From positions 1-51,668 of the forward strand of contig NZ_RHOG01000017.1 of assembly GCF_003946405.1 (NCBI RefSeq): a stretch of DNA of 51,668 nucleotides. Reading direction: 5' to 3'. The stretch comes from Lacticaseibacillus yichunensis. GTDB lineage: Bacteria; Bacillota; Bacilli; Lactobacillales; Lactobacillaceae. A program made the position numbers and the translations under genes. Below the pieces are notes generated by a model, which did no database searches, was not told where the DNA came from, and saw only the letters and a list, made by a program, of their open reading frames with translations. This document shows, piece by piece, positions 1 through 51,668 of the stretch (within the stretch, counting starts at the first letter, position 1; every line of letters begins with the position of its first letter).

Positions 1-294
1 TGCGGGGGATACCGTACGCAAACCTAGAGTGGCTGCTATGAAGGGCATCCGAGTCAGTGGTGTCATAAATTAGGCGAGTGGGTTGTTCTACAGTTCCATC
101 GTTTTACCAGCTTTATCAGTACCACCGTTGTCCGGCAGTAAGCATCGACTTTTGATCACACTGTCGCCGTTGAAATCTGATCGCGCCAAGCCCCACAAGC
201 AAGGCGCCCGCAGTATCCTAATCTAATAATCACGCAAACACACTGGCAATGCTGAAAACGACACCTCGACCGGTGTGTTTGTTGTACATAAGGG
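1..294. other. Left-edge region without recognisable gene
   Basis: I see no convincing coding sequence. A minus-strand frame beginning with ATG near base 67 runs off the left edge, but it has no ribosome binding site and I do not recognise the 22 residues. The plus frames are closed by stops. It may hold the end of an element that lies outside the window. Confidence 0.4.
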
Positions 295-391
295 CCAGAA
301 TCTTTTTTTTCGATTCTGACCTTTTTTCAAAAAAGTGAGAATCGACAAAAAATCTAAACGTGCACAAAAAATCGCGCCGATTTTTGGGCAC
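295..391. repeat. Cluster of three interleaved inverted repeats
   Basis: The segment CCAGAATC (about 297-304) can pair with GATTCT at about 312-317, and that same GATTCT can instead pair with AGAATC at about 339-344, so two mutually exclusive hairpins are possible. A further hairpin follows at about 360-391 (GTGC..AAAAATCG / CGATTTTT..GCAC). Long A and T tracts flank the stems. This could be a terminator region for a gene to the left or a regulatory leader; the function is not known. Confidence 0.45.
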
Positions 392-404
392 AATGCCAAA
401 CCGG

Positions 405-444
405 GGAAAAAATGGCGCTGAGAGCTCGCACTCTCAGCGCCATT
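405..444 (-). terminator. Rho-independent terminator of the antiporter gene
   Basis: A perfect 14-bp stem (411-424 with 431-444) with a six-base loop is followed on the minus strand by a run of T residues. It starts 10 bases after the stop codon of the minus-strand gene that ends at 454. Confidence 0.85.
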
Positions 445-453
445 CGTTTGCCA

Positions 454-2535
454 TTACGCTTCATCCAGCCGTGTCATCGCGGCCGCATTTTCCGTGTAGT
501 TCAGTTCCTGGTTCAGCTTCTGTGCCATCGGGGTCGTGATGTAGCCCTGCTCAAGCAGATCATGCACAGCCGCTCGTTCAGCCGCCAGCGCGCCGGCCCG
601 TAGCCGGTCGCTTTCTCGATCGTACTGGGTCGCCTTTTGCTTGCCCAGTGCCTTGATGCTGGCGATGCGGTTGCGATACGTCACAATCAGCGAGTAGATG
701 ACCTGGCGATCATAATTATGCGCGCGGTGTTCCGGTTGCTTCAAAAAGCTGGACAGATACTTTAGCCCGCCCTTGGCCAACGCTTTTTCGACCTGCAGTT
801 GCGCCGTTTGCCCACGCTGATGCAGCAGCGTCTGCCGCAGCTTGAATACTGGGGCGAAAATTCGCTCGAGCACCGCATACACCGGCGGATGGCCACTGCG
901 CCTTAGCGTCGTCGCCAAGGCGTCATGCTTGTGGGTCAAATGCTTTTTCAGTCGACGGTATTGCCGCGGCTCGACTTGGCTTTCCTGGGCCAGCTGATCC
1001 AGTGTCATCAGTTCGCCTTCGATACCGATCTGGCGCAGCTCCAGCTCGTCCTGCACACGCTTGGGCAGGGCTTCGGTCTCCTCAGCCTTGGCCAGCCGCC
1101 GAATTAGATCTTGATATTCGGCAATCAGATCGAGCACGGGCTTCTGGTTGGTTTCCCGGCGCTCGCTTTCCAGCCGGCGCACCGCCATTTGATAAAGAAA
1201 GCGTTTGGCCTGCTCCAGCGTGATCACCCGCACATCGGCCGTGTCTTCTGCCTCGGGTTCATCACTGACGACACTGGAGCCACGGGTTTCAAGCGGCGTC
1301 CGCATTTTTGTGACCAGCGGCAAGCCGACCACTGCAACGACCAGGCTGAGCACCACAAAGCCGGCCGCGATGAACAGCATCAGACTGCGCTCGGGAAACG
1401 GCTGGCCATTGGCGACGGTCATGGGGACGGCCAGCACCCCCACCAACGTGATCGCACCGCGGACGCCCGACAAGCCGGATAAAAGCGCAGTGCTGAAATG
1501 AATAGGCTCCCCGGCGCGTTTTTCAAACCAGAGATTGGCAAACGACCAAAGCGTCCGAATCGCGAGCACCGCCAAGTACACCAGTACCACATCCAGCAAC
1601 GCACGGCCCGTCGAAACAGCTCGACTTTCGATCGTCGTGCGCATCGCCACGGGCAACTCAATGCCCAAGATAAGAAAAATGATGCCGTTCAGCGAATAAA
1701 CAATGATGTCCCAAGTTCGCTCGGAGACGATGCGCAGTTCGGGCAACGCCGAAATGTAGCGCTGCTCGGAGCTGCCCGTGGCCAGCAAGCCAGCCACCAC
1801 GACAGCAATGACACCGGACGCGTGGAGTCCCTCATCAACCACCAGATAGATCAAAAACGGCGTCACCAGTTGCATCACGGTGTGCAAGATGACATCGTTG
1901 ATTCCTTGCTGCAGCAACCAAACGCGCAGCGCATTGATCAGCAGCATCAAAAACGCCCCGGTAAGCGCCCCAATCACCGCCACATAGGCAAAGTCGCCGA
2001 TTGCCTGGCCGAGAAAAAAACTCCCCGACACCGCGGCCGCGATTCCGTATTTGAACCCGATCAGCCCGCTGGCATCATTGATCAAGCTTTCGCCGGACAC
2101 CAGGTGCAACATTTTGCTTGGCAGTTTGACGCGTTTTGCGACCGACTGCACCGCGATCGGATCGGTCGGCGACAGAATCGCAGCGAGTGCAAAGCTGGCG
2201 GCAAGTGGCATCGCCGGCACTAACCAGTGAATGAAATAGCCGCCGATGAACATCGTCGCAAACACCAGCAAGATCGCATTGCCAAAAATCGGCCAACGCA
2301 GCGCCCATAACTCGCGCTTGGGAAACCGTCGGCCATCATTGAACAAAAGCGGCGCGGTGAACAGCAACATGAACCAGTCTGTTGCGATGTCCAGTTTCAA
2401 ATTGAAGACAAGCGCGGCGGCCAGCCCCAGCGCCGCCTGAATCAACGCCACGGGCACCGCCACTAGATAATGGCTGATGATATTAGAAATGATCACCAAC
2501 ACGATCAGCAATAAGACCGCTTCCACAAGTTGCAT
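454..2535 (-). CDS. NhaP-type Na+/H+ antiporter (CPA1 family)
   Basis: This 693-residue protein is predicted to exchange Na+ (or K+) for protons across the cell membrane. About the first 400 residues are highly hydrophobic and form roughly a dozen membrane segments. Two CPA1 hallmarks are visible: LSPTDPIAV near residues 121-129 and GESLINDASGL near 148-158, which contains the ND pair of the ion-binding site. The remaining 270 or so residues are charged and helical, the long cytoplasmic tail usual for larger bacterial NhaP proteins. A GGAGG ribosome binding site lies just before the ATG. It appears to be a single-gene unit with its own terminator. Ion preference cannot be read from the sequence. 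Confidence 0.88.
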   Translation of the reverse strand: MQLVEAVLLLIVLVIISNIISHYLVAVPVALIQAALGLAAALVFNLKLDIATDWFMLLFTAPLLFNDGRRFPKRELWALRWPIFGNAILLVFATMFIGGYFIHWLVPAMPLAASFALAAILSPTDPIAVQSVAKRVKLPSKMLHLVSGESLINDASGLIGFKYGIAAAVSGSFFLGQAIGDFAYVAVIGALTGAFLMLLINALRVWLLQQGINDVILHTVMQLVTPFLIYLVVDEGLHASGVIAVVVAGLLATGSSEQRYISALPELRIVSERTWDIIVYSLNGIIFLILGIELPVAMRTTIESRAVSTGRALLDVVLVYLAVLAIRTLWSFANLWFEKRAGEPIHFSTALLSGLSGVRGAITLVGVLAVPMTVANGQPFPERSLMLFIAAGFVVLSLVVAVVGLPLVTKMRTPLETRGSSVVSDEPEAEDTADVRVITLEQAKRFLYQMAVRRLESERRETNQKPVLDLIAEYQDLIRRLAKAEETEALPKRVQDELELRQIGIEGELMTLDQLAQESQVEPRQYRRLKKHLTHKHDALATTLRRSGHPPVYAVLERIFAPVFKLRQTLLHQRGQTAQLQVEKALAKGGLKYLSSFLKQPEHRAHNYDRQVIYSLIVTYRNRIASIKALGKQKATQYDRESDRLRAGALAAERAAVHDLLEQGYITTPMAQKLNQELNYTENAAAMTRLDEA

Positions 2536-2620
2536 TCACAGGCCTCCTTCCAACGTCACACGATTTTGCCAAAACTAAACGACGCCCCGACCATTCAGTG
2601 TGACAGACGACACGTCAGCG

Positions 2621-3523
2621 TCACCCCTTGGCCGCGTCACTGCCAATGATTCGCACTTCCGGATGCAGGGCCACCCCAAACTTCGCGGCGACATGCTCCT
2701 GCACATAATGAATCATCGCCAGATAATCGCTGGCCGTGGCCCCACCAAGGTTGACGATAAACCCCGCATGTTTTTCCGAGATCTGCGCACCGCCGATGAT
2801 GTGGCCCTGCAGTCCGCTTTGCTGAATCATCGGACCGACAAAATGCCCAGCAGGCCGTTTGAACACGGAACCACAGGACGGATAATCAAGCGGTTGCTTG
2901 GACGCCCGCAGACTATTGAAATGATCCATCGCCGCGCGAATCTGTGGCCGCGGCTGCTGGGTGAGCTCAAAAGTGGCCCGCAACACGATATCGCCTGTGT
3001 CTTGAACCAACGAATGGCGATAGGCAAACTGCATATCTTCATTCGAGTAGGTTGTCAATTGGCCATCGCGCGTCAACACCTCAGCGCTGGCCAGCACATC
3101 GCAGATCTCCCCACCATAGGCACCGGCATTCATAAATACAGCCCCGCCAATACTGCCGGGAATTCCCGCCGCAAACGCCAGCCCACCTAGGCCAGCCTGA
3201 TACGCAACCTCGGTGACATCGATCAAGCGCGCGCCGGCGTCAGCAATCAATCGCGTACCGTCGCAAGTCACCTCTGTCATTTTTGTCAGCAAAATGACCA
3301 GCCCGCGAATACCGCCGTCTTTGACGATCAAATTGCTGGCATTGCCGATCACCGTCACTGGTAGCGCCTGGGCATGCGCTTCGGTCAGCAATTGCTGGAC
3401 CTCAACGACACTGGTCGGCAAAGCCAACAGATCAGCCGGCCCGCCTGTTTGGGTGAAAGTATAATGGCTGAGCGGCTCATTGAGATGCACGCTGAGCCCA
3501 CCAAAACTGCCTGTTTCTGTCAT
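2621..3523 (-). CDS. murB: UDP-N-acetylenolpyruvoylglucosamine reductase
   Basis: MurB uses NADPH and FAD to reduce UDP-GlcNAc-enolpyruvate to UDP-MurNAc, the second committed step of cytoplasmic peptidoglycan precursor synthesis. The 300-residue protein has the FAD-binding segment GNASNLIVKDGGIRG near residues 60-74, the GIPGSIGGAVFMNAGAYGG block, YRHS, the serine-containing motif CGSVFKRP that supplies the catalytic proton donor, and the C-terminal HPEVRIIG with the conserved glutamate. Length fits the type II (Gram-positive) enzyme. The Shine-Dalgarno sequence (GAAGGGA) is modest. It is divergent from exoA, with about 113 bases between the two starts. Confidence 0.96.
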   Translation of the reverse strand: MTETGSFGGLSVHLNEPLSHYTFTQTGGPADLLALPTSVVEVQQLLTEAHAQALPVTVIGNASNLIVKDGGIRGLVILLTKMTEVTCDGTRLIADAGARLIDVTEVAYQAGLGGLAFAAGIPGSIGGAVFMNAGAYGGEICDVLASAEVLTRDGQLTTYSNEDMQFAYRHSLVQDTGDIVLRATFELTQQPRPQIRAAMDHFNSLRASKQPLDYPSCGSVFKRPAGHFVGPMIQQSGLQGHIIGGAQISEKHAGFIVNLGGATASDYLAMIHYVQEHVAAKFGVALHPEVRIIGSDAAKG

Positions 3524-3636
3524 TTGATCAGGTCCCTTCTGCGGATAACTGGTTCAATTTTAACATAAACACGGCCCCTAGCGACCCCGCCTTCCATCGG
3601 GTACAATGGAGGCAAACAAGAAGCGAGGCGGCAAGA

Positions 3637-4410
3637 ATGAAACTGATCTCATGGAATGTCAACGGGCTGCGCGCCGTTTTGACGCACGACTTTATGACCA
3701 CGTTCAACCAACTGGATGCCGATTGGTTCTGCATCCAGGAAACAAAGATGCAAGAAGGCCAGGCAAGCCTCGACCTGCCCGGCTATCATCAATACTTCAA
3801 TTATGCCGAGCGCAAAGGCTATTCCGGCACGGCGATCTTCACCAAGCATGAACCGTTGGCCGTGACCTATGGCATCGGGGTGCCTGAGCTGGACACCGAG
3901 GGCCGCGTGATCACCCTGGAGTACCCGAATTTTTACTTGATCACCGTGTACACCCCGAATTCCGGCAGCGACCTGAAGCGGCTGGCCTTTCGCCAAACAT
4001 GGGATCAAGCCTTCCTGGCCTACACCAATTCCTTAGCTGAAAAAAAACCGCTGGTCTATTGCGGCGATCTGAACGTCGCCCATCACGAGATCGATCTGAA
4101 AAATCCGGCCAGCAACCATCACAACGCCGGCTTCACCGATGAGGAGCGACAGGATTTCACCACGCAACTTGAGGCAGGCTACGTCGATTCGTTTCGGCAT
4201 TTCTACCCTGATCAAACAGACATCTTTTCGTGGTGGAGCTATCGCTTCTCCGCGCGCAGTCGCAATGCCGGGTGGCGCATCGACTACTTTGTGGCCAGCA
4301 GCGACTTTGTGCCATTTATGAAAGACGCGGCGATTCACAATGAGGTTCTGGGCAGCGACCACTGCCCAGTCGAATTAACGGTCGATTCGGCGCTGCTGGA
4401 GGCCAAGTGA
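3637..4410 (+). CDS. exoA: Exodeoxyribonuclease III (AP endonuclease, Xth/ExoA)
   Basis: This 257-residue enzyme of the exonuclease/endonuclease/phosphatase family cuts DNA at abasic sites and trims 3' ends in base excision repair. Family motifs appear in order: ISWNVNGLRA at the N terminus, QETKMQ with the metal-binding glutamate, GDLNVAH in the middle, WRIDYFV, and GSDHCPVEL at the C terminus with the catalytic Asp-His pair. A TACAAT hexamer near 3602 could be its -10 box, but no good -35 is visible. The stop codon overlaps the start of the next gene, so the two are probably translationally coupled. Confidence 0.95.
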   Translation: MKLISWNVNGLRAVLTHDFMTTFNQLDADWFCIQETKMQEGQASLDLPGYHQYFNYAERKGYSGTAIFTKHEPLAVTYGIGVPELDTEGRVITLEYPNFYLITVYTPNSGSDLKRLAFRQTWDQAFLAYTNSLAEKKPLVYCGDLNVAHHEIDLKNPASNHHNAGFTDEERQDFTTQLEAGYVDSFRHFYPDQTDIFSWWSYRFSARSRNAGWRIDYFVASSDFVPFMKDAAIHNEVLGSDHCPVELTVDSALLEAK

Positions 4411-4943
4411 TGGATTTCGTCGCGATGGATTTTGAAACGGCGAACCGCACCCGGGCCTCAGCGTGCTCGCTGGCGTTGGTGGTGGTTCGGGCAAGCCGCA
4501 TCGTCGACAGTTTTTACACGCTGATCGATCCCGAGGAAGCGTTTGAGCCGCAAAACATCCGCGTCCACGGCATCACCAGTCGCGCCGTGCAAGGGCAGCC
4601 GAGCTTTCCCCAAGTGTGGCCGCATATCGCCCCGCTTTTTGCCGAAAGCGGCCTGGTCGCCGCGCATAATGCGCCGTTTGATGTGTCCGTCTTACGCCAA
4701 GAACTGGTTCGCTATGACTTGCCGCCGGTCCATTACCAAGTGCTGGACACGGCCCGCACCGCGCGCAAACTGATGCCGGACCTACACGATCACAAGTTGG
4801 AAACGGTCAGTGCCGCGCTGGCGGTGCCGCTGTACGACCATCACAACGCGCTGGCTGACAGTTATGCTTGCGCCCGCATTTTGTTGGCACAAGCGGCCGC
4901 ATTTGGGCAGGACACCTTGTCTGCAATGCTTAAACAGGCGTAG
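4410..4943 (+). CDS. DnaQ-like 3'-5' exonuclease
   Basis: A 177-residue stand-alone DEDDh exonuclease related to the epsilon proofreading subunit of DNA polymerase III. The three exonuclease motifs are clear: Exo I AMDFETAN at the N terminus, Exo II AHNAPFDVSVL in the middle, and the Exo III segment HNALADSYACARIL near the C terminus with the conserved His and Asp. I chose the ATG at 4410, which shares a base with the exoA stop codon; a GTG three bases upstream is an alternative. Coupling with exoA suggests a shared role in DNA repair or end processing. The substrate is not evident. Confidence 0.88.
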   Translation: MDFVAMDFETANRTRASACSLALVVVRASRIVDSFYTLIDPEEAFEPQNIRVHGITSRAVQGQPSFPQVWPHIAPLFAESGLVAAHNAPFDVSVLRQELVRYDLPPVHYQVLDTARTARKLMPDLHDHKLETVSAALAVPLYDHHNALADSYACARILLAQAAAFGQDTLSAMLKQA

Positions 4944-4983
4944 GAACGACAATTAGAAACGACAATATAATAGAAGGAACGCA

Positions 4984-5034
4984 ACCAAATAGCGGGGCGC
5001 ATGCCATTTTCGGCACGTGCCCCGCTATTTGGTT
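4984..5034. terminator. Inverted repeat between convergent genes
   Basis: A 15-bp perfect stem (ACCAAATAGCGGGGC and its complement) lies between the plus-strand exonuclease gene and the minus-strand tsaE gene, reaching the tsaE stop codon. The T tracts on either side are short, so it is probably a weak bidirectional terminator. Confidence 0.65.
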
Positions 5035-5497
5035 ATTTCAGCGCGCTGATCTGCGCAGCCAGCGCGGTCGCCCGCGGTCCGGTGGCACTGATGGTCAGCA
5101 GGCGCTGTTCGTCAACCAGTGGCTCTTTATCAAGGCGAATCGTCAATGCGTCGCTTGGGGCGGCCACGCCCAGAAATTGCGGCCACTCCACCACACTGAC
5201 GCCATCGCCGTCAAAATACTCCTCAAGCCCAAGGTCTTCCACCCCGCCATCTTCCAAGCGGTAGATGTCCATGTGATACAAGGGCAACCGCCCGCTTGGA
5301 TACTCGCGGATGATGGTGAAGGTCGGACTCTTCACATTTTGGGAGATGCCCAAGCCCTTCGCGAGACCCTTGGTGAAACTGGTCTTGCCAGCCCCCAAGT
5401 CGCCTTCAAGAAGCAACACGTCCCCCGCCTGTAGAAGTGGGGCGATCTTGGCCGCGAATGTCTGAAGGGCGGCCTCATTGGCAAAGGTGGTCGTCAT
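5033..5497 (-). CDS. tsaE: tRNA threonylcarbamoyladenosine synthesis ATPase TsaE
   Basis: TsaE is the P-loop ATPase that works with TsaD and TsaB to place the t6A modification at A37 of ANN-decoding tRNAs. The 154-residue length is typical. The Walker A motif GDLGAGKT is near residues 32-39, followed by the family block VKSPTFTIIREYPSG and the region YHMDIYRLED, and VVEWP toward the C terminus. Its ATG overlaps the pta stop codon by four bases, so it is expected to be translationally coupled to pta; this pta-tsaE pairing is common in lactobacilli. Confidence 0.95.
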   Translation of the reverse strand: MTTTFANEAALQTFAAKIAPLLQAGDVLLLEGDLGAGKTSFTKGLAKGLGISQNVKSPTFTIIREYPSGRLPLYHMDIYRLEDGGVEDLGLEEYFDGDGVSVVEWPQFLGVAAPSDALTIRLDKEPLVDEQRLLTISATGPRATALAAQISALK

Positions 5498-6471
5498 GCG
5501 ATCAGATTCTGGGCAGCGGTGATGATTGCCAGCTTGTAGACATCCTCTTCGTTGGCGCCACGCGACAGATCAGAAACCGGCTTGTTCAGCCCCTGCAAGA
5601 TCGGGCCGATTGCTTCGAAGTTGCCAAAGCGCTGGGCGATCTTGTAGCCGATGTTCCCTGCCTGCAGATCTGGGAAGATAAAGACATTGGCATTGCCGGC
5701 CACCTCAGAATCTGGGGCCTTGAGCTTCGCAACGGTCGGCACAAAGGCAGCATCAAACTGCAATTCACCATCAAGCGCGAGCTCTGGCGCCAATTCATGG
5801 GCGATCTTTGTCGCTTCAACGACCTTATCCACTTGCGGCGCCTTTGCAGAGCCCTTGGTGGAAAAGCTGAGCAGCGCAACTTTTGGATCGATGTCAAACA
5901 GCTTGGCGGTCTTTGCGGATTCAACGGCGATCTCGGCCAGCTCCTGGCTGTTCGGGTCGATGTTGATCGCGTTGTCGGCAAACAGATAGCGTTCGTCGCG
6001 GCCGCGCTGCATAATGAAGGCCCCAGAGATGCGCGACGCATCCGGCCGTGTCTTGATGATCTGAAGCGCCGGGCGAACGGTGTCAGCCGTGGAGTGCACC
6101 GCCCCAGAGACCATGCCATCCGCCTCGCCTAAAAAGACGAGCATCGTACCAAAATAATTGGGATCGCGAACGATCTGATCCGCTTGTTCTTCAGTCGCCT
6201 TGCCGTTGCGGCGGTCAAAGAAAGCCTTGGCCATCTCGGCGTGGAAGGCATCCGTTTGGGGATCGCGGATAGTGACTTTGGAAACGTCGAAGCCTTTTTC
6301 GCCGGCAACCTTGGCGATCTCTTCGGCGTTGCCAAGCAGCGTCGGGGCGATCAGGCCGTCTGCGGCCAGGCGCACAGCCGCGCCAATGATGCGCGCATCG
6401 GTGCCTTCAGGAAAAACAATGCGTAGGTTCTTACCACTGATTTTTTGCTTTAAGCTGTCAAATAAATCCAA
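5494..6471 (-). CDS. pta: Phosphate acetyltransferase
   Basis: Pta interconverts acetyl-CoA and acetyl phosphate, feeding the ATP-yielding acetate kinase route. The protein matches the PTA_PTB family throughout: RIVFPEGTDARI near the N terminus, the central GMVSGAVHSTADTVRPALQI block, and ANVFIFPDLQAGNIGYKIAQR near the C terminus. I place the start at a TTG (6471) because a GGAGGG lies at the right distance and the resulting N terminus, DLFDSLKQK, agrees with the usual family start and a length of 325 residues. An ATG at 6510 would add 13 residues but has no ribosome binding site and overlaps a -10-like TATGAT. Confidence 0.95.
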   Translation of the reverse strand: MDLFDSLKQKISGKNLRIVFPEGTDARIIGAAVRLAADGLIAPTLLGNAEEIAKVAGEKGFDVSKVTIRDPQTDAFHAEMAKAFFDRRNGKATEEQADQIVRDPNYFGTMLVFLGEADGMVSGAVHSTADTVRPALQIIKTRPDASRISGAFIMQRGRDERYLFADNAINIDPNSQELAEIAVESAKTAKLFDIDPKVALLSFSTKGSAKAPQVDKVVEATKIAHELAPELALDGELQFDAAFVPTVAKLKAPDSEVAGNANVFIFPDLQAGNIGYKIAQRFGNFEAIGPILQGLNKPVSDLSRGANEEDVYKLAIITAAQNLIA

Positions 6472-6485
6472 GATGGGTCCCTCCA

Positions 6486-6499
6486 TAAAAGCGTTTTCG
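6486..6499 (-). promoter_or_regulatory. cre-like sequence upstream of pta (tentative)
   Basis: The minus-strand sequence CGAAAACGCTTTTA resembles the catabolite-responsive element TGNAANCGNTNNCA with two mismatches. It lies between a TATGAT -10-like hexamer (6506-6511) and the proposed TTG start. CcpA control of pta is known in other Firmicutes; here it is only an inference. Confidence 0.35.
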
Positions 6500-6531
6500 T
6501 TTTCTATCATAGCCGACTTGAAAGCCGAGCG

Positions 6532-7215
6532 CTAGTCCTGCGGTGAACTTGGCAGTTGCCAATCGATCGGGCGCTCCCCCATTTGCGTAAGCGCCACGTT
6601 GGTGCGGGAAAAAGGCTTGCTTCCGAAAAAGCCGCGGGAAGCTGACAGCGGGCTCGGATGCGGGGAAGCGATGATCGCATTTTTCGTCGAATCGATCAGC
6701 GCCGTTTTCGCCCGCGCCGCATTGCCCCACAAAATAAAGACGACCCCGCCGCGATCGGACAACGCCGCGATCGCCGCATCCGTCATCTCTTCCCAGCCCT
6801 GATGCTGATGGGAATACGCCTGGCCGTCGCGAACTGTCAACACCGCATTGAGCAGCAACACGCCCTGTTTTGCCCAGGCCTTCAGATACCCGTGCGTCAC
6901 CGGCGCAATGCCGAGGTCACTTTGCAATTCCTTGTAGATATTTTTCAGCGACGGCGGCAGCGGGATCCCCGGCGCCACAGCAAAGCTCGCCCCGACCGCC
7001 TGATTTGGCCCATGATACGGATCCTGGCCGAGGATCACCACCTTGACCTCCGCAAACGGTGTCCATTCGAACGCTTGGAAAATATGGTGCATCTCCGGAT
7101 AGATCGTCTGCGTGCGATATTCTTCTTTTAAAAAGGTATGCAGCTTGCCGTACACCGGCCCATCAAACACCGGCGCCAAGACCGTCTGCCAGTCATTATG
7201 TATCAAAGTTTTCAT
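6532..7215 (-). CDS. ung: Uracil-DNA glycosylase (family 1)
   Basis: Ung removes uracil from DNA to start base excision repair. The 227-residue protein carries the water-activating motif GQDPYHG near residues 63-69, the uracil-recognition region [17 protein letters not shown], and the leucine-loop segment [13 protein letters not shown] with the catalytic histidine. The frame stays open about 360 bases upstream, but the ATG at 7215 has GGAGGG at good spacing and starts the protein at the usual family position. The gene ends 60 bases from the proposed pta start, in the same direction. Confidence 0.96.
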
Positions 7216-7426
7216 TGCGTGCCCTCCGCCCCTCATTTTACAAGGGAAGCAGGCATTCGACCAGCCGCTGGGGGAAGTTTCTGAATCGCACATCAAGCAC
7301 CAGACTCGCTTTGCCGTGATGCCTTGCGGAAATGAGGAGGGCCTCACCATCGAACCCATCCGACGCCAGAATCGGCCGGGTATGCTACACTTAGCGCGTA
7401 ACGTTTCGACGAAAGGTGGCAATTGT

Positions 7427-8302
7427 ATGATACGCATCATCGCATCTGACATGGACGGTACCCTGCTCAACGACAAAAACGAGGTCTCACAGGAAAACGC
7501 AGACGCGATCAAAGCTGCACAGGCAGCCGGCATCGAATTCATGGTGGCAACGGGACGCGGCCTGAGCGAGGCCAAGCCCCTTTTTGCCGATCATGACCTG
7601 CATCCTGCCTTTATCACCATCAACGGGGCCAAAGTCTACGACGAACAAGAGACGCTGAAAGTCGAAGCTGCGATTCCCCGCCCGCTTGCGTTGTCGATCA
7701 CCCAAACGCTGAGTGAGGCCAATATTTACTATGAGCTGTTCACCAGTCGCGGCATTGCCTCTGATGACCGCGCCCGGCGGATTCAAAACGTGGCGGATGT
7801 CCTCGTTAAACTCAATCCAGACACGCCATACAAGATCGCAGTCGCACTGTCAGCCGCGCGCCTTGAGCTGATTCACATCACTTACGTCGACAATTATGCC
7901 GAGCTTTTAACGGATCCCGCCGTCAAGATCTACAAGGTTGTCGCTTTTTCCCGGGAAGGCCAGGCCAAGCTTGCCGGCGTGAAAAAAGTGTTCGACGCAA
8001 CCGGCGAGCTGGCGGTCACCTCAAGTGCAGAAAACAATCTCGAGATCAACAGCATCGCCGCGCAAAAAGGCACCGCGCTTGAGGCCTATGCCAGCCAAAA
8101 AGGCATTCGCATGGACGAAGTGATGGCGATCGGTGACAATCTCAACGACGCCTCCATGATCAAAATGGCAAAATATGGCGTGGCGATGGGCAATGCCATC
8201 CCCGAGATCAAGAAGATCGCCTGGTGGACCACGGCAACGAACCGTGAAAACGGTGTCGCCGTCGCGATTCAACACGCACTTGATGAGAATCGAGGCCACT
8301 AA
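7427..8302 (+). CDS. HAD-superfamily Cof-type phosphatase
   Basis: A 291-residue haloacid dehalogenase-like hydrolase of the Cof/YbjI group, which dephosphorylates small metabolites such as sugar phosphates or cofactors. Motif [12 protein letters not shown] with both catalytic aspartates is at the N terminus, motif II is in MVATGRG, and the metal-binding motif [14 protein letters not shown] is near the C terminus; the central region is the C2 cap. The start at 7427 has the Shine-Dalgarno AAAGGTGG. The next gene begins at the base after the stop codon, so the two form an operon. The true substrate cannot be told from the sequence. Confidence 0.9.
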
Positions 8303-8818
8303 ATGGAATTCTACGTGGATGTCCAGACATTACATGACACCAACATGACCGTCATCAAGGATGAGAAAAATCAACCGGTCTACATTCTCACCGGCCGCCG
8401 TGGCATCGCAAATGATGGTTTTTTTCTTCACACGATCAGCGGCAACGAACTTGGTGAGATCCGCCAGCGCACCGTCAGCGTCAACCCGCGTTTCGACCTG
8501 CTCATCGGTGGGGAAAAAGTTGCCTCGATCAAGAAGATGTTCGGCGTCTGGCGCGAGTTCATTTTCGTCTCCGAGCTTAACTGGATGGTCATCGGCAACA
8601 TGCTCGCCAACCAATATCACATTTATCATGGCATGAAAACGGTCACCACGATCGCCTCGGTTGGCACCGCCAGTGAGACGATCTTGAAACTCGACATCGC
8701 CAATCCGCGTGATGTCGTGCCTGGCTTGCTGGTCGCCGCCTTGCTGGACCGCTGGCGTCAGGCAAACCTGGCCAACCCACTCGTCCGTCATGACGTGGGC
8801 ATCAGTTACGGCCTATAA
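8303..8818 (+). CDS. LURP-one-related (YxjI-like) protein
   Basis: A 171-residue protein that resembles the LURP-one-related/Tubby-like beta-barrel family. Recognisable features are the short alternating strands, the pairs LTGRRG and EIRQRTVSVNPRFDLLIGGE with the family's G-x-I-x-K pattern in KVASIKKMFG, and a final hydrophobic helix VPGLLVAALLDRWRQ that in tubby-like folds fills the barrel. Its biochemical role is unknown. The ATG directly follows the TAA of the phosphatase gene, so translation is coupled. Confidence 0.72.
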   Translation: MEFYVDVQTLHDTNMTVIKDEKNQPVYILTGRRGIANDGFFLHTISGNELGEIRQRTVSVNPRFDLLIGGEKVASIKKMFGVWREFIFVSELNWMVIGNMLANQYHIYHGMKTVTTIASVGTASETILKLDIANPRDVVPGLLVAALLDRWRQANLANPLVRHDVGISYGL

Positions 8819-8824
8819 CCAGAC

Positions 8825-8866
8825 AAAAACGGAGTTGGAATTTTTTCTTCCAGCTCCGTTTTTTTG
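8825..8866. terminator. Bidirectional terminator
   Basis: The stem ACGGAGTTGGAA / TTCCAGCTCCGT is flanked by A5 on the left and T7 on the right, so it can end transcripts of the LURP-one operon (plus) and of the acetyltransferase gene (minus). Confidence 0.88.
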
Positions 8867-8933
8867 CGTCTCCGCGTCGCGCCCAACTTGCGCCGCCACA
8901 TGCGGGACGATTGTGCGCGATCACTTAAATTTT

Positions 8934-9503
8934 TTACGCCAGTGCCTTGATCATATGATTGTAGCGATGCGACCCGATCATCAGTTCACCGGTCTTATGG
9001 TAGCCCATTTTCGTGTACAGCTTTTCCGCCCGCGGGTTCGTCTGATCGACATTCAAGCTCAAGCAGCGTTGGCCCTGCGCCGCAAGCAACGGCTCAATGC
9101 CCTGAAGCAGCGCGGTGCCGACGCCATGTCCTTGCGTGTTTTCCGCAACTGCCAGCGTGTCGATGTACCATTCGCCGGCATATGTTTCCGTGTCGGGAAA
9201 TAGCTCTTTGTCTTCGGGTAGCCCGACTTTTGGGAGCAGCGGCTGAAACGCGTCATCGATGTGGGCTTCCTTCACGTGCGGATAGCCGACCAAGATCCCG
9301 TCGATCGCGCCCGCTGCATTCACATGGACATGCGTTTGCGGATAGCCATAGCGATAATCCTTCATCAAAAAGGCTTGCTCAAACACAGGATACAGATCCT
9401 TTTTCGCCATTTTCTGAAGCGCCGGAATCTCCATCTCTTCAAAAACAATATCGATCAACGGCACGACCTGCGCCGCGTCATCGGGGTGACTTGCTCGTAT
9501 CAT
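8934..9503 (-). CDS. GNAT-family N-acetyltransferase
   Basis: This 189-residue protein has the GCN5-related acetyltransferase fold: WYIDTLAVAENTQGHGVGTALLQGIEPL contains strand beta-4 and the acetyl-CoA pyrophosphate loop (Q-x-x-G-x-G), and LNVDQTNPRAEKLYTKMGY is the typical C-terminal motif B region. The acceptor substrate is unknown. I place the start at the ATG at 9503, which gives a normal N terminus (MIRASHPDDAAQV). The frame is open farther upstream, and an alternative ATG at about 9515 lies inside a hairpin. No strong Shine-Dalgarno sequence is seen. Confidence 0.82.
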   Translation of the reverse strand: MIRASHPDDAAQVVPLIDIVFEEMEIPALQKMAKKDLYPVFEQAFLMKDYRYGYPQTHVHVNAAGAIDGILVGYPHVKEAHIDDAFQPLLPKVGLPEDKELFPDTETYAGEWYIDTLAVAENTQGHGVGTALLQGIEPLLAAQGQRCLSLNVDQTNPRAEKLYTKMGYHKTGELMIGSHRYNHMIKALA

Positions 9504-9507
9504 ACAA

Positions 9508-9544
9508 CACCGCACCATCTTGACCCACGGCTGGCGGTGCGGTG
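9508..9544 (-). repeat. GC-rich hairpin in the acetyltransferase leader
   Basis: CACCGCACC and GGTGCGGTG form a perfect 9-bp stem ending five bases before the proposed start codon at 9503 on the minus strand. In mRNA it would fold right at the ribosome binding region. Confidence 0.6.
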
Positions 9545-9597
9545 ATCGCCTCCAATTGAACCAGTCGCGAGGCGCGCCAGGCGCGCATCTACGCTCA

Positions 9598-9625
9598 AGT
9601 ATACCAAAAGCCGAACAATGTACAA
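9598..9625 (-). promoter_or_regulatory. Promoter of the acetyltransferase gene
   Basis: On the minus strand TTGTAC (9620-9625) and TATACT (9598-9603) are 16 bases apart. One arm of a long inverted repeat (9607-9621) sits in the spacer. Confidence 0.6.
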
Positions 9626-9691
9626 GGCCAGGCCAAACTCGATTAATAGGTGCGAACAGTATTTTATCGTTATTCAACATCGTTCGGCTTT
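9607..9691. repeat. 15-nt inverted repeat spanning the acetyltransferase promoter
   Basis: AAAGCCGAACAATGT at 9607-9621 and ACATCGTTCGGCTTT at 9677-9691 are reverse complements with one mismatch, separated by 55 bases that are more AT-rich than the surroundings. The arrangement suits paired operator sites or a small mobile-element relic; neither is proven. Confidence 0.6.
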
Positions 9692-10008
9692 GGTGAAACA
9701 CCGTGTGGACCGCTTCGCCTGATCAAGACCCTCTCCAACGTGCTGATCAGGAAAAATGTTTATAAATTATAACGAGGGGATGCGGCGAGGCTGCTGTTAT
9801 TTGAGTACGCTAAAGTGCGATTGATGGTCTCCTTTTCAGTAAAAGAAATTAATATAATGAACAAAGGTGAGAATTGACCGACATATTGATGAGAAGCAAT
9901 CATATCACACAATATCTTGTTAGTCGCGTGCGCATTTGCTACCATGATGATGGTGACTTTTTCGACGGCAATGAGGGTCACCAGACTATTTTGAAGGAGC
10001 GAACTGGG
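9692..10008. other. Leader region upstream of the ABC importer operon
   Basis: No gene is supported here. A good -10 hexamer TATAAT lies at 9853-9858 on the plus strand without a clear -35 box; it could drive the importer operon, giving a leader of about 145 bases. Frames that run into the region from the ATPase gene upstream lack a ribosome binding site. Confidence 0.4.
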
Positions 10009-11070
10009 TTGAAAGTTACGTTTAAAGACGTCACCCTCTCCTACGACGGAAAGATCGACACCCTCAAGCATCTCAACTTCGAGATTCCTGACGGCTCGCT
10101 GGTCTCTTTGCTAGGGCCGAGTGGCGGTGGCAAGACGACCACATTGAACCTGATCTCTGGGCTCTTGCCGGCGACCAGCGGCCACATCTATTTTGGAGAC
10201 GAAGACGTCACCAAAAAGGATGCATTGGCCCGTAAAGTAGGGATGGTATTCCAGAACTATTCGCTGTATCCCCATCTGTCGGTGCGCGACAACATCGCGT
10301 TTCCACTCAAGATGCAGCATGTCAGCCGCAAAGAACGCTACGCCAAGGCGGAGGAATTGGCCAAGTTGGTGCATGTTGATGACCAGCTCGACAAGAAACC
10401 CGGCGAACTTTCCGGCGGGCAGCAGCAGCGTGTCGCCATTGCGCGCGCGCTGGCCAAGTCGCCTTCGCTGCTGCTTCTCGATGAACCCCTGTCAAACCTC
10501 GATGCGCGCCTGCGTATCGAGATGCGTCAGGAGATTCGCCGCATTCAGCGCGAGACAGGCGTCACGACGATCTTCGTGACCCATGACCAGGATGAAGCCT
10601 TGCACATCTCGGACAACATTATGGTCCTGTCGTTTGGGAAAATTCAGCAGTTTTCTGCCCCAGACGACCTGTATGAACGCCCAAGCAATCTGTTTGTCGC
10701 CAAGTTTATTGGGGAACCCGTGATCAACACCCTGCCAGCCGAAACGCTCAAGGCGGATCTTCAAGGCCATGTGCCTGATGAGATTCTTGCCAAGGCCGTC
10801 ACGGCGGGTCTGCGGTCGGAAGCGCTGGTGCCATTTGACAACGGTCAGGGCATCTTGACCACGTTCCATGCGACCCTGGCCGACAAGCAAAAATACGGCC
10901 GTGAAGCGACGGCAGCTTTGAACTATAACGGCCAAACGCTGCTGTCCACCGAAATGGCGGGCCTACCAGCCGATCAAAAGGAAGGCGACTTCTTCATCAC
11001 GAAAGCAGGCTTCTTCCTGTTTGACGAGGCTGGTGCGTTGATTTTTGGCGGTGAAGCTCATGATCAATGA
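10009..11070 (+). CDS. ugpC: ABC importer ATPase (UgpC/MsmK type)
   Basis: A 353-residue ATPase subunit of the carbohydrate-uptake transporter-1 class. The Walker A motif [10 protein letters not shown]-loop ([18 protein letters not shown]), signature LSGGQQQR, Walker [13 protein letters not shown] and H-loop VTHDQ follow in order, and the last 110 or so residues form the regulatory OB domain typical of MalK/UgpC. I place the start at a TTG (10009) preceded by AAGGAG nine bases upstream. It opens a four-gene operon. Importer type is secure; glycerol-3-phosphate as substrate is inferred from similarity of the whole set to Ugp systems. Confidence 0.85.
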
Positions 11071-11953
11071 AAAACCCACCATTAAATCCACGCTGAAGGC
11101 GCTGTTATATCTCCTACCGATGCTGGTGGTGACGATCACCTTCAGCATCTGGCCGATCATCAGCTCCTTCATGATGAGTTTCTACACGAAGTACGATTAT
11201 TATAACGACAAGGTCAGCGCGATCGGGTTTGATAACTTTGTCACGCTTTGGCAGGACCCTGAGTTCCATTTGGCAGTGCGCAACACCCTGATCTTCGTGG
11301 TCGGCGTGGTGCCTATCACCGTCATTTTGTCGCTGATCATCGCGCTTCTTTTGAACCAGATCAAATGGCTGTCCGGCTTTTTCCGCACGGTGTACTTCCT
11401 GCCGTTCGTCACCAGTACCGTCGCCATCGCGATGGTCTGGAACTGGATCTACCATTCTGATTACGGGCTGATGAATTATTTTCTGGGGCTCGTGGGGATT
11501 CATCCGATCAATTGGTTGACGGACCCGAATTACTCGCTTCTGGCGCTCATCATCATGAGTATCTGGAAGAACCTCGGCTTCAACATCATCTTGTTCCTTG
11601 TTGGACTCAACAACATCGACAAGCACTACTATCAAGCCGCCGAGATCGATGGTGCCAATTCCTGGCAACGTTTCTGGAACGTCACCATCCCACTGCTCTC
11701 CCCGATCACCTTCTTGGTCTCGGTCAACGGTGTCATCGGCAGCTTCAAAGTCTTCGACCAGGTCTACGCGTTGTTCGGCGGCCAGCCAGGCCCCGCCAAA
11801 GCGGACTTGACCATTGTGTATTACCTCTTTGAGAAGTTTTACACGGAAAACAAGTACACGCTGGCTGCCGCCAGTGGCGTCTTCTTGTTCTTCCTGATCT
11901 TGCTGGTCACGCTTGTGCAGATGTGGTATTCCCGCAAGCACGTGCATTATTAG
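11060..11953 (+). CDS. ugpA: ABC importer permease (UgpA-like)
   Basis: A 297-residue inner-membrane permease with six predicted membrane helices. The EAA loop that docks onto the ATPase is visible as YYQAAEIDGANSWQRFWNVT in the C-terminal half. The ATG at 11060 overlaps the ATPase gene by 11 bases, which implies translational coupling; a GTG at 11051 is possible but less likely. Together with the next gene it should form the membrane channel of the importer. Substrate assignment rests on the operon as a whole. Confidence 0.82.
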   Translation: MINEKPTIKSTLKALLYLLPMLVVTITFSIWPIISSFMMSFYTKYDYYNDKVSAIGFDNFVTLWQDPEFHLAVRNTLIFVVGVVPITVILSLIIALLLNQIKWLSGFFRTVYFLPFVTSTVAIAMVWNWIYHSDYGLMNYFLGLVGIHPINWLTDPNYSLLALIIMSIWKNLGFNIILFLVGLNNIDKHYYQAAEIDGANSWQRFWNVTIPLLSPITFLVSVNGVIGSFKVFDQVYALFGGQPGPAKADLTIVYYLFEKFYTENKYTLAAASGVFLFFLILLVTLVQMWYSRKHVHY

Positions 11954-11962
11954 GAGGACCCC

Positions 11963-12784
11963 ATGGCGAAAAAACTCAGTAAAGTCATTATTTACGTGTT
12001 GCTTTCGGTCGGGGCCATCACGATGCTCGTGCCGTTTATCTGGATGGTGTCGACGTCTTTGAAGACCGGCCCTGAAACGATCAAAGTCCCACCGATCTGG
12101 ATTCCCAAGGTGCTCCAATGGGGCAACTACATCAAGGCTTGGAACGCCGCGCCATTCGCGCAGTATTTCATCAATAGTGTGGTCGTCACCGTGGTCACCA
12201 CGGTCGGGCAATTGTTCACCAGCATCTTGGCTGCGTTCGCATTTTCTCGGCTTCAGTTCTACGGCAAAAACCTGCTTTTCATGATCTTCCTTGGCACGAT
12301 GATGATTCCAGGCGAAATGCTGATCATTCCTAATTTTGTCACCTTGTCTAAGCTCGGCATGATCGACCATTATGCGGCCTTGATCGTGCCGTGGCTCGCA
12401 AGCTTCTTCACCGTCTTCACGCTCAGACAGACCTTCCAGGCCACCCCGGACCAGATCTACTACGCCGCCAAGATCGACGGCGCCTCTGACTGGAAATACC
12501 TGTGGACCGTCCTGGTGCCGATGAGCAAGTCGACGATCACTGCCGTCACCGTTTTAGCCGTTATCGGTTCGTGGAACTCGTTCATGTGGCCGCTGATCGC
12601 AACGAACAGCGAAAACATGCGGACCCTGCCAGTTGGGTTGCAAGCCTTCACGACTGACTCTGGGACCACCTACGAACTGCTGATGGCCGCTTCCACCTTT
12701 GTGATCATCCCAATGGTCATTTTGTACATGTTCTTGCAAAAATACATTATTGCTGGTATTTCCAAAGCTGGTTTGAAAGGATGA
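11963..12784 (+). CDS. ugpE: ABC importer permease (UgpE-like)
   Basis: The second permease subunit, 273 residues, again with about six membrane helices. The EAA motif reads YYAAKIDGASDWKYLWTVLV near residues 165-185. The final segment, QKYIIAGISKAGLKG, is the usual C terminus of MalG/UgpE-type proteins. An AGGAGG site lies just upstream of the ATG. It is nine bases after the ugpA stop and nine before the binding-protein gene. Confidence 0.83.
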   Translation: MAKKLSKVIIYVLLSVGAITMLVPFIWMVSTSLKTGPETIKVPPIWIPKVLQWGNYIKAWNAAPFAQYFINSVVVTVVTTVGQLFTSILAAFAFSRLQFYGKNLLFMIFLGTMMIPGEMLIIPNFVTLSKLGMIDHYAALIVPWLASFFTVFTLRQTFQATPDQIYYAAKIDGASDWKYLWTVLVPMSKSTITAVTVLAVIGSWNSFMWPLIATNSENMRTLPVGLQAFTTDSGTTYELLMAASTFVIIPMVILYMFLQKYIIAGISKAGLKG

Positions 12785-12793
12785 GTCTTTCTC

Positions 12794-14092
12794 ATGAAAA
12801 AGAGTTTTTGGGGTAAAGCACTACTGGGGATCTCCGCGCTCGCATTGGGCCTGGTCCTAACCGCTTGTGGTAGCAACAATAGCTCAGATAAGAGTAGCAA
12901 CGGCGGCAAAGTCACGATCACCTTCTGGCACGGTATGACGGGCCCTTATGGTAAGGCTTTGAACGGTATCATCAAGGACTTCAACAACTCCCAAGACAAG
13001 TACGTCGTCAAAGGCACTGCCCAGGGCAACTACGCGACCTTGCAGCAAAAGATCATGGCCGCAGCCAAGTCCAAGAAGCTCCCAACGATCGCACAGACAA
13101 CTTACACGACCGTTCCGGACTACGTTAAGAACAACTTCCTTGCACCACTGGATCCATACATGCTGAAGGGTTCCGACAAACTCTCCACCGCATCGATGGA
13201 TGATATCTATCCGGCCTTCTTGTCCAGTTCCAAATATCAAGGCAAGTACTATTCTGTGCCATTTTCCAAGTCCGTCCGTGTCCTCTTCTACAACAAGAAG
13301 CTGATGGATCAACTTGGCGTCAAGATGCCGACCAGCTGGGAAGAGATCGCAGCCCTTGGCCCACAGCTCAAGAAAAAGGGCATCATGGCGATCGGCTTTG
13401 ATAAGTCCTTCGACATGGAGTTCGAGGGTCTCGCTCGCCAAGCCGGCAACGCGCTGGTTGAACCTGACTCACTGAAAGTCAACGTCGATTCTAAAGAAAC
13501 GTTGACTGCGGCCCACTTCATCTGGGACATGCTGCAAAAGGGTTACGCCAAGACCGCCGGCGAAGATTTCTACGGCGACAAGGCGTTCCAGACCGGCAAG
13601 ACCTTGTTCTATGTCGGCTCCTCTGCTGGTGTCACCAACATGAATCAGACTGCTCCAAAGTCGCTTGATTGGCACACCGCCCCACTTCCAACTTACAATG
13701 GTCAAAAGGCGACCGAACTGGCCGGTAATGACCTTGTGATGTTCAACTCTGGTAGCGATGCCCAAAAGAAGGGCGCATGGGCCTTCATGAAGTTCCTGCT
13801 GTCCAAGAAGGAAACAATCAAGTGGGCTGAAGGCACCGGCTATGTGCCGCTGCGCAAGTCCGCCGTTGAAGATCCTACCTTCCAGGATTGGCTGAAGAAG
13901 AACCCGGCCAATGCGGCTGCTGTTAACTCGCTGGACTTCGGCTTCCAGTCGACCGCTTTTGTCGGCTTCACCGAATACCGCAACGACTTGCTTGATGCCG
14001 TTGACGCCATGATCTCCAAGAAGACCCAACCTGAAAAGGCGCTGGCTGACTTGAAGACCAAGGCGGAAAAAATCATCAAGGACAATAACTAA
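12794..14092 (+). CDS. ugpB: Extracellular solute-binding lipoprotein (UgpB-like)
   Basis: A 432-residue family 1 solute-binding protein anchored to the outer face of the membrane. The N terminus is a lipoprotein signal with the lipobox LTAC and the modified cysteine at residue 25, followed by a serine/asparagine-rich linker. The mature part begins VTITFWHGMTGPYG, and the segment YSVPFSKSVRVLFYNKKLM is characteristic of UgpB-like proteins. By homology it would bind glycerol-3-phosphate or a glycerophosphodiester and deliver it to the permeases; sugar oligomers cannot be excluded. A strong terminator follows. Confidence 0.8.
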   Translation: MKKSFWGKALLGISALALGLVLTACGSNNSSDKSSNGGKVTITFWHGMTGPYGKALNGIIKDFNNSQDKYVVKGTAQGNYATLQQKIMAAAKSKKLPTIAQTTYTTVPDYVKNNFLAPLDPYMLKGSDKLSTASMDDIYPAFLSSSKYQGKYYSVPFSKSVRVLFYNKKLMDQLGVKMPTSWEEIAALGPQLKKKGIMAIGFDKSFDMEFEGLARQAGNALVEPDSLKVNVDSKETLTAAHFIWDMLQKGYAKTAGEDFYGDKAFQTGKTLFYVGSSAGVTNMNQTAPKSLDWHTAPLPTYNGQKATELAGNDLVMFNSGSDAQKKGAWAFMKFLLSKKETIKWAEGTGYVPLRKSAVEDPTFQDWLKKNPANAAAVNSLDFGFQSTAFVGFTEYRNDLLDAVDAMISKKTQPEKALADLKTKAEKIIKDNN

Positions 14093-14106
14093 GCGATAAT
14101 GTACGG

Positions 14107-14143
14107 AAAGCCTTGCAACAGAAAATGCGGCAGGGCTTTTTTT
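14107..14143 (+). terminator. Terminator of the ABC importer operon
   Basis: A stem AAAGCCTTGC / GGCAGGGCTTT with a short loop followed by T7 lies 14 bases after the ugpB stop. Confidence 0.85.
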
Positions 14144-14150
14144 GACGGAA

Positions 14151-14260
14151 GTGGGACAAAGGGCGGGCTTGGGTCCGACAGGTAAGCGTCTCAAGCGCCA
14201 GGTCCGACCTTTGGACCAGGTGATTGGCGCCTGATGCTCGGAGCCGGACAGTTGACCCAC
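14151..14260. repeat. Long imperfect hairpin (single divergent copy of the family)
   Basis: The outer stem GTGGG / CCCAC and inner blocks GTCCG, AGCGTC, AAGCGCC and AGGTCC each have complementary partners in reverse order in the right half, giving an imperfect hairpin of about 110 nt around the loop near 14205-14210. Size, position just behind a terminator and architecture match the tandem hairpins at 35504, 41479 and 48579, although primary sequence differs. The rest of this 298-base gap shows only the ribosome binding site of the next gene. Confidence 0.6.
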
Positions 14261-14390
14261 GACACTGCGATCACATTGGTGCACGAGATAGGAACTACTG
14301 GCAGCGTCCGTCAGGTGGCGGTTGCCCCTTTCCAATGACCCGACCAATGGCTTATGATGGAGTGTTACAACAGAAGGAGGAGTTGCGCAA

Positions 14391-15629
14391 ATGACACAGA
14401 TACGATTTTTGAATGGGTTGACCACGATCGGCGGCAATATCGTCGAATTTTCCAACGGGGACAGTCGCGTGATCATGGACTTCGGGGTGGCCGCTGATCT
14501 GACCAACGAAACGATCGAGTCGGCGATGGCGGCGGGCAAGCTGCCGCAGGTGCCGGAACTGTTTGGCGAAGGCCCGGACGCGTTCGCGCATGAGGCCATC
14601 TTCATCTCGCATCTGCACATCGATCACATGGGCGCGCTGCAATACCTCAAGCGCGACATTCCGATCTACCTCTCCGCGCCCAGCTACCAACTGTATCAGA
14701 CGCTGATCGCACTGGGCGTTGAAAAACCGGTCGCAAACCTCCATCCCCTGCCGTTTGAAACACCGATTCAGATCGGCGCATTTTCCGTGGAAGGCTTTGC
14801 CAGCGACCACGACGAACCGGGCGTCATGGCGCTGCTGGTCGGCGATGGCACGCGGTGGTTCGGCCATTCCGGCGACGTCCGGCTCAACGGCCCGCATCTT
14901 GACCGCGTGAAAAATTGGGCGGCGGCCTTCCGTGACAAGAAGCTCGCGATGTTCATGGTGGAAGGAACGACTTTTTCCTTCGCCAGCCCGGCGCCGGTGG
15001 AAGATAGCGCCCATCCAAGTGTGCCGCTGACGGAGGACACCTTGCAGGAGCGGCTTGAGGAACAGCTCAAGGCCGCCCCGCAGCTGGTCGTGATCAACCC
15101 GTATATTCGCAACTATGCGCGCCTGGAAAACATTCAGGCGACCGCCCATCGCGCCGGCCGCCAAATGGTCTGGGGGAAAAATGACGCCACCGTGCTTAAG
15201 ACAATGTGCGGGGTCGAGCCCGATTTTGTGCTCGATGACGACATCCACCTGCGCACCATTCAGGCTGACCCCAGCCACTACCTGTTGCAAAACGATTTTG
15301 ACCAACTCGCGCAACTGGCCGACCTGCCGATCAGCGTTTATCTGCATAGCAATGGCGAACCGCTGGGCGACTATGATCCGCGGTTCAAACAGCTGCAGGA
15401 CTGGCTCGCAGACCACGAGATTCCGCTGGTCTTTCTGTCTTGCTCCGGCCACGCCCTGCGCCAAGATCTCGTCACCTTAGTGCGCTGGATCGCCCCGCAG
15501 ATCGTCGTGCCGTGGCACAGTTTTCACCCTGAGCGTGAGGCCCAGGCGCTGGATGAACAGACCAAGGCCCAGGTGCTGCTACCGGAAAAAGACTTGTACT
15601 ATGATCTCGATGAACCGGACCAAGACTGA
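14391..15629 (+). CDS. Metallo-beta-lactamase-fold hydrolase (RNase J-like)
   Basis: A 412-residue metal-dependent hydrolase. The zinc motif appears as SHLHIDHMG near residue 80, with further ligands in ASDHDEPGVMAL, FGHSGDVRLNG and, near the C terminus, PWHSFHPE, a layout typical of RNase J-like and beta-CASP-type enzymes. It is shorter than true RNase J (about 550 residues) and lacks the C-terminal dimerisation domain, so I do not call it rnj. It may be a nuclease or another hydrolase. The start has a strong GAAGGAGGAG site. It is followed by a bidirectional terminator shared with the MATE gene. Confidence 0.78.
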   Translation: MTQIRFLNGLTTIGGNIVEFSNGDSRVIMDFGVAADLTNETIESAMAAGKLPQVPELFGEGPDAFAHEAIFISHLHIDHMGALQYLKRDIPIYLSAPSYQLYQTLIALGVEKPVANLHPLPFETPIQIGAFSVEGFASDHDEPGVMALLVGDGTRWFGHSGDVRLNGPHLDRVKNWAAAFRDKKLAMFMVEGTTFSFASPAPVEDSAHPSVPLTEDTLQERLEEQLKAAPQLVVINPYIRNYARLENIQATAHRAGRQMVWGKNDATVLKTMCGVEPDFVLDDDIHLRTIQADPSHYLLQNDFDQLAQLADLPISVYLHSNGEPLGDYDPRFKQLQDWLADHEIPLVFLSCSGHALRQDLVTLVRWIAPQIVVPWHSFHPEREAQALDEQTKAQVLLPEKDLYYDLDEPDQD

Positions 15630-15685
15630 GCTGCGCCTCGCTTTGCATGGCTAGCTTCGCACTGAAAGGCACCACCATCGCACTT

Positions 15686-15743
15686 AAAAACAGGAACCGC
15701 ATGCGCGTGCCACAAAGGCTGCGCACGTGCGATTCCTGTTTTT
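15686..15743. terminator. Bidirectional terminator
   Basis: A long stem (15686-15710 with 15719-15743) starting AAAAACAGGAA and ending TTCCTGTTTTT lies between the converging hydrolase and MATE genes. T tracts are present on both strands. Confidence 0.9.
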
Positions 15744-15748
15744 GCGTC

Positions 15749-17110
15749 TCAGATCAATTTTTTTGCGACCCATTTTTGCCCGTGGAAGCGCCAAAGGAAG
15801 ATCACGCCACGGACGAGCCATTCAAAGCCCATGATTGCCGCGATACCATTGAGCCCCCAGCCCAACTTGATGCACAGGAAATAGGCGCCAGCCACCCGAA
15901 ACAGCCACATCGTCGTCAGCGAGACGACCGTCGTGAAGTTGCCATCCCCCGCGGCGCGCAGGGCATTCGGCGTGACGAAGCTGATCGTCCAGGCCAACAG
16001 GTGCCCGCCCACAAAGATCAAATACATGTTGAAGATGCGCGAAACCAGCGCCGGGGCCGGCGAAAACAGCAAGATCGCATGATCGAATGACAGGAGCATC
16101 ACCCCGTCCACCACCACGAAGGCGGCGATGCCTGTGAGGATGAACGCACGTGTGATCTTGCGCGCATCAGCAATGTTACCGCGGCCGACACACTGGCCGA
16201 CGATCGGGACCAGCGCTGTGCCAAGCGCCGATGGAATGATCTCACTCATTTGCGTCCAGGAAGTCGCGATCGCGTACACCACGATCGAGCTGGTGCCCAG
16301 CGACACCACCATCATCTGAATGAGAATTTTTCCGCCGTTGAAAAAGACGCCTTCCGCCGCAAATGGGATGCAGACGATCAAGACCTTTTTGATCATCGCC
16401 CAGTTGGGGTACAGCATCGTAACCATTTTCAAGGCAAAGAGGTCGCGATGGCTCCGCAGCATCCACACTGCCAGCCCCGCAGCCAGCCAGCGCGACAGAT
16501 TCAGCGCAAACAGCATCCCCAGCACGCCCAAATGCAGGCCGTAGATGAAGATCACGTTGAACACCAGATACGACAGGTTCATCGCTAAGGACAGCTGCAG
16601 TGAGTTCTTCGTTTTGCCGATGCCGCGCAGACAGCCATTCGTGCCTTCCACCGTGGCCTCAAACGGATAACTCAGCATCACCCCCACCATATACAGCCGC
16701 GCGTTTGCCATCACCGCGGGCGACGCGCTGCCAAACAGCAAGTCCAAGATGCCATTATGGAGCGAGCCGAAAAACAGCGCGATCACCGCCGCCACCAAGA
16801 CGGCGCCAAAAATGGTGCCGTTGACGACCTTGCTGAGCATCTGCCGCTCGCCGCGCCCAAAATATTGCGCCGTCAGCACCGTGCCGCCTAGTCCAACAGC
16901 CACGAAGATCTGAATCAAAAACACGTTGACACTGCCGACCATGTTGACGGCACTGATCGCCGCCGCACCGCTTGAGCTGATCAGCGCGGTATTTAAGAAG
17001 TTGAAGCTGATCAAGAAAAACTGGTCGAACACAACCGGACCCAGCAGGCTGAACACATACCGCTCGTCAAACGTCTCGCCGGCGTACCAGCGGTGTATCA
17101 AATTACGCAA
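15749..17110 (-). CDS. MATE-family multidrug/cation antiporter
   Basis: A 453-residue membrane protein with about 12 predicted helices arranged as two homologous halves, as in MatE (DinF/NorM-like) exporters. Recognisable blocks are AISAVNMVGSVNVF and GLGGTVLTAQYFGRGE in the first half and ALGTALVPIVGQCVGRGN in the second. It probably exports drugs or metabolites using an ion gradient. The start is a TTG (17110) with GAGG seven bases upstream; there is no better ATG. A TATAAT box at 17143-17148 fits a promoter on this strand. It is divergent from the J-domain gene. Confidence 0.87.
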   Translation of the reverse strand: MRNLIHRWYAGETFDERYVFSLLGPVVFDQFFLISFNFLNTALISSSGAAAISAVNMVGSVNVFLIQIFVAVGLGGTVLTAQYFGRGERQMLSKVVNGTIFGAVLVAAVIALFFGSLHNGILDLLFGSASPAVMANARLYMVGVMLSYPFEATVEGTNGCLRGIGKTKNSLQLSLAMNLSYLVFNVIFIYGLHLGVLGMLFALNLSRWLAAGLAVWMLRSHRDLFALKMVTMLYPNWAMIKKVLIVCIPFAAEGVFFNGGKILIQMMVVSLGTSSIVVYAIATSWTQMSEIIPSALGTALVPIVGQCVGRGNIADARKITRAFILTGIAAFVVVDGVMLLSFDHAILLFSPAPALVSRIFNMYLIFVGGHLLAWTISFVTPNALRAAGDGNFTTVVSLTTMWLFRVAGAYFLCIKLGWGLNGIAAIMGFEWLVRGVIFLWRFHGQKWVAKKLI

Positions 17111-17142
17111 AACGCCACCTCATCAAGTCAATAATAGCTCCT

Positions 17143-17148
17143 ATTATA
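17143..17148 (-). promoter_or_regulatory. -10 box of the MATE gene
   Basis: A consensus TATAAT on the minus strand lies 33 bases before the proposed TTG start. No good -35 hexamer is visible. Confidence 0.45.
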
Positions 17149-17240
17149 GCCGTTTCCGGGCCAGCATTCGACAGCGCTTCCACATTTTGCCCAGGCCCGC
17201 CCGCCGCTATGCTAAAATAAAGGGCAAGGGAGGACTGCAA

Positions 17241-18113
17241 ATGGCCTACGACATGATTCTGTCACCAGAAAAAACACTGCTGGATCTGCGCTTTGCGGTC
17301 CTGCGCAATCGGCTCGTTGACACCTTAACTGAGCGTAACATGCTGGTGCATCAGCGTATTCCTTATTTCAAGGCGCGCTATACGCACGAATTCGGTGACG
17401 AAGAACTGCAGCTCGCCATCCTCGATTACCAAGCGGCCCGAGCCAGCGCACGCGTCCGCATGGCCCAAGCATTGAAAAATCAAGGCAAGCCGATCAACGC
17501 CAGCACCCTGGCCCAGCAACTCGAGGTCGCCTTTCACGACAAACAGGCCGCGATCAAGCAAGCCAGCGATCTCGTAACATGGGCAACGGATCACCTCGAG
17601 AACACCACGCCGTTGAGCCCAGAAGACAGCGAGAAATTGCACACGGATTTCAAGACCCTGGTCAAGGCCCTACACCCGGATCTGCACCCCGACCAATCCC
17701 CGCGCGATGCCAATCTGTTTGTCCTTGCCCAAACCGCGCTGGCCGATGGTAATCTTGACTTGATGGCGACGCTGGTCGAGCTGTTGGCCACTGCAGGCAC
17801 TGAAAGCGTCCCCGCCGCCCCATCGACTGATCCGGCCACCATGACCGCGCCAGGCGCAGATCCATTTCGCTTTGCCAAGCGCGACCTATTTTACCTCGCG
17901 CAGCGGTACCTGCACGAAAAAGCGCAGACATTGGCCCTGTATGAAGAATGGCCGCTGAACGTGGCGGGTCTGCTTGACGTCCCGCGGTGGGTGGCGCAGC
18001 AGCATGCCCATTATCAGCAGCTCTTGCAACAGTGGCCCTTGCAAGTGGCCGCCGACAATGTGCGCTATGGTGTGCTGATCGGCGACCTAGGAGGCATAAA
18101 TGACGAACAGTGA
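17241..18113 (+). CDS. J-domain-like protein
   Basis: A 290-residue soluble protein of uncertain function. It has a helical N-terminal 130 residues, then a segment that looks like a J domain: FKTLVKALHPDLHP with the HPD tripeptide at residues 145-147, followed by helix-forming ANLFVLAQTALADGNLDLM. A proline/alanine-rich linker (about 185-210) leads to a final helical region. J domains stimulate Hsp70 ATPases, so it might recruit DnaK, but the domain is not in the usual N-terminal position and there is no zinc or CTD module. A GGGAGG site precedes the ATG. The downstream HIRAN gene overlaps its end by 14 bases. Confidence 0.7.
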   Translation: MAYDMILSPEKTLLDLRFAVLRNRLVDTLTERNMLVHQRIPYFKARYTHEFGDEELQLAILDYQAARASARVRMAQALKNQGKPINASTLAQQLEVAFHDKQAAIKQASDLVTWATDHLENTTPLSPEDSEKLHTDFKTLVKALHPDLHPDQSPRDANLFVLAQTALADGNLDLMATLVELLATAGTESVPAAPSTDPATMTAPGADPFRFAKRDLFYLAQRYLHEKAQTLALYEEWPLNVAGLLDVPRWVAQQHAHYQQLLQQWPLQVAADNVRYGVLIGDLGGINDEQ

Positions 18114-18516
18114 TTGGACACCCAAACCAATTGACCCACCGGCTGTGCCGTTTCATTTCGATCCGACCAAGCCGACGCCGGCCCCTTTGCCTTTTCCGCG
18201 GCCTGGCCAACAGGACATCTTGCTGACCAATCACCACATTGCAGGCACGATGCATGTCGACGACCCCGAGCACCTACTGGATGCGCTCACACTTGGGGCG
18301 CAGTTGACCTTGGTGCGGGAACACAACAGTCACGACGCCTTCGCCACGCGCATCGATAGCGCAGACGGGAAGAAGATCGGCTATGTGCCAAAGGGCGACA
18401 ACACCATTTTCGCCCGGTTGCTGGACGCGGGCCTTCTCGTCTACGCCAAGGTGACTTACTGGGAGACCCGGGGCAAGTGGCCCTATATTCGCGCCGATTT
18501 TTACCTGCGCGCGTAA
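18100..18516 (+). CDS. HIRAN-domain protein
   Basis: A 138-residue protein made of a proline-rich N terminus (about 45 residues) and a HIRAN domain: HIAGTMHVDDPEHLLDALT, then LTLVREHNSHDAFATRID and KIGYVPKGDNTIFARLLDAG. HIRAN modules in SWI/SNF helicases such as HLTF bind 3' ends of single-stranded DNA; small stand-alone bacterial versions have no assigned role. The ATG is preceded by TAGGAGG inside the end of the J-domain gene, giving tight coupling and suggesting that the two products act together. Confidence 0.8.
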   Translation: MTNSDWTPKPIDPPAVPFHFDPTKPTPAPLPFPRPGQQDILLTNHHIAGTMHVDDPEHLLDALTLGAQLTLVREHNSHDAFATRIDSADGKKIGYVPKGDNTIFARLLDAGLLVYAKVTYWETRGKWPYIRADFYLRA

Positions 18517-18592
18517 TCATGACGGACGACGCAAATACTGCACCGAGGGAATTCATCACGTCCTTGAAAGAACGTGTTTCCTTGCCCTAATT

Positions 18593-18645
18593 CAAAAAAG
18601 CACGCCTCTGCATGTAATGACAGCCATGCAGAGACGTGCTTTTGT
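18593..18645. terminator. Bidirectional terminator
   Basis: AAAAAAGCACGCCTCTGCATG pairs with CATGCAGAGACGTGCTTTT around a short loop. The T run is strongest on the minus strand, just after the smpB stop, and it can also end the HIRAN transcript. Confidence 0.9.
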
Positions 18646-18649
18646 GTTC

Positions 18650-19123
18650 TCATCGTTGACCGGCGCGCAGAGCCCTTGCGACTTCGCGCTGTTGGTCCTT
18701 TTTCTTCAAGCTTTCGCGCTTGTCATAGTTGTGCTTCCCTTGGGCGATGCCGATCAGGAGTTTTGCATAGCCATGCTTGAGGTACATTTTCAGCGGCACC
18801 AAGGTGAATCCTTGTTGCTCAAGTGCCTGCTGGAGCTTGGCGATCTCTTTTTTGTGCAACAGGAGTTTCCGGCGCCGCAACGGATCAGCATTGAACTGGT
18901 TGCCCTCTTTGTAAGGACTGATGTGGACATTTTCCAGCCAGGCCTCACCGTTTTGAATCCGGGCGTACCCATCGCGCAAGTTGATCTTGCCGTCGCGGAC
19001 CGATTTGATCTCGGTGCCGGTCAGCGCAATGCCAGCCTCATACGTGTCAACGATCGTATAATCATGGCGGGCCTTCTTGTTTTGGGCCAACAAGTTATCC
19101 GCCTTGGGCTTCATCTTGGCCAC
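18650..19123 (-). CDS. smpB: SsrA (tmRNA)-binding protein SmpB
   Basis: SmpB delivers tmRNA to stalled ribosomes for trans-translation. The 157-residue protein matches the family along its whole length: [59 protein letters not shown] and LVPLKMYLK, with the lysine-rich tail [19 protein letters not shown] that enters the mRNA channel. It lies 18 bases after rnr in the same direction; RNase R acts in the same rescue pathway, degrading the faulty mRNA. Confidence 0.97.
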
Positions 19124-19141
19124 AAGAGGGCCTCCTTTCTG

Positions 19142-21517
19142 TTAGTGCTGGTTGCCGCCGCGCTGTCCGCGCTGGTTGGGCTTATTCACGCGATTGGCGA
19201 TCGTCGGATGGAACCCGCGACTTTCGCCAGTCTTACGGTTGCCGCGTTCGCGATCCGGTTGACTGTGCCCGCGCCGTGGCCCGTTGCTTGGCCGTGCGCC
19301 CCGTGGATTGCCGCGCGGGATCTCGATGTCGGAGATTGGAATGTCATCCGTTGGAATCAGGGAAAAATCGACTTGGCGTTGCTCGACATCCACATTATCC
19401 AACTTGACCTTGCAAGGCTGGCCAATGCGGAAGGTGCGGTGGCTGTTTGAGCCGACCAGCGCCATTTGACTGTCGATGAAGGAATAATAATCATCCTTCA
19501 TGCGGGAAATGTGAACGAGACCTTCTACCGTGTTCGGCAGCGCCACGAACATCCCGAAGCTGGCCACACCACTGACCACGGCATCGAACTCATCGCCGAC
19601 TTTATCGGCCATAAATTCGGCCTTCTTCAGGTCATCAACGGCGCGTTCCGCATCGATCGAATGCCGCTCCATCGTCGAACACTGAACGGCGATCTCTGGC
19701 AATTTTGCATGCCACTTGTCCTGCACGGTCTCACCGGTGCCTTGGGTCGCGTAGGTGCGAATCAGACGATGCACCGTCAGATCAGGATAGCGGCGAATCG
19801 GGCTGGTGAAGTGACAGTAGTATTTCGCGGCGATGCCAAAATGGCCAAGCGGATCATCGGAATAATGTGCCTGCTTCAAACTGCGGAGCAATTTGACATT
19901 GACCATCATTTCCTCTGGCGTGCCTGCCACCTCGGTCACAACATCCTGAAGCATTTTTGGCGTCACCGGCTGGCCCTTTTTGATCGGCACGTGAATCCCA
20001 AAACTGGAAAGGAAGTCGATGAAATCGGAGATGCGATCATCATCAGGCGTTTCGTGAACCCGATACAGGAATGGCAGATGGAGCTTGTTGAAGTGCTCCG
20101 CAACTGTTTCGTTGGCCGCCAGCATGAAGCTTTCGATCATGCGCTCGGACAAGCCGCGATCCCGCAAAACGATATCTGTCGGGTGCCCATTTTCATCGAC
20201 AATGATCTGCGCTTCGTTTTCTTCAAAATCGATCGCGCCACGGCCATGCCGCATGTTGTACAAAATGGTGTGCATCTCGCCCATCAGATCGAGCATTGGC
20301 ACAAGGTCCTTGTACTGCTCGCGCAAAACCGGATCCTTATCCGTCAAGATCTTGTTGACGTTGTTGTAGGTCAACCGCCCATGCGAGCGGATCACGCTTT
20401 GATAGATCTCGTGGTTGACGACATGGCCCTCGTGATCGATCTCCATGTCACAGGACATCGCCAGGCGATCCACATCCGGATTGATCGAGCAGATCCCGTT
20501 GGACAAGCGGAACGGCAACATCGGCACCACGCGGTCGACCAAATAGGTACTGGTCCCGCGGGCGTATGTCTCCTGATCCAGTGGCGAGCCTTCCGTCACA
20601 TAATAGGACACATCCGCGATATGCACGCCCAGATGGTAATTGCCATTTGGCAGCTGCCACGCGACGACCGCATCATCAAAGTCTTTGGAGTCATCCCCAT
20701 CGATCGTCACAACAGGCTGATCCGTGATGTCGCGGCGGCCGATGCGGTCCTCGTCCGTCACATGATCCGGAATCGCGTTGGCCTGGTCGAGCGCGTCTTG
20801 CGGGTAATCGACGCGGATATCGTTGGCCAGGACCAGTGACATGATGTCGACGCCGGGATCATTTTTATTCCCGAGGTCTTGGGAAATAATGCCGCGCATC
20901 GCCTTGGGATGAGTTGCGTCCGGATAATCCGTGATCTCGACCATCATCATATCGCCAAGTTGCGGCAGGCGCCCCGTGTTTTTCACAAAAACAGGGAAGT
21001 TCTTCATCTTCTTCTCGTGGCTGGTCACCGTGCCGATAAAGCCGGTGCGCTGCGCTTCGCCGTCTGAAAGCGGGGCATATTCGCCGACTAGTCGGGTGAC
21101 CTTGCGCTCGACGATCTTGACGACTTCCCCTTCTGGCCCGCGGGTATCGCCGGGGCGAGCCGCCCGCGCGATCTTGACCTCGACCGTATCGCCATCCAAT
21201 GCAAACGCGGTGCTCGGCGGGGCGATGAACATGTCATTATCCTGGCCTTCCACTGCGACAAAGCCGAAGCCCTTTTCGTTGCCATGGAAAATACCGACCA
21301 GTGCGACTGCCTTGGGGCCAAATTGATACTTTTCCCCATCTGTCGGGTGAATCAGGTTGTCATTTTCAAGGCCGGTCAATGCCTGAACAAGCACCTTAAA
21401 ATCCGCCGCATCGCTCAGTTTGAGCGCACGCTGCAGCGACTGCATCGAGTAATTGATCTGGGGGTTACGGCGGAAAAGGGCCAGCAGTTCATTGCGCATA
21501 TGTCCGACTGTCGTCAT
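19142..21517 (-). CDS. rnr: Ribonuclease R
   Basis: A 791-residue processive 3'-5' exoribonuclease that can unwind structured RNA. Order of domains: N-terminal winged-helix/cold-shock region (about 1-220), the RNB catalytic core with the metal-binding aspartates in DGDDSKDFDDAVV, and a C-terminal S1 domain (DAVVSGVASFGMFVALPNTVEGLVHIS). The last 60 residues are rich in Arg, Gly, Asn and Gln, a basic disordered tail. The first ATG has GAGGAA upstream and overlaps the esterase stop codon by one base. It likely works with smpB-tmRNA in quality control. Confidence 0.96.
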   Translation of the reverse strand: MTTVGHMRNELLALFRRNPQINYSMQSLQRALKLSDAADFKVLVQALTGLENDNLIHPTDGEKYQFGPKAVALVGIFHGNEKGFGFVAVEGQDNDMFIAPPSTAFALDGDTVEVKIARAARPGDTRGPEGEVVKIVERKVTRLVGEYAPLSDGEAQRTGFIGTVTSHEKKMKNFPVFVKNTGRLPQLGDMMMVEITDYPDATHPKAMRGIISQDLGNKNDPGVDIMSLVLANDIRVDYPQDALDQANAIPDHVTDEDRIGRRDITDQPVVTIDGDDSKDFDDAVVAWQLPNGNYHLGVHIADVSYYVTEGSPLDQETYARGTSTYLVDRVVPMLPFRLSNGICSINPDVDRLAMSCDMEIDHEGHVVNHEIYQSVIRSHGRLTYNNVNKILTDKDPVLREQYKDLVPMLDLMGEMHTILYNMRHGRGAIDFEENEAQIIVDENGHPTDIVLRDRGLSERMIESFMLAANETVAEHFNKLHLPFLYRVHETPDDDRISDFIDFLSSFGIHVPIKKGQPVTPKMLQDVVTEVAGTPEEMMVNVKLLRSLKQAHYSDDPLGHFGIAAKYYCHFTSPIRRYPDLTVHRLIRTYATQGTGETVQDKWHAKLPEIAVQCSTMERHSIDAERAVDDLKKAEFMADKVGDEFDAVVSGVASFGMFVALPNTVEGLVHISRMKDDYYSFIDSQMALVGSNSHRTFRIGQPCKVKLDNVDVEQRQVDFSLIPTDDIPISDIEIPRGNPRGARPSNGPRRGHSQPDRERGNRKTGESRGFHPTIANRVNKPNQRGQRGGNQH

Positions 21518-22257
21518 TATTGTTCCTCGTTTTCTTTCTCATTTAAAAATTGAATCACATCTTGGGTCAACTGCTGGCGGGCCGAATTCACCGTCAGCAC
21601 ATGCCCCGCCTCAGCGTACCATCGAAACGTGACCGCGGCATTGGGCAACGCCTGAGCCAACGCCCGACTGCGCGCGGGATCGATCATCTCGTCGCGCCCG
21701 CCTTGGGCAATGAAGACCGGTTGCCGAATCTGGCCGAGCCCTGCCGCAACCGTCGAAGCCGCGGCTTGATTGGCCGCCAGCGCAGGCTTGAGCGCCGTTT
21801 CAAGCGCCGCCGTCCGGTCCGGGCGCTCGGCCAGCCGGTCCAGATAGGCCGCATATTTCATGAAATTCGGGGCGATCTGCTGCGCCCCTGGCATAACCGG
21901 CGACGCAAACACCCCGCCGCAATCGACCGCCAGCTGTTCAAGTGCCTGCATGGCAAAAATACCGCCCAACGACAGGCCAAACACAGCCACCCGCAAATGG
22001 GTCGCCGCAAGCGTTTCAACGGCCGCTTGCACCTGCGCCCACCATTGCGCTGGCCGGGCCGTCAGCACCGCCATCGGATCCGGGGTGCCGTGGCCCGCAA
22101 ACAACGGCGCCTGCACCGCAAACCCCTCACGCGATAGCGCATGCGCCAGTGAATTCACATCATTTGGACTGCCGGTATAGGCGTGCAACAACAGGACCCC
22201 GGTCGGCCGGTCGCCCGGCAGATCCAGTGGCTGTGGGGCGCGCATTTTGACTTGCAT
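21517..22257 (-). CDS. est: Carboxylesterase (alpha/beta hydrolase)
   Basis: A 246-residue serine hydrolase related to the Est30-type carboxylesterases of Gram-positive bacteria. The oxyanion region is VLLLHAYTGSPND, the nucleophile elbow FGLSLGG, the acid GGRDEMID and the catalytic histidine EAGHVL. It probably hydrolyses short-chain esters. I chose the ATG at 22257; a TTG at 22263 and an ATG at 22245 are alternatives because no strong ribosome binding site decides. The gene is translationally coupled to rnr through a one-base overlap. The secG-est-rnr-smpB order is conserved in many Firmicutes. Confidence 0.88.
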   Translation of the reverse strand: MQVKMRAPQPLDLPGDRPTGVLLLHAYTGSPNDVNSLAHALSREGFAVQAPLFAGHGTPDPMAVLTARPAQWWAQVQAAVETLAATHLRVAVFGLSLGGIFAMQALEQLAVDCGGVFASPVMPGAQQIAPNFMKYAAYLDRLAERPDRTAALETALKPALAANQAAASTVAAGLGQIRQPVFIAQGGRDEMIDPARSRALAQALPNAAVTFRWYAEAGHVLTVNSARQQLTQDVIQFLNEKENEEQ

Positions 22258-22261
22258 CTTC

Positions 22262-22289
22262 AAAAAAAGCCCCCTGTCTTCCAGGAGAC
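22262..22289 (-). terminator. Terminator after secG
   Basis: On the minus strand GTCTCCTG pairs with CAGGGGGC around GAAGA and is followed by T7, directly before the esterase start. It may only partly stop transcription into est-rnr-smpB. Confidence 0.7.
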
Positions 22290-22293
22290 CATA

Positions 22294-22530
22294 CTAGTGA
22301 GATGCAAGATACACCAGAACAAGCGAAAGTCCGAAGAAGATGACGCCCAAGACGACGGTCACTTTCTCCATGAAGGCTTCATAACCGCGTGATTTGGATT
22401 TGCCGAACAGATCCGTCGCGCCGCCGGACAACGCACTCAAGGCGTCCTGTTGCTTACTTGGCTGAAGCAATGTTGCGATCACGATCACGATCGAATCGAT
22501 GATCAATAGATTGAGTAAAATGGCTTGCAA
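22294..22530 (-). CDS. secG: Preprotein translocase subunit SecG
   Basis: A 78-residue membrane subunit of the SecYEG export channel. Two hydrophobic helices (about residues 3-22 and 54-75) flank the conserved loop with SGGATDLFGKSKSRG. I place the start at a TTG (22530), which has GGGAGG seven bases upstream and gives the usual family length; longer versions would overlap the channel gene upstream. Confidence 0.93.
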   Translation of the reverse strand: MQAILLNLLIIDSIVIVIATLLQPSKQQDALSALSGGATDLFGKSKSRGYEAFMEKVTVVLGVIFFGLSLVLVYLASH

Positions 22531-22583
22531 GCTGCTGCCTCCCTTGCATAAAGTCGCTAATAGTAGACTACCACAACCAGCGC

Positions 22584-24140
22584 TCATTGACTAGTATGTT
22601 CATCTTTGATTGCCTCTGCTGTTTGATGAATCGCAGCCGCCACCGCCGCCCGCTGCGAGCTATCCGTCAGCAGAACCAGCGTGTCCCCGGCGCGAATCAC
22701 CGTATCGCCATGCGGTAGGATCGTTTTTTCCCCGCGCTGGATACCGGAAAGCAGCGTCTGTTCCGGCCACTGAAAATCACGGACGAGCCGATCCTCCAGC
22801 GGGCTTCCCGCAAACACAGGCAACTCCAGCCGGTCCATGTGGGTGATGCCGGCGACTTTTTTGCCCACCGTCAGCCGCTCGAGCAGTGATTCATAGATCG
22901 GCGCACCGCCTAGCAGATCGACCACCAGATACGCGACCAGCGCGAGCAGCGCCATCGGCATCAATAGCGTCAGGTTCCCCACCATTTCCGTGATCAACAG
23001 AATAGCGGTGAATGGCGCCTTGCCGATGCAGGCAAAATAAGCGGCCATCGAGAAAATGATCAGGTTCATCACGTAATTTTCCGGGAGCAAGCCCATCTGG
23101 TGCATGAAGGTCCCGTAGATGGCCCCGATCACGGCGCCCAGTGACAGAATGGGTAAAAAGATCCCGCCAGGTAGCCCGGAGCCATACGACACCATGGAAA
23201 AGACGAAGCGAAGTACAAACAGAAGCAGAAGTAGCGATAAACCGGGCACGTTTTTGCCAAACCCGATGATCATCTGATTGCCGCCGCCCAAGATCGTCGG
23301 CAGCCACACGCCGATGGGAATCACGAGCAGAAATGGGATGATACCCTGAAACGCCCGCGGAATATGGGTCAACGCATACAGACGCGGCATCGCGAGGAGC
23401 ACTTTTTGATACAAATAGCCCAGCAGCCCCAGCAAGATCCCGAGCAGAAGCAAATGCCAGTACAGGTCAACCGGCATCGGGCGTGAGTAGGTCAGATGAA
23501 GCACTGGCACCTCACCGAACACATTCAGCGAAATGAAGTCCGCCGCCAGTGCGCTGGCCAGGCTCGTGACCCAGACCAGCGGAGAAAAGTTATGGTAGAC
23601 CTCCTCAAGCACAAATAGGGTGCCGGCGATCGGCGCATCAAACGCCGCAGACAGCCCCGCTGCCGCGCCGGCCGCGATCATGATACGGCGCTCACTGCCT
23701 TGCCGCTTCCAGCCGGCCGCCACCCCTTGGCCCACCGCGGCCCCAAGTTGAATCGAGGGGCCTTCTCGCCCAAGAAACAGGCCAGGGCCGATCGCGAGAA
23801 TCCCGGCGGTGAATTTTTTCCAGAGAATCGACCACCAGTTGAATTCGAGCTCGCCTTTCAGTTGGCCCTCGACCTGCGGAATCCCTGAACCCGAAATGTT
23901 CGGCTCACTTTTCAGCAGCAGGCCCACCACGATCGCCAAGACCACGCTACCCAGCGCGATCAAGGTCAGAAGCCCGGCGCTGGGGTGGCGGTACAGTGTC
24001 TGCATGAACTCTAGAATTTCTTCGATTCCCAACCGAAACAAGCTGATCACCCCGCCGGTCAGCAAGCCGACAACAACGCCTTGTAATACTAATCGCAGAC
24101 GGGTGAGATCCCACTGCCGCTTTTTTTGCCCAGCGCTCAT
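22584..24140 (-). CDS. ClC-type chloride channel/transporter with TrkA-C domain
   Basis: A 518-residue voltage-gated-chloride-channel family protein. The three selectivity-filter motifs are present: GSGIPQVE, GREGPSIQLGA (with the gating glutamate) and GLPGGIFLP, plus GKAPFTAILLITEM. About 18 membrane segments cover residues 1-410; the last 100 residues form a cytoplasmic TrkA-C/RCK-type domain (RAGDTLVLLTDSSQR). It moves Cl- or another halide, possibly coupled to protons. A GAGGAGG site precedes the ATG. Confidence 0.92.
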   Translation of the reverse strand: MSAGQKKRQWDLTRLRLVLQGVVVGLLTGGVISLFRLGIEEILEFMQTLYRHPSAGLLTLIALGSVVLAIVVGLLLKSEPNISGSGIPQVEGQLKGELEFNWWSILWKKFTAGILAIGPGLFLGREGPSIQLGAAVGQGVAAGWKRQGSERRIMIAAGAAAGLSAAFDAPIAGTLFVLEEVYHNFSPLVWVTSLASALAADFISLNVFGEVPVLHLTYSRPMPVDLYWHLLLLGILLGLLGYLYQKVLLAMPRLYALTHIPRAFQGIIPFLLVIPIGVWLPTILGGGNQMIIGFGKNVPGLSLLLLLFVLRFVFSMVSYGSGLPGGIFLPILSLGAVIGAIYGTFMHQMGLLPENYVMNLIIFSMAAYFACIGKAPFTAILLITEMVGNLTLLMPMALLALVAYLVVDLLGGAPIYESLLERLTVGKKVAGITHMDRLELPVFAGSPLEDRLVRDFQWPEQTLLSGIQRGEKTILPHGDTVIRAGDTLVLLTDSSQRAAVAAAIHQTAEAIKDEHTSQ

Positions 24141-24172
24141 CGCCGCGCCTCCTCGTTTAGTCCAATGCTTCC

Positions 24173-24178
24173 ATTATA
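24173..24178 (-). promoter_or_regulatory. -10 box of the chloride channel gene
   Basis: Consensus TATAAT on the minus strand, 33 bases before the ATG; GCTACA, 17 bases upstream, is a weak -35. Confidence 0.45.
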
Positions 24179-24271
24179 CACCGCACACCCCTGCTTGTAG
24201 CCCGGTGGCGCAAGGTTCACAGCCAGGCGCTGGAAAAAAAGCCTCACGCCACCGTTTTTTTCCGCAGACAC

Positions 24272-24304
24272 AAAAAGCGCCCCTCCAAATGGAGAGACGC
24301 TTTT
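24272..24304 (-). terminator. Terminator of the glycolytic operon
   Basis: A stem of AAAAGCGTCTCTCC and GGAGGGGCGCTTTTT around a four-base loop follows the eno stop by 14 bases. Confidence 0.92.
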
Positions 24305-24318
24305 CGAAAGCCAGTCGA

Positions 24319-25656
<1,338 letters not shown>

Positions 25657-26412
25657 TTAGTCTTGATAGTTTGCCAATGCGATGAAGCTTTCTGGGTCCA
25701 TGGAAGCACCGCCGACGAGACCGCCATCGATGTCTTCCTTGCCCATCAGTTCCTTCACATTAGAAGGCTTAACGGAACCGCCGTAAAGAATGCGAACGGC
25801 ATCCGCGGTTGCTTCGTCGTAAAGCTTGGCAACGGTCTTACGGATATGGGCCACAACTTCTTGTGCCTGATCCGCAGTCGCCGTCTTGCCGGTGCCAATC
25901 GCCCAGATCGGTTCGTAGGCGATGACACTGACCTTGACCTGCTCCGCCGTCAAACCGGCCAGGGCAGCATCGACTTGGGAAGCCACCCAGTCGTTGGTCT
26001 GACCAGCTTCACGCTGCTCGAGGCTTTCGCCACAGCAGATGATTGGAAGCAAGCCATTTTTGAAAATAGCTTTCGCCTTCTTGTTGATATCCTGATCAGT
26101 TTCGTGGAAATAGCCGCGACGTTCGCTGTGGCCGATCACAACGTAGTCAAGACCCATTTCCTTGAGGGCTTTCGGGCTGGTCTCGCCAGTGAACGCGCCT
26201 TCGTCTTCGAAGTAGCAGTTCTCAGCGGCCGTCTGAAGCGGCTGATCTTTTGCGCCTTCAACCAGGGTGAACAGATCGATCGCAGGTGCAGCGATAACGG
26301 TCTGAACCTTGGAAGAATCAGGCAGTTTGCCCTTGACCCCATCCAAAAAGGCTTGGGTCTCTTCCGGGTTCTTGTTCATTTTCCAGTTGCCGGCAATAAT
26401 TGGTGTACGCAT
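25657..26412 (-). CDS. tpiA: Triosephosphate isomerase
   Basis: Interconverts dihydroxyacetone phosphate and glyceraldehyde-3-phosphate. The 251-residue TIM barrel shows the substrate-binding NWKMNK, catalytic histidine in GHSERR, catalytic glutamate in the segment [11 protein letters not shown], and the phosphate loop [13 protein letters not shown] precedes the ATG. It is 26 bases after pgk and 33 before eno in a glycolytic operon. Confidence 0.98.
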
Positions 26413-26438
26413 TGTAAACTCCCTTTCGCTTCTGGTAA

Positions 26439-27629
26439 TTACTTGTCAGAGATCGCAGCGATACCTGGCAAGGTCTTGCCTTCGAGGTATTCGAGGCTTG
26501 CGCCACCGCCAGTGGAGATATGCGTGATCTTCGGTGCGATGCCGAGCTGCTTTGCAGCCGCAGTGGAGTCGCCGCCGCCGATGATGGTCGTTGCGTCGGT
26601 CAGATCGCCGAGTGCCTGACCAACTTCAAGCGTCCCCTTGGCATAGTTAGGCATTTCAAAGACACCCATTGGGCCGTTCCAAACGACCGTCTTGGCACCC
26701 TTCAACGCAGCCTTGATGTCTTCAACAGACTTCGGGCCGATATCCAAGGCCATGTAGCCATCAGGAATGTCGCCTTCAACAACTTTGTGAGGCGCATCGT
26801 TGTTGAATTCAGTTGCGACCACGTTGTCGACTGGCAAAAGCAGCTTGTCGCCAGCTTCTTCCATGATCTGCTTGGCCAATTCGATCTTGTCAGCTTCAAC
26901 AAGGGAGTTGCCGATAGAAAGACCCTTCGCTGCCCAGAAGGTATAGGTCATGCCGCCGCCAACGATGATCTTGTCAGCCTTAGGAACAAGGTTGCGGATC
27001 ACGCCGATCTTGTCGGAAACTTTTGCACCACCAAGAATGGCGATGAATGGGCGCTTCGGGTTTTCAACCGCTTCACCCAAGAACTTGATCTCTTTTTCCA
27101 TCAGGAAGCCAGCAGCTGCCTGTGGCATGTTGGAGGCAATGCCAACGTTCGAAGCATGGGCACGGTGCGCCGTGCCAAATGCATCGTTGACGTACAGGTC
27201 GCCCAAAGACGCCCAGTACTTGCCAAGTTCAGGATCATTGCCGGATTCCTTTTTGCCGTCAAGGTCTTCGAACCGGGTGTTCTCCATAACGAGAACATCG
27301 CCGTCGTTCATCTTGGCGATCGCATCTTCAAGCTCTTTGCCGCGAGTCGCCGGAACAAAGGTGACCGGCTTCTTCAGCAATTCAGAAAGACGCTCTGCAA
27401 CAGGACGCAGGGACAATTTTGCCTTATCTTCTTCGGTCTTGATACGGCCAAGGTGAGAAAGCAAGATCGCCTTGCCACCGTTGTCGATCACGTATTGGAT
27501 GGTCGGCAGGGCTGCAACGATACGGTTGTCATCACCGATGACACCATCTTTGATCGGCACGTTGAAGTCAACGCGGATCAACACTTTTTTGTCTTTGACG
27601 TCAAGGTCAGACACAATCAGTTTTGCCAT
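26439..27629 (-). CDS. pgk: Phosphoglycerate kinase
   Basis: Transfers phosphate from 1,3-bisphosphoglycerate to ADP. The 396-residue protein begins [19 protein letters not shown] with the substrate motif DFNVPIKDG, then [41 protein letters not shown] and the nucleotide loop [13 protein letters not shown]. The frame is open 54 bases upstream, but the ATG at 27629 has AGGAGGG and gives the standard N terminus. A terminator and a second small hairpin separate it from gap, so its level may be set independently of gap. Confidence 0.98.
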
Positions 27630-27666
27630 TGAATAAAACCCTCCTAAAATAGAAAAGCTATGTTCA

Positions 27667-27689
27667 CAGGAGATGCCTGACATCTCCTG
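27667..27689 (-). repeat. Perfect 9-bp hairpin in the gap-pgk gap
   Basis: CAGGAGATG and CATCTCCTG flank a five-base loop, between the gap terminator and the pgk ribosome binding site. With no obvious pgk promoter here, it could be a processing or stabilising hairpin at the 5' end of a pgk-tpiA-eno transcript. Confidence 0.65.
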
Positions 27690-27690
27690 A

Positions 27691-27723
27691 AAAAAAGGCG
27701 GAGGGAGTCTCTCCCTCCGCCTT
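27691..27723 (-). terminator. Terminator-like hairpin after gap
   Basis: A perfect 13-bp stem (27695-27707 with 27711-27723) with a three-base loop is followed by TTTTTT on the minus strand. It likely gives high gap expression relative to the downstream genes, with partial read-through. Confidence 0.88.
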
Positions 27724-27755
27724 CTTGATGCGGTAATAAAGAGTGTTACTCCAGA

Positions 27756-28778
27756 TTAGAGAGTAGCAAACTTCAGCAAGGTACGAACCATCTGGCAAGT
27801 GAAGCCATATTCGTTATCGTACCAAGCAACCGTCTTAACCAGCTGATAGTCACCCGCGGTGGTAACTTCAGTCTGGGTCGGGTCGAAGACAGAGCCGTAA
27901 GTTGTGCCGATGATATCGGAAGATACAACTTGGTCTTCGTTCCAGCCGAAGCTTTCGTTGCCGTCGGTGTGCTTCTTGATGGCTTCGTTGATCTGATCAG
28001 CAGTGACGTTCTTGGTCTTCAGGATGGAAACCAATTCGGTCAGGGAGCCGTCAACAACGGAAACACGCTGTGCGTGGCCCTGCAGCTTGCCAACAAGTTC
28101 TGGGATAACCAGACCGATAGCCTTAGCAGCACCAGTGCTGTGAGGAATCGTGTTAACAGCAGCAGAACGTGCAGCACGCAGGTTGCCACCACGAACAGGG
28201 CCGTCAAGCAGCATCTGAGTGGAGGTGTAAGCATGAACCGTCGTCATGGTACCAACTTCGATGCCGAAGTCCTTGTTCAGGAAGTAAGCCATCGGTGCCA
28301 AGCAGTTGGTCGTGCAAGAACCAGCAGAAACGATCTTGTCGTCAGCAGTCAAGGTATCATCGTTAACATTGTAAACGATGGTCTTGATCTTGCCAGCAGG
28401 AGCAGAGATCAGAACACGCTCTGCACCGGCATCCAAGTGAGCCTGAGCCTTTTCAGCAGAGGTATAGAAGCCTGTGCATTCGAGAACATACTGAACGCCG
28501 TCGTTCTTGACCCAAGGAATGTTTTGTGCCTGAGGTTCAGCATAAACACGGTATTCCTTGCCGTTCACAACGATGCCGTTGTCGGTTGCACTAACTTCAC
28601 CAGGGAAGGTGCCGTGAGTGGAATCATACTTGAGCAGGTGTGCCAGCATAGCCGGGCTCGTCAGATCGTTGATCGCAACAACTTCGATGTCAGAGCTCTT
28701 TGCGCCAAGTTCGAAGATGCGGCGGAAGGCCAAACGACCGATACGGCCGAAACCATTGATACCAATTTTAACAGTCAT
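27756..28778 (-). CDS. gap: Glyceraldehyde-3-phosphate dehydrogenase
   Basis: Phosphorylating, NAD-dependent glycolytic GAPDH. The 340-residue protein has the Rossmann motif INGFGRIGR, the NAD-ribose-binding [21 protein letters not shown], the catalytic cysteine (residue 155) in SCTTNCLAP, and WYDNEYGF near the C terminus. AAAGGAGG precedes the ATG. It follows cggR by 37 bases, the classical arrangement in which CggR controls gap expression. Confidence 0.98.
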
Positions 28779-28815
28779 GCTAAAATTTCCTCCTTTAGGA
28801 AATAAGAGTTTTATT

Positions 28816-29853
28816 CTAACGGGTCTCCCCAGTTAAAATCGAGTTTGCAGCGCCGATGTCCGTGATCAACCACGTGTGCTTCGGCGCGTTGTGCATGTAT
28901 GCTTCGATCGCTTTTGCCTTTGAACGGCCACCGGCGACGGCGAAAACATACGGTATGTGATCAAGATCCGGAATCTGAAGGCCAATTCTTGGGATCTTGT
29001 AAATGACGCGCCCTTCTGCATCAAAGAACGTGCCAAACGTTTCTGAAACAGCCTGTTGTGCAGTGAGGCGGCTGATCGCTTCCGGCGCCATTGAACGGCG
29101 CTTTGCCATGACCAACGCATCCCCTATACTATGAATCACAACCTGGGCATTGTCAATCATTTGCAACACTTGCTGAACGGCTGGTTCCTTCAACAATGGT
29201 TGGTAAGATTCGGCGCTGACGTTTTCTGGAACATAGAGGACACGGTAGCGGCTATCCGTTGCTTCCGCCATGGCCGCAGCCACAGAGTTCGCCTGAATCG
29301 CGACCGCCTCGCCGACCCCGCCACGTGCTGGCACGAAGGTGAGCTCGCGGCCGGCAGACACCTTGTAGGACATCTGATCGGCCATGCGTGCCATTGTCGT
29401 GCCACCCATCACCGCGATGGTCAGCTGCCCCTCCGGCAACACCGTCGAAAGCGTCTGGGCAAGCGTCTTGCCCATTTCGTCCAGCACCCGGCTGCTCTGA
29501 TCACAATCGCCATTGACGATCATGCAGTGCGCAATGCCGAGTTGAGCTGCGAGCTTTTTTTCATCTTCCTTGAAGCCCAGCAACTGGTTCATCAATTGCT
29601 GAAGCCCTTGGAAGCACTCGCGGCCTTTGCTGGTCAACACCATGCCGGATTTGGACGAGCCAAGCATCCCTTGCTTGCGAAGAAAATCGGTCTCAGTCCG
29701 CAACGCGCGTTCTGATGTCTTCATTTGTTCAGCCAGGGTGCGGCGGCCAACAGGGGCAAGCCAGTTGACAAACTGCAGGACCTGATAACGTTTGGTGATG
29801 ACGTCGACCACATCCGGCGCCATCGCTTCGATCCAGGCGAAGTCAGAATGCAT
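28816..29853 (-). CDS. cggR: Central glycolytic genes regulator CggR (SorC family)
   Basis: A 345-residue repressor of the gap operon whose DNA binding is relieved by fructose-1,6-bisphosphate in Bacillus subtilis. The N-terminal 90 residues form the winged helix-turn-helix ([20 protein letters not shown]), and the rest is the sugar-phosphate-binding SorC/DeoR effector domain ([17 protein letters not shown]). Lengths and position upstream of gap are as in the well-studied system. A likely operator made of two adjacent palindromes lies 20 bases upstream of its start codon. Confidence 0.95.
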
Positions 29854-29872
29854 CAGCCAAATCCCTCTCAGT

Positions 29873-29909
29873 GGGTCGCTTAGCGTCCAACTGTGTCGTT
29901 CAACGACCC
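29873..29909 (-). promoter_or_regulatory. Probable CggR operator
   Basis: On the minus strand GGGTCGTTGAACGAC contains a perfect 13-bp palindrome (GTCGTTGAACGAC), and six bases later GGACGCTAAGCGACCC contains a second near-palindrome; the outer ends GGGTCG/CGACCC are also complementary. Two adjacent sites downstream of the promoter match the arrangement of the known CggR operator. Confidence 0.75.
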
Positions 29910-29977
29910 AGCAGTGCCAAAAAAATTAGGAAATCCAGTCACACTCATCGTCTACTGCTTTCCTTACCAACGCATTC

Positions 29978-30006
29978 ATTATAGCAATGGATGAAAATGC
30001 CTGCAA
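29978..30006 (-). promoter_or_regulatory. Promoter of the cggR-gap operon
   Basis: On the minus strand TTGCAG (30001-30006) and TATAAT (29978-29983) are 17 bases apart. The start of transcription would lie about 60 bases before the operator. Confidence 0.65.
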
Positions 30007-30227
30007 GGTTTTTGCCTCCTCAAGCACGGGTTCCGGGAACATCTTTTCAATAGTAGAATATTGCCAACCGCGTCGCATCAGGCATTCGCACTGTAAGCCT
30101 TTTCCCCTGCTTGACCGGTTCAACCATTCGGCTCTTTTCTCAGGACAATTTCATGTTTCCGCTTGGCATTTTCTGGATGTTCGCCCTTGCTTTTTCTGAG
30201 ACCTTCCCGTATCATTATTAGGTACTT

Positions 30228-30299
30228 GCGCGGTTAGTGTAATGGATCGCACGTGAGATTCCGGTTCTCGAAATCAGGGTTCGACTCCCTGGCTGCGCA
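30228..30299 (+). tRNA. tRNA-Arg (anticodon CCG)
   Basis: A complete 72-nt cloverleaf can be folded: seven-pair acceptor stem (GCGCGGT with GCTGCGC, two wobble pairs), D arm GTGT/GCAC, anticodon stem TGAGA/TCTCG with loop TTCCGGT, a four-base variable loop, and T arm CAGGG-TTCGACT-CCCTG. The anticodon CCG reads the CGG arginine codon. CCA is not encoded. The 3' half of tRNA-Arg genes is a frequent integration site for prophages and islands in lactobacilli. Confidence 0.95.
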
Positions 30300-30629
30300 T
30301 AATCAATAGAAAGCACGCAACTGTGCGAAAGCAAAACGCCTAGAAATGGGCGTTTTTGTTTGCCCGAAAACGAGCGAAAACAGATTCCATTGGCAGTCGA
30401 CTTGCATTTTCCCATTTTTGGCTCAACTTTTGTCGTTTGAGTGCCATAACAAAGCCAAGTGAAACGCTGCGTGTATTGTGCTGCAATAGATAGCGGATTC
30501 AAGTAACTTCAACTATGGCCTTTCCTAGTCATTCCATTTTTAGGCTTGGCCATTTCCGATTTTCCCCTTCCATATCCGGATATCGCCATCATCACTTACC
30601 CGCACCTCTACGATTTGTATCGAGTCACC
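30300..30629. other. Gap behind tRNA-Arg, possible integration scar
   Basis: Apart from the tRNA terminator I find no intact gene. Minus-strand frames at about 30310-30460 give short peptides (including WHSNDKS before a stop, and KSTANGICFRSFSG in another frame) that remind me of tyrosine-integrase C termini. Composition is more AT-rich than the neighbours. This is weak evidence for the relic of an element once inserted at the tRNA. Confidence 0.3.
30333..30360 (+). terminator. Terminator of tRNA-Arg
   Basis: AAAACGCC and GGGCGTTTTT form a stem with a short loop, 34 bases after the tRNA. Confidence 0.8.
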
Positions 30630-30887
30630 TCACAAATAGAAACCTTGCCCGTTGGATCGGGTGTCGTCAGATTTGATCCAGTCATCAATCATATAGTAAT
30701 TAGGAATCCATCCCTTATTTCGCATTTCAATAAACTGCTCACGTGTGAGGCTGGAGATCTTTAGAATGAGTTCTGAAGGTGGGTCCCCTTTTTTCCAATC
30801 ATGATTCAACACCACATCATCATCCAACCACCACGGCCGAGGCATCGGCCCGCCAAGCTGTTCGTCTTCCCAACGCTTCTTCGTCAT
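30630..30887 (-). CDS. Small hypothetical protein
   Basis: An 85-residue acidic protein that I do not recognise. It has many tryptophans (WEDEQ, PWWLDDD, WKKGDPP, GWIPNYYMIDDWI) and a central helical stretch ELILKISSLTREQFIEMR. A GGAGG site nine bases before the ATG and a TACAAT hexamer upstream support expression. It stands alone between the tRNA-Arg and clpP regions and has no signal peptide or membrane helix. Confidence 0.6.
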   Translation of the reverse strand: MTKKRWEDEQLGGPMPRPWWLDDDVVLNHDWKKGDPPSELILKISSLTREQFIEMRNKGWIPNYYMIDDWIKSDDTRSNGQGFYL

Positions 30888-31112
30888 CCGCTCCCGCCTC
30901 CGCTCTCACAATAATTGTACCGCTTTCCGCCAAAATAGTGGGGCCCCACCCGACATCGTATCGCGGCCAGCGGAGCCGTCTCTGAAAGCTCACGTCTCTT
31001 CGATCGCGCACCGCCCACTCGCACTTGTTTCTTTTGCCCCGCCGGCCATTGCGGTATGATAAGTTACGAAGTCAGCGGTCAGCATCTCCCGCAACAATTT
31101 TTCGGCGAAATG
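30888..31112. other. Region upstream of the clpP promoter
   Basis: No gene is supported. A TATGAT hexamer preceded by TTTGCC at 16 bases (about 31030-31058) could be a weak second promoter toward clpP. Confidence 0.3.
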
Positions 31113-31129
31113 TTTGACCTTCTTTGACT
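31113..31129 (+). promoter_or_regulatory. CtsR operator of clpP
   Basis: TTTGACC-TTC-TTTGACT is the reverse complement of AGTCAAA-GAA-GGTCAAA, an exact CtsR heptad direct repeat with a three-base spacer. It overlaps the -35 box. Confidence 0.93.
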
Positions 31130-31143
31130 TTAGTCGTATAGTT
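31114..31143 (+). promoter_or_regulatory. clpP promoter
   Basis: TTGACC at 31114-31119 and TATAGT at 31138-31143 are separated by 18 bases. Confidence 0.75.
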
Positions 31144-31168
31144 AGCACTGAATTACAATGAGTGCTAA
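31142..31168 (+). promoter_or_regulatory. CIRCE element (HrcA operator) of clpP
   Basis: TTAGCACTG-N9-GAGTGCTAA is the CIRCE inverted repeat with one mismatch to TTAGCACTC. It begins at the end of the -10 box and covers the transcription start. Confidence 0.92.
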
Positions 31169-31190
31169 GCTCAATTGAGGAGGTAACGCA

Positions 31191-31787
31191 ATGTTAGTGC
31201 CTACAGTTATTGAACAGACCAGCCGTGGCGAACGCGCCTACGACATTTACTCACGCCTTTTAAAAGACCGGATCATCATGCTGTCCGGTGAGATCAATGA
31301 TCAGATGGCAAACACGATCGTCGCCCAGCTGCTTTTCCTGGACGCGCAGGATCCCGATAAAGATATCTACCTTTATATCAACAGTCCTGGTGGTGTCATC
31401 ACCTCTGGCCTTGCGATCTTGGACACGATGAACCTGATCCACGCCGACGTGCAGACCATCGTCATCGGTATGGCCGCATCCATGGCCTCGATTCTGTTGG
31501 CTGGCGGTGAAAAAGGCAAGCGTTTTGCCCTGCCAAACGCCGAAGTCCTGATTCATCAGCCACTGGGCGGTGCTCAGGGCCAGCAGACCGAGATCGAGAT
31601 CGCCGCTGAAGAGATCATGAAGACGCGCAAGCGCATGAACAAGATCTTGGCAGACGCGACCGGCAAGACCGTTGCCCAGATTCAAAAAGACACCGACCGC
31701 GATCACTATCTGACCGCCGAGGAAGCCAAGGATTACGGTTTGATCGATGGCATCTTGACCAGCAAGGCTGATAAAGATAAGAAGTAA
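31191..31787 (+). CDS. clpP: ATP-dependent Clp protease proteolytic subunit
   Basis: The serine protease core that works with ClpX, ClpC and ClpE to degrade misfolded and regulatory proteins. The 198-residue protein has the catalytic triad at its classical positions: Ser97 in GMAASMAS, His122 in LIHQPLGG and Asp171 in DRDHYLT. The N-terminal [24 protein letters not shown] is typical. GAGGAGG precedes the ATG. The promoter carries both a CtsR box and a CIRCE element, so the gene should be induced strongly under heat or protein stress. Confidence 0.98.
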
Positions 31788-31798
31788 GCTTCACAGCA

Positions 31799-31828
31799 AG
31801 GGCATCCACGCAGGCGGGTGCCTTTTTT
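31799..31828 (+). terminator. clpP terminator
   Basis: GGCATCC pairs with GGGTGCC around an eight-base loop and is followed by T6. Confidence 0.85.
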
Positions 31829-31874
31829 GTTGCCCGGCCAAAACAGAAACCGAACTGCACGATTTCCTGCCACC

Positions 31875-31938
31875 AAAAAAGGAGGCCCTCTCATGTAGCT
31901 GCCAACCAGCAGTTACATGAGAGGGCCTCCCCTTTTTT
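31875..31938. terminator. Strong bidirectional terminator
   Basis: A stem of about 17 bp (GGAGGCCCTCTCATGTA with its complement) is flanked by A6 on the left and T6 on the right, between the converging clpP and marR-like genes. Confidence 0.92.
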
Positions 31939-32386
31939 ACATCAATGCGTCATCTGGAATCGCGCTGAGTTTTTCATCAACGGTATCCACTTGATCCTTG
32001 ATCGCGTTGTAGTTGACCTTGTCCAAGTCAAGTAGCCGCATGCACGAGCCAACATGGGTGTAAATCTCGTCGCGCATCTGCTCGGCTTTTTTGCTCAAGC
32101 TGACCTGGACGCGGCGCTCGTCATCCTTGGCGCGCTTGCGGTGGATCCAGCCTTCCTTTTCAAGCCGCTTCATCAGCGGGGTCAAGGTGCCAGAGTCGAG
32201 GTCGAGCGTCTGCCCAACTTCTTTGACCGACATCGTGCCATGCTCATAAAGCGACAGCAACGTGATGTACTGCGGGTACGTCAGTTTGTATTGTGAGAGC
32301 GCCTGTGCGTAAAAATGATTGAATTGTTTCTGCGCCTTGTAGATCGAGAAACAAAGCTGTTCATCTAACCGAATCGGGTCTACCAT
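31937..32386 (-). CDS. MarR-family transcriptional regulator
   Basis: A 149-residue winged helix-turn-helix regulator. The DNA-binding region is LTYPQYITLLSLYEHGTMSVKEVGQTLDLDSGTLTPLMKRLEKEGWI followed by the wing RKRAKDDERRVQVSLSKKAE; flanking helices form the dimer interface. It has no cysteine in the position used by OhrR-type peroxide sensors, although Cys12 and Cys near 118 exist. I set the start at 32386 because GGAGG precedes that ATG; the open frame upstream has no ribosome binding site. It has no obvious target gene next to it. Confidence 0.88.
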   Translation of the reverse strand: MVDPIRLDEQLCFSIYKAQKQFNHFYAQALSQYKLTYPQYITLLSLYEHGTMSVKEVGQTLDLDSGTLTPLMKRLEKEGWIHRKRAKDDERRVQVSLSKKAEQMRDEIYTHVGSCMRLLDLDKVNYNAIKDQVDTVDEKLSAIPDDALM

Positions 32387-32555
32387 GATATGCCTCCAGT
32401 TTCTGTCCTGCATTTTCGCTACGGATCGAACTATCGAGCTTATTGTACACGATTGTTTCGCACAAAAAAAGCATTTTGCTTGGAAAATTGATTCGGTGGT
32501 CCAGTTGTGGCCGCGAGCCCGACGCAACGGGTCAAAAACCGTCCACTCAACCCGT

Positions 32556-33497
32556 TCAGTTTCCCGCCTGCGCGCCTTCTGCGATCTGGTTCAGTTTGCG
32601 CAGCCGGTGATTGATGCCAGATTTGGAGATCGGCCCACTTGGCAAAATGGTCCCGAGCTCCGTCAGCGAGATGTCCGGATGCGCCAGGCGCGCCTCGGCG
32701 ACTTCCTGCAATTTCGTTGGCAGCGAGTCCAGCCCCGCGTGATCCTTGATGTAATTGATGTTTTCGATCTGCTTTTGCGCCGCGTCCACGGTTTTATTCA
32801 TGTTGGCCGTTTCGCAGTTGACCAGGCGGTTCACCGAGTTGCGCATGTCCCGAACAATGCGGACATCCTCGAACTTCAGCATCGCGCTGGTCGCCCCGAT
32901 GACCTGGAGAAAATCGGCGATCTTTTCCGCTTCTTTGAGATAAACGATGTACCCACTGCGGCGCTCAACGGTGCGTGCGTTCAGGCCAAAATGATTCATC
33001 ATTTTCAAAATGCCGGCGTTGTGGTCACTATACAGCGAATAGATCTCCAGGTGGTAGCGAGACGTCTCGGGATTATTGACCGACCCGCCGGCCAAAAATG
33101 CGCCGCGCAAATAGGACCGCATCCGCTGTTCAGACCGCAAGATGCGCCGACTCACCGCCGTCGTCAGGGTCATTTTCTCCGGATCAAGAATCTCAAGATC
33201 GGCGAGCACCTCGTTGACGCCGGTCGCCAAGCGGACAATGTACTGATTATTTTTTTTCAGCTTCATCTTGCGGCGAACGATCAGGTTGGCCTCGTGATGG
33301 TAGACCTGGCGAATCAGCGCGTAAATGCGCCGGGCGATCGCCGGGTTTTCCGTCTGCACATTAAGGATGAACTGGTGGTTTTGAATGGCCAGCGTCCCAT
33401 TCATGCGAATCAGCGCCGACAGCTCCGCGCGCGCGTGTTCGGGATGCACCTCCAGCTGGGTCAGTTCCTTTTTCACTTGGCTGGCAAAACTTGCCAT
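32556..33497 (-). CDS. whiA: WhiA-family DNA-binding protein
   Basis: A 313-residue protein of the WhiA family, which in Bacillus affects cell division and chromosome segregation. The N-terminal part is a degenerate LAGLIDADG endonuclease-like fold ([28 protein letters not shown]) and the C terminus a helix-turn-helix ([27 protein letters not shown]). The ATG at 33497 has GAGGTGAG upstream and starts [14 protein letters not shown] as in homologues. It is the third gene of rapZ-yvcK-whiA, four bases after yvcK. Confidence 0.95.
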
Positions 33498-33501
33498 GCG
33501 C

Positions 33502-34539
33502 TCACCTCTTTTGCTTTTTGGTATTGACCTGGAACGCGAGATTGAGAATCTCACAGGCGACCTTATCGCCATCGTGGAAAACGCCATCGTCACGCAATTT
33601 CAAAAAATCACTGGAGATCACACGGCAATTCATGCCCCGCAGCGCCTGGTAGTCGTGCTCGACCGGGCTTAAGATCTCATTATATTTGGCATGGTCCAGA
33701 TAATGTTGCGGCACCGGTGCGATGTTGACCAGCACCGTATCGACGAATGGCTTCCCCAGATGATCATGCAGCACCTGCACATGCTGGGCATCCGAGAAAT
33801 GCTCGGTCTCGCCTTTTTGCGTCATGATATTGACGATGTAAATGACCTCGGCGGACGTTTTGAGCACTGCCTCGCCGAGATTTTTGATCATCAAGTTCGG
33901 CAAGATGCTGGTGAAAAGACTCCCAGGGCCAAGCACCACCACATCCGCGGCCATGATCGCGTCGATGACCTCTGCCACCGCGCGCGGCGGCTGCGTGTCT
34001 TCCGGATCACTTTGACTGACGGTGACGCGCTGAATATGTTTACCGGCGGCGCTGATCTCCGCCTCGCCGGACAGACTGGTGCCATCCGTGAAGGTCGCGT
34101 TCAGCGTCAATGGCGTGTTGCTGGCCGGATAAATATGCCCGTCGACCGACATCATTTTGCTGAGCTGCTGGACCGCATCGAAGATTCCGCCGTGCATCTC
34201 AGACAGCGCCGCGATGATCAAGTTGCCGATCGCGTGCCCCGCGAAAAAGGCATCCTGCGTATTGAAGCGATACTGGAAGATCTGTTTTTCCAGATCCGGC
34301 ATATCGGACAGCGCGACCAGCACGTTGCGGATATCGCCAGGCGGCACCACGTTGATATAGTTGCGAATGATGCCGCTAGAGCCGCCGTCATCCGCCACGG
34401 TCACGATGGCCGTCACATCCGCGCCTTGTTCATGGAGACTTTTGACGATCACGGGCAGGCCTGTCCCGCCGCCGATCACGATGACTTTCGGCCGGCGCCC
34501 CTTGATGACCCGAATGAATTTATTTTCCCCCGCACTCAT
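33502..34539 (-). CDS. yvcK: YvcK/gluconeogenesis factor (CofD-like)
   Basis: A 345-residue member of the CofD/UPF0052 family, which binds UDP-sugars and influences cell-wall synthesis and growth on gluconeogenic carbon sources. The nucleotide-binding start [34 protein letters not shown] and [12 protein letters not shown] are the conserved blocks; [18 protein letters not shown] is in the C-terminal half. Its ATG overlaps the rapZ stop by four bases. Confidence 0.95.
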
Positions 34540-35420
34540 GACCGATTCACCGTCTCTTTCCGCTTATCGATATCGCGATGCGTGATGTCGACAGGATAAT
34601 CCTGCGCAAATGCCTCACCGATGCGCTTGGCAAACGCCACGCTGCGATGCTGGCCGCCGGTGCAACCGATCGCGATGGTCACCGCACTTTTGCCCTCTTT
34701 TTGGTACTGCGGCATGATCGACCGCAACAAGCCATAGAATTGTTGATAAAAATCCTCGGCGGCCTGATTATTCATCACATAGTCAAAGACCGGCTTGTCC
34801 AGCCCCGTCCGGTTGCGAAATTCCGGCACGTAATACGGATTAGGCAAAAAGCGCACATCCATCACGATATCCGCATCGATCGGAATGCCGTACTTAAAGC
34901 CAAAGGACATGACCTCAAGATGAAACGTCGGATGCGACGCGGACTTGAACCCAACAAAGAGTTTTTCGCGCAATTGCCGCGGGCTCAAGTTCGTCGTGTC
35001 GATCACGACCTGCGCCCGGTTCCGCAGCTCAGTCAGCATCGCCCGTTCGCGCTTGATGCCATCCATCAGCCGGCCTTCCATCGCCAGCGGATGACTGCGC
35101 CGCGTTTCCTTATAGCGCGAGACAAGTTCCGCATCCGTCGCGTCCAAAAATAGAATCCGGGTGGAGACAAAGGACGTCTCATCCAATTTCGCCAGCATGT
35201 CATGAATTTGATCATAAAAGGCATAACTGCGAAGGTCGATCACCAGTGCAACTTTCGTGATCTTGCCCGACTCCTTGACCAGCTCCCAGAACTTTGGCAA
35301 CAAAGCAGGTGGCATATTATCCACGCAAAAATACCCGAGATCTTCAAAAGACTGCATGGCCACGGTCTTACCCGCGCCGGACATACCCGTGATGATCACA
35401 AGATCCAACGTATCCGTCAT
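34536..35420 (-). CDS. rapZ: RNase adapter protein RapZ (YvcJ)
   Basis: A 294-residue P-loop protein. The Walker A motif is GMSGAGKT near residues 12-19, [11 protein letters not shown] follows, and the C-terminal domain ends with the conserved [17 protein letters not shown]. In enterobacteria RapZ guides RNase E to the GlmZ RNA; in Gram-positives YvcJ is a GTP/ATP hydrolase of less defined role. The upstream Shine-Dalgarno is weak (GTGGGG). It leads the conserved rapZ-yvcK-whiA operon. Confidence 0.95.
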
Positions 35421-35503
35421 GAGGGCCCCACTTTCTGCAGCATCCCGCTGCGTTCAGTTCACTAGCACCAAGTATAACATGCCGGGCGTGTCATGAATAG
35501 CAT

Positions 35504-35646
35504 GGTGCGGAGGCTCGCGGGATGGTGGAACAGATAGGTCGGCTCAGGTGCTTGATGGCGCTCCTTGCCATCGAGTGCATGAGACGCCTATATGTTTCCA
35601 CCATGCGAGCCGAAGCCCGTTTACATGGTGCGGAGGCTCGCGGGAG
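35504..35646. repeat. Long hairpin repeat, locus A (one full and one truncated copy)
   Basis: The full copy (about 35504-35624) pairs GGCTCGC with GCGAGCC, then ATGGTGGAA with TTCCACCAT, ATAGG with CCTAT and CTTGATGGC with GCCATCGAG. The flank GTGCGGAG is repeated 123 bases later, where a second copy begins and is broken after about 20 bases. It occupies the gap between rapZ and the DUF308 gene. Confidence 0.8.
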
Positions 35647-35732
35647 GATCGAGTAGCTAGCTTGCCGAAAAAGTAGTCTGAATCAAAAAAAGACGAACCG
35701 CACCGCTGCAGGCCGCCTCACAAAATTTTTCG

Positions 35733-36272
35733 CTAGATATTCCGCCGAGCAAACGCCACAACGATCGCGTTGACGCCGAAGATTCCAAAGAACATTGCCA
35801 GCAAGGTGACGATGCTGACCATGCTTGTGACCGGATTCATCAAAAGCATCACGCCGACGAAGACCGCCAGCAAGTCCAAGATCACTTCAATGACGACCCA
35901 GCCTGTGCCGGCTTGCCGCAAGTGACCAGCGTTGACCAAGCTCGCGATGCTGTCGATCAGGAACCAGCCGGCAAACAAATACGTCAGCGTCACGGTGCCC
36001 AGGCCTGGCTGGAACAGGAACAACACGCCCAGCGCAAGGTCGGCGATTCCCGCCAGCAGCGACAGCCAGGAAAGCTTGCCGGTGAATTGGCGCAATTTTG
36101 ACCATGCCGCCAGGGTCGCAATGCCACGCGTGATCGCGATGATTGCGAAGATGAAGGTCAACGTCAACAACGTCGCCCCAGGATTGCGCAACATCACGAC
36201 CGCGCCAATCAACAGCGCGATGCCCGTGATAAACTCGCCCCAGTCAAAACCAAAATGTGTCTGTCTGAACAT
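35733..36272 (-). CDS. DUF308/HdeD-family membrane protein
   Basis: A 179-residue integral membrane protein with six predicted helices in two repeats of three, the pattern of the HdeD family (acid-resistance membrane proteins in enterobacteria; role unclear in lactobacilli). Key stretches are FITGIALLIGAVVMLRNPGATLLTL and the matching LAVFVGVMLLMNPVTSMVSIVTLL. The ATG at 36272 has AAGGAG upstream; the open frame beyond has none. It stands alone between rapZ and uvrA. Confidence 0.8.
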   Translation of the reverse strand: MFRQTHFGFDWGEFITGIALLIGAVVMLRNPGATLLTLTFIFAIIAITRGIATLAAWSKLRQFTGKLSWLSLLAGIADLALGVLFLFQPGLGTVTLTYLFAGWFLIDSIASLVNAGHLRQAGTGWVVIEVILDLLAVFVGVMLLMNPVTSMVSIVTLLAMFFGIFGVNAIVVAFARRNI

Positions 36273-36409
36273 TGATGTCACTCCTTTATGGCGGCAGGTG
36301 CCGCATCCATCTCCATGATACCGGCTTGCAAGCGGTAGCACAACTAAAACAGTGCCAGCGAAAAACGCACAGGCCCCGCCAACACGCTTACGGCGCGCGT
36401 TTTGGAAAA

Positions 36410-36440
36410 CAAAAAAGAGCTGAGCAAGCCCGCCCAGTTC
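36410..36440 (-). terminator. Terminator of uvrBA
   Basis: GAACTGGGC pairs with GCTCAGCTC (one mismatch) around a short loop, followed by T6 on the minus strand, about 53 bases after the uvrA stop. Confidence 0.7.
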
Positions 36441-36492
36441 TTCCTGATCCGGCAGTTGGTGAGCACCCGACCCCGCCAGAATACAAACTGAA

Positions 36493-39357
36493 TTATTTTT
36501 TTGCCGTCTCTTCAAGCGCGGCCATCCGTGCCTTGTCCCGGGCCAAGATTGGCGCCAGATACTGCCCCGTATAACTTTCTGGCACAGCTGCGACCTGTTC
36601 TGGGGTCCCCGTTGCGATCACCTGACCACCAGCGTCTCCGCCTTCTGGGCCAAGATCGATCAACCAGTCCGCACACTTGATCACATCAAGGTTATGTTCA
36701 ATGACGAGCACGGTGTTGCCTTCGTCGACCAGGCGCTGAAGAACCTGCAGGAGCTTGCGGATATCGTCCGTGTGCAGCCCCGTCGTCGGCTCATCCAGAA
36801 TGTAAAAATTCTTCCCGGTCGAGATCTTCTGCAGCTCAGACGCGAGCTTCATCCGCTGGGCTTCCCCACCGGACAAGGTCGTCGCGCTTTGACCCATCGT
36901 CACATAACCCAGGCCCACATCGACGATCGTCTGGAGCTTGCGGGCAATCTTTGGAATCGCGCTGAAGAACTGCACAGCCTCGTTGACCGTCATGGCCAGC
37001 ACATCGGCGATATTTTTCCCCTTATAGGTCACTTCCAGGGTCTCCGAGTTGTAGCGGGAGCCATGGCAGACCTCGCAAGGCACATAGACATCCGGCAGAA
37101 AATTCATCTCGATCTTGATGATGCCATCGCCCTTGCAGTTTTCACAGCGGCCACCCTTGGCATTGAAGGAAAACCGGCCGGCCAGGTAACCGCGCAGCTT
37201 GGCTTCATTCGTCTGCGCAAACAACTGGCGAATGTCGTTGAACACCCCGGTATAGGTCGCCGGATTCGACCGCGGTGTGCGGCCGATCGGGCTTTGGTCG
37301 ATGTCGATCAATTTCTCGATATTTTTCCAGCCCAGGAGCTGGTCATACGCGCCTGGCTTGTTCGAGTTGCGGTAGAGTTTTTGCGCCAATGCCCGCTTCA
37401 GAACGGAATTGACCAGCGTCGACTTGCCGGACCCCGAAACGCCAGTGACCAAGATCAGCTCGCCCAGCGGAAAATCGACATCGATATGCTTAAGATTGTG
37501 GTCGGCCGCGCCTTCCACGCGAATCACCTTGCCGTTGCCCTTGCGCCGCGTGGCCGGCACCGGAATGAACTTCTTGCCAGCCAGATACTGGCCGGTCAGG
37601 GACTTGGCGCTGCGCATCACCTGTTTCGGCGTGCCAGCCGCCATGATGCGGCCCCCGTTTTCGCCGGCGCCAGGGCCGACGTCGACCAAATAATCCGCGG
37701 CCATCATCGTGTCCTCGTCATGCTCAACGACGACCAGTGTATTGCCGAGGTCACGCATTTTTTTCAGCGAACGAATCAGGCGGTCATTGTCGCGTTGGTG
37801 CAACCCGATCGACGGCTCATCCAAGATGTACAGCACCCCAGACAAGTTGGAGCCGATCTGCGTGGCCAACCGGATCCGCTGAGCCTCGCCGCCGGACAGG
37901 GTGCCTGCCGAACGCGACAAGGTCAGGTAATCCAGCCCGACATTTTCCAAAAAAGTCAGGCGGTCGACGACTTCCTTGACGATTGGCTTGGCGATAACCG
38001 TTTCGTTTTCAGTCAGCGGAATCTGCTTGAAAAATGGCAGGGCCTGCTTGATTGACAGATCAGAGGCCTCGGCGATGTCGTGACCATCCACCTTGACCGC
38101 CAGCGCCTGCCGGTTAAGGCGCTTGCCATGGCACACCGGGCATTCCAGCGCAGTCATGTACTGGCGCATCTGATCCGAGCCGAATGCGTAATTATTGGAA
38201 TGATACCGGCGTTCGACGTTGTTCATCACGCCTTCGAAGGGGGCGGTGACATCCCGCACATTGCCGAAGTCGCTGTCGCTGTGAAAATGGAACGTGCGCG
38301 TCCCACTGCCGTAGAGAATGACATCCTGTTGCGGCTTGGTCAGGTCCTGGAACGGCTTGTCCATCGGCACCTTGAAGGCCTTGGCCGCCTGCGCGAGCAT
38401 GTTGGGATAATACACTGACGTCGCGGAGCTCCACGGCATGATCGCGCCACCCGCCAGCGTTTTCGTCGGGTCAGGCACGACCAGGTCCAGATCGACCGTC
38501 AGTTTTTGGCCGAGCCCATCACATTCCGGGCATGCGCCAAATGGGGCGTTGAAGGAAAACAGCCGCGGCTCCATGGCCCCGATCGTGAACCCACAGATCG
38601 GGCAGGCAAAATGCTCGGAGAAGATCAGCGGCTCGCCGCCGATCACATCTACCGTGGCATACCCGTCGGACAGGCGCAGCGCCGCCTCAAACGAATCAAA
38701 CAGACGACTGCGCGCATCCCCCTTCACAACGATGCGGTCGATCACGATCTCGATATCATGATTTTTGTTTTTATCCAGTTCAGGGGCCTCTGTGGCGTCG
38801 TAGATGTCGCCATCGACGCGCATACGCACATACCCTTCGCGAATGATCTTCTCAAAAACTTTCTTGTGCGAACCCTTCTTGCGGCGCACGATCGGCGACA
38901 GAATCTGGATGCGCGTCTTGTCAGGCAACTTCTGCACCCGATCGACCATCTGCTCCACCGACTGCGACGTGATCGGCGTGCCATCGTTGGGACAGATTGG
39001 GTGGCCGATACGCGCCCACAACAGGCGCAGGTAGTCGTTGATCTCAGTGACGGTGCCAACCGTTGAGCGTGGATTCTTCGACGTCGTTTTTTGGTCGATG
39101 GAGATCGCCGGCGACAGGCCATCGATCGAATCGACATCCGGCTTGTCCATTTGCCCCAAAAATTGGCGGGCGTAAGCGGACAGGCTTTCGACATACCGCC
39201 GCTGGCCCTCGGCATAGAGGGTATCAAACGCCAGACTGGATTTCCCTGATCCTGAAAGGCCGGTCATCACGACGAGTTTATTTTTTGGAATGGTGAGGTC
39301 GACGTCTTTTAAATTATGCGCCCGCGCCCCGTGAATCACGATCTTGTCACTTGCCAT
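36493..39357 (-). CDS. uvrA: Excinuclease ABC subunit A
   Basis: The damage-sensing ATPase of nucleotide excision repair. The 954-residue protein has two ABC-type ATPase modules ([20 protein letters not shown] near the N terminus, [15 protein letters not shown] in the second half), two signature motifs ([26 protein letters not shown]) and zinc-binding cysteine pairs ([23 protein letters not shown]). I chose the ATG at 39357, two bases after the uvrB stop, with GGAG provided by the uvrB end. It is cotranscribed with uvrB. Confidence 0.98.
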
Positions 39358-39358
39358 A

Positions 39359-41371
39359 TTATTTCTCCGCTTCCAGTTCGAGTATCGTATCGCGCAAGGT
39401 CGCCGCCTGCTCAAAGTCGAGCTTCTTAGCGGCCGCTTCCATCTGGCCCTGCAAATTAGTGATCAATTGCTTGCGCTCGGCCTTGCTCAAGTCATGCAAG
39501 TCGACCTCGGCAAAACTGCGCTTGTCATCCGGGTTCTCATTGCCTTCCTTATCAAACGCGGTGATTGCCGCGCGAATCGGCTTGACGATGGTCTTGGGCG
39601 TGATGTGGTGTTTTTCGTTGAACGCCATCTGAATGGTCCGGCGGCGCTGGGTCTCCTTGATCGCCGCATCCATTGAATCGGTGATCTTATCCGCATACAT
39701 GATGACCTTGCCGTGTTCGTTTCGGCTGGCCCGGCCGATCGTCTGAATCAATGAGCGCTCGGCGCGTAAAAAACCTTCCTTGTCCGCATCCAGAATCGCG
39801 ATCAGCGACACTTCCGGAACATCGATGCCTTCCCGCAGTAAATTGATGCCGATCAGCACATCGTATTTGCCAAGGCGCAGGTCACGGATGATCTCGGTCC
39901 GCTCAAGTGTTTTGACATCGGAATGCAGGTATTGCACCTTGATGCCCATGTCCTTGAGATAGTCAGTGAGATCCTCCGCCATTTTTTTCGTCAAGGTGGT
40001 GATGAAGACACGCTCATGTTTTTCAACACGCTCATTGATCTCGGACACCAAGTCATCGATCTGGCCCATGATCGGCCGCACCTCGATCTCCGGATCCAGC
40101 AGCCCGGTCGGCCGAATGATCTGCTCGGCCACATCCTTCTTCGGCACCCGGTCAAGCTCATACGGCCCCGGCGTCGCGGACACATATAGAATCTGATTAA
40201 CATGCTGCTCGAATTCATTCAGCATCAGCGGCCGGTTGTCCAACGCGCTGGGCAACCGGAACCCGTAATCGATGAGCGTCTGCTTTCGCGCGCGGTCCCC
40301 GTTGTACATCGCCCGCACCTGAGGCATGGTCACGTGACTTTCATCGACCATGATCATGAAGTCTTTCGGGAAAAAGTCGAGGAGCGTGAACGGCGGCTCG
40401 CCTGGCTTGCGCCCTTCCATGTGGCGGGAATAGTTCTCGATGCCGTTCGTGTAGCCCATTTCCCGTAGCATCTCGATGTCATACGTCGTGCGCTGCTCAA
40501 GCCGCTGGGCCTCCAGCAACTTATTTTGCGCCCGCAACTCGCCCAGACGCTCCGTCAATTCCGCCGAGATGCCGTCGATCCCCTTGGCCAGCGCGTCATC
40601 GGACGTCATGAAATGCGTGGCCGGGAAAATCGCGACATGATCGCGCACACCGACCACTTCGCCCGTCAACGCATCGACTTCGCTGATTCGATCGATCTCA
40701 TCGCCAAAGAATTCGACCCGGATCGCATGATCATCCCGGCTCGCCGGAAAGATCTCGACGACATCCCCGCGCACACGAAAACGCCCGCGCTGAAAATCGA
40801 TGTCATTGCGGTCAAATTGGTTATCGACCAGCTGCCGCAAAAGCGTGTTCCGGTCGATCTCTTCGCCAGTGCGCAGCGACAGCACATGGTCCGCATATTC
40901 AGTCGGTGACCCCAACCCAAAAATCGACGAGACCGACGCCACCACGATCACATCATTGCGCTCCAGCAAGGCGCTGGTCGCACTGTGCCGAAGCTTATCG
41001 ATCTCATCGTTGATTGCACTGTCTTTTTCAATATAGGTATCGGAGCTTGGAACATAGGCTTCCGGCTGGTAATAATCATAATAGGAAACGAAATATTCCA
41101 CAGCGTTATGCGGGAAAAATTCCTTGAATTCGCCATACAGCTGGCCCGCCAAGGTCTTGTTGTGGGACAAGATCAACGTGGGGCGATTCAGATTGGCGAT
41201 GACATTGCTCATCGTGAAGGTCTTCCCGGTCCCCGTGGCGCCCAGGAGCACCTGTTCTTTTTCCCCGTCCTCAAAGCCCTTTGTCAGCTGAGCGATGGCT
41301 TCCGGCTGATCCCCCGCTGGCCCATAAGGCGAGACCAACTCAAATTTGCGATCCGATTGACGCTCGATCAT
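39359..41371 (-). CDS. uvrB: Excinuclease ABC subunit B
   Basis: The helicase-like subunit that verifies damage and loads UvrC. In 670 residues: Walker [11 protein letters not shown], the DNA-gripping beta-hairpin region [31 protein letters not shown]-like VDESH, helicase motif [12 protein letters not shown], and the C-terminal UVR domain ([22 protein letters not shown]) that contacts UvrC. The ATG at 41371 has GGAGG upstream. A LexA-type box and a terminator-like hairpin precede it. Confidence 0.98.
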
Positions 41372-41410
41372 AGGCATTCCTCCAAGATGAGACAATTGAT
41401 AGCCGAACAT

Positions 41411-41436
41411 AAAAAAATTGGAACCGAGATTCCAAC
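41411..41436 (-). terminator. Possible attenuator in the uvrB leader
   Basis: Between the promoter and the uvrB start, minus-strand TTGGAA pairs with TTCCAA around TCTCGG and is followed by T7, the form of a weak intrinsic terminator inside the 5' leader. Confidence 0.55.
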
Positions 41437-41449
41437 TTTTGCTGCACTT

Positions 41450-41455
41450 ATTATA
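41450..41455 (-). promoter_or_regulatory. -10 box of uvrBA (extended)
   Basis: TATAAT preceded by TGC on the minus strand makes an extended -10; the -35 position (TAGCGA) is poor. Confidence 0.7.
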
Positions 41456-41461
41456 GCATAG

Positions 41462-41475
41462 CGAACATACTTTCG
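41462..41475. promoter_or_regulatory. LexA/DinR (SOS) box
   Basis: CGAACATACTTTCG matches the Gram-positive SOS consensus CGAACRNRYGTTYG at all but one position. It lies between the -10 and -35 positions of the uvrBA promoter, as expected for a repressor site. Confidence 0.8.
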
Positions 41476-41478
41476 CTA

Positions 41479-41893
41479 GGGTGTGAAGCGCGGCGTTTTG
41501 GGCCGTGCAGCTAGGTCCATTAGGCGCATGAGGCGCTCTTTGCCTCGTGCGACTGATGGCCTAGATGTCTCGGCCCTGCCGCGCGAAACCCAACTAGGGT
41601 GTGAAGGCTCGCGGGATGGCGGGGCAGCTAACTTGGCTCGGGAGCTTGAGGCGCACTTCGCCTTGAGTGCACGAGACAGTTAGATGTCCCCGCCATGCGA
41701 GCCGGAACCCAACTACAGTGTGAAGGCTCGCGGGATGGCGGGGCTGCTAACTTGGCTCGGGTGCTTGAGGCGCACTTCGCCTCGAGTGCACGAGACAGTT
41801 AGATGTCCCCCGCCATGCGAGCCGGAACCCAACTACAGTGTGAAGGCTCGCGGGATGGCGGGGCAGCTAGGTCCATTAGGCGCATGAGGCGGC
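41479..41893. repeat. Tandem long hairpin repeats, locus B (three full copies and one partial)
   Basis: Copies begin at the motif GTGTGAAG at 41481, 41599, 41718 and 41838 (periods 118, 119, 120). Each full copy folds on itself: in copy 1 GCGCGGC pairs with GCCGCGC; in copies 2 and 3 GGCTCGC pairs with GCGAGCC, followed by ATGGCGGGG with CCCCGCCAT and CTAACT with AGTTAG. All end in ACCCAACTA. Copy 4 is cut off by the stop codon of the HD-domain gene and combines the start of copies 2/3 with the middle of copy 1. Confidence 0.88.
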
Positions 41894-42535
41894 TTATGCC
41901 TGCTCCTTGACCATGATGGCGCGAGTCAATTTTGTCAACATGTCCCTGTCCGCGAATTCTTCGTTCAACATGTCCGGCAAGATCTCGTCCAGGAAGTAGC
42001 GGACGGATGGCCGAGCGTCAAAGGACATGATCACGGCCAGGCTTTCCGTATAGATGTTCACGAAGACGCGCTCCGGATTGCCCTTTTCGATCTCGCCAAA
42101 TGATTCGTAAAGCAGATCGACTTTATCGGAGATGCTCAGAATCTGGCCCTCCAGTGTGTCGTCCTTGCCTTCCCCCAAACGGCGCCGGTAAACAGCTTGA
42201 TAGTCGGCCGGAATCTCATTTTGGATAAAGTTTTCCGTCATTGACTCCTCGACATCTGCCAACATCGCCCGCAGCGCCGGCGTCGCGTATTTGACCGGCG
42301 TTTTGATGTCGCCGATGAAGCGCTCCGTGTAATCATGGTTCAACGCTTTTTCATAGAGCCGCTGCCAATTGACCGTGTTGCCGGCGTGTTCCTCAATGTC
42401 CCCGAGCAGCTGGGCGATCTCTGCCACCTTGAAACTATGCGCGGCAACGCTGTGTTCCGCGTACTTGAAAAATCCCGGTGCGCGCCGCAATGTTTCCAAA
42501 TTATTCAAACCCTGGATGAACTGGTGCATGCCCAT
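41894..42535 (-). CDS. HD-domain phosphohydrolase (YfbR-like)
   Basis: A 213-residue metal-dependent phosphohydrolase of the HD superfamily. The metal-binding residues appear as EHSVAAHSFKVAE (first His), ALNHDYTERFIGD (His-Asp) and SDKVDLLYE (last Asp), as in the YfbR 5'-deoxynucleotidase group. A role in nucleotide clean-up is likely but the substrate is not shown. Two ATGs two codons apart are possible; I chose 42535, ten bases after AGGAGGG. Its stop codon abuts the hairpin array. Confidence 0.83.
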   Translation of the reverse strand: MGMHQFIQGLNNLETLRRAPGFFKYAEHSVAAHSFKVAEIAQLLGDIEEHAGNTVNWQRLYEKALNHDYTERFIGDIKTPVKYATPALRAMLADVEESMTENFIQNEIPADYQAVYRRRLGEGKDDTLEGQILSISDKVDLLYESFGEIEKGNPERVFVNIYTESLAVIMSFDARPSVRYFLDEILPDMLNEEFADRDMLTKLTRAIMVKEQA

Positions 42536-42628
42536 GAGCAAAGACCCTCCTATTTTGTGTGAGTGTAAAAATTTTTCCAATCGTACCACGCAGACCGGCG
42601 TGGGGCAAGGCCAAGCGCCTGCCAGCTG

Positions 42629-42667
42629 CAAAAAAACGGCCGACCACCGAATGATGGCAAGCCGTTC
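42629..42667 (-). terminator. Terminator of the phosphoglucomutase gene
   Basis: AACGGC and GCCGTT form the base of an imperfect stem followed by T7 on the minus strand, 9 bases after the stop. Confidence 0.75.
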
Positions 42668-42675
42668 TCACAAAA

Positions 42676-44403
42676 TTATGCTTCCGTTCGAAACGCGGTC
42701 AGCGCCGCTTCAAACGCATCGAGTTTCTTCGCAGCGTCATCCTTACTGCCGGCGCTGGTGCCAACATAGAACTTCACCTTTGGCTCGGTGCCAGAGGGGC
42801 GAATCGCGATCCAGGTGCCGTCGTCGAGGATGTATTTCAGCACATCGCTGACCGGCATATCGATCGCCGTGGTTGACCCATCCGCCTTGGTGATCTGTTG
42901 GGCCTTGTAGTCCTCAACCGACGCCACCTTGACCCCGGCGAAGTCACTTGGCCGGTGCTCGCGGAACTTGGTCATGAGCGCCGCCATTTCTTTGGCCCCA
43001 TCGACGCCTTCAAAATCGACACCGACCGTCTTTTCGGCAAAATGGCCGTACTTGTTGTACAGCGCCTGAATGCCATCCCACAAGGTCAGGCCTTCGCGCT
43101 TGTAGGAAGCCGCGACTTCCGCCAACAACAAGGTCGATTGAATCGCATCCTTATCGCGCACGAAAGGCTTGATGAGGTAGCCATAGCTCTCCTCGAAGCC
43201 AAACAGAAATTCGTGCTCGCCGGTCTCCTCGAAATGCTTGATCTGATCGCCGATGAACTTGAAGCCAGTCTCCACATTGATCATCGTCACGCCATAATCC
43301 TTGGCGATCGCCGTGGCGAGCTCCGTGGACACGATCGACTTGACCACTGCCCCATTTTTCGGCAAGGTCCCGGCCATCTTACGCGCCTGCAAAATATATT
43401 GCAGCATAAGCGACGCGATCTGGTTGCCCGTCAAAAGCTGGTAGCCTTCCCCGGTCCAAACAGCGGTACCAAGGCGGTCGGCATCGGGATCGGTGGCGAT
43501 CAGGACATCCGCGTGACTGGCCTTGCCCATCTCGATCGCAAGGTCAAAGGTCTGGGCAAATTCCGGATTGGGAAAAGGCGTGGTCGGAAATTCTGGATCG
43601 GCGATGGCCTGCTTCAACACCAGCTCATATTTTTCAAAGCCGGCGTTGCGCAGCACCATTTGCGCCGGAATGCGGCCGGTGCCATGAAGCGGCGAATAGA
43701 TCAGGCTCATGTCCTTGCCGATCGTGTGAATCAGATCGGGGTCGATGGTGACCGTGGCGACAGCCTGATAGTAAGGCTGATCGACATCCTCGCCGATCAG
43801 CGTCTCCAGCTGCTGGTCGCGCAGCGCGTGCTCAGCGACCACCTTGATTGCAAACACATCATCCACCGAGCGCACATAGTCAGTGATGCGGTCGGATTCA
43901 TCCGGCGGCATCTGGCCCCCATCCGGCCCATAGATCTTGTAGCCGTTATATTGCTTCGGGTTATGGCTGGCGGTGATCATGATGCCGGCGTAAGTCTTCA
44001 GGTACCGCACGGCAAACGACAGCTCCGGCGTCGGGCGCAAACTGTCGAAAACAAAACTCTTAATGCCATGCGCGCCCAGCACCCCAGCCGCCTGATGGGC
44101 AAAATTCTCACTTTCATAGCGCGAATCAAAACTGATCGCGACCCCAGCCGCTTTTTGCTCGGCCGGCAGCGTGTCCATGAACCGTGCGAGGCCTTCCGTC
44201 GCTTGGCGCACCGTATAGATGTTCATGCGGCCGATACCGGCGCCGATGATGCCGCGCATGCCGGCGGTCCCAAACGCCATCGGGGCGGCGAAAGCTTCTT
44301 CCTTCGTCTCCTCATCAGTCGCCATTGCGGCCAGTTCCTGTTTCAGTTCAGGAATCAGCGTTGGCTCATCCGCCCACCGCTGATAATTTTCTTGATATCC
44401 CAT
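42676..44403 (-). CDS. pgm: Phosphoglucomutase (alpha-D-phosphohexomutase family)
   Basis: Interconverts glucose-1-phosphate and glucose-6-phosphate, linking glycolysis with UDP-glucose and cell-wall polymer synthesis. The 575-residue length is that of the PgcA-type enzyme of Firmicutes. The active-site serine is in MITASHNPKQYNGYK, the metal-binding loop in ATDPDADRLG, the sugar-binding loop in FGFEESYGYLI, and the phosphate-binding loop in RPSGTEPKVKFY. It is a single gene with its own terminator. Confidence 0.93.
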   Translation of the reverse strand: MGYQENYQRWADEPTLIPELKQELAAMATDEETKEEAFAAPMAFGTAGMRGIIGAGIGRMNIYTVRQATEGLARFMDTLPAEQKAAGVAISFDSRYESENFAHQAAGVLGAHGIKSFVFDSLRPTPELSFAVRYLKTYAGIMITASHNPKQYNGYKIYGPDGGQMPPDESDRITDYVRSVDDVFAIKVVAEHALRDQQLETLIGEDVDQPYYQAVATVTIDPDLIHTIGKDMSLIYSPLHGTGRIPAQMVLRNAGFEKYELVLKQAIADPEFPTTPFPNPEFAQTFDLAIEMGKASHADVLIATDPDADRLGTAVWTGEGYQLLTGNQIASLMLQYILQARKMAGTLPKNGAVVKSIVSTELATAIAKDYGVTMINVETGFKFIGDQIKHFEETGEHEFLFGFEESYGYLIKPFVRDKDAIQSTLLLAEVAASYKREGLTLWDGIQALYNKYGHFAEKTVGVDFEGVDGAKEMAALMTKFREHRPSDFAGVKVASVEDYKAQQITKADGSTTAIDMPVSDVLKYILDDGTWIAIRPSGTEPKVKFYVGTSAGSKDDAAKKLDAFEAALTAFRTEA

Positions 44404-44554
44404 TCAGCTCAGCTCCTCAAATTTGATCGTCGATTCATCTGTCTTCATTGTACACGCGTTTTGCCGGATGCAAAGAAAATCGACTCAAACAGTGCCGTTT
44501 CTATGATAGCAGTTTCACGGCTCAAGGAAATACGCCAAATGCCGATTTTGAGGG

Positions 44555-44585
44555 CAAAAAAAGAAGCCAGCCGCAACTGACTTCC
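44555..44585 (-). terminator. trxB terminator
   Basis: GAAGTCAG pairs with CTGGCTTC around a six-base loop and is followed by T7 on the minus strand. Confidence 0.85.
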
Positions 44586-44592
44586 CACGTTC

Positions 44593-45540
44593 TTACGCAT
44601 TCACAGACAAACTGTCATCCTGCAAACTCTGAATGTAGTCAAAAACGCCCTGGCCGGCCAAGCCACCTTCGCCGACCGCCGTGGTGATCTGGCGTAGCGT
44701 CTTTTGGCGCACATCCCCGATGGCAAAAATGCCAGGAACGCTGGTGTGCATGCCTTCGTCGGTCGGAATCCAACCATTTTCATCCAAGATGCCGAGGCCG
44801 TCAAAGCCCTCGGTGAGTGGTGTGATGCCAACATAGATGAAGGCCCCAGAGGCTGGAACGACCTTTTCCTCACCGGTGACCTTATCCTTGTAGCGCACGC
44901 CGGTGACCTTGTTCTCGTCGCCTTCGACTGCCTCGACCTGCGCATTCCACACAAAGTCGATCTTATCGTTGGCAAAGGCGCGCTGCTGCAAGATCTTTTG
45001 GGCACGCAGCTGGTCGCGCCGGTGAATGATCGTCACCTTCGAGGCCAGCTGCGCCAGGTAGGTGCCTTCTTCGATCGCCGAATCACCGCCGCCGATCACG
45101 GCCACTTCCCGGTTCTTGAAGAACGCGCCATCGCAGACCGCGCAGTAGGATACACCGCGGCCGCCATAGTCTTCCTCGCCGGGAATCCCAAGCTTCCGGT
45201 GCTCAGCGCCAGTCGCGATGACCACCGCCTTGGCCCGATAAGTATCCTCATCCGTGGTGACGACCTTGGTGGTGCCGTCGAGCGTGATGCTGGTCACATT
45301 GCCGTACGCGTACTCGGCGCCGAACTGGGTGGCCCCATCATACATTTTCTGGCCAAGTTCTGGGCCAAGAATCGACTTGAACCCCGGGTAATTTTCGATG
45401 GCGGCGGTGTTGTTCATCTGGCCGCCATAAATGCCGCGGTCCAGCATCAAAACAGAGAGGTTCGAGCGGGACGCATAAAGCGCCGCCGTCATCCCACCAG
45501 GGCCGGCACCGATCACGATCACATCATATTCTTTCGCCAT
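44593..45540 (-). CDS. trxB: Thioredoxin reductase
   Basis: NADPH-dependent flavoenzyme that keeps thioredoxin reduced. The 315-residue protein has the FAD motif GAGPGGMTAALYASR, the redox-active pair in CAVCDG, the NADPH motif GGGDSAIEEG and the C-terminal FAD-binding GIFAIGDVRQKTLRQ. GGAGATCC precedes the ATG. It appears to have its own promoter and terminator. Confidence 0.97.
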   Translation of the reverse strand: MAKEYDVIVIGAGPGGMTAALYASRSNLSVLMLDRGIYGGQMNNTAAIENYPGFKSILGPELGQKMYDGATQFGAEYAYGNVTSITLDGTTKVVTTDEDTYRAKAVVIATGAEHRKLGIPGEEDYGGRGVSYCAVCDGAFFKNREVAVIGGGDSAIEEGTYLAQLASKVTIIHRRDQLRAQKILQQRAFANDKIDFVWNAQVEAVEGDENKVTGVRYKDKVTGEEKVVPASGAFIYVGITPLTEGFDGLGILDENGWIPTDEGMHTSVPGIFAIGDVRQKTLRQITTAVGEGGLAGQGVFDYIQSLQDDSLSVNA

Positions 45541-45591
45541 ACACGGATCTCCTTTGCCTCATGCTTACTTAATGTAAGTTGTCTACAATCT

Positions 45592-45619
45592 AGTCTACCA
45601 GCTCTTGGCCAAATGTCAA
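45592..45619 (-). promoter_or_regulatory. trxB promoter
   Basis: On the minus strand a consensus TTGACA (45614-45619) and TAGACT (45592-45597) are 16 bases apart, about 50 bases before the trxB ATG. Confidence 0.7.
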
Positions 45620-45638
45620 CTGCCGATGCCGGCTTCTG

Positions 45639-45677
45639 GAAAAAAACGGGAACGCAGGCCGCGACCTGAGCTCCCCC
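45639..45677 (-). terminator. Terminator after gpsA
   Basis: GGGAGCTCAGG pairs imperfectly with CCTGCGTTCCC and is followed by a T run on the minus strand, ending the hprK-lgt-gpsA transcript. Confidence 0.75.
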
Positions 45678-45703
45678 CCATTTTTTTCTCAACGCACCCG
45701 GCG

Positions 45704-46729
45704 CTAGCCCTGAAAATCAAACTCAGGCTTGCCTTCACGGCCCATCAGATCCGCGATCACTTCTTTGATTGGCGCATCCTGGTAAAGCACCTGGTAGATC
45801 GCCTCAGAGATCGGCATCTCGACGCCGACTTCGCTGGCCAGTTCATGGGCGACTTTGGCAGTGGAATATCCTTCCACGACCATCCCCATGTTGGCCAGCA
45901 CATCATCGATCTTCGCGCCTTGGCCCAGCTGGTCGCCAGCCCGCCAATTGCGGCTGTGAACGCTGGTGCAGGTCACGATCAGATCGCCCACACCGGACAG
46001 CCCGATGAAGGTCAACGGCTCCGCGCCGAACACGACGCCCAACCGCGTGATCTCGGCGAGGCCGCGCGTCATCAACGCCGCCTTGGTGTTATCACCGTAG
46101 CCGAGACCATGCAGCGCTCCGGCGCCGATCGCGATCACATTTTTCAGCGCCGCGCCAAGCTCAACGCCAATGACATCGGTGTTGGTGTACAGCCGGAAAT
46201 ATTGATTCATGAAGATTGCCTGCACGGCTTTGGCGCATTCCACACTGACAGAGGCAGCCGTCAAGGTCGTGATGTCTCCCGCCGCCACATCCTCGGCGTG
46301 ACTTGGTCCGGAAATGACGACGATGCCACGAATCAGGTCATCAGGCAAGACTTCAGTGAGGACCTCGGAGATGCGTTTCTTCGAGCCTTTTTCCAGGCCC
46401 TTTGCCGCATGGATGATGATCGGCTTGACGGACCGCTCAGCCAACAATGGCAGGACCTGCGTGGCAACCGAACGAATCGCATTTGTTGGCACGACGAACA
46501 AGATCGCGTCGACATCTTTCAGAGACGCTTCAAGGTCGGTACTTGCGTGAAGGGCCTCATGCAGATGAAAGCCCGGCAGGTAATGCTCATTCGTGTGCTG
46601 GTCATTGATTTCTGGCAGCTGTGCGGGATCATGCGTCCACAAGCGGACATCATGCCCATTTTCCACCAGTAAGTTGGCTAAGACGGTGCCCCAAGAGCCG
46701 GCGCCGAGTACCGCGATTCGTTTTCCCAA
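45704..46729 (-). CDS. gpsA: Glycerol-3-phosphate dehydrogenase [NAD(P)+]
   Basis: Makes glycerol-3-phosphate for phospholipid and teichoic acid synthesis. The 341-residue protein starts with the Rossmann motif VLGAGSWGTVLA, has SGPSHAEDVAAGDIT, the catalytic lysine in LGAALKNVIAIGAG, and SGVGDLIVTCTS with SRNWRAGDQLGQG toward the C terminus. It is ten bases after lgt in the hprK-lgt-gpsA operon; Lgt also uses a glycerophospholipid, so membrane lipid metabolism is a shared theme. Confidence 0.97.
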   Translation of the reverse strand: MGKRIAVLGAGSWGTVLANLLVENGHDVRLWTHDPAQLPEINDQHTNEHYLPGFHLHEALHASTDLEASLKDVDAILFVVPTNAIRSVATQVLPLLAERSVKPIIIHAAKGLEKGSKKRISEVLTEVLPDDLIRGIVVISGPSHAEDVAAGDITTLTAASVSVECAKAVQAIFMNQYFRLYTNTDVIGVELGAALKNVIAIGAGALHGLGYGDNTKAALMTRGLAEITRLGVVFGAEPLTFIGLSGVGDLIVTCTSVHSRNWRAGDQLGQGAKIDDVLANMGMVVEGYSTAKVAHELASEVGVEMPISEAIYQVLYQDAPIKEVIADLMGREGKPEFDFQG

Positions 46730-46739
46730 AAGATCACTC

Positions 46740-47570
46740 CTAATTATTCAATGCTTTCAATGTATTGCCTTCCAAGTACCATGGGTCGTCTTGTTTCTTG
46801 CGCCGCCAGATAAAGATGCCCAGCGCAACGACGAACAACACGATGGAAAGTAGCTGCGACACGCGCAGACCAGCCGCCAAATAGAGACTGTCAGTGCGCA
46901 TCCCTTCAACGAAGAACCGGCCAAAACTGTACCACATCACATAGCTCAAGAAGATCTCGCCTTGCTTGAACCAGTGCTTGTGATGCCGGATGCTCATGAT
47001 CAAAACAAACCCGACGAGATTCCACATGGATTCATATAAGAAGGTTGGCTGGCGAAATGCACCATTGATGTTCATCTGTTGGATGATGAATTCCGGCAGA
47101 TGCAGCCCGCGCAAGTACGTCAAGGTCGTCTTGGCGCCAAATGCTTCCTGGTTCATGAAATTGCCCCAGCGGCCAATCGCCTGCGCCAGCATGACAGTCG
47201 GCGCGGCGATGTCGAAGATCAGCCACGGCGAGAGCCACTTATAATGGCAGTACACCAGAAAAACGATCACCGCGGCGATCAGGGCGCCGTAGATCGCAAT
47301 ACCGCCTTTCCAGATGGCAATGATCTCCGCCGGATGCTTGACGTAATAGCCCCATTCAAACATCACGTAATAAAGGCGCGCCCCGATCAGGGCAAAGGGC
47401 AAGGCCCACAGGACCAAGTTTAAAATATGGTCTTCGTTGACGCCACGCGCGGTCGCCTCTTTCATCGCCAAGGTCACCGCGATCAGGACTGCCATGGCGA
47501 TGATCACGCCGTACCAATGGATCTCGAGGCCCCCGAGGTGAAGGGCAATAGGATTTAATGCGCCGATCAT
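46740..47570 (-). CDS. lgt: Prolipoprotein diacylglyceryl transferase
   Basis: Adds the diacylglyceryl group to lipobox cysteines of prelipoproteins such as the UgpB-like protein in this window. The 276-residue enzyme has about seven membrane helices, the signature [15 protein letters not shown] with the essential Arg and Asn, and [12 protein letters not shown] near the N terminus with the conserved His-x-Tyr. It is three bases after hprK. Confidence 0.97.
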
Positions 47571-47573
47571 CTG

Positions 47574-48515
47574 TCAGCCCTCTTTCGAATTGGATTGAAT
47601 CAACTTGTTCAAGTTGTCTTCAAACGTCTTTGTCGCATCAAAGCCCATCGACTTGGCGCGGAAATTCATCGCGGCCACTTCAATGATGCTGGCCAAGTTG
47701 CGGCCGACCTTGACTGGGATAATGATCTTCGGCACTGCAACGTCAAAGATCATCTGACTCTGTTCACCGGAGCCCAGGCGATCAAATTGCTTGTCCGGCG
47801 TCCAATTTTCCAGATGCACGATCAAGTCGACACGAACGTTGCTACGAACCGCCCCGGCGCCAAATAGATTCATGACATCGATGATGCCCAGCCCGCGAAT
47901 CTCCAGCAAATGCGACAAGATCGCCGGCGCCTCACCGATGATCGTCTGTTCATCTTGCTGGTAAACGTCGACACGGTCATCGGCGATCAGGCGATGACCC
48001 CGCTGAATCAATTCAAGTGCTGTTTCGGACTTGCCGACACCGCTATCGCCGGTGATCATGACCCCCAGCCCATACAGATCGACCAGGACGCCGTGCATGC
48101 TTTGGCGCTCGGCCAACTGCCCATCCAGATACTCGGTGATCAAACTGGACAGGCGAGTCGTTGGCAATTTTGACCCCAGCACTGGCACATGGGCGGCATC
48201 GGCGGCCGCCACCATTTCATCCAGTGGCGCGATGCCGCGTGAGACCAAAAACGCCGGCGTGTCTTCCGTGGCCATGCGCTTCATGATCAAGAGGCGCTCC
48301 GCAGACGTCATGTTGCGCGCAAAGGCACTTTCAGTTCGCCCAAATAATTGAATGCGTTCATGCGGATAGTAATTGAAATAACCGGTCAGCTCGAGGCCTG
48401 GCCGCGAAATATCGCTGACAACGATCTGCCGTTCATCCAGGTAGTCGCCGCCGCTAAAGACATCAAGGTGGGTCTTTTCGACCAGCTGTCGTACAGTGAT
48501 GCTATCTGCCATCAT
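47574..48515 (-). CDS. hprK: HPr kinase/phosphorylase
   Basis: Phosphorylates HPr at Ser46 in response to glycolytic intermediates and so controls carbon catabolite repression through CcpA. The 313-residue protein has the N-terminal regulatory domain, His141 in MHGVLVD, Walker A GDSGVGKS at residues 156-163, and the family signature LLEIRGLGIIDVMNLFGAG. Two adjacent ATGs (48515, 48512) are possible, with a weak GGGTGA upstream. It leads hprK-lgt-gpsA. Confidence 0.97.
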   Translation of the reverse strand: MMADSITVRQLVEKTHLDVFSGGDYLDERQIVVSDISRPGLELTGYFNYYPHERIQLFGRTESAFARNMTSAERLLIMKRMATEDTPAFLVSRGIAPLDEMVAAADAAHVPVLGSKLPTTRLSSLITEYLDGQLAERQSMHGVLVDLYGLGVMITGDSGVGKSETALELIQRGHRLIADDRVDVYQQDEQTIIGEAPAILSHLLEIRGLGIIDVMNLFGAGAVRSNVRVDLIVHLENWTPDKQFDRLGSGEQSQMIFDVAVPKIIIPVKVGRNLASIIEVAAMNFRAKSMGFDATKTFEDNLNKLIQSNSKEG

Positions 48516-48578
48516 GTCACCCGACTTTCACATAGTTACTCCCAGTTTATCATCACTCAGCGGAAGTTAACAGGGGCA

Positions 48579-48840
48579 GGGTGCGGAGCGGGGCGCTTAG
48601 GTCTGAGCAGCTAGCTTGGCCTGGGCGGTTGATGGTGCACTTGGCCATCGGGCGACCAGGCCAACTAGATGTCTCAGGCCTGCCCCGCGAAGCCCAACTA
48701 CGGTGCGGAGCGGGGCGCTTAGGTCTGAGCAGCTAGCTTGGCCTGGGCGGTTGATGGCGCACTTGGCCATCGGGCGACCAGGCCGACTAGATGTCTCAGA
48801 CCTGCCCCGCGGAGCCCAACTACGGTGCGGAGGCCCGCGG
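48579..48840. repeat. Tandem long hairpin repeats, locus C (two full copies and one truncated)
   Basis: GTGCGGAG recurs at 48581, 48703 and 48825 (period 122). Each full copy pairs GCGGGGC with GCCCCGC, CTGAG with CTCAG, CTAG with CTAG and TTGGCCTGG with CCAGGCCAA around a loop with GATGG/CCATC. Copies end in AGCCCAACTA. The third stops after about 16 bases. It lies upstream of hprK and behind the element at 48902. Confidence 0.88.
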
Positions 48841-48901
48841 TTAGCTATTTCTCTTTCTATTAATTGAAACTCAAATGATTGTCAATTTCATTTCAGTTTG
48901 C

Positions 48902-49030
48902 GGAGGATTGCGGGTGAACGCCGGCCAGAATTGGCTGGAACGCTCCCAAGTGACTTTAAGCCTGCAAAAACCGCGGTCTTAAAGCTCACTTTCGGTGTAA
49001 GCGGCACAGCCGGCCCCTGAATGGCTGAGA
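48902..49030 (+). ncRNA. Candidate structured RNA element with a 22-codon frame
   Basis: A GGAGG (48902-48906) is followed by a GTG frame of 22 codons (48914-48982; VNAGQNWLERSQVTLSLQK..). The same stretch folds into hairpins: CCGGCCA/TGGCTGG (48921-48938), AAGTGACTTTAAG with CTTAAAGCTCACTT (48948-48991, one bulge) and CAGCC/GGCTG (49007-49027). I recall near-identical peptides being predicted at many sites in casei-group genomes, which would point to a repeated element rather than one gene. Strand and function are uncertain. Confidence 0.45.
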
Positions 49031-49144
49031 AGGAGCGGCTAACATGGAAGCCTATTTTGTCTCGCCCCTACTCGCCGGAGCCCGACTACACTTCGGAGAA
49101 TCAGGTGGAAATCTCTCCTGCCTTTTTGCTTCGTCCAACCCCAA
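49031..49144. other. Rest of the gap before the LiaZ-like gene
   Basis: No gene is supported. Around 49078-49090 the motif AGCCCGACTACA recalls the ends of the tandem hairpin copies, so a decayed copy may be present. Confidence 0.3.
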
Positions 49145-49171
49145 CAAAAAAGGCCGCGGCATCGCTGCCTC
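49145..49171 (-). terminator. Terminator of the LiaX-like operon
   Basis: An imperfect GC-rich stem (AGGC..GCG with CGC..GCCT) is followed by T6 on the minus strand, 15 bases after the last gene. Confidence 0.65.
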
Positions 49172-49185
49172 GACCTCAATGGACG

Positions 49186-49524
49186 TTAGTCGCGTGGTTC
49201 ACCGAATGTGGCGTTCACGAAACTGATGACAATGGCCATCACGATCTGCACGCCGAAACTGCTGAACCAGATGCCATCGACGAGCCCCGCCATCAAAGCG
49301 AGCATCGCGCCGTTGATCACCAGCAGGAATAAGCCCAGCGTCAAGATCGTGATCGGTAATGACAACAGCTTGATTACCGGCCGAACGAGCCCGTTCAAGA
49401 CCCCGAGCACCAAGGCGCCCAGGACGGCGGTCTGCCAGCTAGCAATCACCAGCTGATGGGGAAAAATGGCGGCCCAGGCTAAAAAGACAACCGTGGTCAA
49501 GGCCACTTTGCGCAGAAAAGTCAT
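49186..49524 (-). CDS. Phage-holin-family (PF04020) membrane protein, YvlD/LiaZ-like
   Basis: A 112-residue protein with four predicted membrane helices and the family pattern GALVLGVLNGLVRPVIKLLSLPITILTLGLFLLVINGAML. Homologues are YvlD of Bacillus and LiaZ of enterococci, third member of the LiaXYZ envelope-stress operon; despite the name they are not lysis proteins. Its ATG overlaps the stop codon of the preceding gene by one base, so it is translationally coupled. Confidence 0.85.
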   Translation of the reverse strand: MTFLRKVALTTVVFLAWAAIFPHQLVIASWQTAVLGALVLGVLNGLVRPVIKLLSLPITILTLGLFLLVINGAMLALMAGLVDGIWFSSFGVQIVMAIVISFVNATFGEPRD

Positions 49525-49844
49525 TAGAAATCACTCCAGTCGTCATCATGGGACTGGCTGGACGTCGGCTGCTCCGGCTTGGCGGCCGGTTTTTCCTTGT
49601 GCACTGTCGTTTCCGTCACATGATGGGCTTCACGACGCGCATGCTGATTTTGCCGCAGGTGGTCCTGCCAGTCTTCGTGGGGGTGGCGCGGCGAATGATC
49701 TGAGCGGCGGACCAGCCACCAGATGAATAAGCCAAGCACAACGGGCCAAAACAGCACGCGTACAAGGGTCACACCTAACATGATCACCATCATCAAGATC
49801 AGGCCGCCGACAAATAAGAGAAGCGGTATCAATAGAAACGGCAT
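49524..49844 (-). CDS. Small membrane protein with charged tail
   Basis: A 106-residue protein I cannot assign firmly. Two hydrophobic helices (PFLLIPLLLFVGGLILMMVI and LVRVLFWPVVLGLFIWWLV) are followed by a hydrophilic tail rich in His, Lys and Glu that ends in acidic HDDDWSDF. It takes the place of the PspC-like LiaY/YvlC gene in comparable operons but lacks an obvious PspC motif. The ATG at 49844 lies ten bases after AAGGAG; a TTG at 49853 is too close to that site. Confidence 0.7.
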   Translation of the reverse strand: MPFLLIPLLLFVGGLILMMVIMLGVTLVRVLFWPVVLGLFIWWLVRRSDHSPRHPHEDWQDHLRQNQHARREAHHVTETTVHKEKPAAKPEQPTSSQSHDDDWSDF

Positions 49845-49859
49845 CGCGATCAAACTCCT

Positions 49860-51320
49860 TTAATCATCTAAATCGGTATCTTTTAATTGAATATTACCAC
49901 TGGTGGTCGTGAACTTGATGCGACCCTCACCAGTCCCCGGCCGATCCAGATCCAGTGCCTTGGTCTTTGCCTTGGCATCAACACCGGCCATCCGGCTCTT
50001 GATCGTGCCAAAATGCGTCCGCAGCTCGCCGTTCACAGCAACCGTCGCCGGCACCGCCAGCTTGACCGTGCCATTCACACTGGATCCCTGCAGCGAGGTG
50101 AAATCACTGGCAAGTGTCGCGCGAATCGTGCCGTTGACCGTTTGCAGTTCCACGGTCCGCGGGCTGGCTTGCAGCTTCAGATCGCCATTGACGGTGGTCG
50201 CGATCACATCGCGCAGCTTGCCGCCCACGATCTTGATCGACCCGTTCACCCCATCGGTCTCGAGCATCACAGCTTCAAGTCCATTGAAGATCAGGTCGCC
50301 ATTGGTGCTCTTCGCGTAAAAGTCTTTGCCGCTGAGGCCATCGACCGTCACACTGCCATTGAGCAGGCGCGCATTGAAGTGGTCATACTCGCGTTTTGGC
50401 ACACTGATGACCAGATCGGCCTGGATGCGTTTGTTTGGCACCTGGAAAATAAAGTGATCATCGGTGACATCGATGCGGCTGCGATCGAGGAACGCCTGAA
50501 GCGGGCTTTCCGCATCCATTTTACCGAACAACTTGATCGTCGCATCTACGCGGAACCCAGCTTGGTCCCATGGCCGGAACGTCACATCCCCATTAGCCGC
50601 CTTCACATCGATGATGGTCGCTTGGCTAGTTGGAAAATCAAACGTATGGGTAAATTTCTCAGTCGCGATGCCCGGCACTTTGACGGTGACATCTTTCCAG
50701 TCGACGTTATCCAAAACGGTGCTGAAGGTCTGCTTGACCAACGAGGAGATCTGCGACGTCGCATCGCCGACTGTCTTCGAAATGTCGTTGATCGCGCCTT
50801 TTGCCTGATCCTGCCAATCGTCCGGGAACACTTTGTCAGTGAAATGCTGCCGGTTGAGTTCACGGCGCTGGCGGCTCAGATCGGCCAATTCGCCCTTGAG
50901 CTTGTCCTGCTGATCGGCGAGTTCGTCGAGCTGCACCTTCAGCGTCGCATTTTCGTTCTTGAGGGCGCCGCGTTCCTTGTACTTATCTTCCGTTAAGGTG
51001 TCGAGGTCCTCCATCGTGTCCAGCACAATGATCTGTTCCTCATTGGCTGCGATCTTGTCTGCGATGCGCTTGTGCTGCGCGATGGCCGCATCAAGGGAGC
51101 CGGACTTTTCGGCGATCTTGGTGTTGAGGGCCGTCAGCGCCGCTTCTTCTGCATCATGTTTTGGTTCTTGATCCGGCTTTGGTGCGGCCTTCTTTTCTTC
51201 AGTTCGATCGGCGGTCGGCGCTGCCTGCGCCTTCGCCAAATTTTCCAGCAAGACCAGCGCTTCTTCACTGGTCAAAACGCCTTGCTTGACGAGGTCTAAA
51301 ATACGTTCACGTTCATTCAT
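49860..51320 (-). CDS. LiaX/YvlB-like DUF4097 protein
   Basis: A 486-residue protein. Residues 1-30 (MNERERILDLVKQGVLTSEE..) form the SHOCT-like helical module that starts YvlB and LiaX; about 50-165 is a predicted coiled coil rich in Glu, Lys and Gln; the rest is a DUF4097 beta-strand repeat domain with recurrent NGD/NGS/NGT turns (AANGDVTF, STNGDLIF, TVNGDLKL, TVNGTIRA, SVNGTVKL). In Enterococcus LiaX modulates daptomycin and peptide resistance. GGAGG precedes the ATG at 51320. It leads a three-gene operon. Confidence 0.87.
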   Translation of the reverse strand: MNERERILDLVKQGVLTSEEALVLLENLAKAQAAPTADRTEEKKAAPKPDQEPKHDAEEAALTALNTKIAEKSGSLDAAIAQHKRIADKIAANEEQIIVLDTMEDLDTLTEDKYKERGALKNENATLKVQLDELADQQDKLKGELADLSRQRRELNRQHFTDKVFPDDWQDQAKGAINDISKTVGDATSQISSLVKQTFSTVLDNVDWKDVTVKVPGIATEKFTHTFDFPTSQATIIDVKAANGDVTFRPWDQAGFRVDATIKLFGKMDAESPLQAFLDRSRIDVTDDHFIFQVPNKRIQADLVISVPKREYDHFNARLLNGSVTVDGLSGKDFYAKSTNGDLIFNGLEAVMLETDGVNGSIKIVGGKLRDVIATTVNGDLKLQASPRTVELQTVNGTIRATLASDFTSLQGSSVNGTVKLAVPATVAVNGELRTHFGTIKSRMAGVDAKAKTKALDLDRPGTGEGRIKFTTTSGNIQLKDTDLDD

Positions 51321-51490
51321 GGGATTACCTCCAGGTCTTCTTACGATTACCACTGTGACTATAGTATGACTGGTCCCAGCGGTTTGTGCATAGGTCCAAA
51401 GGTTGATTTTGCCCCGGGCCCAGAGCCGCGGGTCCCCTTAGGCAGCGATGAAACGACCCGGGCGACCGCAGAAGCCGAGTGCGCCGAGGC
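51321..51490. other. Upstream region of the LiaX-like operon
   Basis: A TATAGT hexamer on the minus strand about 40 bases before the start codon could be the -10 box; no -35 consensus is seen, which would suit an activator-dependent promoter. No gene is present. Confidence 0.35.
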
Positions 51491-51527
51491 AAAGAAAAAG
51501 AACTGAGCCAACACGCGGTCCCAGTTC
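51491..51527 (-). terminator. Minus-strand terminator
   Basis: GAACTGGG pairs with CTCAGTTC around a 12-base loop and is followed by TTTTTCTTT. It probably ends a minus-strand transcript from beyond the right edge. Confidence 0.65.
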
Positions 51528-51628
51528 CTGTATCATGCGCTCAATTGAAAACAGCGTCGTGCGCCGGGTCTAAAATTTTTGGTGTTGATTGTGACAACGC
51601 CGGAAGTTTTGGACCTTTTTTGAATAAC

Positions 51629-51657
51629 AAAAAAGGCACCTGGTCTTCCCCGGTGCT
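51629..51657 (-). terminator. Second minus-strand terminator at the right edge
   Basis: GCACC pairs with GGTGC and is followed by C and T6 on the minus strand; another likely terminator of a gene outside the window. Confidence 0.55.
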
Positions 51658-51668
51658 ATGCTTTAAGC

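Follow-up and report, generated by a model that had tools for sequence, protein, structure and literature searches.

Covarying hairpin repeats in tandem arrays of Lacticaseibacillus yichunensis belong to a dispersed family found in other lactobacilli and on plasmids

Between uvrB and a gene for an HD-domain protein, Lacticaseibacillus yichunensis harbors a tandem array of hairpins whose arms change from copy to copy and stay complementary. This raises the question of what kind of element the array represents, whether its fold is maintained and how its units are multiplied. We analyzed the array within a stretch of 51,668 bp (assembly GCF_003946405.1, contig NZ_RHOG01000017.1), hereafter called the window. 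In agreement with the original prediction, the array (array B, 41477-41893) consists of three complete units and one partial unit. Units 1 (41477..41594), 2 (41595..41713) and 3 (41714..41833) comprise 118, 119 and 120 nt, respectively, lie on the plus strand and fold into hairpins; they are followed on the same strand by a 3′-truncated unit (41834 to approximately 41893), which stops at the yfbR-like gene. The claimed period of about 119 nt was independently returned by TRF. The flanking genes were also assigned correctly, namely uvrB (39359-41410) and a YfbR-like HD-domain gene (41894-42631). As both are encoded on the minus strand, the unit strand of array B is antisense to its two neighbours. 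The arms read GCGCGGC/GCCGCGC in unit 1 and GGCTCGC/GCGAGCC in units 2 and 3, with complementarity kept, and the pair GCGGGGC/GCCCCGC ascribed to a related locus (array C, see below) was found there.

Array B is one of three arrays in the window. Array A, situated between rapZ and a DUF308 gene, contains one complete unit (35502..35624) and a 3′-truncated unit (35625..35660, end approximate), while array C, upstream of hprK, contains two complete units (48577..48698 and 48699..48820) and a short 3′-truncated unit (48821..48843, end approximate), all of them on the plus strand. Each of the six complete units folded into a single long hairpin (-66 to -80 kcal/mol) with z-scores of -6.0 to -8.3, and none of 200 shuffled sequences was equally good. 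The truncated unit of array B, for which 65 of 200 shuffles were equally good (z -0.3), forms no hairpin. The assumption that the layout corresponds to no known named element agrees with Rfam: a scan of the window gave nothing over array B, the sole match being a tRNA gene (30228-30299), and the best model below its gathering score was MIR2950 (22.5 bits, threshold 76, E 0.041).

From the six complete window units a covariance model (R1) was built, as had been proposed, and a search with it yielded many further matches. In the host genome at least 150 matches were obtained (150 of 1059 candidates were scored). Copies were also counted by nhmmer in the window and 62 stretches around R1 matches, after removal of overlapping antisense matches. 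The 628,631 bases examined contained 237 copies in 110 arrays, 209 of them near full length, which is a lower bound.

The units are mostly 117-122 nt long and are bordered by a 5′ box and a 3′ box, which in the window-type unit are NAGGGTGYGNAG and a sequence near GRAGCCCAAC, respectively. After the 5′ box comes a helix of 7-8 pairs, which an asymmetric internal loop separates from a longer helix with further bulges and a short loop. The stem has approximately 44 base pairs and asymmetric bulges at constant positions. As these bulges mark polarity, integron attC sites, with core sites at both ends recognized by an integron integrase, were also considered. Since the lengths of 415 units from the host and its sister species fall in all three remainders modulo 3 (156, 138 and 121 units), the units are unlikely to be coding. 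An octamer of the 3′ arm, TAGATGTC (e.g., window positions 41563-41570), also occurs in the Lsal1-type CRISPR repeat as given in the accessible part of PMC3496567, which may well be a chance match of eight bases.

Within the arrays the units are arranged head to tail with spacers of 0-6 nt in 118 of 124 same-strand gaps. Array size is usually 1-4 units; one and two full copies were each found in 39 of the 110 arrays and three in 19, while four occurred in six arrays, five and six in one array each, and five arrays had no full copy at all. Inverted neighbours were not encountered among the 110 clusters, nine of which seemed mixed only by an antisense match overlapping the same unit. Arrays start directly with a unit and have no distinct end modules of the boxA/boxC type. 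Of 105 arrays tested, 70 carried a truncated unit after the last full one, which began among bases 1-15 of the unit in 64 cases and whose median end lay near position 32. At three sites (L202 near 16750, L133 near 15660 and L094 near 3204) we noticed remnants in which the hairpin is lost and the boxes almost adjoin.

To judge the covariation of the arms, the best-scoring 150 of 218 R1 matches were aligned, 147 of which were distinct. Standard pairs made up 95.8% of the 6416 stem cells, a value that leans toward the structure as the alignment was fitted to the R1 model; in controls with slid register 35-39% were paired. Double changes affected 35 of the 44 stem pairs and amounted to 1028 cells, compared to 306 +/- 25 in shuffles. 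With only one unit per array (n = 93), pairing was 95.8% between the arms of the same unit and averaged 81.2% between foreign arms, and in 65 of the 93 units the own 3′ arm paired at least as well as any other. In this set, 26 of the 44 pairs occurred as at least two Watson-Crick types with three or more units apiece. Neither of the two results named beforehand as speaking against the proposal, i.e., no significant covariation in a larger alignment and an origin of the copies as independent low-complexity expansions, was obtained. The original prediction had gone further and regarded the fold, be it RNA or cruciform DNA, as selected. Its covariation is real and strong, the data given below narrow the fold toward that of one strand, and selection on it is what we infer, with correction between the arms as a less probable alternative.

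A cruciform should tolerate G-U and A-C equally, because a G-T on one strand is an A-C on the other. In columns with a Watson-Crick majority, 219 G-U and 54 A-C cells were counted on the unit strand; G-U exceeded A-C in 23 columns and the reverse held in seven (sign test, p 0.005), related units not being independent in these counts. Over all columns, including those picked under RNA pairing rules, the figures were 633 and 54, and in columns where both G-U and A-C are rare 92 and 50. Units of the casei type (the 72 best rows of an alignment of 150, 66 of them distinct) pointed in the same direction with 14 versus 9 columns and 43 versus 22 cells, a difference that was not significant (p 0.40). 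Moreover, a few wobble pairs are nearly fixed, in 147 and 130 of 147 units of the window type and in 65, 61 and 56 of 66 units of the casei type. On account of the excess of G-U on the unit strand and these wobble pairs, a fold of one strand, either RNA or single-stranded DNA, would fit the alignments better than a symmetric cruciform. The G-U excess does not separate RNA from single-stranded DNA.

The history of the arrays was studied by comparison with Lacticaseibacillus mingshuiensis (G021, taken to be strain 117-1), which shows 93.4-94.3% nucleotide identity to the window in long blocks of the orthologous stretch. In 70 stretches of this species, a few of which overlap, 237 copies were found in 126 arrays, 213 of them near full length. 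For 25 of the 110 own arrays, one or both flanks were absent in G021. Among the other 85 loci, 79 had copies at the same site and six were flagged empty; a check for target duplications disclosed no clean empty site. Seven sites lacking a full unit in G021 were aligned. Five of them (own24, own49, own60, own95 and own103) retained the unit start, the expected product of recombination between direct repeats, here the unit start and the tail. At own42, itself a remnant, a remainder similar to the 3′ box was left in G021, and at own31 there was no trace of a unit. Because most sites were already occupied in the sister species and none of those compared showed a precise insertion with target duplication, it is the dispersal of the arrays that suggests mobility to new loci.

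The arrays turn over at their sites and exchange units among loci. Copy number was the same at 29 of the 79 orthologous arrays and different at 50, and the nearest relative of 209 own units resided in the same array in 36 cases, in the orthologous array in 60 and at another locus in 113. An entry of new units at one end of the arrays was considered and rejected, the distances between first units and between last units being similar (medians 24 and 26.5, 74 pairs). The 5′ flank could be aligned to within 5 nt of the array at 78 of the 85 loci and the 3′ flank at 41, while 15 or more unaligned bases were present at five 5′ flanks and 36 3′ flanks, part of the 3′ misalignment being short truncated units missed by the profile. 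The 5′ border is stable and the 3′ border consists of a truncated unit and changing filler. By eye, the filler after array C of the window (approximately 48905-49000) resembles that after array B of L. mingshuiensis (L040, beyond 11137-11255), and an array and its filler may move together. We also looked for an autonomous copy of the repeat, reading two sister sites with about 2.1 kb between the flanks, neither of which resembles the repeat. At one of them (L190, approximately 13050-14866), an element resembling the IS605 type (TnpA and TnpB, recognized by eye) lies directly 3′ of the array, and the orthologous own site (L111, 7404-7790) is without it; the other has open frames that by eye resemble a sigma factor and a neighbour.

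The search was extended beyond the host, as originally suggested, and disclosed matches of the same shape in other lactobacilli and on plasmids. R1 matched in at least 20 of 301 genomes of a family sample, belonging to 6 of 40 Lactobacillaceae genera (11 candidates per genome scored, strict filters), and in a class-wide sample of 299 genomes in its own genome only. A second model (R2), built from six units each of G005 and the complete, single-contig congeneric genome G051, gave at least 150 matches (the number scored) in 121 arrays of G051. Congeners differ widely in copy number. When eleven units were taken from the window, G051, three further genera and a Pediococcus plasmid, they had few letters in common but the same stem. 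Ten of these rows stem from R1 or its matches and the plasmid row from blastn; 90.3% of the cells in 33 pairs were paired and 28 pairs had double changes, with the structure predicted from the same rows, compared to 30-46% paired in slid controls.

Some sites are shared as well. R1 matches directly upstream of hprK were also found in L040, L045, L046 and Schleiferilactobacillus perolens L066, and within the yfbR-uvrB gap at three of the 22 loci L040-L061 (L040, L045 and L046). As in the window, very stable single hairpins were noticed in Schleiferilactobacillus either between yfbR and uvrB or directly upstream of hprK (L086 near 10666, L088 near 886 and L066 near 2986), with an R1 match in L066 only. 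The arrays upstream of hprK in other species hint at a function or at slow loss.

A single casei-type unit matched 15 plasmid records, nine of Pediococcus and six of Lacticaseibacillus, and a single window-type unit none; in phages, blastn gave no match for either unit. Four sites were compared between related plasmids, whose identity in the matches listed was 97.7-99.9%. Three sites had a variant without part or most of the hairpin in which one or both boxes were kept, and at the fourth, two whole in-register units of L. paracasei WX322 are absent from HL182. Thus, hairpins disappear readily, and arrays gain or lose whole units in register. In the titles and abstracts searched, which included few subscription papers and no bioRxiv preprints, no description of such a repeat in lactobacilli was apparent; one may be in print elsewhere.

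With slightly better than even confidence, we regard the family as non-coding, mostly intergenic interspersed hairpin repeats of the BOX/REPIN kind, which would be mainly passengers with a constrained single-strand fold. A constraint would act on the fold of a single strand, be it RNA or single-stranded DNA. Arrays would grow and shrink when the repeated unit starts recombine or slip, and gene conversion would copy units between loci. Spread to new loci and plasmids would be brought about by a putative trans-acting factor or occur together with neighbouring genes.

REPINs pair two inverted REPs and rely on a RAYT, a transposase of the Y1 type. Y1_Tnp was detected in 11 of 25 genomes of the genus, including G000 (two) and G021 (three), and was absent from G001, G006, G011 and G014, which have 38-83 R1 matches. 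A RAYT/REPIN system was set aside on the basis of these four many-copy genomes, though G000 and G021 have some Y1 transposases. RVT_1 was present in eight of the 25 genomes, among them G014, and a retroelement was set aside as reverse transcriptase is absent from G000, G021, G001, G006 and G011. Neither enzyme tracks copy number. Since near-identical plasmids readily delete hairpins, hundreds of copies that have survived intact could indicate a function in the host. We tentatively put forward an element whose shape and not whose sequence is conserved, namely a hairpin of about 44 bp with marked polarity that might be read as RNA or single-stranded DNA by a putative factor not tied to Y1 transposase or reverse transcriptase, and that would thereby keep hundreds of copies despite ready deletion.

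A host function is at the center of another explanation, a family of functional RNAs whose unit strand is transcribed and whose hairpin serves as a protector of mRNA 3′-ends, as an RNase III site or as a small RNA. It agrees with the covariation, the preference of G-U over A-C, the nearly fixed wobble pairs and the recurrence of arrays at the same sites in other species. Furthermore, 28 of 109 arrays start at a stop codon (-4 to +12 nt), namely that of an open frame which lies upstream, runs in the same direction and has at least 100 codons; shifted controls gave 2-10. However, only 49 of 107 arrays have the upstream gene on the unit strand; both neighbours are antisense in 39, convergent in 25, both sense in 24 and divergent in 19. 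A position as terminator or 5′ UTR was rejected for lack of a consistent gene orientation, as judged with a crude open-frame caller. As copy number also differs at most orthologous arrays, we think that the family is rather unlikely to be a functional RNA.

Complementarity might also be maintained neutrally if template switching or repair copied one arm to the other without selection on the fold. Such copying also yields compensatory changes and identity of the arms, and long hairpins are hot spots of rearrangement, as seen in the plasmid deletions. However, single changes precede double changes among the closest units: with one to four differences there were four single and no double changes, with five to eight differences 30 and 12, and double changes dominated only at larger distances. 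Copying between the arms would also erase the bulges and the several wobble pairs that stay fixed, and it predicts equal numbers of G-U and A-C, contrary to the counts above, which deviate less in the casei type. This explanation therefore appears improbable.

In 69 of 110 own and 77 of 126 sister arrays, whose sites are largely shared, the unit reads along the strand that is C-rich in the flanks. In G051, at the start of which dnaA was recognized by eye, orientations were 25+/37- up to 1.45 Mb and 36+/23- in the remainder; a partial list of R1 matches had given 7+/26- and 23+/8-, and the strong replication-strand bias that it indicated was dismissed. A site of chromosome architecture or replication, at which hairpin or duplex would bind a host protein and orientation would follow replication, draws on these figures but is the least probable reading, since the bias is weak in the fuller list, the arrays are irregularly spaced in G051 (CV 1.25), copies occur on plasmids too and their number varies among congeners.

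The repeat appears to work like BOX or REPIN elements and may be filed beside them, as a member of neither. The closest parallel is the pneumococcal BOX element. In the accessible part of PMC3049150, BOX of Streptococcus pneumoniae is described as interspersed and mostly intergenic, with a variable tandem module and a predicted RNA stem-loop, as differing in copy number between strains and as often supplying a gene's stop codon; its authors consider it parasitic. The modules boxA and boxC flank boxB, and terminal inverted repeats and target duplications are reported there. As far as this text goes, our repeat shares with BOX the dispersal, a variable tandem module (0-6 full units per array), the stem-loop and the starts at stop codons. 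Unlike BOX, it repeats the whole hairpin unit, ends with a truncated unit and has a stem covarying along most of its length; no target duplication was noted at the 85 loci compared, which included no clean empty site.

REPINs and BIMEs with RAYT transposases (see PMC3116915 and PMC2817692) served as a second comparison; they have in common with our repeat more than 100 short palindromic, intergenic and clustered copies per genome, whereas the latter forms head-to-tail arrays and is frequent in four genomes without a Y1 match. ERIC (127 bp) and RUP (107 bp), simple units according to the same portion of PMC3049150 with IS630-like ends in RUP, are likewise intergenic, hairpin-like and of similar length, but our units form head-to-tail arrays and no transposon end matched. 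The STAR elements of Staphylococcus, according to the accessible part of PMC3532100, are direct repeats dispersed over intergenic regions, where they expand and contract in place, as our arrays do; their sequences are reported to be stable and distinct per locus, whereas our units are exchanged among loci and form long covarying hairpins.

The 237 copies, each about 120 nt long, account for at least about 1% of the 2.56-Mb genome. Having no match in Rfam, the repeat is easily overlooked in annotation, and it can confound assembly. It may also influence mRNA ends and rearrangements. In several genera, genomes have hundreds of these covarying copies, a natural experiment on whether the complementarity of bacterial hairpins is maintained by selection, acting on RNA or on single-stranded DNA, or by copying from arm to arm.
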